DNA from: Acetobacteraceae bacterium
Lineage (GTDB): Bacteria > Pseudomonadota > Alphaproteobacteria > Acetobacterales > Acetobacteraceae
Length of the DNA: 64,000 nt
Assembly: GCA_947474705.1 (NCBI GenBank)
Contig: CANJJS010000002.1
Span: forward strand, 1-64,000
Direction: 5' to 3'
Made by a program: the position numbers and the translations under genes. This document shows positions 1 to 64,000 of this stretch, piece after piece. A model generated the notes under the pieces. That model had not been told where the DNA came from, did no database searches, and saw only the letters and a program-made list of their open reading frames with translations. Each line of letters starts with the position of its first letter. Position 1 is the first letter of the stretch.

Positions 1-848
1 CTGACCCGCCATGTCGAGCGATTGAGCAGCGTCACCTCCAGGTCCGGCACCCCGGTCTGGGCGCGGATCAGCGCGATGACCTCGTCGTCGGTCCAGGGAT
101 GCGGCCGGTCGTCCTTTTCCAGCCCGATCTGCGTCACCGTCAGCCAGCGGTCGCGGCCGTTGGTGTTCAAAATCGTGGACACCGGGGTGCCCGGGGTCTT
201 CGAGAAAATACGATAGCCCGCCGCTTCCTTGGTGATCGGGAAGCGGGACAGGTCGCCCTTCCAGTATTCGTTGGACATGACGGCCAAGGTGGAGGGGCCC
301 TCCATGTCGATCCCCGCCGCGCGCCGCGTGCCACTGCCCGCGCCATCGGCGGCGATGAGGAACTTCGCGGTCCAGGCGGTTTCCGGCCCGCCATCGGTGG
401 GCCGCGTGCGGACGGTCACGCCCTCGGCGCTTTCCTCGAAGCCCAGAAATTCCGTGCTGAAGAAAACCCGCGCGTGCCGGGAGGATTTCAGATCCTCGTA
501 AATCTCTTCCTCGACCGCGTCCTGCGCGACCAGGGATTTCCAGGCGGGGGTGTGACCCTCGTTCGGCTCGGGACGGGTGCGCCCGATCTCGCGGCCCGCG
601 ATGCTCTCGACGAAGACGAACATGTCGGAGCCGTCCTGCAACCCGCGATCGCGAATCCGCTGCTCGATGCCCCATTGGCGAAAGATTTCCATGGTGCGGA
701 TCCAGCAGCCCCGGGATTTCGGGTGGTCCGTGGTGGTCGAACTCCGCTCGACGACAACGCAATCGACCCCGAAGCGGTCGAGCAACAACGCCATGGCGAG
801 GCCGACCGGGCCGCCGCCGACAATGAAAACGGATGTGGAGGTGGACAT
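1..848 (-). CDS. FAD-dependent aromatic-ring monooxygenase, N-terminal part (runs off the window)
   Basis: The reverse strand reads open from an ATG at 848 to base 1, about 282 codons with no stop, so the C-terminus is outside the window. The protein opens MSTSTSVFIVGGGPVGLAMA, a Rossmann dinucleotide motif (GGGPVGLA, residues 11-18) for FAD. At about residue 165 it has a second FAD contact, FLIAADGAGSGTRRA, in the place of the usual DG motif. This pattern is typical of the PheA/TfdB/MhpA group of NAD(P)H-dependent hydroxylases acting on phenolic or similar substrates; the actual substrate cannot be read here. The final visible residues (WTDDEVIALIRAQTG) match the loop before the substrate domain. 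Repeat copy A follows upstream of the start. Confidence 0.85.
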   Translation of the reverse strand, partial: MSTSTSVFIVGGGPVGLAMALLLDRFGVDCVVVERSSTTTDHPKSRGCWIRTMEIFRQWGIEQRIRDRGLQDGSDMFVFVESIAGREIGRTRPEPNEGHTPAWKSLVAQDAVEEEIYEDLKSSRHARVFFSTEFLGFEESAEGVTVRTRPTDGGPETAWTAKFLIAADGAGSGTRRAAGIDMEGPSTLAVMSNEYWKGDLSRFPITKEAAGYRIFSKTPGTPVSTILNTNGRDRWLTVTQIGLEKDDRPHPWTDDEVIALIRAQTGVPDLEVTLLNRSTWRV

Positions 849-930
849 GCGAAGACGCTTCCCTTGCATTTTTTCAGCGCGAAGCATGCCGCCAACACGG
901 CGTTCCGTGAAGAGCGTTCCGCGCGGTGGG

Positions 931-1259
931 CAGGCCAATCGGGAGAAGGAAGGAAAGCCTTGGGGCTCCGCCCCCGAGAGCCGCGAAGCGGATCGCGCCC
1001 GCGAGGGGCTTTGCCCCTTCGAACCCCACCAGGGCGGGGGCCCCCCGCCTTCGCAGGGGCAAGCCTGGACCCATTTAATTGGGGGAGATGAAGAAGGGGG
1101 CCTTGCGAGACGGTTGCAACGTCCGTGTCGGCGCCCTTCTTCATCTCCCCCAAACAGACGGCATCCAAGGTCCTGCCTTGGCGGGGGTTGAGGGGGCAGC
1201 ACCCCCCACGGGGTCCGGGGCGGAGCCCTGGGACTCTCTTCCTTCGCCCGATTGCCCTG
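931..1259. repeat. Long palindromic element, copy A
   Basis: This 329-bp imperfect palindrome fills the gap between the monooxygenase start and the bamE stop. The ends are inverted repeats: CAGGCCAATCGGGAGAAGG at the left, and CAGGGCAATCGGGCGAAGG read on the opposite strand at the right. The centre is a long hairpin with arms GGGGGAGATGAAGAAGGG (about 1080-1098) and a complementary arm ending CATCTCCCCC (about 1133-1150). Between centre and ends are GC-rich arms containing smaller hairpins such as GGGGCTCCGCCCC. It carries no credible gene. Related copies lie at 19022, 26508, 31115, 35361 and 48313. Confidence 0.9.
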
Positions 1260-1310
1260 GCGCGATGGACGAAACGGCGCCGCCACGCCGCGCGCCGGAA
1301 ACCCGCTACG

Positions 1311-1859
1311 TCAGGGGCTGGAACCCGATTTCGGCCCCGCGCCGCCGCCGCCGAACATGCTGCTGGACCCGCCGCCGCCGGCATTGAATCGCCCGACATT
1401 GCCCAAAAGCTGCTGCAGGAACGACGCCTCCGTCCCCGGCGACGGCGTCGTCCGGTCCGCGACATTCACCGAAACCGCCTCGTCCTGGGTTACCGTCCGA
1501 ACCCCCGTCAAAATATTCCGGTCGTCGAAGCTCATGACCACGACATTCTGGTCCAGAACCCCCGGCGTCCGGCCCAGCCGCGGCCGGGTCACCTCGGAAA
1601 TATACAGCCAGGTGTTGTCGTCGAAGGTCGCCTTCTGGGTCGGCGAGCCAATCAGCGCCGAAACATCCGCCTTGGTGGACACGCCGGTCACAAGCTGCTT
1701 CAGCAACTCCGGCTCCACCTTGTTGCCGCGGGTCTGCGGCGGCGGCAAAATCATCGAACACCCCGTGGCGGTCAGAGACAAAACCAGCGCGGCGGCAAGC
1801 CGGCCGGCCCGAAAATTTCGCGCCCAAACGCGCTGCGGTCGTGAACGATTGGCTGGCAC
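1311..1859 (-). CDS. bamE: Outer membrane assembly lipoprotein BamE
   Basis: BamE is a small lipoprotein of the BAM complex that helps fold beta-barrel proteins into the outer membrane. The predicted protein has a basic N-terminus, a hydrophobic stretch (LAAALVLSL) and a lipobox-like LTATGC, with Cys34 as the probable lipidated residue. Next comes the SmpA/OmlA core: TKADVSALIGSPTQKATFDDN is followed by TWLYISE and then the QNVVVMSFDD strand. I chose GTG at 1859 because AGGGA lies 9 bases upstream; an ATG at 1937 in the same frame would add 26 unlikely residues. The tail beyond about residue 150 is glycine/serine-rich (GGGGSSSMFGGGGAGP) and longer than in E. coli BamE, as in many alphaproteobacteria. 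Copy A of the repeat starts about 50 bases downstream of the stop. Confidence 0.85.
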   Translation of the reverse strand: MPANRSRPQRVWARNFRAGRLAAALVLSLTATGCSMILPPPQTRGNKVEPELLKQLVTGVSTKADVSALIGSPTQKATFDDNTWLYISEVTRPRLGRTPGVLDQNVVVMSFDDRNILTGVRTVTQDEAVSVNVADRTTPSPGTEASFLQQLLGNVGRFNAGGGGSSSMFGGGGAGPKSGSSP

Positions 1860-2004
1860 GCGGCGTGATCCCTGAGAGTTCGCGATAACGCGATCATAGC
1901 ATCGGGTCCCGCGATTGCGATAGCGCGCCGCCAACACGAACCGGGCCAGCCGCCGCGAGGAAAAAAATCCCCCTGGGTTTCCGCCGCGCGAACCCCGTCT
2001 CGCC

Positions 2005-2811
2005 CTATCGCGTCACCCCCGTGAGATAAATGTCGGCGTGACCGAACCACCGGGTTTCGATCTCCAGGCGCACCGGCCAGCGTTGGCCGTCCGTGCCGAC
2101 GGGAGCGAGCCAGACAATGCCGCCATGCGGGCGGGCGTCTTCGTTCCGGTCGCGGCCAAGACGAAATCCGGCGAGGATCTGGCTGACGAACTCGCAGCGC
2201 AGCGCGGGACCGGCGAAGCTGGAGCGGGCGGAGCCAGGCAACGTCTCCTCGCCCATGGTGCGCGCCTGGAACACTTCCAGACGGCGGCCGTCGTAGTCGC
2301 GGGCATCGCCGTCGCAGCGCCCGGTGGCGGCGACGCGGCGCAGCAGCGCGGCGATTTTGCTCAGGGGATCCATGGTGCGGACGCGCAGCGGCGCGGGAAC
2401 CTCCTCCCGCTCGGTTTCCGGCGGCGGGTGAATCGCCGCGATCGACGGGGTTTCGTCGCGGTAGCTGAGGCTGACGACGCGGTCGCGGCCCCTGGCGCGG
2501 GCTTTCGACGAAAACAGTTTCGGCAAGACCGCCTGGCCCGAGAAGACGCCGTGCGCCTGTTGTTCCAGACGTCCGCCGATGGCCAGTTCCGCGAGGCCGA
2601 CGGTGCGGTACGTCAACGATATGCGGTAGGACTGGGCGGAAAGATCGGCGCCAAGTGTGGCGTCCGCGATGGGAAGGCCGAGGGCATAAAGGGTATAGGC
2701 GAGCTCGGTGGCGGCGGCCGCGCGGTGCGGCGTCAGCGCGAGGCAGACAAGCAGCGGCGTGAGTCCCGGGATGAGGCGCATCGATAACATATAATCGCGT
2801 GCGCGCGCCAT
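2005..2811 (-). CDS. DUF3108 domain protein, secreted or periplasmic
   Basis: The protein has an N-terminal signal peptide (MRLIPGLTPLLVCLALTPHR, cleavage probably after AAAA). A beta-strand-rich body follows, typical of DUF3108, starting TELAYTLYALGLPIADATLG and ending with ETRWFGHADIYLTG, the usual family ending. The biochemical role of DUF3108 is not known; members are thought to be envelope proteins. The frame is open to 2880, but the region above 2811 overlaps the tRNA-Val promoter. ATG at 2811 has AGG close upstream, and ATGs at 2790 and 2781 also lead into the signal peptide, so the start is uncertain by about 10 residues. Confidence 0.75.
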   Translation of the reverse strand: MARARDYMLSMRLIPGLTPLLVCLALTPHRAAAATELAYTLYALGLPIADATLGADLSAQSYRISLTYRTVGLAELAIGGRLEQQAHGVFSGQAVLPKLFSSKARARGRDRVVSLSYRDETPSIAAIHPPPETEREEVPAPLRVRTMDPLSKIAALLRRVAATGRCDGDARDYDGRRLEVFQARTMGEETLPGSARSSFAGPALRCEFVSQILAGFRLGRDRNEDARPHGGIVWLAPVGTDGQRWPVRLEIETRWFGHADIYLTGVTR

Positions 2812-2873
2812 GAAACCTGGCCCGCCGGTCAAGCCGGGATATTCCTCGCGCCACGAAATGAACGCGCGGCGGG

Positions 2874-2903
2874 TTGACACCGGACAGGGCCGCCGACTAT
2901 GTC
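2874..2903 (+). promoter_or_regulatory. Probable sigma-70 promoter of tRNA-Val
   Basis: A perfect TTGACA at 2874-2879 is followed after 18 bases by TATGTC at 2898-2903. The mature tRNA begins 17 bases further on, so the transcription start would fall near 2910. The spacing and the tRNA downstream support the call; the -10 box is weak. Confidence 0.55.
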
Positions 2904-2919
2904 TCCGGCCCCGGCAAAC

Positions 2920-2994
2920 GGGCGCGTAGCTCAGCGGTAGAGCATTCGCTTCACACGCGAAGGGTCACAGGTTCAATCCCTGTCGCGCCCACCA
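2920..2994 (+). tRNA. tRNA-Val (anticodon CAC)
   Basis: A cloverleaf of 75 bases with encoded CCA can be drawn. The acceptor arms are GGGCGCG (2920-2926) and CGCGCCC (2984-2990). The D arm is GCTCAGCGGTAGAGC. The anticodon stem TTCGC/GCGAA encloses the loop TTCACAC with anticodon CAC (Val, GTG codons). The T arm contains GGTTCAATCC, and ACCA ends the sequence. A run of five T's follows directly and may help termination. The MerR gene ends just beyond, on the opposite strand. Confidence 0.97.
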
Positions 2995-3010
2995 TTTTTC
3001 CTTCCCCGGT

Positions 3011-3631
3011 TTATCCCAGCAACGCGCGGATCGCTTCCAGTTCCGCGAGAGTTTCCGTCAGCACGGCGCGCAGGCGTTCGGCCTCTGGATCGGCGCGGCG
3101 GCGGGCGGCGGCGCGGGGCGCGGCAGCGGGTTTGACGGCGGGCGGTTCCAAACCCGGTATCAGCAACTCCCCCACATCCTGGGCGGTATCGTGGAGATCG
3201 TCGTATTCGGCTTTCGCGGCCGCGCGTTCCTCGTCGGGGGCGGGCGGGATGTCCTCGGCCAGATGGCCGCCGCCCTCGCGCAACAGGCGTTGCACGCCTT
3301 TGATCGTATAGCCCTGAGTGTACAGCAGGTTGGCGATCCGGCGCAGCAGCCCGATATCGGCGGGGCGGTAGTACCGGCGGCCGCCGCCGCGCTTCATCGG
3401 CCTGACCTGGGGGAATTTGGTTTCCCAAAAGCGCAATACATGTTGCGGGATATGCAGGTCGTCCGCGACCTCGCTGATCGTGCGGAAGGCGTTCGGCGCT
3501 TTTTTGACCTTGGCGCGGACCAGGAGCCCGTTGCCGGTCCCCAAACCCGAGCCGGTTTCCGGGTCTTGTCCGGTTTCGGACGTCTCCGTCCCGGGGACCG
3601 CTATTTCGGGGACCGCGGTCTCAGTCGTCAT
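3011..3631 (-). CDS. MerR-family transcriptional regulator (partner of ihfA)
   Basis: A MerR winged-helix DNA-binding domain lies at about residues 45-115 ([20 protein letters not shown], then [18 protein letters not shown]). Before it is a 40-residue acidic/Pro/Gly leader, and after it a proline/alanine-rich linker and a C-terminal helix ([20 protein letters not shown]) that probably dimerises. There is no cysteine pattern for metal sensing. Such short MerR proteins sit directly downstream of ihfA in many alphaproteobacteria; their target is generally not established. The ATG at 3631 lies inside the last codons of ihfA (11-base overlap), which points to translational coupling. A longer open frame to 3895 is only the ihfA shadow. 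Confidence 0.9.
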
Positions 3632-3935
3632 CGTCCGCCTCGACGGCGATGCCGCCGTTGATCCGGCCGCGCAGTACGTGACTGGGGCGGAACACCAGAA
3701 CCCGGCGCGGCAGAATGGGCACTTCTTCCCCGGTCTTCGGATTGCGGCCGACGCGGCGGCCTTTTTGGCGCACCGAAAAGGTCCCGAACCCACTGATTTT
3801 AACGGATTCTCCGGATTCCAGGGCCGCGCCGAGCCGCCCCAGCACGATTTCCAGTAAATCGGCGCATTCGTTTCGCGACAAACCGACCTCGGCATGAATG
3901 GTGTCGGCCAGATGGGCGCGGGTAACAGTCGTCAT
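3621..3935 (-). CDS. ihfA: Integration host factor subunit alpha
   Basis: This 104-residue DNA-bending protein of the HU/IHF family pairs with IhfB to form a heterodimer used in recombination, replication and sigma-54 transcription. The family signature is present: [20 protein letters not shown], then [12 protein letters not shown], then [15 protein letters not shown], which carries the intercalating proline region. The tail is acidic (EADDDD). The usual upstream partner pheT/pheS is absent; a 187-base gap separates the gene from the divergent cysteine-cluster protein. The MerR gene overlaps its 3' end. Confidence 0.95.
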
Positions 3936-4122
3936 CCCCAGACCTTACGGGCGGCGGCGGCCAGCGTCAACAAACTCCAAAGAATATCCTCTGGGATCAG
4001 AGGGTTGGCGCACTTCCCAAAGACCCTCCCGGTGCATCGGATTTCGTGCCACGTTGTTGGGCCGGAGACACGCGCGATGTCCGGTCTTTGTCCCACCCAG
4101 GCGGACGGGAGCATGTCCACCC

Positions 4123-4674
4123 ATGAACGACCCGGAAATCGTGACCGTGCCCAGACTGGACGGGACGCTGGGCCCGCCGCCACGGGAGCGGGTTCGCGCC
4201 CTGAAGCGGCATTTGATCCAGTCCCTTCGCGCGCTGCGCGAGGCCAAACGCCCGGACCGGCTGATCCAGAAGGCCGCGCCGGTGCCCGAGGGGTTCGCGG
4301 CGGAGGTCGTCGCCGCCGGTTGCGCGACCTGCGGCGGGCATTGCTGCATGGGCGGCGGCGAGCATGCCTATATCGACGAGCGCACCATGGCGCGGGTTCG
4401 GCGCGACAATCCGGACCTGGACGCGGGTGCGGTCATCCGGGCGTTTTTGGCGCGCGTGGCGCCAGACTCCTTTCTCGGGTCCTGTCTGTTTCATGGCGCC
4501 GCCGGTTGCACGCTGGGCCGGGGGCTGAGGGCGGAACTGTGTAACGCATATTACTGCAATGGGTTACGGGACTTTCTGAAACGCGATCCTCCGCCGGACC
4601 GGGTCGCGATCGTCGCGGTCCGGAATGGCGAGGAACGGCGCTCCGGCGTGCTCACACGGCGCGGACAGCGGTGA
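4123..4674 (+). CDS. Cysteine-cluster protein, YkgJ-like (putative metal binding)
   Basis: This 183-residue soluble protein has a central CATCGGHCC motif (C-x2-C-x3-C-C, about residue 67), further Cys in [14 protein letters not shown] and a CNAYYC motif at about residue 145. This resembles the CxxCxxxCC cluster of YkgJ-type proteins, which are thought to bind zinc or an iron-sulfur cluster; the role is unknown. There is no signal peptide or membrane span. I chose ATG 4123 because upstream codons in the frame (to 3898) fall in the intergenic region divergent from ihfA. Its last 23 bases overlap the end of the convergent chemoreceptor gene. Confidence 0.7.
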
Positions 4675-6718
4675 CGAAGCGGGTCACGGTTTCCGTCAGG
4701 CGGTTGGCCTGACCGGAGACGTCGCCCGCCGCGCCCAGCACGCTCTCCGCCGAGCGGCCCGCGGTCGCGGCGGCGTCGTCCACGGCGGCGACATCGCCCG
4801 ACATCGCCGATGTGCTGGCGGCGGTGCGTTGCGCGCTGGCGGCGATCTCGGCCGTCGCCGCGCCCTGTTGTTCCACCGCGCTGGCGATGGAGGTGGCGAT
4901 GGTGCTCACCTCGTCGATGATCCCCGCGATGCCGCCAATGGCGGCGACGGCTTCGGCGGTCGCGGTCCGCACCTCCTCGATCCGCGCGGCGATATCGCCC
5001 GTGGCCTTGGCGGTTTGTCCCGCGAGGTTTTTCACTTCGCTGGCGACCACGGCGAAACCCTTGCCGGCCTCGCCCGCCCGCGCGGCTTCGATGGTCGCGT
5101 TCAGGGCCAGGAGATTGGTTTGTCCGGCGATATCGCCGATCAGCGCGACGATCTCGCCAATCCGGTTCGCGCCGGTCTCCAGCCCCTGCATGATGGTGTC
5201 GGAGCGGCGGGCTTCCGTCACGGCGCGTTCGGTGATCCGGGCGGAGCGCGCGACCTGCTGGCTGATTTCCGTCAGCGATGCCGCCAGCTCCTCCGCCGCC
5301 GAGGCCACGGTTTGGACCGCCGCGCTTGCCTCCCGCGCCGCGTCGTTCGCCCGTCCCGTCCGGGTACGGGTTTCGGCGGCCGCGCCGGTCATCGAGCGCG
5401 CGGTGGCTTCAAGGCCCGCGGCCGATTGGCTCAAGGCGGCGGCGAGGCCCGCGGAATCCGCCTCGAAGGTCTGGATGACGCCGGCGCGGCGGGCACCGCG
5501 CTGCTCGCGCGCCGCCATGTCGCTTTCCCGGGCCTCTCGGATGCCGTCGGCTTCGCGGGCTTTGTCGCGCAGGGTTTCGGTGGCGCGAGAAATCGCGCCG
5601 ATTTCGTCGCCGCGCGCGGTCCAGGGCACCTCGGTGCCGTGTTCGCCCGCCGCGAGGCGCAACAGGCAGTCCCGCAAATCGACCAGCGGACGGGTGACAC
5701 CGCGCGCGAGGCGCCAGCCCGCGAACACCGCCAGCACCCCCGCCAGGATCAGGCCGCCCGCGAGTTCGCGCGACCATGCCTCGGCGCGGGCCGCGGCGGC
5801 CGTCAGGTCCGCCGCGATGCCGTTCGCGAACGCCAGCTCCACCTCCCGCAACCGGTCGATGCGCGCGGTCGCGGTCTGGAACCAGGCGGGGCCGGTGACC
5901 CCTGGAATCGCCGCATCGGGTCCCACCCCAATCGCGGCGGCCCGCGCCTGGGCGATCGCCTCCTCGACCGGCCCGGCGCGAACGGCGCGCGCGCGCTCGC
6001 GCATCCCCGCGGGGGCGAACATCTCGAACATGGCGAAGCGGTCGTTCTGCGTGGAAATCGTGGCCAGCCAGGCTTCGTAGCGTGGACGGGTGAAGCGGCC
6101 GGCGGAAAACCCGGCCGCGCCGGCGGCGCGTTCCTGGCCGGCGCTTTCTTTCGCAGACGCGAAGACGGCGTATCCCGTCAGGGCGCGGGAGAAGGCTTCC
6201 GTCGCGGCGATGCTGGCGGCGTCTGGCGCCACGGCCAGCAATCCGGCGATGGCCTTTGTATAGATGGCGGCCGCCGCCGGCGGTTCGACACGCCGCGCCA
6301 GCACGTCGGCCCGGATGCGATCGATGTCCTCGACCTGTGTTTGGGCCGTGGCGATGGTGGCGATCGTGTTGTCCGGAAGGCCGGCGCGCCGCTGCGCGTC
6401 CGCGCGCGCGGCCAAAGCGCGGGTCATGTCCCGTGTCCGGGTTTGTTGCGTGGGCAGTTCGACATTCATTTGGGTGCCGCCGCTGCCAAGGAACGCCACG
6501 GACATGCCGCGCTCTTTTTGCAACTCGTGCGTCAACGCGCCCGCATCCACCAAATATTCGACCAGCGTCGCGGCGCGGGCCATCCGCGCGGCCTCCCGAT
6601 GCGACGACACGGCCAGCGCGATGCCGGTCGCGAGCATGCCGGCAAGGGGCAGGGCGAGCGCGAAGGCGAGGCGGGTGCCGATGGGAAGGCTCCGGAACAC
6701 TTTGCCGGGTACGAACAT
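4652..6718 (-). CDS. Methyl-accepting chemotaxis protein with NIT sensory domain
   Basis: A 688-residue transmembrane chemoreceptor. Order: TM1 (about 17-37); a periplasmic helical sensor (about 45-310) with the NIT-type motif [15 protein letters not shown], the family known for nitrate/nitrite sensing; TM2 (about 319-336); HAMP (about 337-390); and the cytoplasmic signalling domain (about 440-680) with its hairpin tip ([20 protein letters not shown], then [20 protein letters not shown]) for CheA/CheW contact. No C-terminal CheR-docking pentapeptide is seen. The ATG at 6718 has GGAG 8-9 bases upstream. No other chemotaxis gene is nearby, so it is an orphan receptor. Its ligand is inferred from the domain only. 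Confidence 0.9.
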
Positions 6719-6888
6719 CTGGGTCTCCGTGAGGCGCGAAGGGAATGCCAACCGATAAGCAGGCGAGGTTAATAAAGGGTGAACCCGGCGCCGGTTTTCG
6801 CTGGCGGGCGTGGGATGTTCGCCGTGGTTGGAGGCGCCGCCGCGGGTCAGCCAGGCGTGGCGCGGTGCCGGGTTTTCCTTCCTCGCTC

Positions 6889-6917
6889 TTGACTTTTCCC
6901 CGTCCTGTTCGGATACG
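6889..6917 (+). promoter_or_regulatory. Possible promoter of the helicase operon
   Basis: TTGACT (6889-6894), a 17-base spacer and GATACG (6912-6917) lie about 80 bases before the helicase ATG, in the divergent gap between the chemoreceptor and the helicase. The -35 is good and the -10 is weak. Confidence 0.4.
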
Positions 6918-6995
6918 GGGCGCGTTCTGGGCTGGCGCGCGTGTCTCGCCGCGTCTTGTGCCTGGTTGCCGTGGGTTCGAACCGCGGCCATCGCA

Positions 6996-9101
6996 ATGAC
7001 TGGATCCAATTTGAACGATACCGATCCCGCCCAGGTGGAGCAGGAAGCAAGCTTGTCCGGGCCATCCGCGGTGGAGGGACGGCATGATTCCGCCCCTGAC
7101 GCCGAATCGCCGCATCTGGAAGCCGCGCCCCATGCCCCGCCGCCGGACGATCCGCCGGTGTCCGGTGCCCCGCTGTTCGATGCCCTACCGGTCGATGTCC
7201 TGCCGGTCGATCCGCCAGAGGCCGTCGCGGAGTCCATCGCACCTCCGGCCGCCGATGCGCCGTCCCTTCCGGCCCTGTCTTTGGACGATGCGCTGCCAGA
7301 GGATGTTCCGTCCGAGGATGGACCGCCCGACGACACCCAGCCGGAAGACGACGACGAAGAAGAAGACGATGGTTACGCCGCGCATCTCGCCGAATCGGAT
7401 GAGCCGGCGCGGGCCGTGTTCGCCGATCTCGGCCTGTCGGCGGAGGTGCTGCGGGCGATCGACGACATGGGATACAAGCATCCCACGCCGATCCAGGAAC
7501 AGGCGATTCCGATCGTTCTGATGACCCGCGACGTGCTGGGCGTGGCGCAGACAGGCACCGGCAAGACCGCCGGGTTCACGCTGCCGATGCTGGATATTCT
7601 CGCGGGGTCGCGGGCGCGGGCGCGGATGCCGCGAAGCCTGATCCTGGAGCCGACCCGGGAACTCGCGTTGCAGGTGGCGGAGAATTTTGTTCAGTACGGC
7701 AAATATCTGAAGCTGACGCATGCGCTGATCATTGGCGGCGAGAGCATGTCGGATCAGAAGGACATTCTCAATAAAGGCGTCGACGTGCTGATCGCGACGC
7801 CGGGCCGGTTGATCGACATGTTCGACCGCGGTTCGATCCTTCTGACGGACACGCGCATCCTGGTGATCGACGAGGCCGACCGGATGCTGGACATGGGGTT
7901 CATTCCCGATGTCGAGCGGATCGTCTCGCTGTTGCCGAAGACGCGGCAGACGCTGTTTTTCTCGGCGACGATGGGGCCGGAGATCAAGCGGCTGGCGGAT
8001 GCGTTCCTGCAGAACCCGCGGGAGATCACGGTGTCTCGCCAGGCGTCGGTGGCGACGACGATCACCGAGGGGCTGGCGCTGGTCGCCGAGCACGACAAGC
8101 GGGAGGCGCTGCGGCGGCTGATCCGGACCCAGAATGTCACCAACGCGCTGATCTTCTGCAACCGCAAGCGCGATGTGGATATTCTGCACAAGTCGTTGAT
8201 CCGGCATAAGTTCGACGCGGGCGCGTTGCATGGCGACATGGCGCAGTCCGTGCGGTTCACGACGCTGGAGAAATTCAAGGCGAACGAGTTGCGGTTGCTG
8301 GTGTGCAGCGACGTCGCCGCGCGCGGGCTGGATATTTCCGGCCTGTCGCATGTGTTCAATTTCGATGTGCCGCATCACGCTGAGGATTATGTTCACCGTA
8401 TCGGCCGCACGGGACGGGCGGGCATGGAAGGGCATGCGTTCACGCTCGCCTCGCCGGACGACAAGCTGGCCGTGAACGCCATCGAGAAGCTGACGGGCCA
8501 TCCGATCCCGCCGATTGTCGTGGAGGGGCTCGACGTCGTCGAATGGGCCGAGGGCGACAGCCGCAAGCGCCGGGGCCGCAAGGCCGCGCCCGCCAAGGCG
8601 CCGCCGAAAGCCGCCGCGAAGGGCAAGCGCGCTGAAACCGGGGAGGCCCGGCCGCCGCGTGTCCGGGCTCCGCGGATGGAAGCCGAGGCCGTGCCGGATC
8701 TGGCGCGCGACGCCGAGGTGCCGGCGCTGCCGTTCGACGAACCGCCGCCGCGGGTGCGGGAGGATGCGCCGGCACGGGTGCGCGGCGCCCGTCCGCCGCG
8801 TGGCCGCGATGCCGGTCCGTCCGGGGGGACTTCTCGCGAGGAGCCTCGACGCGACGAGGCCCGGCGCGACGAGCCGCGCCGCGATGCGCAACCCACGTTC
8901 CGCGACCGTCAGGCACCCGATCGCGCCTTCGCCGATCGCCCCTTCGCCGATCGTGGGCCGGGCGAGCGTTTCGGGCGCGACCGCTGGCGCCGCGACGACG
9001 ATCTGGGTCCCTCCGTCGTCGGTTTCGGCGACGATATCCCCGCTTTCATGATGGTGCGCCGCCGTCCGAACCCGGCGCCTCTGCCGGAGACCGACGCGTG
9101 A
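6996..9101 (+). CDS. DEAD-box RNA helicase, RhlE-like, with acidic N- and basic C-terminal tails
   Basis: A 701-residue ATP-dependent RNA helicase, probably for ribosome assembly or RNA turnover. The core (about 135-500) shows the Q motif ([11 protein letters not shown]), Walker A (AQTGTGKT), [17 protein letters not shown], the DEAD box ([13 protein letters not shown]), FFSATM, the ARGLDISG region and [10 protein letters not shown]. The first 130 residues are proline/aspartate-rich, ending [12 protein letters not shown]. The C-terminal 190 residues are low-complexity and basic, with [13 protein letters not shown] repeats and [10 protein letters not shown], a probable RNA-binding tail. No clear ribosome-binding site precedes ATG 6996. 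The stop overlaps the GTG start of gcdH. Confidence 0.93.
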
Positions 9102-10294
9102 CCGATAAAGCCGCCAGCCATTTCACCCCGTTTCAATGGGACGACGCCCTGCGCCTCGATTCCGAGTTGTCGGAGGACGAACGCGCCATCCGCGATTCCG
9201 CGCGGGAATTTTGCCAGGAGAAGCTGTTTCCTCGGGTGCTGATGGCCAATCGCCTGGAAAAGTTCGATCGCGAGATCATGAACGAAATGGGCGAGATGGG
9301 GTTCCTCGGCGCGACGCTGGACGGTTACGGCTGCGCGGGCGTGAATTATGTCAGCTACGGGCTGATTTCGCGGGAAGTGGAGCGGGTCGATTCTGGCTAC
9401 CGCTCCGCGTTCTCGGTGCAGTCCTCGCTGGTGATGTTCCCGATTTACGCATTTGGGTCGGAAGACCAGCGGCAAAAATATCTTCCCAGGCTGCGGACGG
9501 GCGAACATGTCGGGTGTTTTGGACTGACGGAGCCCGACGCGGGGTCCGATCCCGCGTCGATGCGGACTCGCGCGAAATCCGTCGATGGCGGGTTCCTGCT
9601 GAACGGATCGAAGACCTGGATCACCAACGCGCCGATCGCCGACACGCTGGTCGTCTGGGCCAAGGACGATAAGGGCGACATCCGCGGATTCATTCTCGAA
9701 CGCGGGATGAAGGGGCTGGAGCAGCCGAAGATCGAGGGCAAGTTCTCGCTGCGCGCGTCCGTGACCGGCATGATCATGATGCAGGATGTCTTTGTTCCCG
9801 CCGAGAACATGCTGCCCAACGTGAAGGGGCTGCGCGGGCCGTTTTCGTGTCTGAATAACGCGCGTTACGGCATCGCCTGGGGCGCTCTGGGCGCGGCCGA
9901 GTTCTGCTGGCACGCGGCACGGGATTACACGCTGCAACGGATGATGTTCGGGCGGCCGCTGGCGGCGACGCAGTTGATCCAGAAGAAGCTGGCGGACATG
10001 CAGACGGAAATCACGCTCGGGCTGCACGCGGTGCTGCGTCTGGGACGGTTGATGGACGCGCACGATGCCTCGCCCGAGATGATCAGCCTGCTTAAACGGA
10101 ACAATTGCGGGAAGTCGCTGGATATCGCGCGGATGGCGCGGGACATGCACGGCGGCAACGGGATCGTCGACGAATACCATGTCATCCGGCACGTGATGAA
10201 CCTGGAAACCGTCAACACCTATGAGGGCACGCACGACGTTCACGCCCTGATACTGGGCCGCGCGCAGACCGGCATTTCCGCGTTTGGCGGGTAA
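9098..10294 (+). CDS. gcdH: Glutaryl-CoA dehydrogenase
   Basis: A 398-residue FAD acyl-CoA dehydrogenase that oxidises and decarboxylates glutaryl-CoA to crotonyl-CoA in lysine/tryptophan breakdown. Family-specific blocks are present: [52 protein letters not shown] and [20 protein letters not shown]. Near the C-terminus, [17 protein letters not shown] carries the catalytic glutamate. The reading frame begins at a GTG that overlaps the helicase stop (GTGA), so translation is probably coupled. The pairing of a helicase with this enzyme looks positional rather than functional. Confidence 0.93.
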
Positions 10295-11621
10295 GCACCG
10301 GCCCGCTCGGCCGGGGGCACGGCCCGCGCCCCCGCCGCCGGAGCCCGCTGTCGTGGACATCTCCGGCATTGGCGCCGATGGCGACGGGATCGCGGCGCAT
10401 CCCGATGGGGTGCGTTTGTATGTGCCATTCACCGTGCCCGGCGATCGCGTGCGCGCGGTGCCCTCGCAGCGCCGGGGCGAGGCCTGGGTTGCCGATCTCG
10501 ACTCACTGGAAGAAGCCGGTCCGAATCGCCAGGAAGCGGCATGCGCGCATTTTGGCGTCTGCGGCGGGTGCGTGGCGCAGCATTGGGCGGACGCCGGATA
10601 CCTTGGCTGGAAGGTCGCGCGGCTGACGGAAGCGTTGCGGCGCGCGGGCTTCGAGAACCCGCCCATCGCGCCGATCGTTCAGGGCCATCTCGGCACGCGC
10701 CGTCGCATGGATTTGGCTGTCAGGCGTATCCAGGGCGGCATGACCGTGGGTCTGCACCGCGCCCGGGGCGAGGACATCGTCGATCTGATCGAATGTCCGG
10801 TGCTCCACCCCGCGCTGTTCCATCTGATCGGCCCCGCGCGCGCGCTGTTGTCCGGACTGGGCGCGATCCGCCGGGAAGCCTCGCTGGTCGTCAACCTGCT
10901 GGACAGCGGACCCGATCTTTTGGTGCGCACCGACGGCGCGTTGACGCTGTCGGACCGCAACAAGCTGATCGGTTTCGCGGAGACGCATGGACTGCCCCGC
11001 GTGTCATGGGCTTTGGGAGAGGGGGATGTGGAGGCGGTTTGCGTGCTGCGCCCGCCGGTGACGATGTTCTCGGGCGTCGCGGTCGCGCCGCCCGCGGGGG
11101 CGTTTCTGCAGGCCACGGAAGAAGGCGAGGCCGCGATCGTCGCGGCGGTGCTGGACGGGTTGCCCGCGAAACGGGTGGCGCGGTCTCGGGTGCTGGAGCT
11201 TTACGCGGGCTGCGGGACGATCGGGTTCGCGCTGGCCCAACATATCAAGGTCACGGCCATCGAGGGCGACGCGGCGCTGGTCGCCGCGTATCACGCCGCG
11301 ATCAATCAGGCGGGGTTGATGGGCAAGGTCGCGATCGAGCGGCGGGATTTGGTGCGGCAGCCGTTTTTGGCGAAGGAACTTTCCGCGTATAGCGCCGTTG
11401 TCTTGGATCCGCCGCACGCGGGGGCCTCGGCGCAGATGCCGTATATCGCCCAGAGTAAAATTCCGGCGGTCATTTACGTGAGTTGCGATCCCGTCTCCCT
11501 CGGACGCGACGCGGCGATCCTGCGGGCGGGCGGCTACCGGTTGGAGAAGGTCACGCCGATCGACCAGTTCCTGTGGTCGGCGCGGTTGGAAACGGTCGCG
11601 GTGTTCCGGTTGGGGCGCTGA
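10284..11621 (+). CDS. RumA/TrmA-family RNA (uracil-C5) methyltransferase
   Basis: A class I SAM-dependent RNA methyltransferase, probably acting on a 23S rRNA uridine (RlmD/RumA type). The protein has a TRAM-like N-terminus ([20 protein letters not shown]) and a four-cysteine iron-sulfur site, [10 protein letters not shown] plus IECPVL. The SAM motif is [17 protein letters not shown]. Next come the LDPPHAG motif and the nucleophile loop [14 protein letters not shown]. The frame opens with a TTG at 10284 that overlaps gcdH by 11 bases and has no ribosome-binding site. A GTG at 10353 preceded by GGAG is a likely alternative and would remove 23 Pro/Ala-rich residues. Confidence 0.9.
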
Positions 11622-11706
11622 CGGGAGCGCGGCCTGGGCCGGTCTTTCGGCCGCACGGTAAGACACCGGCGAAGCCCCCTGGGATCGCGCCGGTACCTCG
11701 TGCCGC

Positions 11707-12153
11707 CTACCCCTTTGCGCGCCGCCCGGTTCGGGTTTGGGGCTTCGTGGGCTGTCCAAACAATACGACGGACGCCCGCATGACCTTCATCTGGTATCGC
11801 GTCGCGCGCTCCGGGGTATGGGAATGGTAATACCCAACAGCGCGCACGACATCGCCCCGCGCCTCGGTCAAATAAATCCGCACGATCGCCGCCGCCGCGA
11901 CGACGTTGAAACAGGGATCGTCGATCAGGCGCCGGGCGACCTCCTCGTGCGGCAGGTTCCAGGCCTTGGCGAGGTGCGGAATCCAGAGCGTGTTCACCTG
12001 CATGACGCCAAGATCCGCGGACCCGTTGAAATTCCGCGAAATGGCGCCGGGACGGCCGGCCTCGACCCGCTGGATCGACGGCAGCACACGCGGTGGCAAT
12101 TGGTGCACCTGCGCCGCCGCGAGCATGCAGGCGAGGTAGGGGACCGCCGCCAT
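11707..12153 (-). CDS. Lytic transglycosylase, SLT-type
   Basis: A 148-residue murein-cleaving enzyme of the goose-lysozyme-like fold. The catalytic glutamate is in LPSIQRVEAGRPGAISRN (about residue 31), followed by ADLGVMQVN, the conserved substrate cleft. Later, GDVVRAVGYYHSHTPERA matches the family's terminal YHS motif. The N-terminus (PYLACMLAAAQ) is hydrophobic but short, so export is plausible, not proven. The ATG overlaps the tyrA stop by one base (TGATG), making it the last gene of the chorismate mutase-hisC-tyrA operon. No T4SS genes are near. It resembles the small VirB1-type enzymes. Confidence 0.85.
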   Translation of the reverse strand: MAAVPYLACMLAAAQVHQLPPRVLPSIQRVEAGRPGAISRNFNGSADLGVMQVNTLWIPHLAKAWNLPHEEVARRLIDDPCFNVVAAAAIVRIYLTEARGDVVRAVGYYHSHTPERATRYQMKVMRASVVLFGQPTKPQTRTGRRAKG

Positions 12154-13040
12154 CAGGCCTGTTTGATCTCGATCAGGCTGCGCCGGATTTTCCGGCCTTG
12201 CTCCACCATGTTCTCGATATACTCGGCGTCGCCCCAGCGGATGGCGCGGGCCAGGCCTTGCGCGTCCTCCATGAACCGCGACAGCATTTCCAGCAGCGCC
12301 TCGCGGTTATTGAGGAAAATGTCGCGCCACATGACGGGGTCGGACGCGGCGATGCGGGTGAAGTCGCGGAAACCGGAGGCGGCGAAGTTGAGCACCTCCT
12401 GGCGGCTCTCGTCGGCGAGCCCGTCGGCCGTGTGGCAGATGGAGAAGGCGATCAGATGCGGCAGATGGGACACGATCGCCAGGACACGGTCGTGATGCGC
12501 CGGTTCCATCGACTCGACCATCGCGCCGCAGCGGCGCCAGAGTTCGGCGATCTTTTCGACGGACGCGGTATCGGTGCCCGGCGGCGGGGTAAGAAGCGTC
12601 CAACGGCCCTGGAACAACGTCGTGAACCCGGAGTCGGGGCCGGAATACTCGGTGCCCGCGATCGGATGCGCGGGCACGAAATGCACGCCCGCCGGAACAA
12701 ACGGGCCGACATCGCGGATGACGGATTGCTTGGTGGAGCCGACATCGGTCAGCACCGCGCCGGGCATGAGATGCAGGCCGATCGCCTTGGCCAGCGCCGC
12801 GAAGGCGCCGACGGGGGCGCAGAGCATGACGCAATCGGCGCCGGCGACGGCTTTCGCCGGGTCGATCTCCACACGGTCGGCGAAACCGAGTTCGACGACG
12901 CGATCGAGGGTTTTCTGGGTGCGGGCGTTGACCACGATCTCCGCCGCCAGGTCGCCGCGATCCTTGGCGATCCGCGCGACGGAGGAGCCGATCAGGCCGA
13001 TCCCGATCAGGGCCAGGCGTTTGAAAAGGGGTTCAGCCAC
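12153..13040 (-). CDS. tyrA: Prephenate/arogenate (cyclohexadienyl) dehydrogenase
   Basis: A 295-residue NAD(P)-dependent enzyme that oxidatively decarboxylates prephenate and/or arogenate on the way to tyrosine. Visible are an N-terminal Rossmann motif ([15 protein letters not shown]), the GSTKQSV and [15 protein letters not shown] substrate blocks, and [11 protein letters not shown] with the active-site histidine region. There is no ACT domain, so feedback inhibition through ACT is not expected. The start overlaps the hisC end by 8 bases; the stop overlaps the transglycosylase start. Prephenate versus arogenate preference cannot be read from sequence. Confidence 0.92.
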
Positions 13041-14127
13041 GGGATTGCTTCATGAACGCGGTAAGACCTTCGATGACGAGACCGCATTCCTCGGCGGTGC
13101 CGACGGTGATGCGCAGGCAATGCGGCAGGCCGTAAGAACCCACACGGCGCAGGATCAGGCCGCGCTGGCGCATGTAGGTGTCGGCCTGAAGCGCGAAGTC
13201 CGCGGTGCCGAAATCGGCGAGAACGAAATTGCCCTCGCCCGGATAAACTTTGAGTCCCGCGGCTTCGAGGCCGGCGGCCAGCTTCGGGCGCCATTCGGCG
13301 TTGTGGGCCTGGCTGGCTTCCACCCAGCCGGGCTCGGCCAGCGCCGCGATCCCGGCGGCCTGCGCGGGCACGGAGACGGAAAACGCGGCGCGGACACGGT
13401 GCAGCACGTCGTTGATGGCGGGCGGGCCGTAGCTCCAGCCCAGACGCACCCCGCCCAGCCCGAAGATTTTGGAAAATGTCCGGGTCATGATGGTGTTATC
13501 GGTGGCGTCCACCAGACGCTCGCCGGCGTTGTAGTCGTCGCGGGTGACGTATTCGGCATAGGCGGAGTCGATGACCAGCAGGATGTCAGGACGCAGATTT
13601 TCCCGGAATTTCGCCATGTCGGCTTCGGTAATCATCGCGCCGGTCGGGTTGTTCGGGTTGGCCAGGAACACCGCCTTGGTCGCGGGTGTGACCGCCGCCA
13701 GAATCGCGTCGAGGTCCGGTCGCAGATCCTTCTCGGGCACCTTGATCACATCGCTGCCGGCATAGACGCCGGCGATGTGGTAAATCGTGAACCCGTGCGC
13801 GCTCATGATAATGTCGCGGCCCGGCCCGCCATAGGCGAGGCACAAATGATACAGAATATCGTCCGATCCCGCCCCGCACACGATTTTCGCCGGGTCGAGG
13901 TTCCAGTACGCGCCAATCGCCTCCCGCAGCCGGTCCGCGCCGCCGTCGGGATAGCGAAAACCTTCCGCCGCGACCTCCCGCAACGCCTTTTGGGCGCCGG
14001 GGGGCACACCGAACGCGCCCTCGTTCGAGGACAGCTTGTAAGAACGATTGACACCGGGGACCGAGGCCTCGCCGCCGACATAGGGGCTGATGGTCAGGAT
14101 CTCGGGGCGGGGCGTGGGGGACGTCAT
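13033..14127 (-). CDS. hisC: Histidinol-phosphate / aromatic aminotransferase (HisC family)
   Basis: A 364-residue PLP class I/II aminotransferase. [16 protein letters not shown] is the substrate-arm motif, [10 protein letters not shown] the PLP-contact motif, DSAYAEY the next block, and [17 protein letters not shown] holds the PLP lysine. It lies between chorismate mutase and tyrA, so it probably supplies transamination for phenylalanine/tyrosine as well as histidinol-phosphate; that dual role is inference from the neighbours. The start overlaps the upstream stop (ATGA) and its end overlaps tyrA by 8 bases: one tightly coupled transcript. Confidence 0.92.
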
Positions 14128-14879
14128 GGTGTGTCTCCGGCGATCGGGACGGCATAGCCGCCAAGGACGATCGCGCCTTCGGGAAGTCCGGTTGCGTCTT
14201 CGGCGATCAGGCCCGCGACCTCGGCGATCGCGCCGTGCATCGCGAGGACTGGCAGCGCGCCGGGATGGGCGATGAAGGAGCGGTCGTCGCCGCTGGCGTC
14301 GGGCGCGGTGGTGGCGATCACGATGGCATCGGCCATGGGCACGTGAGCGGGGCGCGCCGTCCAGAACGGCAGGCGGGCGATGACGTAAAGCCGTGGCGTG
14401 GCCGCGGTCAAAGCCGCCCATGTCGCCGCGTCCGGTGGGAACGGCAGCACCGCGACGGTGGCGAGGCCGCGCCGCACCGTGTCCAAAGCCTCCGCGACCG
14501 AAGCCTTGGCGTCGATCGGGGTCAAAAATCCGAAATGTTCTCGTGCCATGGCGGCCACGGCATCGGGGCCGGCCACCGCGACCGTGACGGGCGACTGCAT
14601 GCCGGTCGTGCCGGCCAGCATCTCCCGCCACATGCGCACCAAAGTCCGCGCGGGCAGTTTGCCGGTGTGGCGCGCGACCAGCCGGCGCAGGATGGAGGCT
14701 TCGCGTCCGGGCCGGAACGCGGCGGTCTTGCCGGATCGCGCCACGCCTTCGACCACACGGGCCCGGTCGATGAGCAGATCGTGGATTTTGTCGTCGATTT
14801 CGTCGAGACGCGCGCGGAGGTCGCCCAGATTCGGGCGCCAGCCATCGTCCTCGGAAGGGGTCGGTCTATTGTCGGGCAT
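14124..14879 (-). CDS. Chorismate mutase (AroQ) with a C-terminal remnant-like prephenate dehydratase domain
   Basis: A 251-residue protein. Residues about 18-92 form an AroQ chorismate mutase: [20 protein letters not shown], then [20 protein letters not shown], then [12 protein letters not shown]. These carry the Arg/Lys/Glu pattern for turning chorismate into prephenate. The remaining 155 residues ([20 protein letters not shown], then [18 protein letters not shown]) resemble the fold of a prephenate dehydratase. The usual TRF catalytic motif and the ACT domain are not visible, so dehydratase activity is doubtful. It heads the operon with hisC, tyrA and the transglycosylase. Confidence 0.85.
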
Positions 14880-14988
14880 CGGAACCAGCCTTAGGAGCCG
14901 CCCCGTCTAGCGCAAGCCCGGCCGTAAGCAAACCCACGCATGGGAGATACCGCGCGATCGTTCAGGCGAAGCGCGAGATCGCGCCGGC

Positions 14989-15096
14989 TACAATGTGCGA
15001 CCTGCCTGGCCGGTCGCGGAGGGCAAAAGCCCAGGAGTTCCACGCCTCCGGCCAATCGCCGGGCGTTTTCCGTTGACTAACGGGCGGATCGGCGAT
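14989..15096 (+). promoter_or_regulatory. -10 box and structured 5' leader of the PEP-CTERM protein
   Basis: TACAAT at 14989-14994 fits a -10 box, with no convincing -35. It is followed by two potential RNA stems. The first uses GGCC (15008) with GGAGG and closes on CCTCCGGCC (15045-15053); its loop contains GGGCAAAAGCCC. The second has ATCGCCG (15055-15061) pairing with CGGCGAT (15090-15096), enclosing the perfect hairpin CCGTT-GACT-AACGG (15070-15083). The gene's ATG is 40 bases beyond. A structured leader is seen; its function is not known. Confidence 0.4.
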
Positions 15097-15135
15097 CGTG
15101 TCGAACATCCTCCTTCTCCGCCCTCGCGAGGCCCC

Positions 15136-16179
15136 ATGTCAGCACCCACCGCCCCCTGGGCTTTCACCCTCGCGGCCCTCGCGCTCAACGCCGGTCAGGC
15201 CTGCGCCTCGCCCGTCTATAACGGCGGACCGATCCTGACCGCGCCGGTCGATATGAATTACATCTGGTACGGCAACTGGACCGGCAATACCGCCACCACG
15301 ATCCTGCCACGCCTCATCGCCGATCTGAATGGCTCGACCTATCTGAACACACTCAGTTCCTTCGTTTCCCCGGCCACGGCACAGGTGCCAACGGGCACAC
15401 TGAATATGACCGCGAGCTATTTCATCGATTCGTCCAGCCCCACGACACTCTGGGCCGGCAATTCCCTGAACGGAACAATCGGCGCGACCGGCCCCACTTC
15501 AATCGAGGCCATCGTGCGATCGGTGATCGCCACACAAGGCGTGACAGACCCGAACGCGCTCTGGTTCGTCCTGACCGCGCCCACGATCTCCGTGTCCGGA
15601 TTTCAAACCCAGTTCTGCGGCTGGCATAACACCACCAGCTCCTCCAGCGCCCTCGCGACACAATTCGCCTTTATCGGCGCGCCGGCGGGTTTCGGCAGCG
15701 GTTGCGATGCCTCGGTTCAGGATACCGCGGGGATCAACGGCAATTTCGCCGCCGACGCCATGGCCAGTGTGATCGCGCACGAATTGTTCGAAACCATCAC
15801 CGATCCCACCGGATACGGCTGGTGGGATTCCGTCAGCGCCGAAGGCGGCGGACACACCGGCGGATTCGAAAATTCCGATATGTGCAATTTCAACTTCGGC
15901 GCCACCGCGTCCTCCGCCGGCGCGAATTACAACGTCGACCTGAACGGCCATAAATATTTGCTGCAACAACAATGGATTAACAACACCGCGCCGGGCACGA
16001 ACCATACCGACCGCAACGGTGGACAATGCGGCATGTCCCTCGCCTTTGCCCAGGCGGCCCCGGAACCCGCGAGTCTCGCCGTCCTCGCGATCGGAATCGC
16101 CGCTCTGGGCTTTGCCCGCCGCGCTCAGCCCGGCAACAGAAATTCCCGCCCCAGCTTCACACGCGGGACGCCGTCGTAA
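15136..16179 (+). CDS. Secreted EXORDIUM-like protein with PEP-CTERM sorting signal
   Basis: A 347-residue exported protein. After a signal peptide (WAFTLAALALNAGQACA) it starts VYNGGPILTAPVDMNYIWYG, the opening typical of EXORDIUM/PHI-1-like proteins (PF04674). A conserved VIAHELFETITDPTGYGWWD block at about residues 212-231 looks like a zinc-protease-type HExxE site. Near the C-terminus APEPASLAVLAIGIAALGFA plus RR is a PEP-CTERM signal, read by an exosortase/PEP-CTERM system. The final 15 or so residues past the Arg pair overlap the nicotinate phosphoribosyltransferase 3' end (55-base convergent overlap). Function is unknown; a role in cell-surface or exopolysaccharide biology is inferred from the PEP-CTERM. 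Confidence 0.75.
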   Translation: MSAPTAPWAFTLAALALNAGQACASPVYNGGPILTAPVDMNYIWYGNWTGNTATTILPRLIADLNGSTYLNTLSSFVSPATAQVPTGTLNMTASYFIDSSSPTTLWAGNSLNGTIGATGPTSIEAIVRSVIATQGVTDPNALWFVLTAPTISVSGFQTQFCGWHNTTSSSSALATQFAFIGAPAGFGSGCDASVQDTAGINGNFAADAMASVIAHELFETITDPTGYGWWDSVSAEGGGHTGGFENSDMCNFNFGATASSAGANYNVDLNGHKYLLQQQWINNTAPGTNHTDRNGGQCGMSLAFAQAAPEPASLAVLAIGIAALGFARRAQPGNRNSRPSFTRGTPS

Positions 16180-17258
16180 GCCACGATATCCGCGGTGGCA
16201 TAGGTTTCCGTCCACGAGTCCGGGATGAAACCGCCGGTGCCCACCAGATCGATGGGCGCGCGCGCCATTGCCATCGTCCGGCATTTCTCCGGCCCAAACC
16301 CCGACGAGGCCACGATCCGGGCCTTCCCGTATCCGGCCTCGTCCAACGCCTCCCGCATCCGCCAGATCGCCGCCGCCGAAACGCCAGGCCCAGCCAGATA
16401 CCGCGCTTCCACTTCGCGCCCCGCCGCGGCGAAGACGCCGGGCACATGCCGCTCCAACACCGCGCGGCTGCCGGCGGCGTCGAGCCCCTCCAAATACCGC
16501 CCGCCATGCGTGTCCAGGCGGAACGCCATCTTCCCGGCCGCCACCAAATCCGGAAACCGCGCGCAAACCGCCAGCGCGTCGGCGATCTCCCGGCCGAAAT
16601 AATCGGCGAGGACCGTCATCGGCTCGTCCGGAAACGTCTCGCGGAACATCTCCGCGGCACGCAACGTGCTTCCGGCATAACCGATCAGCGAATGCGGCAT
16701 CGTGCCGAAACCCTTGGCGTTGCCGAACCAGTGCGCGGTGGCGTCGTTGGCGTTGCCGATGAAACCGAGCGCGCCCGCCCGCTTCGCCGCCGCGCCGCCG
16801 ACGGAACAGGCATAAGCCATCATATCCTGCATCTCGGCGCCCGCGCAGTGCCGCGCGTCCATCGCCAAAAAGGCCGCTTTTGGCAAGGCCAGCGCCATCC
16901 GCCAGGCATTGTGCGCGGCGACGCAGACGGGGCCGATCTTTTGCAGCAAGATCGTTTCCATCTCCGACAGATGCCGCATGCTCCCGCTCAGATACGCGAG
17001 CGGCTTGTTGGCCGGAACCTCCGCGCCTTCGTCGTGGGTCAGCGTCAGTTCGATGGCGATGCCGCGCTCCTTCGCCGCCGCCTCGATCCATTCGCGCATC
17101 GGACGCGGCGCGCACAGAACCGGACGGCGGAGAAAGATGGCATAGGTCGCCCGGACATCCCCGAAACGTTCGAGGATCTTCCGGGTCCGCGTGAAATAGC
17201 TGTCGGTGCGGGCGGCGATGTCCGCGCCAATCGCGCCGCGGTCTGCCCTGCCCGCCAT
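16125..17258 (-). CDS. Nicotinate phosphoribosyltransferase family protein
   Basis: A 377-residue enzyme of the nicotinate/quinolinate phosphoribosyltransferase fold, expected to join nicotinate to PRPP for NAD salvage. Visible blocks are ARTDSYFTRTRKILERFGD, HLSEMETILLQKIGPVCVAA, MDARHCAGAEMQD, FIGNANDATAHWFG, ADYFGREIADAL, RLDTHGGRYLEG and VGTGGFIPDSW. It is shorter than classical PncB and belongs to the compact bacterial subgroup. It sits 4 bases after the DAHP synthase stop on the same strand, so the two are probably cotranscribed. The 3' end overlaps the convergent PEP-CTERM gene. Confidence 0.85.
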   Translation of the reverse strand: MAGRADRGAIGADIAARTDSYFTRTRKILERFGDVRATYAIFLRRPVLCAPRPMREWIEAAAKERGIAIELTLTHDEGAEVPANKPLAYLSGSMRHLSEMETILLQKIGPVCVAAHNAWRMALALPKAAFLAMDARHCAGAEMQDMMAYACSVGGAAAKRAGALGFIGNANDATAHWFGNAKGFGTMPHSLIGYAGSTLRAAEMFRETFPDEPMTVLADYFGREIADALAVCARFPDLVAAGKMAFRLDTHGGRYLEGLDAAGSRAVLERHVPGVFAAAGREVEARYLAGPGVSAAAIWRMREALDEAGYGKARIVASSGFGPEKCRTMAMARAPIDLVGTGGFIPDSWTETYATADIVAYDGVPRVKLGREFLLPG

Positions 17259-17262
17259 CCGC

Positions 17263-18660
17263 TTACTGCGCCGCCAGCGCGGCCGGCGCCACGGGCGCCC
17301 GCCGCCGTTTCAGTTCCGCCGCGACCAAAAACGCGAGTTCCAGCGATTGCTCCGCGTTCAAACGCGGATCGCAGAAGGTCTCGTAACGTTCGGAAAGGTC
17401 GGTTTCCGACAGGCGCCGGGCACCGCCGGTGCATTCCGTGACATTCTGCCCGGTCATTTCGATATGCACACCGCCAGCCCAGGTGTCGAGGGACTGATGG
17501 ACGTCGAAGAAGCCCCGAACTTCGCGCAGGATTTCGTCGAAATTCCGGGTTTTCAACTTCGCGGCGGTGGAGATCGTGTTGCCGTGCATCGGATCGCACA
17601 GCCAGACCACCTTATGCCCGGACTTCTGGACAGCGCGCACCAGCGGCGCGAGTTTGTCGCCCACCTTGTCCGCGCCCATGCGGCTGATCAACGTGATCCG
17701 CCCGGCCTCGTTCGCGGGGTTGAGAATGTCCAGAATACGTAACAAATCGTCGGGTTCCTGGGAGGGGCCGACTTTCATGCCCAGCGGGTTCTTCACACCG
17801 CGGAGGTACTCGATATGCGCGCCGTCGGCCTGGCGGGTGCGGTCGCCGATCCACAGGAAATGCGCGGAGCAGCCGTACCAGTCGCCGGTGGTCGAATCGA
17901 TCCGCGTCAGCGCCTGCTCGAACGGCAGGAGCAGCGCCTCGTGACTGACATAGAAATCCGTCTCACGCAGATCGCGCGTGGTATCGGAGGTCATGCCGCA
18001 GGCGGTCATGAACGACAGCGTCTCGTCGATCCGGTGCGCGAGGTCGCGATATTGCGCGGCCAGCGGCGAGGCCTCGACGAAATCGAGGTTCCAGCGATGG
18101 ACTTCGTGCAGATCGGCATACCCGCCGGACGCGAAGGCCCGCAGCAAATTCAACGTGCTGGCGGACTGGAAATAGGCGAATTCCATGCGCGCGGGATCGG
18201 GGATGCGCGCCTGCGCCGTGAAGTCCGGGCCATTGATAATGTCGCCGCGGTAGCTGGGTAGCGTCGTATCGCCCTGGGTTTCATTGTCGGACGACCGCGG
18301 CTTGGCGAACTGACCGGCCATGCGGCCCATTTTCACCACGGGAACCGAGGCACCGAAGGTCAACACGACAGCCATCTGCAACAACACCCGGAACTGGTCG
18401 CGGATGATATTGGCGGTGAAATCGGAAAAACTCTCGGCGCAGTCGCCGCCCTGCAACACGAAGGCCTTGCCTTCGGACACACGCGCCAGTTGTTCTTTCA
18501 AACGGCGAGCCTCGCCGGCGAAAACCAGCGGCGGGTATTTGCCGATCTTGCGCTCCATCTCGTTGAGCTTTTCGGCGTCGGGATAGGTGGGCGCCTGGCG
18601 GATCGGGCGGTCGCGCCAGGTGTTCGGGGTCCAGGTCGCGGTCGGCTGGGTGGCGGTCAT
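17263..18660 (-). CDS. Class II 3-deoxy-7-phosphoheptulonate (DAHP) synthase
   Basis: A 465-residue plant/Mycobacterium-type DAHP synthase, the first enzyme of the shikimate pathway, condensing PEP and erythrose 4-phosphate. Family signatures are present: [20 protein letters not shown]-like start, [93 protein letters not shown] and [20 protein letters not shown]. Its ATG overlaps the stop of a 41-codon ORF (ATGA) that follows an attenuator-like hairpin, so translation coupling and transcription attenuation may both control it. Confidence 0.95.
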
Positions 18661-18782
18661 CGGGTTTCTCCTCGCGCGGCGTTATGTCCTGTCGCGGCGG
18701 ATTTGGCCATGCCCTTGGCTGGCGCCGGCGGGGGCGGCGGCATGGCGGGTTGCGATGTGACGTCGAAATCGGTGCTGGTCAT
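18657..18782 (-). CDS. Small 41-residue ORF coupled to DAHP synthase
   Basis: An ATG at 18782 is preceded by AGGAG at 7-base spacing, one of the better ribosome-binding sites in the window. The ORF encodes [20 protein letters not shown] followed by a short basic tail, and its TGA overlaps the ATG of the DAHP synthase. The peptide is proline/alanine-rich and not recognised. It could be a coupling peptide or a short protein; the leader has no run of aromatic codons. Confidence 0.5.
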
Positions 18783-18855
18783 CGGTGTCTCCTGCTGCAT
18801 GGAAGACCGCCAGGTCTGGAGCGGGGATTTCCGATGCGCCGGACTGTCCGGACAT

Positions 18856-18884
18856 AAAAAAAGCCGCCCTGGTCTGGCGGCTTT
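18856..18884 (-). terminator. Intrinsic terminator / attenuator upstream of DAHP synthase
   Basis: Read on the minus strand, a perfect 9-bp stem AAAGCCGCC/GGCGGCTTT (7-base loop) ends in seven T's (18862-18856). It points toward the DAHP synthase and its small ORF, about 74 bases before the latter. Upstream on the minus strand, GGCGGC and GGGCTTT (about 18905-18925) could pair with the 5' arm instead, giving a competing structure, as attenuators have. No other minus-strand gene lies closely upstream, only repeat copy B. Confidence 0.65.
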
Positions 18885-19021
18885 GGGGGTGTTTGCTACG
18901 AACGCAAAGCCCAGGCCGCCGGTGCATACCAGCGGTACCAAAATCGGGCGATGAGGGTGGCGTTCGGACGCATGACGGCGTTGGTAACCGCATCGCGCCC
19001 GGCGCGCAAGGGGTTAAGTTC

Positions 19022-19330
19022 GGGGCAATCGGGTGAAGGAAAGAAAGCCTTGGGGCTCCGCCCCAAACCCGGCGAGGGCCGTTGCCCCTTCGAACCCCAC
19101 CAGGGCGGGGCCCCCCCGCCTTCGCAGGGGCAAGCCTGGACCCATTTAATTGGGGGAGACGAAGAAGGGGGCCATGCGAGGCGGTTGCGACGTCCGAGTA
19201 GGCCCCCTTCTTCGTCTCCCCCAAACCGACGGTATCCAAGGCCCGGCCTTGGCGGGGGTTGAGGGGGCAGCGCCCCCCACGGGGTCCGGGGCGGAGCCCT
19301 GGGACTCTCTTCCTTCGTCCGCTTGCCCTC
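19022..19330. repeat. Long palindromic element, copy B
   Basis: The left end is GGGCAATCGGGTGAAGGAA; the right end, read on the opposite strand, is GGGCAAGCGGACGAAGGAA. The central hairpin uses GGGGGAGACGAAGAAGGG and a partner ending CGTCTCCCCC. Compared with copy A, the T in GAT has become C and the opposite A has become G, a compensatory change. The element starts upstream of the DAHP synthase leader and ends 5 bases past the SDR stop. Confidence 0.9.
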
Positions 19331-19334
19331 CGCC

Positions 19335-20093
19335 TCACCCCCGCCCGATATAGGGCATCTTCGTCGCCATCACCGTCATGAACTGCACATTCGCGTCCAG
19401 CGACAGGCTGGCCATGTACGCCACACCGCGCGCGACGTCGTTCACATCGATCCGCGCCTCCGCCTCCACCTTGCCGCTGGCCTGCAACCGTCCCCGCGCC
19501 GTGTCCTCGTTGCGCGCGGTCGCCGCGTTGCCGATGTCGATCTGACCGCAGGCGATGTCGAATTCCCTTCCATCCAGCGACAAAGAGCGCGTCAGCCCGG
19601 TCAAAGCATGTTTCGTCGCCGAATAGGGCGTCGAATTCCGCCGCGGCACATGCGCCGACACCGAGCCATTGTTGACGATCCGCCCGCCTCTGGGCGTCTG
19701 CGCCTTCATCATGCGAAACGCGTGCTGGGCGCACAGAAACGACCCCGTCAGATTCACCGCGACGACGTTGGTCCATTGCTCCAGCGTCAGGTCGTCGATC
19801 GGAATGTTCCGGGTGGTGATGCCGGCGTTGTTGAACAACAAATCGATACGCCCGTACGTCGTCCGGATCGTCTCGAACAACGCCGCGATCGACGCGGGAT
19901 CGGACACATCCGTGGGCACGACCAGCATCGCCGGCGCCGCCGCGCCCGCGAGCGCCGCGGTCTCCTCCAACATCTCCCGCCGGCGTCCGGCCAGCACGAC
20001 GGTAAACCCGTCCTTGTGCAACGCCAGCGCGGTGGCGCGGCCAATGCCGCTGCCGGCGCCCGTGATCGCGGCGATTTTCGGGGATTGATTCAT
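19335..20093 (-). CDS. Short-chain dehydrogenase/reductase (SDR)
   Basis: A 252-residue classical SDR. The NAD(P) motif is [18 protein letters not shown], followed by [11 protein letters not shown], then the catalytic Ser/Tyr/Lys in [21 protein letters not shown]. An Arg-rich segment after the first strand ([11 protein letters not shown]) suggests NADP preference. The ATG at 20093 has GAGG 10 bases upstream; an ATG at 20114 is possible. It diverges from the TauD-type gene with only 115 bases between starts. The substrate is not known. Confidence 0.88.
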
Positions 20094-20207
20094 CGGGGCG
20101 GTTCCTCGTGCCATGTTGACCATGGGCGAGTGTCCGACAGCGCGCGGCTTGGCGCAAACGCGCCGCGCGGTTACAGTCCGGGCCCCGTTCGAAAAGGAAA
20201 TCCGCCC

Positions 20208-21098
20208 ATGGCGATCTCGGTCCGGCCGTTGCACCCGCTGTTTTGCGCGGAGATCTCGGGCGCCGACACCGGATCGCCCATGGACGACGCCACCTTCGCG
20301 GAGATCCGCGCGGCGTTCGAGGCATATTCCGTCCTGATCTTTCGCGATCAAACCCTGTCCGACGAAACGCAAATCGCCTTCAGCCGGCGCTTCGGGCCGC
20401 TGGAAGTCGCGGGCAAGGCCAACCCGGCGACCGGCACGCCCTTCGCCCGGCAGTCCAATCTGGACATTCGCACCGGCGCGGTCATTCCGCCGGAAGACCG
20501 GCGGATGATTTACCAGAAAGGCAATTATCTCTGGCATTCCGACAGCTCCTTCAAACCGGTGCCGTCGCTGTGCTCGCTGCTCTCGGCGCGGATCGTGCCG
20601 CCGGAGGGCGGCAACACCGAATTCGCCTGCATGCGCGCCGCGTACGACGCGCTCGACGACGCCATGAAAGCGAAGCTGGAAGGCCTGGTCGTCGAACACA
20701 GCCTGGTCTACTCGCGCGGGACGATTTCCGATGTCGCGCTGACACCCGAAATGAAAGCGGAATTGCCGGGCGCGTGGCAGACCGCGACGCGCGTCAACCC
20801 GGTCAACGGACGAAAAGCGATTTACGCGGGGGCGCATGCCTCGCACGTCATTGGCTGGCCGCGAGAGGAAGGCCGGGCGGCGATCGCCTGGCTGAATGAA
20901 TTTTCGACACAGGAAAAATTCCGGTATTCCCATGCCTGGCGGGCGGGCGACCTGGTCATCTGGGACAACCGCGCGACGCTGCACCGGGCCACGGCGTACG
21001 ATACCGTGAAGCACAAGCGCCTGATGCAGCGCACGACCGTGGGCGATTCCGGACCCACCGTGGCGCAGCCGGAACGCTACGAACTGGCCGCCGAATAA
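20208..21098 (+). CDS. TauD/TfdA-family Fe(II)/2-oxoglutarate dioxygenase
   Basis: A 296-residue non-haem iron oxygenase. The metal site reads [20 protein letters not shown] (His and Asp of the HxD motif) with the distal histidine in [12 protein letters not shown], followed by an arginine (LMQRTTV) that binds 2-oxoglutarate. The [16 protein letters not shown] block is also typical. Family members act on taurine, 2,4-D-like acids and similar substrates; the substrate here cannot be told. The ATG at 20208 has a GAAAAGGAAA stretch 8-17 bases upstream. Confidence 0.88.
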
Positions 21099-21111
21099 GC
21101 GCGCGGCGATT

Positions 21112-21228
21112 GGGAGAGGAGATTTCGATCCCGGGGTTCCGCCCGGTACGGACCGGGCGGACCCCCAAGGCCGGCGCGCGTTTCCTCTGGCCAACCTCCG
21201 TCATAAGCGCTAACCCCGGGCCTCTCCC
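21112..21228. repeat. Nested palindrome between the dioxygenase and queD
   Basis: The arms are GGGAGAGG (21112-21119) and CCCGGGGTT (21130-21138) on the left. On the right AACCCCGGG (21212-21220) and CCTCTCCC (21221-21228) match them exactly. Inside is a second hairpin, GGGGTTCCGCCCGGT/ACCGGGCGGACCCC around 21133-21165, with one bulged T. It is unrelated to the six-copy family and occurs once. It might terminate the dioxygenase transcript or lead into queD. Confidence 0.6.
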
Positions 21229-21253
21229 TGACCCCTTGGGCGGAGTCCGGCCC

Positions 21254-21811
21254 GTGTTCCAACTCGTCTTCAGCCGCCGTTTCGCGATGGCGCACCGTCT
21301 GACCGCCGGTGCCTCGGAAAAATGCGCGATCCCGCATGGGCATAACGAAATCGCCACGGTCACGCTCCGCGCCACGAAACCCGAACGTCTCGACGGCCAC
21401 GCCAACATGGTGGAACCCTTCGCGCGCGCGAAAGCCCTCTGGCACCGCTGGATCGACGACGCACTGGACCATGCCCTGCAACTCGCGGAAACCGATCCGC
21501 TGCTGGACTGGTTCGCCGCGCGAGAACCGCACCGCCTGGCCCGCATCCTGACCACGCCCGGCGACCCCACCACCGAAATCCTGGCCTGCTGCCTGATGGC
21601 GAAGCTGAACGCCTTCCTCGCGGACGACGGCGGCCGCCTCGCCTGCGCCGCGATCCGGCTGGAGGAAACCCCAACCAACGTCGTGACCTTCGAGGGCGAT
21701 CCCCTCGAATTCCTGCCGCTCGCACGCCTCGCCACGCCCTGGTGGCGCCGCGCGGACATGACGATCAACGATTTCGCGCCTAAACCCAGACTGGCGGCGG
21801 CAACGGCATGA
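21254..21811 (+). CDS. queD: 6-carboxy-tetrahydropterin synthase QueD
   Basis: A 185-residue enzyme of the queuosine pathway, turning dihydroneopterin triphosphate into 6-carboxy-tetrahydropterin. Zinc-binding and catalytic residues are seen in RRFAMAHRL and EKCAIPHGHNEIATVTLRAT, where the Cys-x3-HGH pattern marks QueD. The N-terminus VFQLVFSRRFAMAH fits GTG at 21254, with GGAG 8 bases upstream. The open frame to 21110 is spurious and crosses the palindrome. It overlaps queE by ATGA. Confidence 0.9.
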   Translation: MFQLVFSRRFAMAHRLTAGASEKCAIPHGHNEIATVTLRATKPERLDGHANMVEPFARAKALWHRWIDDALDHALQLAETDPLLDWFAAREPHRLARILTTPGDPTTEILACCLMAKLNAFLADDGGRLACAAIRLEETPTNVVTFEGDPLEFLPLARLATPWWRRADMTINDFAPKPRLAAATA

Positions 21812-22446
21812 GCTACGCGGTCAAGGAAATTTTCTACACGCTCCAGGGCGAGGGCATGCAGGCGGGCCGGCCCGCCGTGTTTTGCCGCTTCGCCGGCTGC
21901 AATCTCTGGACGGGCCGCGAGGAAGATCGCGCCACCGCCATCTGCCAGTTCTGCGACACCGATTTCGTCGGCATGGACGGCACCGGCGGCGGCCGCTTCG
22001 ACACCGCCGAAGCCCTCGCCAGCGCCATCGCCGCCGAATGGCCCGCTTTGCCCGGCGGCAAACCCTTCGTCGTCTGCACCGGCGGCGAGCCCTTGCTGCA
22101 ACTCGACACAGCCCTGGTCGCCGCGCTCCACGCACGCGGCTTCGAGGTCGCGATCGAAACCAACGGCACACTCCGCCCAGAGGCCGAAGGCATCGACTGG
22201 ATCTGCGTCAGCCCCAAAGCCGGCGCGCCGCTGAACCTGACGGCGGGCAGCGAGCTGAAACTGATCCTGCCGCAACCGGGCATCGACACCGCCATGCTCG
22301 AAACGCTTGACTTCCAATATTTCCTGGTCCAGCCGATGGACAGCCCGACGCGGATCGAAAACACCCGCGCGGCGGTCGATTTCTGCCTGACCCATCCGAA
22401 ATGGCGCCTGAGCATTCAGACCCATAAACATCTCGGCATTCGCTGA
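21808..22446 (+). CDS. queE: 7-carboxy-7-deazaguanine synthase QueE
   Basis: A 212-residue radical-SAM enzyme, the second step toward preQ0. The start is MSYAVKEIFYTLQGEGMQAG. The iron-sulfur site has the long spacing typical of QueE: FCRFAGCNLWTGREE, then ICQFCDTDFVG (C-x14-C-x2-C). CTGGEPLLQL binds SAM, and FEVAIETNGTL follows. Coupled to queD by ATGA. The other queuosine genes (queC, queF, tgt) are not in this window. Confidence 0.95.
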   Translation: MSYAVKEIFYTLQGEGMQAGRPAVFCRFAGCNLWTGREEDRATAICQFCDTDFVGMDGTGGGRFDTAEALASAIAAEWPALPGGKPFVVCTGGEPLLQLDTALVAALHARGFEVAIETNGTLRPEAEGIDWICVSPKAGAPLNLTAGSELKLILPQPGIDTAMLETLDFQYFLVQPMDSPTRIENTRAAVDFCLTHPKWRLSIQTHKHLGIR

Positions 22447-22477
22447 ACCGGCGCATTCCGAAAGCACCGGGGATTCC

Positions 22478-23518
22478 ATGCGCGCGACCGGTCTCTTCGA
22501 CATTCAGGTCAACGGCTACGCCGGAGTCGATTTCAACAGCTCCGCGCTCACGCCCGACGCGCTCGACCACGCGCTGCACGCGATGCTGCGCGCGGGCGTC
22601 ACGCAGTGCCTGCCGACGCTGATCACCGCCACCGAGGCCGATCTGACGGCACGGCTCCAGGCGCTCGACCGCGCCGTCCGGACCAGCCGGCTGGGGCGGG
22701 CGATGGTGCCGGGCCTGCATTTGGAAGGGCCGTTTCTCAATCCCACGCCGGGCTATGCCGGGTGCCACCCCGCCGCCGCGATGGTTCCGCCCGATCCCGC
22801 CTTGCTGGCCCGTCTGGTGGCGGCAACGGCGACGCCCATCCGCCTTCTGACACTGGCGCCCGAGCAGCCCGGCGCGCTCGCCGCGATCCATTGGGCGCGC
22901 GCCCATGACATCGTCGCCGCCATGGGCCACACCGCCGCGGACCACGACGACATCGCCGCCGCGGCCGCCGCCGGTCTCACCCTCAGCACCCATCTGGGCA
23001 ACGCGCTGCCCCAGCCGCAACCGAAATTCCTCAACCCGCTGATGGCGCAACTGGCCGAGGACCGGCTACATGCCAGCTTCATCGCCGACGGCATTCATAT
23101 TCCGCCACTTGTGCTGAAGGTTCTGCTGCGCGCCAAGGGCTTCGCGCGCTGCATTCTGACCACCGACGCCACCGCCGCCGCCGATACCCCGCCCGGCCTT
23201 TACGACTTCGCGGGCATGCGGATCGAGCATGCCGCCGACGGATCGGTGCGCGTGCCCGGCAGCGAGGTTCTGGCGGGCTCGGCCCTCCGGCTGGACCAGG
23301 CGATCCGCAACCTCGCCGCCTGGTCGTTGGCCACGGCGGAGGAAGCCCACGACATGGCGTCGGCGCATCCGGCGGCGCTGATGGGGATGTGGCGGGTGCC
23401 GGGTTACGTCGAATGGGACGAGGATTTGTTCCCTTGGCGCGTCGAAATCGGCGACATCGCGGTGGAAAATCCCTTGGCCGGGCCGGGAACCGGCGAAGCG
23501 GGAGAGAGGGGCTCTTAA
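22478..23518 (+). CDS. nagA: N-acetylglucosamine-6-phosphate deacetylase
   Basis: A 346-residue amidohydrolase that removes acetate from GlcNAc-6-phosphate. Features: FDIQVNGYAGVDFNS, GVTQCLPTLITA, GLHLEGPFLNP, the HTAADH metal-site region, STHLGNALP and CILTTDATAAAD with the catalytic aspartate. The ATG is 32 bases past queE. Slightly short for the family, which averages about 380; it lacks the N-terminal strand with HxH, a pattern known in the mono-metal type. No nagB or PTS gene is near. Confidence 0.88.
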   Translation: MRATGLFDIQVNGYAGVDFNSSALTPDALDHALHAMLRAGVTQCLPTLITATEADLTARLQALDRAVRTSRLGRAMVPGLHLEGPFLNPTPGYAGCHPAAAMVPPDPALLARLVAATATPIRLLTLAPEQPGALAAIHWARAHDIVAAMGHTAADHDDIAAAAAAGLTLSTHLGNALPQPQPKFLNPLMAQLAEDRLHASFIADGIHIPPLVLKVLLRAKGFARCILTTDATAAADTPPGLYDFAGMRIEHAADGSVRVPGSEVLAGSALRLDQAIRNLAAWSLATAEEAHDMASAHPAALMGMWRVPGYVEWDEDLFPWRVEIGDIAVENPLAGPGTGEAGERGS

Positions 23519-23531
23519 AGCGTGGCGGCAC

Positions 23532-23563
23532 GTCTCGCGCGCGATGACCCGCGCGCGCGAGAC
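23532..23563. terminator. 12-bp perfect hairpin between convergent genes
   Basis: GTCTCGCGCGCG (23532-23543) and CGCGCGCGAGAC (23552-23563) form a perfect 12-bp stem, 14 bases after the nagA stop and before the convergent CoA-transferase end. There is no T tract on either strand, so the call rests on position and stem strength. Confidence 0.45.
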
Positions 23564-23655
23564 TATCGACCGGAGGGCAACCGGACGACAGTCGCGGGCC
23601 CGACCGGTCCACCGGGCATGGCACACCGGCGGGCCGGCCGTTCCCGCGCCCGAAC

Positions 23656-25080
23656 TCACTCCCGCGGCAACCAAACCGCCTCCGACGTCCCCAGCTCGCC
23701 CGCCGGGAAATCCCACCGCATCGGCGCCCCGAACACCGCGACCGGCGGCCGCATCCGGTGTGCCGGCCCCCAGGCGGTGGCTTCCGTCTCCGTCTGAAAA
23801 TCCGCCGCGTCCGCCGGCGCCATGCCCGCGCCAGGCGCGCCGATCGGCCCCGAGGCCAGCAATGCCGCGACCCGCGCCAAAGACGTCCGCGCCGCCAGCC
23901 CCGCGCCCGAGGCGAACCGCCGGGCCAGACCCCGCGCCACCGCCGCCGCGACGATATACCCGGCCGCGTGGTCCAGGGCCTGCACCGGCAGAGGCGTCGG
24001 CCGAACGGCGCCGAATCGCCGCATCCCCTCGGCCGCGATCCCCGAACTCATCTGCACCAGGCTGTCGAAGCCGCGCCGCTCCCGCCACGGCCCGGTCCAG
24101 CCATAGGCGTCGTGGCACACATCGATCAGACCGGGCCGGATCGCCCGCCGTGCGGCCTCGTGCAAACCGAGCCGCGCCAGGGCGCCGGGCCGGTAGCCAT
24201 GCACCAGCACATCCGCGTCCGCCAACAGACCCCGGAACACCGCCATGTCGCGTGACTGACGCAAATCCAGCCGCGCGCACCGCTTGCCCAGAGTCACACC
24301 GGGCAGCAGCGCCGGCTCGTCCCACCAGGGCGAATCGATCCGCAGCACATCCGCGCCGTACCCCGCCAGAAACCGCGTCGCCACCGGCCCGGCCAGCACA
24401 CGGGTCAGATCCAGCACGCGAATCCCCGCCAAAGGCCGGCCCGCCACCGGGGGCTCCACCGGGCCCTCCACCGGGGCCGAACAGCGGACCGGCGCGGCGG
24501 CCCGGTCCTCGAACCAAACCGGCGGCTCGGCGGCGACGGCGGCGCCATTGGCATGCGCCCGCCAGGCCGCCATGTCGCGCATCGCCGCGGCGCATCCGCC
24601 GTCCGCCACGACCGCGGCCTCCAACGCATACGCCGCCCATCCCGCGACCGCGCGCGTCACCGCGTCCTTGTCGCCGTCCACGCCGAGCACCCGTAGCGCC
24701 GCCGCCCGGTGATGCGGGGCGTTGGTATGCAGCCGGATCCAGCCATCCGAGGTCCGGTAATCCCCCGCGATCGGATCCCAGGCCGGCGGCGGCGCCCATC
24801 CCACCGGCGCGAAATCGGTGCCGAACCACAACGCCGCCAGGCGCCGATTTACCTCGACCGCCGGCGCCGCCCCGCCTTGGCCGGCGGCCACGCAATCGGC
24901 GATCGCCAGCCCCGCCACCCCGATCGACGCCGCCGCCAGATCGCCCACGGCGAAGGCCGAACAAGGATCGCCCTCCCCCAGAAAGCGCAATCGGTCCAGG
25001 GCCGGCGGCGCACCGCCCAAAGCGGTCCAAACGATTCGGGCGAACCCGTCTTTGGGCGAATTCACGTCAATCGCGGTCAT
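23656..25080 (-). CDS. Family III CoA-transferase (CaiB-like), apparently permuted
   Basis: A 474-residue protein. Residues about 216-430 hold the CaiB/BaiF N-terminal signature: AGIRVLDLTRVLAGPVATRF, then GADVLRIDSP, then RPGLIDVCHDAYGWTGPW, and a FDSLVQMSSGIA block. The first 200 residues (YRTSDGWIRLHTNAPHHRAA) look like the part that normally follows this signature. So the order seems reversed compared with ordinary members, which start with the VLDLTR block. The enzyme moves CoA between carboxylic acids. It is divergent from the HTH-citrate synthase gene with a 147-base AT-richer gap between. Donor and acceptor are unknown. Confidence 0.78.
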   Translation of the reverse strand: MTAIDVNSPKDGFARIVWTALGGAPPALDRLRFLGEGDPCSAFAVGDLAAASIGVAGLAIADCVAAGQGGAAPAVEVNRRLAALWFGTDFAPVGWAPPPAWDPIAGDYRTSDGWIRLHTNAPHHRAAALRVLGVDGDKDAVTRAVAGWAAYALEAAVVADGGCAAAMRDMAAWRAHANGAAVAAEPPVWFEDRAAAPVRCSAPVEGPVEPPVAGRPLAGIRVLDLTRVLAGPVATRFLAGYGADVLRIDSPWWDEPALLPGVTLGKRCARLDLRQSRDMAVFRGLLADADVLVHGYRPGALARLGLHEAARRAIRPGLIDVCHDAYGWTGPWRERRGFDSLVQMSSGIAAEGMRRFGAVRPTPLPVQALDHAAGYIVAAAVARGLARRFASGAGLAARTSLARVAALLASGPIGAPGAGMAPADAADFQTETEATAWGPAHRMRPPVAVFGAPMRWDFPAGELGTSEAVWLPRE

Positions 25081-25227
25081 GTCCGATACTCCTGTTCCAG
25101 GCGATCCCTCGCGCGGCCAAGGGCCAATCGGGGATGGTTCCCCGGAGGCCTGGACGCGAGAACAATCGGCCCGGCATCGTCCGTCAATCTTGATTAAGAC
25201 GATCGATATATATTAACGGGCCCGGAC

Positions 25228-26637
25228 ATGGTCGCCCTCCTCTCCGCCGCCGAAGCCGCGCGCCAACCCGGGGTCTCCCGCCAGACCCTCTACGCCTATG
25301 TCAGCCGCGGCCTGCTGCGCGCCCATGCCGCCGAAGACACCCGCCAACGCCGCTACGACGCGGCCGCCGTCGCCCGCCTCGCCGCCGAACACGGCCGCGG
25401 ACGCAAGCCGAAAGACGTCGCCAAAGCCACCCTCGACTGGGGCACGCCGGTGCTGGAATCGGCGATCGCGGCGATCAGGAATGGCCGCCTCTGGTATCGT
25501 GGCGTCGACGCCATCGCCCTCGCGCGCACCGCCTCGGTCGAGGAGGTGGCGGCGCTGCTCTGGAACCTTCCCCTCTCCGCCGCCTTCCCGCCCCCCTTCG
25601 CCCTCCCGCCCGGCTTCTCTCCTTCCCCCGCCGCGACACCCATGCCCCACATGGCCGCGCTCCGCGCCCATTACGCCAACACATCGCTCGAAGACTCGCT
25701 GCTCCCGCTTCTCGCCGCCACCACCTCCGACGACGCCACCGCCTCCTGGCGCCAGGACCCCGTCCGGCTGGCGGAAGGCCGCGGCGAACTGCTTCGCGCC
25801 CTCGCCGCCCTGCTCGCGGGCGCCTCCCCCGATTTCCGCCCCCTCCATTTATTCCTCGGTGCCTCCTGGGCGCTCGATCCCATCGGCACCGATCTGCTGC
25901 GCATGGCGATCGTCCTGTGCGCCGACCACGAGCTGAACGCCTCCAGCTTCACCGCCCGCTGCATCGCCTCCACCGGCGCCAGCGTCCGCGCCGCGGTCCT
26001 TGGCGGCCTCGCCACGCTCAGCGGTCCCCGCCATGGCGGCATGACCGCGCGGATCGAAACCTTCTGGCGAGGACTGGATCCCCGCGATCCCGCGACATCG
26101 CTGCGCCGCCGCCTGGCCGCGGGCGAGGACCTCCCAGGCTTCGGTCACCCCCTTTACCCCGACGGCGACGCCCGCGCCGCGGCATTGCTGGAACACATCG
26201 CCCCCATATCCGAGGAGACCCGCGCGCTGGCCGCCGCCGCCTGGGATCTGACGGGACTCCGGCCCAATATCGACTTCGCCCTGGTCGCGCTTCGCCGGCA
26301 CCTCCATCTGCCCGGCGGCGCCGCCTTTGGCCTCTTCGCGCTGGGCCGCTGCATCGGCTGGATCGCCCATGCCCTGGAACAACGCGAAACCGGCCAACTC
26401 ATCCGGCCCCGCGCGGTCTACACCGGCCCGCCGATCGAACCGGCTTCGCGATCCGGGCGTCCCGAGAGCAGGGGCGGGCTAAGCCCCGAGGCCCGATCCG
26501 TCCGCCCCAGGCCAATCGGGCGAAGGAAGGAAAGCCTTGAGGCTCCGCCCCCGAGAGCCGCGAAGCGGATCGCGCCCGCGAGGGCTTTGCCCCTCGACCC
26601 CACCAGAGCGGGGGCCCTGGACCCGTTTAATGGGTGA
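25228..26637 (+). CDS. Citrate synthase-like enzyme with N-terminal HTH domain
   Basis: A 469-residue protein: a MerR-type helix-turn-helix (LSAAEAARQPGVSRQTLYAY, about 5-50) fused to a citrate synthase fold. All three catalytic residues of the family appear: His in CADHELNASSFTARCIAS, His in LSGPRHGGMTARIE, and Asp in LRPNIDFALVALRRHL. The natural ending is expected near RPRAVYTGPP (about residue 410). The following 60 residues continue into repeat copy C, which provides at least the last 40 codons and the stop. It may regulate its own divergent promoter; that is inference. Divergent from the CoA-transferase. Confidence 0.83.
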   Translation: MVALLSAAEAARQPGVSRQTLYAYVSRGLLRAHAAEDTRQRRYDAAAVARLAAEHGRGRKPKDVAKATLDWGTPVLESAIAAIRNGRLWYRGVDAIALARTASVEEVAALLWNLPLSAAFPPPFALPPGFSPSPAATPMPHMAALRAHYANTSLEDSLLPLLAATTSDDATASWRQDPVRLAEGRGELLRALAALLAGASPDFRPLHLFLGASWALDPIGTDLLRMAIVLCADHELNASSFTARCIASTGASVRAAVLGGLATLSGPRHGGMTARIETFWRGLDPRDPATSLRRRLAAGEDLPGFGHPLYPDGDARAAALLEHIAPISEETRALAAAAWDLTGLRPNIDFALVALRRHLHLPGGAAFGLFALGRCIGWIAHALEQRETGQLIRPRAVYTGPPIEPASRSGRPESRGGLSPEARSVRPRPIGRRKESLEAPPPRAAKRIAPARALPLDPTRAGALDPFNG

Positions 26638-26809
26638 GATGAAGAAGGGGGCCTATCGAGGTGGTTCAACCGCCACGGTAGGCCCCCTTCTTCATCTCAC
26701 CCAACAGATGGCATCCAAGGCCCTGCCTTGGCGGGGGTTGAGGGGGCGGAGCCCCCCACGGGGTCCGGGGCGGAGCCCTGGGACTCTCTTCCTTCGCCCG
26801 ATTGGCCTG
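26508..26809. repeat. Long palindromic element, copy C
   Basis: Terminal inverted repeats match perfectly over CAGGCCAATCGGGCGAAGG. The centre is GGGTGAGATGAAGAAGGG with a partner ending CATCTCACCC. The GTG/CAC exchange relative to copy A is paired on both arms, a compensatory change. The citrate synthase-like ORF runs in from the left and stops inside at 26637. Confidence 0.9.
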
Positions 26810-26885
26810 CGTCCGCCCCCCGTCTCTGGCCGGGCACGCGCGGTTCGTGGCAGGAAGACACCGGATCAGACAGGGACAACTCAGA

Positions 26886-28016
26886 ATGGACGCGAACCAG
26901 CTCCCCTTCGACGCCGAGGCGATGTTGACCGGCCTGCGCGAATGGGTCGAGTGCGAGAGCCCGACCTACGACGCCGCCGCCGTCAATCGGATGATGGACA
27001 TCGCGGGCCGGGCGCTGGTCGTGGCCGGCGCGCGGATCGAGCGGATCGCGGGCCGCATGGGCTTCGGCGATTGCGTGCGCGCGACCTTTCCCCATCCCAC
27101 CCCGCATGTGCCCGGCATTCTCGCGATGGGCCACCTGGACACCGTCCATCCCCTCGGAACCCTGGGCACCCTCCCCTTCCGCCGCGAGGGCAACAAAGCC
27201 TGGGGGCCGGGCATTTTGGACATGAAGGGCGGCAATTTCCTGACGCTGGAAGCGTTGCGCCAACTGGCCCATGCCGGCGTGGCGACGAAGCTGCCGGTGA
27301 CGATGCTGTTCACCTCCGACGAGGAAGTCGGCAGCCCCTCCACCCGCGATCTGATCGAAGCCGAAGCCGCGCGCCACAAATACGTTCTGATCCCGGAACC
27401 CGCGCGCGCGGATGGCGGGGTCGTGACGGGACGTTACGCCATCGCGCGCTTCAACATGGAAGCAACGGGCGTGCCGAGCCACGCCGGCGCCCGGCTGGCC
27501 GAGGGACGTTCGGCGATCCGCGAAATGGCCCGCAAAATCGTCGAAATCGAGGACATGACCACGGAAGATTGTACCTTCTCGGTCGGCGTCATCCACGGCG
27601 GGCAATGGGTGAATTGCGTGACAACCATCTGTTCCGGCGAGGTTCTGAGCATGGCGAAACGCCAGGAAGACCTCGACCGCGGTGTCGCCGCGATGCTGGC
27701 GTTGCGGGCGTCGTCGAACGAAATTCAGTTCCGGGTCACCCGCGGCGTCACCCGTCCGGTGTGGGAAGCAAGCCCGGCGGGAATGGCCTTGTACGAAGTG
27801 GCCAAGGGAATCGCCGCGGAACTTGGTTTTTTTATCAATCCGCAGAGTTCTGGCGGCGGCTCCGACGGCAATTTCACCGGCGCCATGGGCGTGCCGACGC
27901 TGGACGGTCTGGGCGTCGCGGGCGCGGGCGCGCACACGCTGGACGAGCATATTCTGGTCGATAGTCTGGCTTACCGCGGGAAATTGATGGCGGGGATGCT
28001 GGCGGCGCTGAATTAG
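26886..28016 (+). CDS. M20-family metallopeptidase (glutamate carboxypeptidase-like)
   Basis: A 376-residue zinc hydrolase, close to CPG2/ArgE/DapE. Metal ligands are visible: LAMGHLDTVHPLG (His, Asp), WGPGILDMKGGNFL (Asp), FTSDEEVGSPSTRDL (catalytic Glu and metal Glu), LIPEPAR, and GAGAHTLDEHI (His) near the end. GVPSHAGARLAEG is the dimerisation-domain motif. No signal peptide is seen, so it may be cytoplasmic. Its stop overlaps the convergent luciferase-like gene by 4 bases. The substrate is unknown. Confidence 0.88.
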   Translation: MDANQLPFDAEAMLTGLREWVECESPTYDAAAVNRMMDIAGRALVVAGARIERIAGRMGFGDCVRATFPHPTPHVPGILAMGHLDTVHPLGTLGTLPFRREGNKAWGPGILDMKGGNFLTLEALRQLAHAGVATKLPVTMLFTSDEEVGSPSTRDLIEAEAARHKYVLIPEPARADGGVVTGRYAIARFNMEATGVPSHAGARLAEGRSAIREMARKIVEIEDMTTEDCTFSVGVIHGGQWVNCVTTICSGEVLSMAKRQEDLDRGVAAMLALRASSNEIQFRVTRGVTRPVWEASPAGMALYEVAKGIAAELGFFINPQSSGGGSDGNFTGAMGVPTLDGLGVAGAGAHTLDEHILVDSLAYRGKLMAGMLAALN

Positions 28017-29062
28017 GCGAAGGCGGGTGCGACTTCCGCCATGAATCGCGACATTTCGTCCAGCACCTGCCCGTGCGGTTTCAGGCCGACGTTGAAATAG
28101 AGGATAACCTCGTCGATCCCGGCATCACGCACGCCTTTCAAAATATCCGCGATTCGCGCGGCGGAGCCGATGAGAACGGAATTGGCGCTCAGATCCTCGG
28201 GCTGCACGTTACGCAGGCGCGCGACCATGTCGACGAAATACCGGTAGCTCGGCGGCGCGGTCTCGGGATCGCCGGGAAAGGCCGGGATGACGCATTCGCG
28301 GTAATAGCGGATCTGGCGGGCGCGCGCGGCGGCCTCTTGGTCCGGCGTATCGGCGAAATGGATGAAATAGCTGCACATGGTCCGTGTCTTCGGCTTCCCA
28401 TGCCGGGCCAGGGTTTCGCCGTGCAGATCGACCACCTGCCGCAGCCCGCCAAACGTCAACGCCGCCGCGAAGGGCGCGACGATCAGCCCACAGCCGAGAC
28501 GGCCCGCGAGTTCGATCGACGGCTTCGAAAACGACGCGACATAGGCGGGCAGCGGCCTCTGCACCGGCTTCGGGGTAATTTCTATATTTTCGAATTCGTA
28601 ATGTGTTCCGTTATGGGAAATCGGCCCGTCCGCGTCCCACAGCCGGCGGACAATCTCGAACCCTTCCTCGAACACCGCCTGGTTGTCGTCGAAATCGGCG
28701 CCCAGCGGTTCGTATTCCCGCCGGTCGTAGCCCCGGCCCGCCGCGAAATCGACCCGTCCGCCGCTGAGCAGATCCAAACTCGCCCATTGTTCCGCGACCC
28801 GGATGGGATGGTGCAGCGGCAACACGGTCACCGCCGGCGCGAGGCGAATGTTTTCCGTCCGCGCCGCGATCCAGGCCAGCGCCAGATCGGGGCAGGACAA
28901 TACCCCAAGCGTGGAAAAATGGTGCTCGCCGATCCAGGCGGAGTGCATGCCAAGCCGGTCGGCATGGATCGCCTCGGCGACGATATCGGCGACGAAGCGA
29001 TTGGCGCTCCGGGTATTGTCGCGGTAGCCGTTGTCGCTAAGGGTGAAGTAGCCGAATTTCAT
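28013..29062 (-). CDS. Luciferase-like (LLM class) flavin-dependent oxidoreductase
   Basis: A 349-residue TIM-barrel enzyme using FMNH2/F420-type chemistry. The start MKFGYFTLSDNGY is followed by the typical motifs: WIGEHHFSTLGVL, LAPAVTVLPLHHPIRVAEQW and DLLSGGRVDFAAGRGYDRRE. It is a paralogue of the gene at 31397-32428, with which it shares this pattern. The role is not known; members oxidise alkanesulfonates, long-chain alkanes or similar. Confidence 0.87.
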   Translation of the reverse strand: MKFGYFTLSDNGYRDNTRSANRFVADIVAEAIHADRLGMHSAWIGEHHFSTLGVLSCPDLALAWIAARTENIRLAPAVTVLPLHHPIRVAEQWASLDLLSGGRVDFAAGRGYDRREYEPLGADFDDNQAVFEEGFEIVRRLWDADGPISHNGTHYEFENIEITPKPVQRPLPAYVASFSKPSIELAGRLGCGLIVAPFAAALTFGGLRQVVDLHGETLARHGKPKTRTMCSYFIHFADTPDQEAAARARQIRYYRECVIPAFPGDPETAPPSYRYFVDMVARLRNVQPEDLSANSVLIGSAARIADILKGVRDAGIDEVILYFNVGLKPHGQVLDEMSRFMAEVAPAFA

Positions 29063-29187
29063 GCGCTCGATCCTTCCGCCTGAACCGCGGCGAGTATCGC
29101 GCGGATCGCCGCCGCTGTCAGGGCATGTTGCGCCGCCGCGGGCGCCGGTTCAGACTTCCGGCAATCATTCTGGGAAGGAACACCGCC

Positions 29188-30063
29188 ATGACTCAAGCCG
29201 GTTCGGGCGAATACACCTACGATGTGATTCGCGATTTCTTCAAACCGCCGCCGGGACAAACGATCGGTGTCGTCAGCCGCGTGGTGGCGGACGCCAATGA
29301 CAGAATTTACGTGTTTCAGCGGAAAGACCCGCCGGTGCTGGTGTACGAGCGCGATGGAACCTTCATGGGCGCCTGGGGTACCGGTGAGATCGCCGATCCG
29401 CACGGGCTGAAGATCGCCGGCGACCGCGTTTACGCCACGGACCGCACCGGTTCCGTCGCGAAATCCTTCACCCTGGACGGCAAACCCTTGCTGGAACTGG
29501 GACAACGCGGCGTTTATTCCGATACCGGTTGCACCGGCGCGCCCTGGCTGGCGGAGCGCGCGGCGGGTCCGTTCAATCATCCGACCGAAATGAACCTGCA
29601 CCCGAATGGCGACATTTACGTGACGGACGGGTATCGCAACGCGCGGGTCCACCGGTTTTCCGCCAACGGAACGTTAAAAACGTCCTGGGGTGCGCCCGGC
29701 AAAGGGCCCGGCGAGTTCCATCTGCCCCACAGCATCGTCTTCGACGACGCCGGATTGCTTTATGTCGCCGACCGCTCCAACCGGCGCATCCAGATTTTCA
29801 CGCCCGACGGCGAATATCTGGACCAATGGACCGGCATGGGCGGTCCCAACGACATCGCGCGCGGCAATGACGGAAATTTCTATATCGCCGAGCAGGAGGC
29901 GGATGGGAACCCGGCTTATGTCTGCGTGCGCGACCTCAAGGGAAACGTTTTGGCCAAACTGGAAAGCCGCCACGTCCACGGCATCGGCGTCGATTCCCAT
30001 GGCGACATCTACGCGGGCCTGACGGTCAACCGAGGCGTCGACAAGTTCGTTCGGCGGCGGTGA
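29188..30063 (+). CDS. NHL-repeat beta-propeller protein
   Basis: A 291-residue protein made of repeating NHL-type blades, for example DPHGLKIAGDRVYATDRTGS, FNHPTEMNLHPNGDIYVTDG, FHLPHSIVFDDAGLLYVADR and RIQIFTPDGEYLDQW. This pattern also resembles peptidyl-alpha-hydroxyglycine amidating lyase-like proteins. No signal peptide is apparent. GGGAAGGAA lies 9 bases before the ATG. It diverges from the luciferase-like gene by 125 bases. Its function is not established. Confidence 0.82.
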   Translation: MTQAGSGEYTYDVIRDFFKPPPGQTIGVVSRVVADANDRIYVFQRKDPPVLVYERDGTFMGAWGTGEIADPHGLKIAGDRVYATDRTGSVAKSFTLDGKPLLELGQRGVYSDTGCTGAPWLAERAAGPFNHPTEMNLHPNGDIYVTDGYRNARVHRFSANGTLKTSWGAPGKGPGEFHLPHSIVFDDAGLLYVADRSNRRIQIFTPDGEYLDQWTGMGGPNDIARGNDGNFYIAEQEADGNPAYVCVRDLKGNVLAKLESRHVHGIGVDSHGDIYAGLTVNRGVDKFVRRR

Positions 30064-30070
30064 CGGGCCG

Positions 30071-30105
30071 CGGCGCGCGGATTGCGTTCCGCGCGCCGTC
30101 CCTTT
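30071..30105 (+). terminator. Terminator hairpin between convergent genes
   Basis: CGGCGCGCGGA (30071-30081) and TCCGCGCGCCG (30088-30098) form a perfect 11-bp stem with a 6-base loop. A weak T-rich tail (TCCCTTTG) follows on the + strand. It is 8 bases after the NHL gene stop and just before the end of the convergent lyase gene. Confidence 0.6.
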
Positions 30106-30108
30106 GCT

Positions 30109-31029
30109 TCAAACCTGAGGCATCGCCGGCGGAATGACCGTCGTCACGATCGAGGCATCCAACGCCTCGTAATCGTGATATCCGATCGTCGCGTACAGCT
30201 CGGCCCGCGTTTGCATCCGGTCCACCATCTTGTGCGTGCCGTCGGCTTCCTTCAGCGAGGTGTAAAGTTCCGCCTGCGCCTTGTTGGCGACCCGCAACGA
30301 CGACACCGGCCAGATCACCATTTTGTAGCCCATGTCCTCGAACTCGGCGCCGGTGAAGAACGGCGTGCGGCCGAACTCGGTCATGTTCGCCAGCAGCGGC
30401 ACACCCGGCAAACGCCGCGCGACCTCCTTGAACATGTCCGCCGTGGTCAGCGCCTCCGGGAAAATCGCGTCCGCGCCGGCATCCAGGAACAGCTTCGCGC
30501 GGCCGACACAGCCGTCGAGGCCCTCCGACGCCGCCGCGTCGGTGCGCGCGACAATGTAAAGATGTTTGCGGGCTTTGCGCGCCGCCGCGATCTTGGCGGC
30601 CATGTCGTGCGGATCGGCCAGTTTCTTGTCATTCAAATGGCCGCATTTCTTGGGCAGCAACTGGTCCTCGATATGCACCGCCGCCGCGCCCGCGTCCTCG
30701 AACGAGCGGATCATGTGCATGACGTTCAACGCCTCGCCATAGCCGGTGTCGCCATCGACCAGCAGCGGCAGGCCGGTGGCGCGGGCGATCTGGCGAACGA
30801 AGAAACAGACCTCGTCGACCGTGATCATGCCCACATCGGGAATGCCCATCGACGCGGTCATCGCGGCACCCGACAGATAATGCGCCTCGAACCCCGCCGC
30901 CTTGGCCTGCAACGCGGCCTGGCCATTATGGCTCCCCGGCATCCGCAAAATACCCGGACGGGCGAGCAACGCGCGGAACCGATCGCCCGCGGGCGCGGTG
31001 GGCAGATCGTCGGCGACAAGATACGTCAT
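30109..31029 (-). CDS. Isocitrate lyase/PEP mutase superfamily lyase (methylisocitrate lyase-like)
   Basis: A 306-residue TIM-barrel lyase. The superfamily catalytic loop KKCGHLNDKKL is present, together with ILRMPGSHNGQAALQAKAAG, GLPLLVDGDTGYGEALNVMH, VHIEDQLLPKKCGH, IVARTDAAASEGLDG and PLLANMTEFGRTPFF. This places it near PrpB and 2,3-dimethylmalate lyases. No prpC or prpD is adjacent, though a citrate synthase-like gene lies 4 kb away. I chose ATG 31029 as the start; an ATG at 31050 is possible. Confidence 0.85.
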   Translation of the reverse strand: MTYLVADDLPTAPAGDRFRALLARPGILRMPGSHNGQAALQAKAAGFEAHYLSGAAMTASMGIPDVGMITVDEVCFFVRQIARATGLPLLVDGDTGYGEALNVMHMIRSFEDAGAAAVHIEDQLLPKKCGHLNDKKLADPHDMAAKIAAARKARKHLYIVARTDAAASEGLDGCVGRAKLFLDAGADAIFPEALTTADMFKEVARRLPGVPLLANMTEFGRTPFFTGAEFEDMGYKMVIWPVSSLRVANKAQAELYTSLKEADGTHKMVDRMQTRAELYATIGYHDYEALDASIVTTVIPPAMPQV

Positions 31030-31114
31030 GGGGCACACTCCGAAACACAAGACCCCACCCGATAATCCATTCCTGCCCGGCCCGGAAGGCGGGCTTGGTC
31101 GGTGGGGCGGTGTT

Positions 31115-31390
31115 TGCGGGCGCGCCGGGGCTTTGCCCCGGACCCCACGAGGGCTCCGCCCTTCGAACCCGCCAGGGCGGGCCCCCCCGCCTTCGCAGGG
31201 GCAAGCCTGGACCCGGTTAATTGGGGGAGATGAAGAAGGGGGCCATCCTGGACGTTGAAACGTCGAGGATGGCCCCCTTCTTCATCTCCCCCAAAGAATG
31301 GCATCCAAGGCCCTGCCTTGGCGGGGGTTGAGGGGGCAGCGCCCCCCACGGGGTCCGGGGCGGAGCCCAGGGACTTACCCGCCCGCGCCC
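31115..31390. repeat. Long palindromic element, copy D
   Basis: It has the same core as the other copies: GGGGCTTTGCCCCGGACCCC, then GGGGGAGATGAAGAAGGG with its perfect partner, and CCACGGGGTCCGGGGCGGAG. The central stem here is unbroken for about 28 bp, ending GGCCATCCT on one side and AGGATGGCC on the other. The outermost terminal repeats differ from copies A-C. It stops close to the stop codon of the second luciferase-like gene (31397). Confidence 0.88.
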
Positions 31391-31396
31391 GTCGTT

Positions 31397-32428
31397 TTAC
31401 TCCGCAACGCGCTTCTGGGCTTCGCCCTTGAAGGCCGGCATGACCTCGCGGGCGAAGCGGCGGAGGTTTTCGCGGGACGTGCCGCCGCCATTCAGCAACA
31501 AATATTCCACGCCCTGGTCGCGCAGACGCTGGATCTTGCGAATGATCTGATCCGGCGTGCCGAACAGGGTCGCTTCCTCGTTGGCTTCCTTTGTGTCGGA
31601 GAAGGCCATGATGGACGCGGTGTTGTTCTTGTCGGGGCGTTGGCTGATGTCGTGCAGACGTTTTTGCGCGATCATGCGGCGTTCCAGCGCGGCGTCTTTT
31701 TCCGCTTCCGTGTCGGCGACGAAGAAAGCGCGGGCGACGCCGACCTGGTGGGGGTGGAAGCCGAATCCATTGGCGATCATCGCGTCGCGATAAATGTTGA
31801 ACCGCTTCACCGTCTCGTCGATCGAGGCGAACTGGTCCAACAGCAGATGGTGGCCGCGCGCGGCGACGCGTTCGATCGAGTCGGGGTGGCCGGCGCCCTG
31901 CCAGAACGGCGGATGCGGGCGCTGCACGGTCGGCGGCTCCACCACGATATCGTCGTAAGACCAGAATTTGCCGCGGTAATCGAACCGCTCGTCGGAGGTC
32001 CAGGACTTCGTGACGATGTCGATCGATTCCTCGAAGCGGGCCTGACCCTCTTCCATCGGAATGCGGAAGCCTTCGTATTCGTTGTGCCGGTAGCCTTTGC
32101 CGACGCCGAAATCCAGGCGCCCACCGGACAGCAGATCGACGGTCGCCGCCTGCTCGGCCAAAAGCACCGGATTGTGCCAGGGCAGCACCAGCACCGCCGT
32201 CCCGAGCCGAATCGTCGAGGTTTTGGCGCCGATCCAGGTAAGCAGGTTCAGGGTCGCGGAGACCTGGCCGAAGCCGGTGAAATGATGCTCGACGATGAAG
32301 CAGCTTTCGTAGCCGAGCGATTCCGCCTCGATCACGTAATCGATGTAGTCGCGGAAACCGGCGGAACTGTCGACGTCGGGGTTGTTGGAACGTTGCGCCG
32401 TGGCGGCACCGAACAGGCCGAATTTCAT
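31397..32428 (-). CDS. Luciferase-like (LLM class) flavin-dependent oxidoreductase, second copy
   Basis: A 343-residue TIM-barrel enzyme starting MKFGLFGAATAQRSNNPDVD. Motifs: FIVEHHFTGFGQVSATLNLL, RLGTAVLVLPWHNPVLLAEQ, DLLSGGRLDFGVGKGYRHNE and QRPHPPFWQGAGHPDSIERV. Compared with its neighbour at 28013 it has a different N-terminus and C-terminus, so the two are old paralogues. It is divergent from the ABC transporter permease with 114 bases between starts. Substrate unknown. Confidence 0.87.
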   Translation of the reverse strand: MKFGLFGAATAQRSNNPDVDSSAGFRDYIDYVIEAESLGYESCFIVEHHFTGFGQVSATLNLLTWIGAKTSTIRLGTAVLVLPWHNPVLLAEQAATVDLLSGGRLDFGVGKGYRHNEYEGFRIPMEEGQARFEESIDIVTKSWTSDERFDYRGKFWSYDDIVVEPPTVQRPHPPFWQGAGHPDSIERVAARGHHLLLDQFASIDETVKRFNIYRDAMIANGFGFHPHQVGVARAFFVADTEAEKDAALERRMIAQKRLHDISQRPDKNNTASIMAFSDTKEANEEATLFGTPDQIIRKIQRLRDQGVEYLLLNGGGTSRENLRRFAREVMPAFKGEAQKRVAE

Positions 32429-32542
32429 GGGACGTCTCTCGCGGCAGGTGGTTGCGATCGGGTAAAGTGTGCTTAAACGAGGGCTGTAACACGATTGAAC
32501 GAACCGGACCAATGTCCGGACCGGCGGGGAGATACGACGAAA

Positions 32543-34222
32543 GTGAGTGGACAGGGGGAATGGGCGCAAAAGCGGCTGCCCGCGGCCGGCGTCGCGGTGG
32601 GGGTCATCCTGATCGCGGGCCCATTCCTGGCCACGGTGGTGCGAAGCCTGCTGGTCTGGCGCGACGACTCGCCGCATCTGTCGCTGGGCAATTTCGCGAA
32701 CCTGTTCGGCGATGCGCGCTTCGTCTCCGCCGCCACGAACACCTTGGTCGCCGGGGTCTGCACGACCTTCTTCAGCCTGATTCTCGGATTTAGCCTCGCC
32801 TTTCTGGTCTGCCGCACCGATATGCCGGGCCGCCGCTGGCTGGAAACCGCCAATCTGGTGCCGTTTTTCCTCTCCCCCTATGTCGGCGCCATCTCCTGGA
32901 TCTATCTGCTGGCCCCGCATGGCGGGCTGCTGCCCGCGCTGGTCCGGACCCATCTCGGCATCTCGCTGGAATGGCTGAACATCTACAGCGTGCCCGGCGT
33001 GATTTTCGTCCTCACGCTGTTCTACACACCCTACGTCTACCTCTTCGTCACCCCGCCCTTGCGCGAGATGGACGCGTCGTTCGAGGACGCGGCGCGGGTC
33101 CACGGCGCCTCCTTCTGGTACACCACCCGCCACATCACCTTGCCGCTGGTCATGCCGGCGATGCTGTCGGCCGGCCTGATCGTGTTCGTGACCAGCGCGG
33201 GCCTGTTCGACGTGCCCCTGGCTCTCGCCGCGCCGCGAGGGATCCGGTTCATGCCGACCGAGATCTTCGCGATGGTGCAATACCCCTCCGACCTTGGCAA
33301 AGCGGCCGCCTTCGGCATGGTCGTGCTGACGGTCACGGTGATGCTGACATTGTGGCAGCGGAAATTTCTGGCGGGACGCCGCTTCGACACGATCACCGGC
33401 AAAGGCTACCGCCCGCGCACCATTAAACTGCGTTTGCCCACGAAAATCGCCGCTTTGACGCTGGAAGCGATCTATGTCGGCGGCGGCGTGGTGCTGCCTT
33501 TGTTCGTGCTGCTGCTGGTATCGTTCTCGAAGCTGTGGACGGGCCGATTCCTGTGGCGGACGGCGACCACGGGCAATTACGAGTATATCCTGACGAAATA
33601 CGACCTGACGCGGACGGCGATCGCCAACAGCCTGTTCCTGGCCGTGACCGGCGCCACGATCGGCGTCGGGCTGGCGGTGCTGCAAGGCTATTACCTGACC
33701 CGGGGCAACCCGAAACGGCGGGCGCTGATGGAAACCCTGCTGTCGCTGCCGCTGGGCATCCCGGGCATTATTCTCGGCCTCGGCTTCCTGATCATGGCGC
33801 TGCACACGCCGCTTTACAGCACGCTGACGATCATCCTGATCGCCTATATCGCGCGCTTCCAGCCCTTCGCGACCCGCAACGTCACCGCCATGTTCATGGC
33901 GATCAACCCGGAGCTGGAACAAAGCGCGCGGGCCTCCGGCGCGACCTGGAAACAGACGATGCGCCACATCGTGCTGCCGCTGCTGAAACCGTCCCTGATC
34001 GCGTCCTGGCTGATGCTGTTCGTGATCTTCATCCGCGAACTGGGCGCCACCATCCTGCTCTACGCGCAGGGCACCGAAACCATCTCCGTCGCCATGGTTG
34101 TCCTCAGCGAGCGCAGTTCCGGCTACGTCGCCGCGCTGGCCGTGGTGCAACTGATCCTGCTGCTGGTCGCCTTCATCGCGTTCCAGATCACCCGCACGCC
34201 GATATCGCAGAGGTCGACATGA
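32543..34222 (+). CDS. Double-domain ABC transporter permease (FbpB/iron type)
   Basis: A 559-residue inner-membrane protein made of two fused permease halves with about 12 membrane spans, as in iron(III) permeases. Each half carries the coupling EAA-like loop: REMDASFEDAARVHGASFWY and NPELEQSARASGATWKQTMR. GTG 32543 has GGGGAG 11 bases before it; a TTG at 32495 without a ribosome-binding site is the alternative. The stop overlaps the ATPase start. No periplasmic binding-protein gene is adjacent. Confidence 0.87.
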   Translation: MSGQGEWAQKRLPAAGVAVGVILIAGPFLATVVRSLLVWRDDSPHLSLGNFANLFGDARFVSAATNTLVAGVCTTFFSLILGFSLAFLVCRTDMPGRRWLETANLVPFFLSPYVGAISWIYLLAPHGGLLPALVRTHLGISLEWLNIYSVPGVIFVLTLFYTPYVYLFVTPPLREMDASFEDAARVHGASFWYTTRHITLPLVMPAMLSAGLIVFVTSAGLFDVPLALAAPRGIRFMPTEIFAMVQYPSDLGKAAAFGMVVLTVTVMLTLWQRKFLAGRRFDTITGKGYRPRTIKLRLPTKIAALTLEAIYVGGGVVLPLFVLLLVSFSKLWTGRFLWRTATTGNYEYILTKYDLTRTAIANSLFLAVTGATIGVGLAVLQGYYLTRGNPKRRALMETLLSLPLGIPGIILGLGFLIMALHTPLYSTLTIILIAYIARFQPFATRNVTAMFMAINPELEQSARASGATWKQTMRHIVLPLLKPSLIASWLMLFVIFIRELGATILLYAQGTETISVAMVVLSERSSGYVAALAVVQLILLLVAFIAFQITRTPISQRST

Positions 34223-35295
34223 GTTCCGTTCGCGTCCAGGGTCTGACCAAGCGTTTCGGCAACCATGCCGCGGTGTTCGAGGTGTCGTTCGACGTGCCCA
34301 CCGGCGGCACCATCGCGCTGCTGGGGCCCAGCGGCTGCGGCAAAACCACGATCCTGCGCTGCCTGGCCGGACTCGAAACCCCGGACTTCGGCGTTATCGA
34401 CATCGACGGCGAGCCCGTGTTCGACCATGCCAAGGGCATCGACCTCGCGCCCGAACGCCGCGGTCTGGGGATCGTGTTCCAGTCCTATGCCGTCTGGCCG
34501 CACATGACCGTCGCGGAAAACGTCGCCTTCCCCTTGAAGGTCCGCGGCATGGGCGCGGCCGAGCGCAAGGACCGCGCCGCGCGCATGCTGGAACTCGTGG
34601 GGCTGAAAGGCTTCGAGGACCGGTCCGCGACCCTCGTCTCCGGCGGCCAGCAACAACGCATCGCGCTCGCCCGCGCTTTGGTGCACGAACCGCGTTTGGT
34701 GCTTTTCGACGAGGCGCTGTCGAACCTCGACACCCGCCTGCGCCAGCAAATGCGGATGGAACTGCGCATGCTGCAAGAGCGGCTCGGCTTCACCGCCGTC
34801 TACGTCACCCACGATCAGGCCGAGGCCTTCGGGCTCGCGGATACCGTCATCCTGATGAACAACGGCGCGATCGAGATCACCGGACCGTCGCGGGAGGTGT
34901 TCCTGCATCCGCGCAGCGCCTTCGCCGCCCGGTTCTTCGGGATGAATGTGCTGGAAGGGCGGCTGCTCGAAAGCCAGTCGGACCCGCGCTATTTGGAAGC
35001 GGAACTCAGCCCCCGCCTGATCGTCCGGGGGGTCGCCGCGCCGGAACAGGACCTGCAACCCAACGGCCGCGTGCTCGCCTGTATCCGCAAGGACGCCGTC
35101 CACGTCTTCCGCCCGGAACGGCCCGAGGACGCCACCGGCACCATCGTCGCCGCCTCGTTTCTGGGCGCCGAGGAAGAATACCTGGTCGAGGTCGCCGGTG
35201 TGCGAATCCAGACGATCGGCGCGGCGGTGGGGCTCCAAAAAGGCGACGCGGTTTGTGTGACCATGGCCGCCGACGAATGGGTGTTTGTAAGGTGA
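34219..35295 (+). CDS. ABC transporter ATP-binding protein (FbpC/PotA type)
   Basis: A 358-residue ATPase: Walker A GPSGCGKTT, Q-loop FQSYAVWPHMTV, signature LVSGGQQQRIALARAL, Walker B RLVLFDEALSNLDTRL and H-loop VYVTHDQAEAFGLAD. A C-terminal regulatory beta domain of about 120 residues (ACIRKDAVHVFRP) marks the iron/spermidine/sugar subgroup. It works with the permease just upstream (ATGA overlap). The substrate is probably a ferric ion, a polyamine or a sugar phosphate; the sequence alone does not choose. Confidence 0.9.
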   Translation: MSSVRVQGLTKRFGNHAAVFEVSFDVPTGGTIALLGPSGCGKTTILRCLAGLETPDFGVIDIDGEPVFDHAKGIDLAPERRGLGIVFQSYAVWPHMTVAENVAFPLKVRGMGAAERKDRAARMLELVGLKGFEDRSATLVSGGQQQRIALARALVHEPRLVLFDEALSNLDTRLRQQMRMELRMLQERLGFTAVYVTHDQAEAFGLADTVILMNNGAIEITGPSREVFLHPRSAFAARFFGMNVLEGRLLESQSDPRYLEAELSPRLIVRGVAAPEQDLQPNGRVLACIRKDAVHVFRPERPEDATGTIVAASFLGAEEEYLVEVAGVRIQTIGAAVGLQKGDAVCVTMAADEWVFVR

Positions 35296-35360
35296 CGATT
35301 TTCCGGGCATCGGCTGGCTGACGAAAGCCTGGCCCTTCCTGGCGATTTTGGAGAAAATTT

Positions 35361-35490
35361 CAGCCCCTGGGCTCTGCCCCGGACCCCGCGAGGGCTTTGC
35401 CCTTCGAACCCACCAGGGCGGAGGCCCAGGACCCGTTTCATTGGGAACAGGGAGGCGGCCGCGGCTTTCGACCGCCCTCCCCGTCCCGAT
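35361..35490. repeat. Palindromic element, copy E (left half and centre only)
   Basis: The left arm (GCCCCTGGGCTCTGCCCCGG, CCTTCGAACCCACCAGGGC, GGACCCGTTTCATTGGG) matches the other copies. The centre is new: GGGAACAGGGAGGCGG faces CCGCCCTCCCCGTCCCG, so the hairpin has a different sequence but the same position. The right arm is missing; the element ends at the stop codon of the convergent ThDP enzyme. It separates the ABC transporter and that gene. Confidence 0.8.
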
Positions 35491-37175
35491 CAGCGCATCG
35501 TCGTCCCCCGCTCATACCGCCGCCACGCGCTCATTTGAATCGCCGACGTCTTGCAATGCACCACCACCGGCTTCGTTTTCACGGCGAAGGCGCGCGCGAT
35601 GCCATCGGCGATTTCGGCTTCGGTCTGAATCGTGATCCCCTCGGCACCGAAGGCGCGCGCCCATGCCGCGAAGTCGGGGTTGGTGAGGCGCATGGCTTCC
35701 ATGAAATCGCGCTCGGGGTAACGCACGTAGCTGTGCATGCCGATCGTGCCGTACATGGAATTGTCGGAAATGATGACAATCGGGGCGCAGCCGTACTGGA
35801 ACGCGGTCGCCAGTTCGTTGCCCGCCATCAGCGTGCCGCCATCGCCCATGAACGCCACGACCTGGCGTCCAGGACGGCGCAGACCGGCGGCGACGGCCAT
35901 CGGCATGCCGGAGCCCATGGCGCCGACGATCGACGAATGGAACTCTTGCGTTTGCTTAAAGCCGATGTAGCGATGCACATAGGAGCCGAAATTGCCCGCG
36001 TCCGTCGTGATAATCGCGTCGTCGGCCAGGTGCTTGTCCACCTCGCACACGATCGCGGCGAAGTTGATGCCGTCCGGCGTGGGTTCCCATTTCTTGGCGA
36101 GCAACGACAAATGCCGCTCGTTCAGGCCGGCAACCCAGGCCTTGCGCTTGCCGGCATCGGCGGGCGCGCCTTTCGCGAGCAGGCCCTTGATCACCTCGTG
36201 CGGATCGGCGGGGATGCCGAGATCGACGCGCCAGACCTTGCCGATTTCGTTGGGGTCGGGCCAGACATGGACCAGCGGCAATTGCGGCTGGGGCGCGGCG
36301 GGAAAGGTGTAGGACTGGCTGACGGAGTCGGTGAGTCGCTCGCCCAAGGAAACGATGAGGTCGGCGCGTTTCATTTCGGAAATGAGAACGGGCGGGACAC
36401 GGATGCCCATGTAGCCGCCGAAATTCGGATGGTTGGCGTCGAACAGATGCGGGCGGCGATGGGTGGGGTTGATCGGCAGCATCCACGTCTCGGCCAATGT
36501 CCGCAGATCGGCCAGCGCGGCCTTGTCGTGCAGCGCGCTCGCCTGCATCGCGCCGCCGACCAGGATCAGGGGGCGTTCCGCCTTCGCCAGCATGTCCGCC
36601 AGGCGGTCGAGGTCCTGGGGCCGCGCGCCGGGGATCATGCGGGGGCGCGGGAGGTTGACCTCGGCGTCGGTTTCCTCGTCGAAAATATCCTCGGGCAGGA
36701 TGACGGCGACCGGGCCGGGCGTGCCGTTCTCGGCGATGTGGAACGCGCGGGCCAGCGCTTCGGAGGCGGTTTCGGGCTCGTTCACCTCGATCACCGCCTT
36801 GGTGATGTCGGAGAGCAGCTTCGAATAATTTTGTTCCTGGAGCGCGCCACGTCCAAAATCCTTGCGCTCGACCTGGCCCACCAGCATGACCATCGGCGTC
36901 GCGTCGTGAAACGCCGAGTGCAGGGCGACCATGCCGTTCGAGAGGCCCGGCCCGCGGGAGACCGCGCAGACCCCGGCGCGCGCGCGCAGCCGTCCGTCGG
37001 CGACCGCCATGAACCCGGCGCCCGCCTCGTGCCGGCAAACGATCATGCGGATGGAATTGCGCTCGTTCAACACCGAGGTCAGGCCGACATAGCTTTCGCC
37101 CGGCACGAAGAAAATCTGGTCGACATCGTGCGCTTCGAGCGTGTCGGCGATCAGCCGTGCGACGGTGGTGTTCAT
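35490..37175 (-). CDS. Thiamine diphosphate-dependent enzyme, acetolactate synthase-like
   Basis: A 561-residue ThDP enzyme with all three domains. N-terminal: FFVPGESYVGLTSVLNERN holds the catalytic glutamate, followed by HEAGAGFMAVADGR and SRGPGLSNGMVALHSAFHD. C-terminal: FMGDGGTLMAGNELATAFQY, then GCAPIVIISDNSMYG is the ThDP-binding GDG...N motif. It is in the acetolactate synthase/oxalyl-CoA decarboxylase superfamily, but no regulatory subunit gene follows. The reaction may be a decarboxylation or ligation of a keto-acid. The ATG at 37175 has GGAG 10 bases upstream. Confidence 0.87.
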   Translation of the reverse strand: MNTTVARLIADTLEAHDVDQIFFVPGESYVGLTSVLNERNSIRMIVCRHEAGAGFMAVADGRLRARAGVCAVSRGPGLSNGMVALHSAFHDATPMVMLVGQVERKDFGRGALQEQNYSKLLSDITKAVIEVNEPETASEALARAFHIAENGTPGPVAVILPEDIFDEETDAEVNLPRPRMIPGARPQDLDRLADMLAKAERPLILVGGAMQASALHDKAALADLRTLAETWMLPINPTHRRPHLFDANHPNFGGYMGIRVPPVLISEMKRADLIVSLGERLTDSVSQSYTFPAAPQPQLPLVHVWPDPNEIGKVWRVDLGIPADPHEVIKGLLAKGAPADAGKRKAWVAGLNERHLSLLAKKWEPTPDGINFAAIVCEVDKHLADDAIITTDAGNFGSYVHRYIGFKQTQEFHSSIVGAMGSGMPMAVAAGLRRPGRQVVAFMGDGGTLMAGNELATAFQYGCAPIVIISDNSMYGTIGMHSYVRYPERDFMEAMRLTNPDFAAWARAFGAEGITIQTEAEIADGIARAFAVKTKPVVVHCKTSAIQMSAWRRYERGTTMR

Positions 37176-37265
37176 TTTGGAGCGTCTCCCGCGGTTCTTT
37201 TGGAAGGATAAGGCGTGTAGGGAGCGGTGAGAAGGCACTCTCTCCCCGGAAGGATTCGGACGCCC

Positions 37266-37844
37266 ATGCTGCGCGGATTGTACGACAAGGTTCTCGCGCT
37301 GGCGGCCTCGCCGCGCGCGCCGTGGTGGCTGGCGATTATTTCCTTCGCGGAGAGTAGTTTTTTCCCGATCCCGCCGGATGTCATGCTGGTGCCGATGGCG
37401 CTGGCGCGGCCGCGGATGGCGCTGCGATTCGCGGCGATCTGCACTGTCGCGTCGGTGTTGGGCGGCGCGTTCGGTTATTTCATCGGCTACGCGCTGTTCG
37501 ACGTGCTGGCGAAACCGGTGCTGGCGCTCTACGGCTATGCCGAGAAATTCGCCGCGTTCCAGGCGTTTTACGACAAATGGGGCCTGTGGGTGATCCTGAT
37601 CAAAGGGCTGACGCCGATCCCCTATAAGATCGTGACCATCGCCTCCGGCGCCGCGAAGTTCAATTTCGCGGTGTTCATGGCGGCGAGCGTGGTGACGCGC
37701 GGCGCCCGGTTCTTCATGGTCGCGGTGCTGCTGCACTTCTTTGGCGAGCAGGTCCGCGTTTTCATCGAGAAGCGGTTAACTCTGGTCACCACCGGAATCG
37801 CCGCCGGTGTGGTCGGCGGGTTCCTGGTCTTGAAAGTGTTTTAG
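37266..37844 (+). CDS. YqaA/DedA-family membrane protein
   Basis: A 192-residue inner-membrane protein with 4-5 hydrophobic segments. The SNARE-associated/DedA motif appears as FAESSFFPIPPDVMLVPMAL, GGAFGYFIGYALFDVLAKP and ILIKGLTPIPYKIVTIASGA. Family members are proposed lipid scramblases or flippases; the role here is unknown. It ends 4 bases into the convergent pdxJ. GGAAGGA lies about 10 bases before the ATG. Confidence 0.85.
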   Translation: MLRGLYDKVLALAASPRAPWWLAIISFAESSFFPIPPDVMLVPMALARPRMALRFAAICTVASVLGGAFGYFIGYALFDVLAKPVLALYGYAEKFAAFQAFYDKWGLWVILIKGLTPIPYKIVTIASGAAKFNFAVFMAASVVTRGARFFMVAVLLHFFGEQVRVFIEKRLTLVTTGIAAGVVGGFLVLKVF

Positions 37845-38578
37845 GCCGCGAGCGCCTTCGCATAGGCCGCGACCGTCGCCGCGAACCCCATTTCCAACGC
37901 GTCGGCGGTCAGTTCGTGGCCGATCGACGCCTCCGCCAGGAACGGCACGGCGTCCATCAGCGGTGGCAGGTTCAGCAGGTTCAGGTCGTGGCCCGCGTTG
38001 ACGGTCAGACCCAGATCGGCCGCCGCCCTCGCGGTTTCGGCGATCGCGCGAAGAACGAGGGCATGCGTGCCCTCCCGGAACGCGGCGGCATAGCTTCCGG
38101 TGTAGATTTCCACCCCGTCGGCGCCGGAGGGCCGGATTTTCGAAACCACGGCGGGATCGGGATCGACAAACAGAATGACGCGGCAGCCCACCGCCTTCGC
38201 CGCCGCGATGAATGGCACCGCCAGCGCGGATTCGCGGTTGTCGAGCTTCCACCCCTCCTCCGAGGTGAACGCATCCGGCGCGTCCGGCACCAGCGTGCAT
38301 TGTTCGGGCCGGATGTCGCGCAGAATCGCCATCAGGCGATCGTCCGGATAGCCCTCGATGTTGAATTCCTTACCCGGACGCGCCTCGCGCATCAGGTCCG
38401 CGATCAGGGTCACGTCGGTACCCCTGATGTGGCGCTCGTCTGGGCGCGGATGGACGGTCAGCCCCTCGGCGCCCGACTCGAGCGCGATGCGGGCGAAGCG
38501 GGCGATGTCGGGGACGCCGGTGCGGCGGGAATTCCGCAGCAAAGCGACTTTATTGAGGTTCACGCTGAGTCTGGCCAT
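37841..38578 (-). CDS. pdxJ: Pyridoxine 5'-phosphate synthase
   Basis: A 245-residue TIM-barrel enzyme joining deoxyxylulose 5-phosphate and 3-hydroxy-1-aminoacetone phosphate to make pyridoxine 5'-phosphate. Signature blocks: LSVNLNKVALLRNSR, GAEGLTVHPRPDERHIRGTD, EFNIEGYP, QCTLVPDAPDAFTSEEGW, GADGVEIYTGSYA, TVNAGHDLNLLNL and EASIGHELTADALEMG. The start ATG at 38578 is followed directly by the first strand; a longer frame to 38617 is not needed. Convergent with the YqaA gene. Confidence 0.95.
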   Translation of the reverse strand: MARLSVNLNKVALLRNSRRTGVPDIARFARIALESGAEGLTVHPRPDERHIRGTDVTLIADLMREARPGKEFNIEGYPDDRLMAILRDIRPEQCTLVPDAPDAFTSEEGWKLDNRESALAVPFIAAAKAVGCRVILFVDPDPAVVSKIRPSGADGVEIYTGSYAAAFREGTHALVLRAIAETARAAADLGLTVNAGHDLNLLNLPPLMDAVPFLAEASIGHELTADALEMGFAATVAAYAKALAA

Positions 38579-38662
38579 ACGCCCAGGATAGCGGAACCGG
38601 CGGCTGGGCGACAGCACCCCGCCTCGTTCCGCGGTGTCCGGCGTGGAACGAGGTGGCGGACC

Positions 38663-39340
38663 TCAGAGCCCTTGTTGATCCAGCCGCAGGGATTCCACCT
38701 GGGTTTTGTTTTTATCGAGCGTGGCGTTCCATTTCGGCTCGTTCAGGCTGTAACCGATGCAGGTGCCGGTTCCGACCGACACCGTCGTTTCGTGGCTCAT
38801 GTCGCCGGAGCGGTTTTCCCGCACCATGACGCCGTCCACGATCACCGCGGCCTTGGTGGACAAAGTCGCCGAGAATTTGCTGTATAGCGTGGCTTCGATC
38901 GCGATCAGGATCGATTCGACGACCCGCGCCTTCCCGTCGAAATCGATCAATTTCTTTTTGACGGCGGGCGAATTGTTGATCGCTTCGATCTGGTCCTTGT
39001 CGCCAATCTGAGATATTTTCACAAGTTTGACCTTGCCGCCGCTGAAATCGGCGACACTCAGTTTGACGTTCCCGCTGGCGAGACCGGGCACTTTGATACC
39101 GGCGAACAAATCGATGCCTTTTTTGTCGGCGAACTCGACCGTCAACTCGGTCGCGGTCACTTTGATCTCGGCCAGGCGAGGGCCAGGAATCGTGTCCCAT
39201 TGATTGAGGTAGTTGAGCTTGCCGAAACCAATCGGAGTCAGTTTCTCGCCGTAACCGCCGAACAGGATGCCGCTGGCCTGGCCGACGAAGTATTTGGCGC
39301 CTTCGAGATCGATGAAATGGTCGGTGATTTTCGCCAACAT
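38663..39340 (-). CDS. Conserved-looking hypothetical protein, function unknown
   Basis: A 225-residue protein starting MLAKITDHFIDLEGAKYFVG with GGGAG 6 bases before the ATG, so expression is likely. It is beta-strand-rich and unusually lysine-rich (VKKKLIDFDGKARV) for this GC-rich genome, with one cysteine and no signal peptide or membrane span. VIVDGVMVRENRSGDMSH, then GTGTCIGYSLNEPKWNATLD, are its most distinctive stretches. I do not recognise the family. Neighbours on one side are pdxJ, on the other tRNA-Pro and an island-like region, so horizontal transfer is possible. Confidence 0.7.
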   Translation of the reverse strand: MLAKITDHFIDLEGAKYFVGQASGILFGGYGEKLTPIGFGKLNYLNQWDTIPGPRLAEIKVTATELTVEFADKKGIDLFAGIKVPGLASGNVKLSVADFSGGKVKLVKISQIGDKDQIEAINNSPAVKKKLIDFDGKARVVESILIAIEATLYSKFSATLSTKAAVIVDGVMVRENRSGDMSHETTVSVGTGTCIGYSLNEPKWNATLDKNKTQVESLRLDQQGL

Positions 39341-39601
39341 GGGTGTCTCCCTTTGGTGAGGCGATCCGTTGGGGACCGCCCGCGCAACCAATTTATGCCG
39401 GCGGCCGTATCGCGCGATGTGATCCGGAACACAATTCGATATTTTCGCCAAAAAACCTGGCATTCATTGACCTTTGACATTCTGAAAGCGGCTCGATCTG
39501 GTGCCGGCGGCGGCGTTCCGGCCCTGCCTCGAGACCGGCGTCGCGTTTATGGCGCCGCATGGGCTTTCAAACAGTCGCCCGGTTTTCCGGCGCGAAGCCG
39601 A

Positions 39602-39629
39602 TTGCGGCGCGGCGCGCACCCTGTTAAAG
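39602..39629 (+). promoter_or_regulatory. Possible promoter of tRNA-Pro
   Basis: TTGCGG (39602-39607), 16 bases, TTAAAG (39624-39629). It lies 13 bases before the tRNA. Both boxes deviate from the consensus. The rest of the 302-base gap back to the hypothetical gene shows no clear coding frame. Confidence 0.4.
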
Positions 39630-39642
39630 GCTCCCGCACGGT

Positions 39643-39719
39643 CGGAGCGTAGCGCAGTCTGGTAGCGCATCAGTCTGGGGGACTGGGGGTCGTGGGTTCG
39701 AATCCCGCCGCTCCGACCA
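39643..39719 (+). tRNA. tRNA-Pro (anticodon GGG)
   Basis: Acceptor CGGAGCG (39643-39649) pairs CGCTCCG (39709-39715), followed by ACCA. The D arm is GCGCAGTCTGGTAGCGC. The anticodon stem TCAGT/ACTGG encloses CTGGGGG, giving anticodon GGG (Pro, CCC/CCU codons). The T arm has GGTTCGAATCC. The next intact gene is 1.6 kb away and the tract between is rich in relics, as beside a tRNA used for integration. Confidence 0.96.
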
Positions 39720-40089
39720 ATGAAAACAAGGGGTTATGACTACCCCTCTAAATTACCTCCCGAAAATCTCCGCGAGTGCCGTCGAGATGCGGCAGAGAAT
39801 CCACCGGTGCGGGAGCAGTGGCCGCCTCGCGCTCTGGAATACGGCGTGAGGGTCGATGACGGCGGTCTGACCGGAAAAACAGCTGGCGACGCCAACGGCT
39901 TCGGCGCCTCACAACAGGGCAAATCGGCGGAGACGGGTTGGTAGCCCTCACCGGTTACAGGCGGGGCTGCGCGGCAATGTTCGGGCGCGCGCGAACAGGG
40001 CGATTCGGTTCTGACACCGGGCTCCAATTTTCCGCTGGCGTCATTGGCTGGAGGCAATTCCGCTCCCGAAGGAAGTTACCTTTGGAGAG

Positions 40090-40300
40090 ACGCGAATAGA
40101 TTCGGCAACAGCGCAGCCGAACGGCCTTTGGGAGGTCCTGTCTTCGATCCCAGGCCATCGGCGTCCGGAAGGCCGGCGCTACCCGCTCGTCAGTCTTCTG
40201 TTCATCGCGGTCGCGGCCATGCTCGCCAGCCGGCGCGATGAGTTGGGCATTGTACGTTGGGGGCGCCGGTTGCGCCACGAAACGCTCAGTGACATCGGCA
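40090..40300 (+). pseudogene. Transposase N-terminal fragment (ISAs1/H-repeat type)
   Basis: The + frame reads NGLWEVLSSIPGHRRPEGRR, then YPLVSLLFIAVAAMLASRRD, ELGIVRWGRRLRHETLSDIG. This matches the N-terminal domain of ISAs1-family transposases (usually ...IPDPRR..G.RYPL..LL.L...A.LAGA...). No catalytic DDE core follows; the frame closes at 40497. Likely an old insertion-sequence remnant. Confidence 0.6.
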
Positions 40301-40561
40301 CTGACCTGTCCGCCATCGAACACCGCGGAGATCGTCTTCTCGCGGATGTTTGGCGGAGTGAACGGAAGCAATGCCTCTTCGCCGGTGGCGGGCATGGCCG
40401 AGTTTGTCCGGGGCTGGAGAGGGGCGTCGGCACCCAATCTCTTGGCAATACCAGACGGCTACACCATGCCCGTTATCGAATCCCCGCCACGCCATGAATA
40501 GGATGGGCTGGCGATATCCGGTATCGCTGTGTGTCTCTGGCAGGGAAAAAACCGCGGCAGC

Positions 40562-40780
40562 ATGACCGGCGCCGAGTTCGGCCCGCCAATCCTGGAAGCG
40601 ATGCGCATGGGCGGCGTCGATCTCGGCCTGGCCGGCGACACCCCGCCGATCTTCGCGCAAGCGGCCAAAAGCGATCTGCTTTACGTCGCCGCCGTGCCCT
40701 CTGGCGCCTTGGCGATCCTGCTGCCCGCGCCGCTGAAGGGCACGGTGCCGAACGCGGTCGCGACGCGAGAACGAATGTAG
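40562..40780 (+). pseudogene. Fragment of a sulfonate/nitrate-type ABC substrate-binding protein (SsuA-like)
   Basis: The frame reads MTGAEFGPPILEAMRMGGVD, then LGLAGDTPPIFAQAAKSDLL, YVAAVPSGALAILLPA. This is the ligand-loop region of SsuA-like proteins (usual form GSIDFGxTGDTPPIFAQAAG.LVYVAA). Only about 55 residues fit. Then PLKGTVPNAVATRERM and a stop. The rest of the gene is missing, so it is a relic. Confidence 0.65.
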
Positions 40781-41158
40781 GACAGGGTGAAGGCCGCGCG
40801 CGCGGTGGCGGTGTTGTCCGAATAGCCCGCCTCCCCGGAGAAATTGGCAGGCAGCGTCGCCGCCTGCCCGACCGGTGCGCGGACCGCCTGACTATCCCAG
40901 GGCAGCCCGGAGAACGGAAACGCCATCGTGACGTTCTTAGCCTCGGCCTGAAGCCGGGAATACCGGCCACGCGGGCAGCGTGGCATCAACTCGACGGTTA
41001 TCGATCGCGCGTTGAATTCTCGGTAATATTTTCGTTGTTTCAGTGGTATATAATCGGCACCCCACCAATCTCGATGCCGATCAATAACGAACCGGCATCG
41101 AGAACTCCAATCCGGGAAACGTGGTAACGTCTCGTGGATCTCGATGTTGGGACGCCAC

Positions 41159-41201
41159 GCGACACACGCGACATAACCGTATCGTGCGACACACGTGACA
41201 A
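41159..41201. promoter_or_regulatory. Direct repeat pair upstream of the Calx-beta gene (putative operator)
   Basis: GCGACACACGCGACA begins at 41159, and GCGACACACGTGACA begins at 41186, 27 bases apart, with one difference in 15. They lie about 140-180 bases before the Calx-beta ATG, in an AT-richer stretch. Such paired sites often bind a regulator; no regulator gene is nearby. Confidence 0.35.
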
Positions 41202-41338
41202 TTATGACAGTGACAACGCCACCTGAACGACGCATTATCCGGTCAACGCAATGACGACGGTAACGATATGAGTGCGATAAGGTCCAACGTACACCTCAAC
41301 AATCTCTTCGTTCCAAAATAATAAGGAGCACCTGGCGG

Positions 41339-44300
41339 ATGGCCGGACGTACCACGCAAACAACCAAAAATACCGATATCGTCAATCTGGATGCCTTCTC
41401 GCCGGATCCCCTGACGAACGTGGCGGACGCTGTTCCACCCACGACGGACATCGTTCTCCGCCAGGCGATCGTGTCGATCCAGGCCGTCGGCGGCCCGCGC
41501 CCGGAAGGCAATCTCGGCGCCACCGCGTTCCAGTTCACGGTCACCCGCGCAGGTAACACCGCCATTCCCGCCTCGGTCGACTGGCGGGTTCTCGCCGCGG
41601 CCGGGGCCTCCGCCGACGCGGCGGATTTCATCGGTGGCATGCTGCCATCGGGCACGGTGGCGTTCGCGGCCGGCGAGACCAGCAAGACCATCACCGTCCT
41701 CGCCGCCGCCGACAATCAGATCGAAGCGGACGAAACCTTCAGCGTGCAACTCAGCGCCAATGACACGAGCGTCGCGATCGCGCAGGACACCGCCTCCGCG
41801 ACGATCCTGAACGACGACTCCCACGCCGAGCTGAGAATCTCCGCTGGCGGCGCCCCGGCCGATAGTTTCATGGTACTACAGGAGCACGACACTGGGCAGG
41901 TGACATACAAGTTCGACATCCACCGTTCGGGGGATCTCAACCGTGCGACCACGGCCAACTGGCATGTCGCGCCGTCGGGCGCGGCACCGGCCGCGGGGAC
42001 GGATTTCGCGGGCGGCGTACCGCCGTCGGGTGCCGTGTTCTTCGCGCCGGGCGAAACCGTGAAGACGGTGACGGTCCTGGTGGCCGGGGACACGAAGGTC
42101 GAAACGAATGAGACCTTCGACGTTGTCATCTCCACGCCAAACAACGACGCGACGGTGATGAAGTCCACCGCCACCGGTGTCATCGTGAACGACGATCACT
42201 TGTCGGAACTCTACATCCACCCCGCCAATTCGCAGGACAACCAGTTCGTCGTCAAGCAGGAAGGCAATGCCGGGGCAACCCAATACAGTTTCGAGATTTT
42301 CCGTTCAGGCGACGTCGACCGTGTGACGGCCGCCAACTGGAAGGTGACGCCGTCTGGCGCGCACGCCGCCAACGCCGCCGATTTCATGGGCAACGCCCTT
42401 CCGTCCGGAACCGCCGTGTTCGGCATGGGCGAATTCTCCAAAATCGTTACCATTCAGGTGGCGGGCGACAAGAAGTTCGAAAACGACGAAACCTTCGACG
42501 TGGTGGTGACAACCGCGAGCCCAGACTCGATCGTGGTCGATGGCACCGCCACGGGCGTGATCATAAATGACGACAAATTGTCGGAGCTTTACATCGCCTC
42601 AGGCGAGACCGACGGTTTCGAGACCTTTATTGTAAAGAACGAAGGCGACGCCGGCGTGACTCAGTATAAGTTCCGGATAGACCGCGCGATGGATATCGGA
42701 CGGGTGACCACCGTCGATTGGAATGTGACGCCGTCCGCTGTTAATCCCGTGAGCATCTCCGATTTCGCGGGTGGCGCTTTTCCGTCCGGAACGGTCACGT
42801 TCGCCGTCGGTGAAACCCAAAAATTCGTCACCATCAAAATGGCGGGCGACACGAAGGTCGAGGCGAACGAAGCCTTCGATATCGTTTTGTCCAACCCCAG
42901 CGCGGACTCCGTGGTGATGAAGTCCACCGCCACCGGTGTCCTCATCAACGACGATCACTTGTCGGAACTCTACATCCACCCCAAAGATTCACCGGGCGAC
43001 CAGTTCGTCGTCAAGAAAGAGGGCGATGCCGGGTCAACCCAATACAGTTTCGAGATTTTCCGTTCGGGAGACGTCGACCGTGTGACGGCCGCCAACTGGA
43101 AGGTGACGCCATCGGGCGCGCACGCCGCCAACGCCGCCGATTTCATGGGCAACGTCCTTCCATCCGGAACCGCCGTGTTCGGCATGGGCGAATTCTCCAA
43201 GATCGTCACCATTCAGGTGGCGGGCGACAAGAAGTTCGAAAACGACGAAACCTTCGAGGTGGTGGTGACAACCGCGAGCCCGGACTCGGTCGTGATCGAT
43301 GGCACCGCCGCCGGCGTGATCGTCAATGACGACAAATTGTCGGAGCTTTACATCGCCTCGGGCGAGACCGACGGTTTCGAGACCTTTATTGTAAAGGCCG
43401 AAGGCGACGCCGGTGTGACTCAGTACACTTTCCGGATTGACCGGGCGATGGATGCCGGACGGGTGACCACCGTCGATTGGCATGTGACGCCGTCCGCTGT
43501 TAATCCCGTGAGCACCTCGGATTTCACCGGTGGCGCTTTTCCGTCCGGAACGGTCACGTTCGCCGTCGGCGAAACGCAAAAATTCGTCACCATCAAGGTG
43601 GCGGGCGACACCAAGGTCGAGACGAACGAATCCTTCGATATCGTTTTGTCCAACCCCAGCGCGGACTCCGTGGTGATGAAGTCCACCGCCACCGGCGCGA
43701 TCATGAATGACGATTCGCCGTCGAAACTGTCCATCCTTCCAGGCGAACCCGCGCTGTTCAACTATTTCGTGTCCAAGGCCGAAGGCAACGCCGGCGCCAC
43801 CCAATACACGTATGCCATCCACCGCGGTGGCGAGCTTGGCCGCGTGACCGTCGCCGATTGGCACGTGGCGCCCACGGGCGTTAATCCCGCCAGCGCCAGC
43901 GATTTCATCGGCGGACTGCCCTCCGGCTCGGTGGTCTTCAACGCCGGTGAGTCGACGAAGCTCATCGCCGTCAATGTCCACAGCGACGGCACGGCGGAAG
44001 CCGACGAGTCGTTCCAGGTCGTGCTGTCCACCTCCAGCGCCGACGCGGAGGTCACACAGGCCACGGCGGGCGGCATCATCCTCAATGACGATCAACCCGG
44101 CGTGGTCTCGATCGCCGCGCTCACCCCGCATCGGACCGAAGGCGACAGGGGTCTAACGCCTTTCACCTTCGTCGTCACCCGGACCGGCGACACCGCGACG
44201 CAGGCCTCGGCGCACTGGCAGGTATCGGGCGACGCCAACAACGGCGCGAACGCGGCGGACTTCGGTGGCGGCCTCCCGCCATCCGGCACCGTGACCTTCG

Positions 44301-44743
44301 CCGCGGGTCAGCAGAGCCAGACCATCGCCGTGAACGTCAACGGCGACACGCAATTCGAGGCCGACGAGACCTTCTTCGTCACGCTTTCCAACGCCTCCCC
44401 AAGCCTGATCATCGGCGCGGGTAGCGCGGCTTCGACGATCGTCAACGACGACACCGGCAGGGTTCCGGCCGGCCTTGTCAGCACTGGCCTCGCCTCTCCG
44501 GCGATGTCCTTCATGGGCGGCAGCGATCCCGCCACGCCCCCCCCGGCCGGTGCCATCGCGCCGGAGGATGTCCCTCCGCCGTCCATGTGGACCGGCGGCC
44601 CCGAACTCACCGATTTCACCGGAGAACTGGCGGGGGCGTTCTGGAGGGATGTCCCGGATGCGGCGGTTCTCGCTGGCATGGCCAACTGGCTGCCTTCCGA
44701 GAACCCCGCGTACCTGATGCCGAACCGCGACCTTCTGGCATAG
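41339..44743 (+). CDS. Large Calx-beta repeat protein (putative adhesin or surface protein)
   Basis: A 1134-residue acidic protein of eight tandem Calx-beta domains (each about 120-127 residues, closing with a ...ATGVIVNDD-like end) between residues about 35 and 1040. Each domain has an SG/PSGT..F..GE..K.VT..V.GD.K.E.DE.F..V pattern. Domains 3-4 and 5-6 are near-identical pairs. The C-terminal 95 residues (PAGLVSTGLASPAMSFMGGS) are non-repetitive. There is no signal peptide, so export may use a type I system; this is inference. AAGGAG lies 10 bases upstream of the ATG. Calcium binding is likely from the family. Confidence 0.85.
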   Translation: MAGRTTQTTKNTDIVNLDAFSPDPLTNVADAVPPTTDIVLRQAIVSIQAVGGPRPEGNLGATAFQFTVTRAGNTAIPASVDWRVLAAAGASADAADFIGGMLPSGTVAFAAGETSKTITVLAAADNQIEADETFSVQLSANDTSVAIAQDTASATILNDDSHAELRISAGGAPADSFMVLQEHDTGQVTYKFDIHRSGDLNRATTANWHVAPSGAAPAAGTDFAGGVPPSGAVFFAPGETVKTVTVLVAGDTKVETNETFDVVISTPNNDATVMKSTATGVIVNDDHLSELYIHPANSQDNQFVVKQEGNAGATQYSFEIFRSGDVDRVTAANWKVTPSGAHAANAADFMGNALPSGTAVFGMGEFSKIVTIQVAGDKKFENDETFDVVVTTASPDSIVVDGTATGVIINDDKLSELYIASGETDGFETFIVKNEGDAGVTQYKFRIDRAMDIGRVTTVDWNVTPSAVNPVSISDFAGGAFPSGTVTFAVGETQKFVTIKMAGDTKVEANEAFDIVLSNPSADSVVMKSTATGVLINDDHLSELYIHPKDSPGDQFVVKKEGDAGSTQYSFEIFRSGDVDRVTAANWKVTPSGAHAANAADFMGNVLPSGTAVFGMGEFSKIVTIQVAGDKKFENDETFEVVVTTASPDSVVIDGTAAGVIVNDDKLSELYIASGETDGFETFIVKAEGDAGVTQYTFRIDRAMDAGRVTTVDWHVTPSAVNPVSTSDFTGGAFPSGTVTFAVGETQKFVTIKVAGDTKVETNESFDIVLSNPSADSVVMKSTATGAIMNDDSPSKLSILPGEPALFNYFVSKAEGNAGATQYTYAIHRGGELGRVTVADWHVAPTGVNPASASDFIGGLPSGSVVFNAGESTKLIAVNVHSDGTAEADESFQVVLSTSSADAEVTQATAGGIILNDDQPGVVSIAALTPHRTEGDRGLTPFTFVVTRTGDTATQASAHWQVSGDANNGANAADFGGGLPPSGTVTFAAGQQSQTIAVNVNGDTQFEADETFFVTLSNASPSLIIGAGSAASTIVNDDTGRVPAGLVSTGLASPAMSFMGGSDPATPPPAGAIAPEDVPPPSMWTGGPELTDFTGELAGAFWRDVPDAAVLAGMANWLPSENPAYLMPNRDLLA
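42191..43708 (+). repeat. 759-bp in-frame tandem duplication inside the Calx-beta gene
   Basis: Unit 1 is 42191-42949 and unit 2 is 42950-43708; each codes for two Calx-beta domains (253 residues). They start GACGATCACTTGTCGGAACT in both. The offset is 759 bases at two checked points (domain 3/5 and domain 4/6 starts). Nucleotide identity is high throughout, so the duplication is recent. Confidence 0.9.
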
Positions 44744-45459
44744 GCTCCGAACTTCATTGAACCGCGATGCGGGCGCCCGTGGCAGGGCGCCCCTTTCGCG
44801 ATCGGCCACGGGTGGAAACGGGGCCGTGTCCTCTGTCGCGTGGATCGCGCCGATCCGGTCCAGCGGCTCTTTGGCCACCGCTGGTCTGGCCGCCGGCCAG
44901 ACGTCGGCGAATTCGAGTCGGCAATGACCCCAGCAGGCCGCCTCGAAAATCGGCCTCTGCCTGGTCACGCCCAGGTGATTCTGGGCATCGAGCCTGGCAT
45001 GCTTCGCACCGGCGGAATCGCCGGGCGGGTGGGCGCGGCCGTTTGTTTGGCGCCGGAGAGTCCGCCGGCGGGGCGACCCACGGCCGGGCCGCCAGACAAT
45101 TCAATATTCGATATGTATGTCAGTAACCGCCAGCCGCCCGGTGGGTGGGACAAAATCGCACGCCGGAAACGCGCCGATACGGGGACACGCGAGTAGACCT
45201 GAACCCATTCGACGCCCATGAATTTAAACCGAAAAAATATGACGCGACCCGAACCCAGAAAGTCTCGCCTACATCCTTGTTCTCCTGGACCGGTGGGACG
45301 ATCGCGCCGCCGGTCAAATATTTTCGCGACAACCGCCTCCTTTCCAATCCGGTTTTCCCGATGTGTTCAAGCTCGATCCCGGCGCCCGCCACGACCGGAG
45401 CTATGCGAAAATCAAGATATTGATATAATCGCAACCCATTCGCGTCGCCAAATGCCCTG
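44744..45459. other. Gap of about 0.7 kb without a credible gene
   Basis: Between the Calx-beta stop and the end of the PEP carboxylase gene there are only short frames with no family resemblance. The sequence from about 45200 is AT-richer (GATATTGATATAATCGC) than the flanking genes. No repeat copy was seen. Confidence 0.6.
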
Positions 45460-48249
45460 CTAACCGAACGCCCCGACCTCATGCGTGACCGCGGCCGCGA
45501 TTTCCCGGACCATCGCGAACAAATCCCGCATCTGCCCAAAAATCTCCCGATGTTCCCGCGCGTACGCCGCCGTCGCCCTGGGCGCCGCCACTTCCCCGTA
45601 ATCGACATCCGCCGAGGGGTCCGACGCCGCCGGAAAAATCTCCGCCAGCAGCGCCAGGGATTTGTCGATGTCCAGCCGGAGGATCGCCGCTTCCAGCACC
45701 TGGCGCGTCACGCCGTCGCGCGGGGAAAAATCCGAAATCTCCGTCGCCAACAGCCAGATCCGATGGATCAGCGCCATTCGTAACGCATGCAACAAAACCT
45801 CCCGCGTGCCCATCCTTGGCGCGTCCGGCCAGGCGACCCGCAGCGCCAGATGATCGGCGGAAATCCGGCGAAACATCGACTGCGCGTCCGCCCAAATGCC
45901 CAGACGTTCCAACGCGCGCGCGACCGAGACCAAGGCTTCCCGCCGGCCCGGACGCCGCGTCCGCGCCGCCCGGTCCAGCCAACTGCCCGGGTCCAAAGAG
46001 ACGATCGTCGCCCGCAACACATCGATATCCGAATGCGCCAACCCATGCGCCGCCAAATCCAGCGCGCGGCGGAACCGCCGGCTGTTCGCCCGCATCTCCG
46101 CGAAGGTCTCGGGATGCCGCGCCGCCGCCGCGCCAAGCCCCTGCAAGGTATTCGCGCACCAGCCGAGTTGTTGCAGGATCGCGTTATTCGGAATCGCGCG
46201 CAATTCGCGCGGATGGCGAATTCGCGCCGCGCCGGCCATCCCATCGGATTGCCGCGCCGCCGGCCGGGAACCCGTCGGATCGAACAGCGCTGGTCCAAAG
46301 GCGCCAAGCAACGCGCCATAGCCCGCGTCCTCGACCAGACCTTCCATCCCGGCGCGCACGGTGGCGAAAAAATCGGCGGAGAAATCGGGATCGGCGTAAA
46401 CCGGGTCCTCGATCGGACCGGCGGCGGGGTGATAGGTGTGTTCCGCGATCCGAGTCACCGTCGCCAGCGCCAGTTCCGGTGTCCCAAACAGCAAATACCC
46501 ATCGCCACCCTGGAACGCGCTTTCCTCCCGCACCCGCAATCCCGCGCGTTTCAGCGCCTGGCGCGAGGCGGTCGGCGACAAATATTTCAACCGGTCCGTC
46601 AACGAGCCCGGATGCGCGCCCCGCCCGATGCTCTCGCCGTGGGTGTCGAACAAAATCACCTCGACACCGGAAATCCCGTGTTTCGCGAGAGTCTCGCCGA
46701 TTTTCAGCCGCAGCCGCTCGATCAGATAACTCGCGGCCAACTGCCCCACGTATCGTCCGGAGTCCGAATATCCGAACTGCAGAGCCAACCGCCCGGTGGA
46801 TTTCAGGTAGGCGCGGTAATGCGGGCTGCGCAGCGCCTCGTCCAGCACCACGGCGCCTTTTTCCAGCGCCTCCGCGGTTTCGAACAGCGGGCTGATTTCG
46901 ACGTTCCGCTCGACACCGAACAGTTTCGCCAGCCACAGCGCCGCCAGCAGCGTATAACCCGTCTCCGTTTCCGCGATCAGAAACCGCACGGGCGCGGAGT
47001 TGTCGACATGTTTCACGATCTGCGCGATCGCGATCGTCAGTTTCGCGGCCGAGGCCTGTTCCGCGACCAGCGCCCCGAAATCGACCGGGATTGGTTGCAC
47101 GGTATCCAACGCGGCATTGATCTGCGCGAACAGCGCCCGGCGCCGCGACGGGTCCTCCGGTGGATCGGAAAAGCCCAGCCGCTGACGCACGACATTGTGC
47201 AATTGCGCGGCATTGAGGCGGGTGTGAGTATGGGCGAGCGCGAGGCCGTGCGACACGAGACCCGCGCGCGCGACCGCCAGCGCCAATTTATCGTCCTCGC
47301 CCGCCGCCGCGATGGCGGCGTCGAACAGCGGCAATAACGGCTCGGGCGAGGTCAGCGCCGTCTCGCGCTCCGCGATCAGCGTATGCGCGAAGGCCGCGAC
47401 ATCCGCCGGGGCGGGTTGCGACGGGCAGGCGGCGATCTGGCGTTCCGTCGCCGCCAGCGCCGCCCGCGCCCGCGCCGACAAATCGGGGGCCGCCGCCACC
47501 TGTTCCGACAGCCGCGCGAGTTGCAGGCGTTTCATTTCCAGCCGCAGCCGCAGCGTGTCCCACCAGCCGATATCGGTGCGCCCGTCCGTGTCGTAGCCAA
47601 CCCACGTCGAGAGAATCAAAGGTCTGGGCGTCAACTCCGTCCAGCGATCCGGCCAGGCGGAACGCGCGACATCCAGCAGCGCCGCGTTAAATCGGTCGAT
47701 CGCGTCGCGGCCATGCGCGATGGCTTTCGCCGCCTGGTCGAACTCCCCGCGCAAGGTAATTGGCGGCGGCCGGTGCGAGCCTTCCACCGCCACGGGCCGG
47801 CCGCTGGCGGTGTCCGCCAGCGCCGCCGCCACCGGTTCCGGCAGCGAAAAGGTCGGATGCGCGGTGAAAACGGCGGCGAAACGGGGGCGTTCCACCAAAT
47901 CGCGATATTCCGCCCACCGGATTGGCGAATCATTCGGGTCCGGCCGCAACAAGGTCTCGGCGAGGCCGTGCAAAACCCTCTCGTTCGCCGCGCGATCGAT
48001 CCCGCCGGCATAACCGGCCAGCCGGCCGGCCCGCGCCGCGAACGCGCGGTCGCGCAGATGGGCGATCAACGCGGCGATGGTCTCTCGATCCAGTTCGCCG
48101 CTGTCCATGCGGCGCGTGATCGCCAGCGCGACCAGCAGAACCGGGTTTCCGAAAGGATCTTCTTCCACCCGGGCCCCTAGGCGCGCGGTGAGATCCAGGA
48201 GGTCTTCGGCCAGCGTGGCGACGGGGCCGAGGGAAGCGGCATCGGGCAT
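45460..48249 (-). CDS. ppc: Phosphoenolpyruvate carboxylase, divergent type
   Basis: A 929-residue enzyme that carboxylates PEP to oxaloacetate to refill the TCA cycle. The first catalytic histidine is seen in FAAVFTAHPTFSLPEPV and the second-lobe motifs in STWVGYDTDGR. The C-terminal half keeps NNAILQQLGW. The usual glycine-rich loop FHGRGGSVGRGG is replaced by LFDTHGESIGRGAHPG, and FGYSDSGRYVG stands where GYSDSNKD is normal. The end (HEVGAFG) lacks the typical terminal NTG. So the fold is clear, but catalytic details may differ. The ATG at 48249 fits the first conserved segment. Divergent from the glycogen operon. Confidence 0.82.
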   Translation of the reverse strand: MPDAASLGPVATLAEDLLDLTARLGARVEEDPFGNPVLLVALAITRRMDSGELDRETIAALIAHLRDRAFAARAGRLAGYAGGIDRAANERVLHGLAETLLRPDPNDSPIRWAEYRDLVERPRFAAVFTAHPTFSLPEPVAAALADTASGRPVAVEGSHRPPPITLRGEFDQAAKAIAHGRDAIDRFNAALLDVARSAWPDRWTELTPRPLILSTWVGYDTDGRTDIGWWDTLRLRLEMKRLQLARLSEQVAAAPDLSARARAALAATERQIAACPSQPAPADVAAFAHTLIAERETALTSPEPLLPLFDAAIAAAGEDDKLALAVARAGLVSHGLALAHTHTRLNAAQLHNVVRQRLGFSDPPEDPSRRRALFAQINAALDTVQPIPVDFGALVAEQASAAKLTIAIAQIVKHVDNSAPVRFLIAETETGYTLLAALWLAKLFGVERNVEISPLFETAEALEKGAVVLDEALRSPHYRAYLKSTGRLALQFGYSDSGRYVGQLAASYLIERLRLKIGETLAKHGISGVEVILFDTHGESIGRGAHPGSLTDRLKYLSPTASRQALKRAGLRVREESAFQGGDGYLLFGTPELALATVTRIAEHTYHPAAGPIEDPVYADPDFSADFFATVRAGMEGLVEDAGYGALLGAFGPALFDPTGSRPAARQSDGMAGAARIRHPRELRAIPNNAILQQLGWCANTLQGLGAAAARHPETFAEMRANSRRFRRALDLAAHGLAHSDIDVLRATIVSLDPGSWLDRAARTRRPGRREALVSVARALERLGIWADAQSMFRRISADHLALRVAWPDAPRMGTREVLLHALRMALIHRIWLLATEISDFSPRDGVTRQVLEAAILRLDIDKSLALLAEIFPAASDPSADVDYGEVAAPRATAAYAREHREIFGQMRDLFAMVREIAAAVTHEVGAFG

Positions 48250-48312
48250 GACGCGAGCCTGCCGCCAATTGTGCACCGCAGCAAGAAAAATCTCGCGCCT
48301 GGGGTGTGGCTC

Positions 48313-48594
48313 GGGGCGATCGGGTGAGCCGGTGTAAGCCTTGGGGCTCCGCCCCAAACCCCGCGAGGGCGCTGCCCTTCGAACCCGCCAGGGCGGGGGC
48401 CCTGGACCCGTTTAATGGGGTATTTGAAGAAGGGGGGCCTACGGTGGCAGTGGAGCGGCCTCGGATGGCCCCCCTTCTTCAAATACCCCAAAAGATGGCA
48501 TCCAAGGCCCGCCTTGGCGGGGTCGAGGGGCAGCGCCCCCGTGGGGTCCGGGGCAAAGCCCCGGGGTTCGCACCGGCTCGTCCGATCGCCCTGG
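48313..48594. repeat. Long palindromic element, copy F
   Basis: The ends are GGGCGATCGGGTGAGCCGGTG at the left and, on the opposite strand, GGGCGATCGGACGAGCCGGTG at the right. These differ from the ends of copies A-C but still match each other. The centre is GGGGTATTTGAAGAAGGGG with its partner ending CAAATACCCC, again changed on both arms together. It fills the divergent gap between ppc and glgP. Confidence 0.9.
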
Positions 48595-48724
48595 GCCACG
48601 ACCCGGCGCGGGATTGCTGCGCCGCACAATTTCTGGCACGACCGGACATGTGGCACGCCGTATGCATCGCGTCAGGCCAGGACACAGCGCGGCGCGTCCG
48701 TGGACCAAGGAAGGCGAACCCGGT

Positions 48725-51223
48725 TTGAACGACACATCTGACCCCGCCAACGCGCCTGACGGCACGATCGGCACGCCCCCCGACCCAGGCGCCCGCACCG
48801 AGGAGGCGTTGCGCGCCGCGATTCTGACCAAGTTGACCTCGCATGTGGGCAAACGGCGGGCGATCGCCACGGACCGCGACTGGTTGCTCGCCACCGCGAT
48901 CGCCGTGCGCGACCTCGCCGTGGATCGCTGGCTGGCCAGCATCGATGCCGCGTATCAGCAGGGCGAGAAGCGGGTTTATTATTTGTCGCTGGAGTTTCTC
49001 ATCGGCCGTCTTTTGTTCGACAATCTGAACAATCTGGGCATCATGGACACGGTGCGCCGCGCGCTTGCCTCGCTCGACGTCGATCTCGACCGGTTGCGCG
49101 CGCTCGAACCCGACGCGGCGTTGGGCAATGGCGGTTTGGGGCGCCTCGCGGCCTGTTTCATGGAGAGCATGGCCACATTGGGTATTCCCGCCCATGGCTA
49201 CGGTATCCGCTACGATCACGGGTTGTTCCGCCAGGTCATTATGAACGGCTGGCAGGAAGAATTCCCGGAGGAATGGCTGTCCTTTGGCAATCCCTGGGAA
49301 TTCGAACGGCCGGAGGTCCAGTACGATATCGGCTTCGGCGGGTCGGTCGAAACGGTGTTGGGCGAGGACGACATCGACCACCACATCTGGCACCCCGCCG
49401 AATTCGTTGTCGCGGTCGCCTACGACACGCCCTCTGTTGGCTGGCGGGGACGCCGGGTCAACACGTTGCGCCTGTGGTCGGCGCGGCCCGTGGACCCGCT
49501 GAAACTCGATATGTTCAATCATGGCGATTTCGCCGGGGCGCTGGCCACCCGTGTCCGCGCCGAGGCGATTTCCAAGGTTCTCTATCCTTCGGACTCCACG
49601 CCCGAGGGTGAGGAATTGCGGCTGCGTCAGGAATATTTCTTTGCTTCCGCCTCGCTTCAGGACCTGGTGCGGCGCCATATCAAGGCATTTGGAACGCTCG
49701 CCTCTTTGCCGGAGAAAACCGCGATCCAGTTGAACGACACCCACCCGGCGATCGCGGTGGCGGAACTCATGCGAATCCTGGTCGATCTGCACGAGTTTCC
49801 GTGGGAGGACGCCTGGCGGATGACCCAGGCGACGATCGCCTATACCAATCACACGCTTCTTCCGGAGGCGCTGGAAACCTGGCCGGTCCACCTGATGGAA
49901 CGGCTCCTCCCCCGCCACATGCAAATCATTTACCTTATTAACGCGCGACATTTGGCGGAGGTCAACGCGGCCCATCCCGGCGACGGTGGTTTGTTGTCCC
50001 GCGTCTCCGTCATCGACGAACAGCGCGGGCGTCGCGTCCGCATGAGTCACCTCGCCTTTCTGGGCTCTCACCGCGTCAACGGCGTGTCCGCGCTGCACAC
50101 CGACCTGATGCGCGAAACCGTTTTTTCGGACCTCCACGCGTTGCGTCCGAAGCAAATCGTCAGCGTTACCAATGGTGTTACTTTTCGCCGCTGGCTGCAT
50201 GAGGCCAATCCGAAACTGACATCTTTGCTGGTGGAAGCCCTTGGCCCCCGTGTGCTGGATCGTGAGGAAGCGCTGTCCGATCTTCGCGCCTTCGCGGACG
50301 ACAAGGGGTTCCAGGACCGGTTCGCCGCCATGCGCCTCGCCAACAAAACCGCGCTGGCCCGCCTGATCCGCCGCGAGGTCAATATTCGCGTCGATCCCGC
50401 CGCTTTGTTCGACGTGCACATCAAACGCATTCACGAATATAAGCGCCAGCTTCTCAATATTCTCGAGGCCGTCGCGCTTTATAACGCCATCCGCACGCAT
50501 CCGACCAACGATTGGGCGCCCCGCGTCAAACTCTTCGCGGGCAAGGCCGCCGCCAGCTACCATCAGGCGAAGCTGATCGTGAAACTGGCGCACGACGTCG
50601 CGAAAGTCGTGAACAGCGATCCGGTGGTACGCGACCGGCTGAGCCTCGTGTTCCTGCCGAATTATTCCGTCAGTCTGGCCGAGGCGATCATTCCGGCGTC
50701 CGACGTTTCCGAGCAAATTTCCACCGCGGGGATGGAAGCGTCCGGCACTGGCAACATGAAACTGGCGCTGAACGGCGCGCTTACCATCGGCACGCTCGAC
50801 GGCGCCAATATCGAAATCCGCGACCATGTCGGCGCCGACAATATCTTCATCTTCGGCCTGACCGCCGCCGAGGTCGAAGCCAGCCGCGCCCATGGCATCG
50901 ACGCCGGCGCCGCCATCGCCGCATCCCCCGCGCTGACCGAAGTGCTGGCGGCCATCGCCGGCGGCGTGTTTTCTCCCGACGAGCCGGACCGCTACGCCGG
51001 CCTGGTGCACGGGCTGCGGCATCACGATTATTTCATGGTCTGCGCCGACTTCGAGTCCTACTACCAGAAACATCGAGAAGCCGGCGCGCTGTGGCGCCGT
51101 CCGGAGGCCTGGTGGCGCGCGAGCATCCTCAACACGGCAGGCATGGCCTGGTTCTCCTCGGACCGCGCGATCCGCGATTACGCCCGCGACGTCTGGGATG
51201 TGCCGGTTTGGCGCGAGGATTGA
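48725..51223 (+). CDS. glgP: Glycogen/alpha-glucan phosphorylase
   Basis: An 832-residue PLP enzyme releasing glucose 1-phosphate from glycogen. Family blocks: VYYLSLEFLIGRLLFDNLNN, EPDAALGNGGLGRLAACFME, GYGIRYDHGLFRQ, NDTHPAIAVAELMRILVD, FDVHIKRIHEYKRQLLNIL and EASGTGNMKLALNGALTIGT, which holds the PLP lysine. A TTG at 48725 with AAGGAAGG about 10 bases upstream fits the family length; ATG 48662 in the same frame is the alternative. It leads the glycogen operon. Confidence 0.95.
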   Translation: MNDTSDPANAPDGTIGTPPDPGARTEEALRAAILTKLTSHVGKRRAIATDRDWLLATAIAVRDLAVDRWLASIDAAYQQGEKRVYYLSLEFLIGRLLFDNLNNLGIMDTVRRALASLDVDLDRLRALEPDAALGNGGLGRLAACFMESMATLGIPAHGYGIRYDHGLFRQVIMNGWQEEFPEEWLSFGNPWEFERPEVQYDIGFGGSVETVLGEDDIDHHIWHPAEFVVAVAYDTPSVGWRGRRVNTLRLWSARPVDPLKLDMFNHGDFAGALATRVRAEAISKVLYPSDSTPEGEELRLRQEYFFASASLQDLVRRHIKAFGTLASLPEKTAIQLNDTHPAIAVAELMRILVDLHEFPWEDAWRMTQATIAYTNHTLLPEALETWPVHLMERLLPRHMQIIYLINARHLAEVNAAHPGDGGLLSRVSVIDEQRGRRVRMSHLAFLGSHRVNGVSALHTDLMRETVFSDLHALRPKQIVSVTNGVTFRRWLHEANPKLTSLLVEALGPRVLDREEALSDLRAFADDKGFQDRFAAMRLANKTALARLIRREVNIRVDPAALFDVHIKRIHEYKRQLLNILEAVALYNAIRTHPTNDWAPRVKLFAGKAAASYHQAKLIVKLAHDVAKVVNSDPVVRDRLSLVFLPNYSVSLAEAIIPASDVSEQISTAGMEASGTGNMKLALNGALTIGTLDGANIEIRDHVGADNIFIFGLTAAEVEASRAHGIDAGAAIAASPALTEVLAAIAGGVFSPDEPDRYAGLVHGLRHHDYFMVCADFESYYQKHREAGALWRRPEAWWRASILNTAGMAWFSSDRAIRDYARDVWDVPVWRED

Positions 51224-51253
51224 CGACATGATTCCCTCGCGGGACGCCGCGAC

Positions 51254-53476
51254 GTGACACACTGGCGCGCCAGGCCCGCCGAAATCGCCGCGATCGCGGA
51301 GGGGCGTCATCCCGATCCCTTCGCCTTTCTCGGCCCCCACGCCACGCGAGAGGGCACGGCGATCCGAGTCTTCGCCCCCGGCGCCGATCGTCTTTTCCTG
51401 GAACGCGGCACGGACTCGCCAGAATTCGAACCCGGCCCCGCCGGTTTCTTCCAACTCGTCCTCCCCCACCAAACGTCATCCCCGGGCTCGTCCCGGGGAC
51501 TGGAAGCGGCACGCCCCAACCCTCCCGGCACGCCCCTGTATCGCCTGCGCGCCGAAAACGCCCATGCCACCTGGCGCTTCCTCGACCCCTACGCCTTCGG
51601 ACCTGTCCTTGGCCCGCTCGACGACCATCTGCTGCTGGAAGGCACCCACCGCCGCCTGTTCGAGCGCCTTGGCGCGCATCCCATGCGTCACGAGGGCGTC
51701 GATGGCGTCCATTTCGCGGTCTGGGCGCCCAACGCGTCACGCGTCTCCGTCGTCGGCGGCTTCAACCAATGGGACGGTCGCCGCCACCCCATGCGGAAGC
51801 GCGTCGACAGCGGACTCTTCGAAATCTTTCTGCCGGAACTCCAGGAAGGCACGATCTACAAATACGAGATACGCGCACGCGACGGCGCGATCCAGCCGCT
51901 GAAAGCCGATCCCTTCGGCTTCGCCGCCGAAATGCGGCCCTCAACCGCCTCGATCGTCGCCCGTACCGACACGCTGGCATTCACCGCCAAAGCCCCACGC
52001 CCGGACAATCCGCGCCGCGCCGCGATGTCGGCGTACGAAGTCCACCTCGGCTCCTGGCGCCGCCACCCAGACGGCGGCTTCTTCAGCTACGACGAACTCG
52101 CCGACACACTCATCCCCTATGCCGCCGATCTTGGTTTCACCCACCTGGAATTGCTTCCGGTGGGCGAACACCCGCTCGACGCCTCCTGGGGGTACCAACC
52201 GATCGGCCTCTTCGCCCCCACCGCCCGCTTTGGGGATCCCGCTGGTTTTGCCCGCTTCGTCGACAAAGCCCATGCGGCTGGTCTCGGGATCATCCTCGAT
52301 TGGGTTCCCGCCCATTTCCCGGTCGATCCGCACGGCCTCGCCCATTTCGACGGCGGCCCGCTGTATGAGCACGCCGACCCGAAGCGCGGCTTCCATCCCG
52401 ACTGGAACACCGCCATTTACGACTTCGGCCGGCGGGAGGTCGCGAATGTCCTCATCGCCTCCGCGCTCTACTGGCTGACCCGCTTTCAGATCGACGCGCT
52501 GCGAGTCGATGCGGTGGCGTCAATGCTCTACCTCGACTATTCCCGGGAACCCGGCGCCTGGACGCCCAACCAGGACGGGTCCAACGACAACCGCGACGCC
52601 GTCGCCTTCCTGAAACGATTCAACGAAACACTCCGCGATGTCTGCCCGGACGCCCTGACGATCGCCGAGGAATCGACGGCCTGGCGCGGCGTCTCCCATC
52701 CCGTTTCCGAAGGCGGCCTCGGGTTCGGTTTCAAATGGAACATGGGCTGGATGCACGATACGCTCGACTACATGTCGCTCGATCCCGTCCATCGCCGCTA
52801 CCACCACGACAAAATGACCTTCGGTCTCGTCTACGCCTTCTCCGAAAACTTCGTGCTGCCGCTGTCGCATGACGAGGTCGTGCACGGCAAAGGCACCATC
52901 CTCGGCCGCATGCCGGGCGACGACTGGTCCCGCTTCGCCAATTTGCGAGCCTATTACGCCTTCATGTGGGCCCATCCCGGCAAGAAACTCCTGTTCATGG
53001 GCCAGGAATTCGCCCAGACGCGCGAGTGGAACGCGGACCGGGGCCTGGACTGGCACCTGGTGGACCAGGCACCGCATCGCGGCGTCCAGGACCTGATCCG
53101 CGACCTGAACCGCGTCTACCGCGACCACCCCGCCTTGCACGCCCGCGATTGCGAGCCGGAAGGGTTCCGCTGGATCGCGGCCGACGATCGCGACCAGTCC
53201 GTGTTCTCCTGGCTTCGCCTCGCTCCCGGCGCCCCGCCGGTCGCCGTCGTCGTCAATTTCACCCCCGTGCCGCGGCCCGCCTACCGCATCGGCCTGCCCG
53301 AATCCGGCACCTGGCGAGAAATCCTCAACACCGACGCCAGCCAATACGGCGGCACCGGCATGGGCAATCTCGGCGCGGTGCGGGCGAGTCCAAATCCCTC
53401 GCACGGGTTTCCGGCCTCCGCGCTCGTCTGCTGCCCGCCGCTCGCCGCTGTCTTCTTCGTCTTCGACCCCGCCTGA
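51254..53476 (+). CDS. glgB: 1,4-alpha-glucan branching enzyme with an inserted REP-derived peptide
   Basis: A 740-residue glycoside hydrolase-13 enzyme adding alpha-1,6 branches. Domains: an N-terminal beta-sandwich (DPFAFLGPH), CBM48 ([20 protein letters not shown]), then the catalytic barrel with [15 protein letters not shown], the nucleophile aspartate in [14 protein letters not shown], the acid/base glutamate in [11 protein letters not shown], and [11 protein letters not shown]. In the N-terminal linker the frame crosses a REP-like palindrome (51474-51503), adding [18 protein letters not shown], not expected in the family. GTG start 51254. Follows glgP by 30 bases. Confidence 0.93.
51474..51503. 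repeat. REP-like palindrome inside the glgB reading frame
   Basis: CGTCATCCCCGGGCTCGTCC with CCCGGGG completes a hairpin (7-bp stem CCCCGGG, 5-base loop). The same CGTCAT-plus-GC-hairpin pattern appears as an inverted pair near 63058-63147. The reading frame is kept through it, so the enzyme probably tolerates the extra loop. Confidence 0.75.
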
Positions 53477-53505
53477 CCCACAAGAAAAAACCGGGACCCA
53501 CCGCC

Positions 53506-54765
53506 ATGCCCTCCCCCACCGCCCCTCTCGCCCGCTCCACCATGGCCTATGTGCTCGCGGGCGGACGCGGCTCCCGCCTGATGGAGCTGACGGATGTCCG
53601 CGCCAAACCCGCCGTGTATTTCGGCGGCAAAAGCCGGATCATCGATTTCGCGTTGTCGAATGCCGTGAATTCCGGCATCCGCCGCATCGGCGTCGCCACG
53701 CAATACAAAGCCCACAGCCTGATCCGTCACCTCAACCGCGGCTGGAATTTCTTCCGTCAGGACCGCAACGAGGGGTTCGACATTCTTCCGGCCTCGCAGC
53801 GTTCCGGCGGCGAGTGGTATCTCGGCACCGCGGACGCCGTTTTCCAGAATATCGACATTATCGAGGGCTACGAGCCGGAACTGATCGTCATCCTCGCCGG
53901 CGATCACATTTACAAAATGGATTACGGCCCGATGCTGGCCCAGCACGTGGACCAGAAAGCGGATGTCACGGTTGGCTGCATCGTCGTCCCGCGCGCGGAG
54001 GCCTCGGGATTCGGCGTCATGGACGTGGACGCCACCGATCGCATCGTGTCCTTTGTCGAAAAACCCGCCGATCCCCCGCCCATGCCGGGCCGCCCGGACA
54101 TGTCGCTGGCCTCCATGGGTATCTATGTGTTTTCGACGAAATTCCTGATCGAACAACTGCGCCGCGACGCCGCCGATCCCGATTCAACGCGAGACTTCGG
54201 CAAGGATATCATCCCCTACCTCGTGAAAAACGGCAAAGCCGTGGCCCATCCGTTGGATCGTTCCTGCCGCCGCTCCGGCTACGAGAACGAGGACTACTGG
54301 CGCGACGCCGGCACGGTGGACGCGTACTACGAGGCCAATATCGACCTGACCAGCGCGCTGCCCGCGCTCGACCTCTACGATCGCGACTGGCCGATCTGGA
54401 CCTATGCCGAGATCACCCCGCCCGCGAAATTCGTCCACGACATCGACGGCCGCCGCGGCGAGGCGATTTCGTCGCTGGTCTCCGGCGGCTGCATCGTCTC
54501 CGGCGGCACGCTGCGAAACTCCTTGCTGTTCACCAATGTCCGCGTCCACTCCTACGCGAAGATCGAGGGCGCGGTGATTCTGCCCGACGCCAACATCGGC
54601 CGTGGCGCCCGCCTGACCAAGGCCATCGTCGAAAAAGGCGTGCACATCCCCCCCGGCCTGGTCGTCGGCGAGGACCCGGTCGAGGACAAAAACCGCGGCT
54701 TCCGCGTCACCGACAAAGGCGTCGTCCTGATCACCCAGGCGATGATCGACGGTCTGTCCGCGTGA
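53506..54765 (+). CDS. glgC: Glucose-1-phosphate adenylyltransferase (ADP-glucose pyrophosphorylase)
   Basis: A 419-residue nucleotidyltransferase making ADP-glucose, the committed step of glycogen synthesis. N-terminal [20 protein letters not shown] is the nucleotide motif; [52 protein letters not shown] and GFGVMDVD are family blocks. The C-terminal left-handed helix repeats ([20 protein letters not shown]) are intact, and [20 protein letters not shown] is the glucose-1-phosphate site. Starts 29 bases after glgB. Its stop overlaps glgA. Confidence 0.97.
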
Positions 54766-56210
54766 GCACCGTTCGCGTCCTGGCCATCGCCTCCGAGATT
54801 TTCCCGATTATCAAAACCGGGGGCCTCGCCGATGTCGCCGGCGCCCTGCCTTTGGCGCTGGAACCGGAGAACGTCGCCACCGTCACTATGTTGCCCGGCT
54901 ACCCCGCCGTCCTCGCCGCGCTGCCCGCGGCCGAGCCCGTCCATCGTTTCCCCGCGATGTTCGGCGGACCGGCCCGGCTGTTGCGCGGACGGGCGGCGGG
55001 CCTCGATCTGCTGGCGCTGGACGCGCCGCATTTGTTCGCACGTCCCGGCGGTCCCTACCAATCGCCGGACGGGCCGGACTGGCCCGATAATGCTTTTCGT
55101 TTCGCCGCCTTGGGCCTCGCCGCGGCGGCGGTGGGAGGCGGCTGCCTGCGCGACTACCGGCCGGACATTCTGCACGCGCACGACTGGCAGGCGGGACTTG
55201 CCCCCGCCTACGCCCATTACAACGGCGGACCCCGGCCGGGCACGGTGACGACCATCCATAACCTGGCGTTTCAGGGCCAGTTTCCGGGCGATCTTCTCTC
55301 CCTGTTGCAACTCCCCCCGCAGGCATGGTCGATCGACGGCGTCGAGTTCCACGGCGCGATCAGCTTTCTGAAAGCCGGACTCGCGCTGTCCGACCGGATC
55401 ACCACCGTTTCGCCCACATATGCCGCCGAAATCCGCACGCCGGAAGGCGGGATGGGCTTCGACGGCCTGCTGCGCGCCCGCGCCGGAGTCCTCCGCGGCA
55501 TCTTGAACGGCATCGACACCAAGATCTGGAACCCCGCCACCGACATCGCGCTCGCCGCCACTTTCGATGCCCGCCGCATGGCCCGCCGCGCCGTCAACAA
55601 GCAGGCGCTTCAGGCCCGCTTCGGCCTCGCCACGGACCCCGGCGCGCTACTTCTGGGGGTCGTCAGCCGCCTGACCTGGCAAAAAGGCCTGGACCAGCTT
55701 CTCGACAACCTCGCGCCCATTCTCGCTTTGGGCGTCCAGCTCGCCATTCTCGGCACCGGCGACCGCGACCTGGAGCAAGGCTTCGCGGCGGCGGCCGAAG
55801 CCCATCCCGGCCAGGTCGGCTGCGCCTTCGGCTACGACGAATCCCTCGCGCACCAGATGCAGGCCGGTCTCGACGCCCTGCTCGTCCCCTCCCGCTTCGA
55901 GCCTTGCGGCCTTACTCAGCTCTGCGCCCTCCGCTACGGCACGCTCCCGGTGGTCGCGCGCGCCGGCGGCCTCGCCGATACCGTCATCGACGCGAACGAG
56001 GCCGCCCTCGCCGCCGGCACCGCCACCGGCATCCAGTTCGCGCAGGGCATGCTGCTCATGGGCGCGGAACGCGCCGCCGCGCTCTGGCGCCAGCCGGACA
56101 TCTGGGCCGCGATGCGCCGCAACGCCATGCGCTGCGACGTCTCCTGGCAACGGCCCGCCGCCCAGTACGCGGCGCTGTACCGCGACCTGATCGCCGCACG
56201 CGCCGCATGA
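54762..56210 (+). CDS. glgA: Glycogen synthase (ADP-glucose)
   Basis: A 482-residue GT5 glycosyltransferase. ADP-glucose site [15 protein letters not shown] near the N-terminus, [64 protein letters not shown] and [20 protein letters not shown]. It starts with GTG at 54762, overlapping the glgC stop (GTGA), and its own stop overlaps the next start (ATGA). This is a coupled set for glycogen build-up. Confidence 0.97.
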
Positions 56211-59200
56211 CCGCGGCGCCTCCGCCGATCGCGATCCCCCCCCTGGCCGCGACCAAAGGACAGCCGGAACCGCTGGGAGCTTCCCTCGACGCCGCGGGAA
56301 TTAATTTCGCCGTCGTCTCCAGCCATGCCACCGCCATCGCGGTGTCCATTTTCGACGAGGATGACCGGGAAATCGCCCGCGTCCCCCTGCCCGCCCGCAC
56401 CGGGACCGTGTTCCACGGCCACATCGCCGGACTCCGGCCCGGCGCTCGCTACGGCCTCCGCGCTTTCGGCCCTTGGGCGCCCGAACGCGGCCATCTGTTC
56501 AACCCCGGCAAACTCCTCGTCGATCCCTACGCCACCGCCCTGGATCGCCCGTTCCAGCTCCACCCCTCGCTGTTCGACGACCCCTCCCCCAATCCCACCG
56601 ACACCGCCCCCTGGGTGCCCAAAGCCATCGTCGAGGCCGAGCCGCCACCACTCCCCGATCCGCCGCCATTCGACTGGGACAATCAGGTCATTCTGGAACT
56701 GCATGTCCGCGGCTTCACCATGCGCCACCCGGATGTTCCCGCCGCCATCCGCGGCACCTTCGCCGCCCTCGCCCACCCCGCCGTTCTCGGCCACCTGACC
56801 GGCCTTGGCGTCACCGCCGTCGAACTCATGCCCGCCGCCGCCTGGATCGACGAGCGGCATTTGGCCCCGCTCGGCCTGACCAATTACTGGGGCTACAACC
56901 CCGCCGCCTTCCTCGCCCCCGACCCCCGCCTCGCCCCCGCCGGCTGGCCGGAAATCCGGGCCACGGTTCAGGCACTTCGAAACGCCGGCATCGCCACCAT
57001 CCTCGACGTCGTGCTGAACCACACAGGCGAGGGCGACGCTCTCGGCCCCACCCTGTCTCTCAGAGGCCTCGACGACGCGCTTTACTACCGGCGCACCGGC
57101 GACGGCGCCGCGCCCAGGGGCGCCGCCGAAGGCAGCTACGTCAACGACACCGGCTGCGGCCACACTTTGGCCCTCGACCGCCCCACCGTCTGGCGCCTCG
57201 CCCTCGATGCCCTCCGCGCCTGGGCCATCCGGGGCGGCTTCGACGGTTTTCGCCTCGACCTGGCCGCCACATTGGGCCGCACCGCGACGGGTTTTCACCC
57301 GGATCATCCGCTGCTGGCCGCGATCGCCGCCGATCCGGTCCTGTCCCGCCGCGTCCTGATCGCCGAGCCCTGGGATATCGGGCCCGGTGGCTACCAAACC
57401 GGCGCCTTTCCCGCCGCCTGGGGCGAGTGGAACGATCGTTACCGCGACACGATCCGCCGCTTCTGGCGCGGCGACCCCGGAACGATCGGCGACCTCGCCA
57501 CGCGGTTCGCCGGGTCCGCGGATATTTTCGGACCGCGCCACCGGCCTATCTCCCGGAGCATCAACTTCATCACGGCCCATGACGGGTTCACCCTCGCCGA
57601 CCTCGTCTCCCACGCCCAAAAACACAACCAGGCCAACGGCGAGTTCAATCGCGACGGAACGGACAACAACCTGAGCTGGAACAACCGCCACGAAGGCCCA
57701 ATTGCCGATCTGGACATCTCCGCCGCCCGCGCCCGCGATGTCCGTGCGTTGCTCGCGACGCTGCTGTTGTCGCGAGGCACGCCGATGTTGTCGATGGGCG
57801 ACGAATGCGGCCGCACGCAGTCCGGCAACAACAACGCCTACGCCCAGGACAACGAGACGTCGTGGATGGACTGGGACGGCATGGACCAGGACCTGCTGGG
57901 CTTCGCGTCCCGCCTGATCGCGCTCCGCCGGGCCAGTCCGGCGTTACGCGATCCCGGTCCGCTGACCGGTGGTCCGGTCGATGCGAGCGGTCTTCCCGAC
58001 GTGGTGTGGCTAACCCAGGGGGGCCGCGCCATGGAAGCGGCGGATTGGGAAAACAGCGCGAATCGCACACTGATCGCCTGCCTTCATGCCGCCGGAGACA
58101 CGGTGCTGATCGTCCTGCATGCCGGATTCGCGCCGTTCGGCGCCATTCCGCCGGACCCGCCGCCGCGCATGCGGTGGCGTATCGCCATCGACAGCGCCGA
58201 CCCGGCGCGCGAGGGCCTCGCGGGCGCCACCCTCCCGATCGCCGCGCGCTCGGCGGTGGTGCTCCGGGCCGAGTCAACCCCACCAAAGCACGGGTCTCGC
58301 GCATCCGCCGAGGACCTCGACCGCCTGTGCGAGGCAGCGGGCCTCGCGACCGCGTGGTGGGATATCGAGGGCAAAGAGCACCGGCCGGGCGGCGACACGA
58401 AGCGCGCCTTGCTGGCTTCCATGGGCCTTCCGGCAGACACAAGCGACGATGTCCGCGGCGGCCTCCAAACCCTCTCGGCGCCGCGCCCCCTGCCGCGGGT
58501 CCTGACCGCGATCCTTGGGCAAACCATCTCCGTTCCGATCGGACAACACGCGAGGTCCACCTGGGTTGCCTTGCTGCGCGAGGATGGCGTTCGCGACCGT
58601 ATTCCCGTCCGGGACGGCCAGGCGATGCTGGCGCCGCCGCCGATCGGCCGTCATACGTTGACGCTCGACGACGATCCGGACACGGCCTGCCATCTGACCG
58701 TCGCGCCCGGACAATGCTTCCTGCCGACAGCCCTGACCGCGGGACAACGCCGTTTCGGGATCGCCGCGCATTTATACGCGCTGCGGAGCACCGCCGACCG
58801 CGGCATCGGCGATTTCGGCACGCTGCGCGAACTGACAGCCGCGGCCGCCAACGCCGGTGCCGCGGCGGTCGGCCTGAACCCGCTGCACGCGCTGTTTCCG
58901 GGCGACCGGTCCCGTGCCAGCCCGTATCACCCATCGCATCGCGGTTTCCTCGACCCGATCTACATCGATCTCGACGCGTTTCCCGGTGGCGATCCCGCTG
59001 AGTTCGCGGCTTTGGCGGCGCTCCCCGCGGTGGATTATCCCGGTGTCTGGGCCGCGAAACGCGCTGTCCTCGCCGCCGCCTTCGCATCCGGAGGGGCAAG
59101 CGAACCCGGCCTTGACGAATTCATCGCCAGAGAGGGACGTGCATTGCGCGATTTCGCGCATTTCGAAGCGATCGCCGCCCATATCGGCCACACCGACTGG

Positions 59201-60316
59201 CCGAACTGGCCCGAACCGCTGCGCCGGCCAGGCTCCCCGGCGGTGGCCGCTTTCGGCGCGGCCCATGCGGCGGACGTCCGCTTCGTCCAATATTTGCAAT
59301 GGATCGCCGGCCGCCAACTTGCCGAGGCCGCCGCGACGGATCTGTCCATCGGCCTCTACCGCGACCTCGCCATCGGCTGCGCGCCAGACGGCGCCGAATC
59401 CTGGGCCAATCAGGCCACGATGCTGCGGGACGTGTCGATCGGTGCCCCGCCCGATCCATTCTCCGCCACCGGGCAGGTCTGGGGGCTGCCGCCACCCAAT
59501 CCGCTGGCGATGGCGCGAGAGGGTTTCGCCACCTTCGCCGCCCTGCTGTCCGCCAACATGCGTCATGCCGGCGCGTTGCGTATCGATCACGTCATGGGCC
59601 TGAACCGCCTGTTCCTGGTTCCCTCCGGCGCCCGCGCGGCCGAGGGCACGTATCTGGCCTTTCCCTTCGCCGATCTGCTGGGGCAACTCACGCTCGAAAG
59701 TTTCCGGCACCGCTGCCTCGTCGTCGGCGAAGATCTGGGTACGGTGCCCGAGGGCATGCGCGAACGTCTGGCGGCGGCGCGCGTGCTGTCCTACCGGGTC
59801 CTGTGGTTCGAAAAGGATGGCACCACGTTCCGCCCACCCGCGGCCTGGCCCATGCTGGCCGCCGCCTGTGTCTCCACCCACGATTTGCCGACCGCGCGCG
59901 GCTGGTGGACTGGCGCCGATATCGACGAACAGGCCGCGCTTGGGTTGACGGAACCGGAAGCGGCTCGCGCGGCCCGGGACCGGGAAAAAGAAGAGCTGAT
60001 CGCCTTCGCGCGAAGCGAGGGGATTCCAGATGGGGCGGAACACCCCGTGGCCGCCATGCACGCGCTGATCGCCGCGACCCCTGGTGTCCTGGCGCTGGCG
60101 CAGGCGGACGATCTGGCGGGTGAGACAATTGGAGTGAATCTCCCGGGTACCGACCGGGAACGGCCGAACTGGCGCCGTCGCCTCCCACGTATCGCGGCGG
60201 ATCTTCGCGATGGTCCGGACGCCGCCGGGATATTGGACGCGATGCGCGCGGCCGGCCGGGCGGAGCCAGCGGAAGCTGGTGTTCCCGCCGGTGGAAGCCC
60301 GCCAAAAGATCCCTGA
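56207..60316 (+). CDS. glgX: Glycogen debranching enzyme GlgX fused to 4-alpha-glucanotransferase MalQ
   Basis: A single 1369-residue frame with two enzymes. Residues about 1-685 are GlgX: CBM48, then ANTPWG-like [14 protein letters not shown], the nucleophile aspartate in [28 protein letters not shown] with the acid/base, and [16 protein letters not shown]. Residues about 690-1340 are Mal[69 protein letters not shown] and [12 protein letters not shown]. No internal stop or start suggests two chains. GlgX trims branches and MalQ recycles the short chains, so the fusion would channel them; that is inference. Confidence 0.93.
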
Positions 60317-60359
60317 CCGATCCTCGGCGGGTTCTCTCAGCGCCTCGCGGATCGAGTCG

Positions 60360-60660
60360 ATGGAGCGGAGCGATCTGGGCACCGGCAACGATACGCTGGT
60401 GGCCCAGAACGTGGCCGACATGGCGGGGTTCGACGGCTTCGACAACGCCAATGGCTGGGCTGACGGGACATATAATCTCGCCGCGGGGGGCGCCGGAGCA
60501 GCGGCATCGATTGGTTGCCGATGGCGTGGCGGGGGATGTAGTAGAAAGCAGCGGCTCGGGTGCGGCCATGGGCGCGGTCTTGAATGGCGCGCACGCGTAC
60601 GCGGTCTATAACCAAGAGACCTTCGCCCGGTTGCCGATCGACCAGACCGTGAGCCGAACG
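60360..60660 (+). pseudogene. Possible frameshifted relic between malQ domain end and the OGT-like gene
   Basis: One frame reads DLGTGNDTLVAQNVADMAGF, then DGFDNANGWADGTYNLAAGG. A second frame, starting about 60520, reads MGAVLNGAHAYAVYNQETFA, then RLPIDQTVSRTVA. Together they look like one protein tail broken by a frameshift near 60500. I do not recognise the family. The true call could also be non-coding; this is a weak inference from composition and flow. Confidence 0.3.
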
Positions 60661-60679
60661 GTCGCATGGAAAGGAACAC

Positions 60680-62926
60680 GTGTCCCGCGATCGCCCCAGC
60701 CTGGAGCACGGCGAGGCCGGATTTTCCGCCCCGCTGTCCGGCCCGAGCCCGGATCCGCGGGTGGCGGAGGCGGCCGGGTTGTGGCGCGCCATCCGGCGGT
60801 CGCCGCTCCAGCCGGGTGCCTGGCGGGATCTGGCGCGGGTTTATGCCGGTCTCGATCTGCGCTGGCAGGCGGCATATGCCTATCGGCAGGCGGCACGGCT
60901 CGATCCTGGGGTTGGGCCGGCGGCGGGTCTTGGGATCGTTTGGACCGCGGAGTCTGGCGACGAAGTGTTGGGGCGGCCGGCGCTGGCCAACGCGGCAGAC
61001 CTCGCGCGCCGTTTCGCCGGGTGGCTCGCGGTGTGCGGCGAGGACTGGCTGACCTGGCTGTATCTGGCGCGTTTGATGGAACTGCCCGATGCGCCCGCCG
61101 GTTTGGCCTTGGCGGCGGAGGCGGAAGAAAAAGCCCAGGGGGTGGAGTTTATCGCGGGGGAGACGTTGCATTGGCTGGGGGTGTGGCGGTTGAACGCGGG
61201 CGATGCGCCCGGCGCGATCGCGGCGTTTTCCGGGTTGTTGAAGCTGGAAGCGCAACGTCACGGTTCCATGATGTATCTGGGCGAGGCGTTGCTTCGTGTT
61301 GGCAACACCGCGGCGGCCGAAAAGGCGTTCGAGCGGGCGTCGTATTCCAATAATCCAGAATTTTTGAAAACCCTGGCGGCGCGGGTTTACGCGCATAATT
61401 ACTGGCAGGAAGCCATTGCCGTTCTGCGGCGGGCGGTGGAGCTGAGGCCCAACGACACCGGAATCCCGCTGATGCTGGCGAAGATCCAGTCGGAGGTTTA
61501 CGACCTTGGCGATTGCCGCGACACCTTGCGGCGGATCGAGGCGTTGTCGCCGGGCAACGCGGAGGCGCGGCTGCTGGAAGCGGGCATGTTGGGCCGCATG
61601 GGCGACGCGCGGGGGCATCTGGATACGTTACTTAAGGCCTATGAATCGGGTGGCGACCCGCGTTCGCGCCTCGCGTCGAGCATCGCGATGACCTCGCTTT
61701 ACAACGATCGCATGACGCCGGCGGAGGTCGCGGCGCTGCACCGGAAATTATGCGTTCCGATCAAGGAAAACCCGCCGCCGCCGCGCGCGTTCGGGCCGCC
61801 GCGCCCGGCCGGCGCGCGGCTTCGGGTCGGTTTCGTCACCGGCGATCTGCACCGCCAGCACCCCGTGAACATCTTCATGCTGCCGATCCTGGCGCGGCTG
61901 GGCCGCACCGGACTCGCGGTCCACATCTACCACACCGGCACGATGCACGATGCCTTCACGCGCGAGGCCAAAGGTTACGCGGATCGTTGGCTGGAGGCCG
62001 CGGCACTGTCCGACGGCGATCTGAAGGCGGCGATTGTCGCGGACGGGGTCGATGTCTTGATCGATCTGGCCGGGCATACGGCGACTCACCGTCTGGGCGT
62101 GTTCGCCAAACGGGCCGCGCCGGTGCAGGCGACGTTTTTGGGGTATCCACATTCGACCGGGCTTTCGGAAATGGACTGGCTGATCGGCGATGCCGTCGTC
62201 AGCCCGTCCGAACACGCGTCATTGTTCGTGGAAGGCATCGCGCAAATGCCTGACAGTGTCTTTTGTTGGGCGCCGGCGGAGACCTGGCCGCTGCCCCCGG
62301 TCCGCCCGCCCGGCGCGCCGGTTACGTTCGGATCGTTTAACAACGCGATGAAGCTTTCTCCTGTCACGATTGCGTTGTGGTCGGAGGTTTTGGACGCCAC
62401 GCCGGGCTCGCGGATGCTGTTAAAGGCGCCGTCGTTGCGCGATCCGGCGGTTCAGGCGCGCTTCGCGGCGTTGTTCCGGGAACGCGGTATTTCCCGGGAG
62501 CGGCTGGAATTCCGGGGGCCCAGCGGGCTCGACGAGATGATGCGCGAATATGGCGATATCGACATCGCGCTCGACCCGGTGCCGTATAATGGCGGCACGA
62601 CGACATTGCAGGCGTTGTGGATGGGCGTGCCGGTGGTGAGCCTGGAAGGCGGGAATTTCGTGTCCCGCATGGGGGCGAGTTTTCTGCGGACGCTGGGCCG
62701 GGCGGATTTCGTGGCGTCGAACGCGGCGGAATATGTCCGGATCGCCACGGGGCTGGCGGGGGACAAGGCGGGGTTACGGACGGGGCGGGCGGCGTTTCGG
62801 GCGCGGATGGCGGCGTCGCCCTTGTGCGGGATCGAGGCGTATACGGAGGCGTTTGGCGCGTTGTCGCGGCGGATGTGGGAGGTGTATCGCATGGGCGGGC
62901 GGGAACGTCTGATTCGTGCCACCTGA
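60680..62926 (+). CDS. TPR-containing O-GlcNAc transferase-like glycosyltransferase (GT41)
   Basis: A 748-residue protein. Residues about 40-360 are TPR-like helices (WRDLARVYAGLDLRWQAAYA, FLKTLAARVYAHNYWQEAIA). The GT41 catalytic half (about 375-745) shows LRVGFVTGDLHRQHPVNIFM, VDVLIDLAGHTATHRLGVFA, GYPHSTGLSEMDWLIGD, FGSFNNAMKLSP, YNGGTTTLQALWMGVPVVSL. These match SPINDLY/OGT-type enzymes that glycosylate proteins. It starts at GTG 60680 with AAGGAAC close upstream. Target and sugar unknown; bacterial relatives often modify surface proteins. Confidence 0.88.
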   Translation: MSRDRPSLEHGEAGFSAPLSGPSPDPRVAEAAGLWRAIRRSPLQPGAWRDLARVYAGLDLRWQAAYAYRQAARLDPGVGPAAGLGIVWTAESGDEVLGRPALANAADLARRFAGWLAVCGEDWLTWLYLARLMELPDAPAGLALAAEAEEKAQGVEFIAGETLHWLGVWRLNAGDAPGAIAAFSGLLKLEAQRHGSMMYLGEALLRVGNTAAAEKAFERASYSNNPEFLKTLAARVYAHNYWQEAIAVLRRAVELRPNDTGIPLMLAKIQSEVYDLGDCRDTLRRIEALSPGNAEARLLEAGMLGRMGDARGHLDTLLKAYESGGDPRSRLASSIAMTSLYNDRMTPAEVAALHRKLCVPIKENPPPPRAFGPPRPAGARLRVGFVTGDLHRQHPVNIFMLPILARLGRTGLAVHIYHTGTMHDAFTREAKGYADRWLEAAALSDGDLKAAIVADGVDVLIDLAGHTATHRLGVFAKRAAPVQATFLGYPHSTGLSEMDWLIGDAVVSPSEHASLFVEGIAQMPDSVFCWAPAETWPLPPVRPPGAPVTFGSFNNAMKLSPVTIALWSEVLDATPGSRMLLKAPSLRDPAVQARFAALFRERGISRERLEFRGPSGLDEMMREYGDIDIALDPVPYNGGTTTLQALWMGVPVVSLEGGNFVSRMGASFLRTLGRADFVASNAAEYVRIATGLAGDKAGLRTGRAAFRARMAASPLCGIEAYTEAFGALSRRMWEVYRMGGRERLIRAT

Positions 62927-62954
62927 AAAGCCGGCCCATTCGGGGGCCCGTAAG

Positions 62955-63204
62955 GTGCCAGAAAGATGGGCTTGTGCCGCGCCCTGCCCCCGGGACAGGC
63001 CCTACGGTGGTCGTACATCCGCGGAATGAAAATCCGCCGTCTGGCACTCACTCTCCTCGTCATGGCCCGGCCTGGTCGGGCCACCGGGAGTGCCTGAAAG
63101 GCGGGATTGTGCCGCTTCCGGTCCCCCGAGCGGGTCGGGGGATGACGAGGAGATGTTGTGCCTGACTTCGAATTTTCATTCCGTGGATGTACGGCCACCG
63201 TAGG
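62955..63204. repeat. Composite palindromic repeat cluster
   Basis: Outer inverted arms of 47 bases at 63001-63047 and 63158-63204 match at 41 of 47 positions, reading CCTACGGTGG..GTACATCC and on to GGCAC. Inside, two REP-like hairpins in opposite orientation share CGTCAT (63058 and, reversed, 63142). A unit GTGCC(A/T)GAAAG..GGG.TTGTGCCGC occurs at 62955 and again at 63090 as a direct repeat. No credible gene lies in 62927-63372. Confidence 0.8.
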
Positions 63205-63211
63205 ATGGCGA

Positions 63212-63225
63212 GGGGGGGGGGGGGG
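63212..63225. repeat. 14-base G homopolymer
   Basis: A run of 14 G's sits just outside the composite repeat. It is outside any gene I could support. Such tracts slip during replication and are prone to sequencing error. Confidence 0.7.
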
Positions 63226-63372
63226 AGACGGTTCTTCGATGTCGGACGGCTTCGTGGCCGGGGAAATCCGGCGATCGGGCAGCCGATCGCGACTCGTTGT
63301 CCGAGGTGGCTGGTTCTGGCGCGCCATGGGCTGCCGGCCGGGGGAGACCCGGCGACGCCAGGGCGGAGGCTT

Positions 63373-64000
63373 TTATGTCAGCGACAGTTCCCGGTATCCC
63401 GCCGCCGCGACGGTGTCGCAGCGCTGGCGGAATGCCGGGTGGCCGCCGCTGTAACGCATGACTTTGCGGACATGTTTGCCTTCGACGTTGCGGTTGATCC
63501 CGGTCATCCACGAGTCAACCTCTGTGAACAGCAGGCCATCGTTCGTCGCGAGCACGTGATCGGTCCAGGCTTTGGCGGCATCCGGGGTCGCGTCGATGCG
63601 TGTTTTGCCGTGTTCGTTCGCATGGCGGATCAGTCCGGTGACCCAGTCGGAGGTATATTCGACCGCGCGCGGGAAATTGCCTAATCCGGCGTGCGGGCCC
63701 ATCACCATCATGAAGTTGGGGAATCCGTCGACCAAAATGCCCAGGAATGTGGTGGGACCGTCGCGCCATTTGTCTTTGAGGGAGAGGCCGCCGGTGCCGC
63801 GGATGTCGATCCGGTCGAAGGCGCCGGTGATGGCGTCGAAGCCGGTGGCATAGATAATCATATCGAATTCGTATTTCGCGTCCGAGGTCTCGATGCCATC
63901 CGGTCCGATGCGTTCGATCGGGGTTTCGTTGAGATCGACGAGTTTCACGTTTGGCTGGTTGTAAACCTCGAAATACCCGCTTTCGAGCGGCACGCGGCGC
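63373..64000 (-). CDS. Flavin monooxygenase, Baeyer-Villiger type, C-terminal part (runs off the window)
   Basis: About 209 codons of the C-terminal part of a flavin-containing monooxygenase. IIYATGFDAITGAFDRIDIR is the conserved ATGFD block of Baeyer-Villiger/cyclohexanone-type enzymes, followed by WRDGPTTFLGILVDGFPNFM and MGPHAGLGNFP. The N-terminal half lies past base 64000; the frame is still open there. It would oxidise ketones using NADPH and O2. The substrate is unknown. A short gap and the repeat cluster separate it from the OGT-like gene. Confidence 0.87.
   Translation of the reverse strand, partial: RRVPLESGYFEVYNQPNVKLVDLNETPIERIGPDGIETSDAKYEFDMIIYATGFDAITGAFDRIDIRGTGGLSLKDKWRDGPTTFLGILVDGFPNFMMVMGPHAGLGNFPRAVEYTSDWVTGLIRHANEHGKTRIDATPDAAKAWTDHVLATNDGLLFTEVDSWMTGINRNVEGKHVRKVMRYSGGHPAFRQRCDTVAAAGYRELSLT

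Follow-up and report, generated by a model that had tools for sequence, protein, structure and literature searches.

Synthesis of all aromatic amino acids begins with DAHP synthase, and attenuators in front of its genes are already known in principle. The example is aroR-aroF of Corynebacterium glutamicum, which has a leader with a Phe-Tyr-Phe motif and works by ribosome stalling (Neshat et al. 2014, as cited in PMC11802643). The trpL transcript of Sinorhizobium is leaderless, and a small RNA begins at its leader AUG (PMC7298713, PMC10117765). Codon choice has been argued to matter in attenuators (PMC1183508). For the Actinobacteria, the accessible text of PMC1262725 reports finding no conserved RNA structures ahead of Phe or Tyr operons, and a search of the main text of a broad attenuator survey (PMC2965389) for the terms aroF, aroG and DAHP found none of them.

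We analysed a window of 64,000 nucleotides from an Acetobacteraceae bacterium (contig CANJJS010000002.1), in which the original prediction had placed an apparent attenuator in front of a class II DAHP synthase gene. The assignment of the gene is confirmed by its matches to PF01474 and TIGR01358. The features of the locus are as follows.

16125..17258, minus strand: nicotinate phosphoribosyltransferase-like (NAPRT-like) gene, next gene of the probable operon (NF005529, E 6.4e-28, below the curated cut-off; no Pfam match)
17263..18660, minus strand: class II DAHP synthase (3-deoxy-7-phosphoheptulonate synthase; PF01474, E 3.3e-214; TIGR01358 above cut-off)
18657..18782, minus strand: DFDV small ORF, its stop overlapping the DAHP synthase start, with segment 18793-18788 marked beside it (own-genome profile match)
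18856..18868, minus strand: segment 4 (GGCGGCTTT, 18868-18860) and the T tract (to 18856) (terminator scan, alignment)
18876..18884, minus strand: segment 3, AAAGCCGCC, the terminator 5' arm and partner of segment 2 (2:3 pairing in 97.1% of cells, no covariation)
18896..18973, minus strand: leader peptide ORF, MRPNATLIARFWYRWYAPAAWALRS and stop, apparently leaderless, without a Shine-Dalgarno sequence (ATG ORF; aromatic core conserved)
18916..18922, minus strand: segment 2 (CCGGCGG; pairing in the window extends to 18906), which pairs with segment 1 or segment 3 (alignment, folding)
18929..18935, minus strand: segment 1 (CCGCTGG), within the FWYRWY codons, which pairs with segment 2 (98.9% of cells paired in 87 sequences; most of its letters pre-set by the search pattern)
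18982..18987, minus strand: -10-like hexamer TTACCA, spaced so that transcription would begin at the leader ATG or just beside it (aligned sites)
19004..19009, minus strand: -35-like hexamer TTGCGC of the leader promoter (CTTGC peak in aligned sites)

Close to this operon, at 12153-14879 on the minus strand, are a prephenate dehydrogenase, a class I/II aminotransferase and a chorismate mutase-type protein.

An aromatic leader ORF ahead of the DAHP synthase gene

The terminator of the original prediction is present on the minus strand at 18884-18860, with a 9-bp stem, a 7-nt loop and seven T's in all, and is separated by 200 nt from the DAHP synthase ATG at 18660. The upstream segment that had been proposed to pair with its 5' arm is also there: GGCGGCCTGGGCTTT (18920-18906) is complementary to segment 3. 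The window sequence alone does not fold in an unusual way (z -1.23; 25 of 200 shuffles were as good), and the region holds five terminator-like sites against 3.0 in shuffles. It is conservation in relatives, and not single-sequence folding, that shows the attenuator to be more than a chance arrangement.

The leader had been described as lacking a run of Phe, Tyr or Trp codons. This proved wrong: an ORF of 25 codons at 18973-18896, ending 11 nt before the terminator stem, encodes MRPNATLIARFWYRWYAPAAWALRS with the core FWYRWY. The run had been missed because the coordinates given belong to a TTG ORF in another frame. The codons are CGA-TTT-TGG-TAC-CGC-TGG-TAT, and the core is the sole six-residue stretch in the window with at least five F, W or Y residues (one of 118,288, six frames). 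The locus thus combines a short leader ORF, clustered regulatory codons and a terminator that follows them, as expected of an attenuator.

A palindromic element of 271 bp (19041-19311) has perfect inner arms of 24 bp and outer arms of 72 nt at 75%, and stops about 30 bp short of the leader -35 box. At least 40 long copies, including that of the window, occur in the same genome (40 of the 188 candidates were scored), and the element is MITE- or REP-like.

Conservation of the leader, its putative promoter and the alternative pairings

A codon-degenerate pattern for the core (F W Y R W/R Y) was found at 68 places in 65 of 397 family genomes and 20 of 102 genera, against 6 matches with the reversed control. 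A tighter pattern yielded at least 118 stretches in a named genome collection, some of them from genomes that are also in the other sets. The 80 matches listed were mostly from Acetobacteraceae, Azospirillum, Dongia, Telmatospirillum and unplaced Rhodospirillales or Alphaproteobacteria; a few came from bins labelled as other taxa, e.g. Rhizobium, Nitrosovibrio and Asaia. Nearly the same exact pattern matched 5 of 385 class genomes, namely the window's own genome and four in a single genus of another family, with no control matches. A covariance model built from alignment A1 (below), which is freer than the search pattern, placed the element in 81 of 395 order genomes and 25 of 84 genera; apart from false matches this count is a lower bound, because filters were strict and few candidates were scored per genome. 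Two of the model's weakest matches (L253 and L254, E 1.7e-4) were rejected as false and a third (L245) is doubtful.

The codons of the core are themselves conserved. TTT occurs in 67, the first TAC in 66 and CGC or CGT in 67 of the 68 pattern matches, and CGA precedes the core in all 37 sites inspected. Segment 1 accounts for the near-fixation of TAC and CGY. The CGA-TTT pair before the Trp codon, almost invariant, lies outside segment 1, which explains the constancy of neither codon, yet both codons are rare in nearby genes: across four of these, CGA makes up 2 of 115 Arg codons and TTT 10 of 56 Phe codons. The leader stop codon ends 33 nt past the start of TTT in 103 of 122 sites and 15 nt further in the window.

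When 152 sites (duplicates included) were aligned on the leader ATG, CTTGC peaked at about -37 to -33 and TA near -13/-12. TTG at -38 to -33 together with TA at -14 to -10 was present in 86 of 119 unique sites; 200 letter shuffles gave 0.9 such sites on average and never more than 5. The other 33 have no promoter-like pair at the chosen start; 16 of them have one before an alternative in-frame start, and 17 at no start tried. A strict sigma-70 consensus scan returned no promoter in 17000-20500. A Shine-Dalgarno-like motif is present ahead of the leader ATG at 4 of 120 sites and ahead of the DFDV ATG at 101 of 101. The promoter spacing and the missing Shine-Dalgarno motif at the leader ATG indicate that the leader transcript is probably leaderless, as for Sinorhizobium trpL.

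All fetched loci together gave 155 sites, or 122 once identical stretches were removed. Alignment A1 comprises 87 of 117 eligible sites, the rest having been dropped by eye as near-copies; the search pattern fixed most of its first 21 columns, and invariance there is no evidence. For the helices 1:2 and 3:4 taken together, 98.6% of cells were paired; sliding reduced this to 27-58%. In 8 sequences one terminator pair has switched from A-U to G-C on both sides, a number not attained in any of 500 shuffles. Two of the five measures for these helices were not above shuffles; the number of pairs changed on both sides and the number of pair types were reached by 312 and 411 of the 500. Helix 1:2 shows no change on both sides in A1. 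For 2:3 the paired fraction was 97.1% against 6-62% when slid, with no covariation or change on both sides and with pairing not above letter shuffles (500 of 500 reached it).

We folded 117 native sites with the ribosome in three positions. When segment 1 was hidden and segment 4 still absent, 2:3 formed at P > 0.5 in all 117; with the ribosome on the stop codon, 3:4 formed in all 117; and with no ribosome, 1:2 formed in 99. When segment 1 is hidden but segment 4 is already there, the equilibrium fold is still 3:4 in 101 of 117 sites, which implies that the switch must act during transcription, under kinetic control. A mutually exclusive antiterminator and terminator, with a stop codon placed to cover segment 2, are thus indicated by complementarity and folding, and not by covariation of 2:3. 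The original prediction had set an alignment with relatives as one test. The terminator and the alternate pairing are conserved there, and attenuation in front of the DAHP synthase is strongly supported.

That prediction had also pointed to the palindrome CCGGACTGTCCGG at 18839-18851 as a possible operator. The palindrome exists, and matches with up to two mismatches number 12 over both strands (18839 counted twice) versus 4.8 expected. Its position is downstream of the terminator, and on visual inspection of A1 no sequence beyond the two nearest relatives retains so much as a degenerate version; an operator role was rejected on these grounds.

Downstream genes and the DFDV small ORF

Genes following the element were identified by ORF and codon-position GC at the 105 unique sites for which 1 kb of following sequence was available. 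Class II DAHP synthase follows in 30 (7 like the window's and 23 of a second type, about 62% identical), a trpG-type gene in 19, a luciferase-like oxidoreductase in 4, an SBP_bac_11 protein fused to DFDV in 3, another same-strand ORF in 18 (some perhaps spurious), a convergent gene in 29 and nothing near in 2. The trpG-type genes match TIGR00566 (anthranilate or aminodeoxychorismate synthase glutamine amidotransferase), and we read them as trpG from the adjoining trpD-like gene. Thus 49 of the 105 sites precede DAHP synthase or a trpG-type gene, and 56 precede other genes or none. Five of six convergent neighbours searched against Pfam matched a family (AraC-type regulator, AMP-binding enzyme, sodium:alanine symporter, PurH, FAD-binding); a convergent neighbour in Azospirillum (L093) matched neither Pfam nor NCBIfam. 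A minus-strand ORF at another site (L089) had no Pfam match, and the gene caller placed a gene on the plus strand there.

The position of the element varies within the window's genus. The covariance model finds it in 28 of 33 genomes: at the window's particular DAHP synthase in only 7, at a second DAHP synthase in 9, and elsewhere only in 12. Ten genus genomes have the second DAHP synthase, with the element in front of it in nine; in each of the seven with the element at the window's gene, a single DAHP synthase was found (two of these genomes are 64% and 80% complete). In a tree of DAHP synthases from 30 genus members and 4 outgroups (two of the 33 were left out as lacking the locus and one for a broken match), the seven element-bearing members fall in three places, and well-supported branches force at least two changes. 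A NAPRT-like homologue lies beside DAHP synthase in 56 of 58 family loci, whether the element is present or not. Because this gene stays with DAHP synthase regardless, it looks as if the element moves rather than the genes. Searches against plasmids gave no match for the window leader or the Azospirillum unit, and for the trpG-linked unit the sole match was to the trpG-type gene on one plasmid.

In one copy from the genus (L257, genome G158), TAA replaces the first Tyr codon and the leader stops at ...RFW; a terminator-like sequence and a DFDV ORF are both present.

An ATG ORF with D(F/Y)DV near its start, letters that the search required, follows the terminator in 94 of the 108 unique sites having 420 nt downstream. 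The same search found none on the other strand (0 of 108), further down (0 of 106) or upstream (0 of 95). Five of the 14 sites lacking the ORF show a variant by eye, and nine are linked to DAHP synthase. The consensus is (F/Y)DFDV(I/V)(T/S)GP, after which comes a tail that varies and is usually rich in proline. The window's ORF matches the profile in its own genome with E 1.8e-6, its sequence being itself in the profile, and overlaps the DAHP synthase gene at ATGA (18660-18657). Across 200 order genomes the profile gave 30 matches up to E 0.05. All 23 at E 0.0011 or below lie within 200 nt of a covariance-model leader; the seven weaker ones (0.02-0.05) were read as chance and set aside. Of 38 members, none matched NCBIfam up to E 1, and in Pfam three families were matched by one member each (best E 0.014, below cut-off). 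The profile had no match in the PDB up to E 10.

The DFDV ORF most likely encodes a real small protein made under aromatic shortage. We weighed this against a role for the ORF as a cis element, in translational coupling or protection of the read-through transcript, with no functional protein. Among the 41 sites linked to DAHP synthase or trpG, 22 have an overlap of 1 or 4 nt between the DFDV stop and the start that follows, 10 have the two close together and 9 do not; the ORF is also shorter before DAHP synthase (median 30 aa), and in nine sites linked to that gene it was not found. These features would suit a cis element, and before DAHP synthase or trpG the ORF probably also couples translation to that gene. 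A cis role alone is nevertheless unlikely in our view. A convergent gene comes next in 29 of 105 sites, which leaves nothing to couple to; DFDV is then the sole remaining product (neighbours by gene calling), and it appears to be the sole product of the switch in Azospirillum, Dongia and Neoroseomonas loci. Moreover, synonymous positions vary (GTC/GTG/GTT, CCG/CCC/CCA/CCT) while the residues are kept, and in three unique sites the ORF is fused in frame to an SBP_bac_11-type protein.

In-frame fusions of the DFDV motif to a solute-binding-type domain were seen in L085, L120, L139 and L251 (SBP_bac_11 by Pfam for L139), and the N-terminus of that domain does not resemble a signal peptide.

Proposed mechanism and comparison with known systems

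The element is very probably a ribosome-mediated transcription attenuator that senses charged tRNA-Phe, tRNA-Trp and tRNA-Tyr. From its layout we infer the following course of transcription start, translation, stalling and response to starvation. The transcript would begin at the leader AUG or right beside it, and a ribosome would trail RNA polymerase through CGA-TTT-TGG-TAC-CGC-TGG-TAT. Were Phe-, Trp- or Tyr-tRNA scarce, the ribosome would stall there and cover segment 1; 2:3 would then pair before segment 4 is made, no terminator would form, and the polymerase would continue into the DFDV ORF, the DAHP synthase gene and the NAPRT-like gene. If no ribosome were present, 1:2 should form and transcription terminate, though the window's own fold is near-balanced in that state (1:2 at 0.47 versus 2:3 at 0.52). 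One leader with all three aromatic residues would let a single ribosome report on the whole branch. The gene downstream belongs to the pathway of a sensed amino acid in the window (DAHP synthase), at 49 of the 105 sites and at one trpS copy; at the other 56 sites different genes or none follow.

The terminated leader RNA or its peptide might instead act mainly in trans, like rnTrpL/peTrpL of Sinorhizobium. The small-mRNA layout starting from the leader AUG resembles that of rnTrpL (PMC7298713), and there are sites with DFDV and no same-strand gene downstream. Since what comes after the terminator is usually a conserved DFDV ORF or an aro/trp gene, we consider it improbable that action in trans is the main function; it is compatible with attenuation and does not exclude it.

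TnaC is an arrest peptide that responds to tryptophan, and FWYRWY could in the same manner sense a free aromatic amino acid or other ligand in the ribosome tunnel. The peptide core is strongly conserved and often followed by (P)A(A/V) just before the stop, which speaks for this reading. However, the P-A-A ending is dictated by segment 2 (CCGGCGGCC), leader length varies from 12 to 28 aa across sites, and divergent leaders change the order and identity of the aromatic residues. We fetched 20 stretches, 13 weaker or divergent matches and 7 genus mates. The divergent leaders include RFWRRWYYILAA, RFWRRWRYTPAA, RFWRRRYPPAA, RFWRRWL, RFYYRPDYLPAA, RFYRRWLYTPVA, RFYRRWYPPAA, RFTSYWRYHQAA and RFWYRWHSPAA, and genus mates have RFWYCWY; among the cores are FWRRWY, FYYRPDY, FYRRWLY and FWYCWY. 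Such cores hold three to five aromatic residues, with two leaders having only three. A second copy in one genome, RLWRRWRHKSAA, holds two, is Trp-only (RLWRRWRH) and precedes trpS (TIGR00233 above cut-off), a single case. The leaders thus preserve their aromatic content though its order and identity drift, and the one with Trp alone stands at a Trp gene, as sensing of codons predicts. An arrest peptide is therefore very improbable.

A signal carried by an RNA-binding protein or metabolite, the alternative offered by the original prediction, is scarcely credible: it arose from a misread frame, the run of aromatic codons together with the ribosome geometry accounts for the element, and we found no support for it, the sole Rfam match with E < 1 being a sub-threshold Phe_leader.

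A further reading is a modular regulatory cassette in the Rhodospirillales in the wide sense, made up of a pan-aromatic leader, a terminator and a DFDV gene. The DFDV protein would be its primary product on shortage of Phe, Trp or Tyr, with aro and trp operons recruited in several lineages; we regard this as an even bet. The conserved DFDV ORF ties the switch to an unnamed small protein, a candidate amino-acid-starvation small protein, and its occurrence, as part of the cassette, ahead of different operons within a single genus points to a way in which an attenuator regulon can spread. In the literature searched, which took in few subscription papers, we recognised no description of this leader or the DFDV motif; a search for the letters of the motifs returned two unrelated papers.

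Among known systems, the enteric pheA leader has the same general layout as the window element and is specific to Phe only. It is the best Rfam match of the element (RF01859, Phe_leader), with 24 bits against a gathering score of 55 and E 0.098, short of membership. At the gathering score, no T-box or riboswitch family of Rfam 15 is present in the window, where only two tRNAs matched. The AroF protein of C. glutamicum is not known to be a class II enzyme, and the aroR-aroF transcript is also leaderless; the trpL peptide of S. meliloti differs in sequence from the window leader. The aroR-aroF attenuator likewise places an aromatic-residue leader and ribosome stalling before a DAHP synthase gene, and it differs in belonging to another phylum and in its quoted motif, which lacks Trp; the accessible text of PMC11802643 mentions no DFDV ORF. 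The trpL-trpE(G) attenuator of S. meliloti is likewise alphaproteobacterial and ribosome-mediated, with a small RNA from the leader AUG (PMC7298713, PMC10117765), and differs in that it senses Trp, controls trpE(G) and has a 14-aa peptide.
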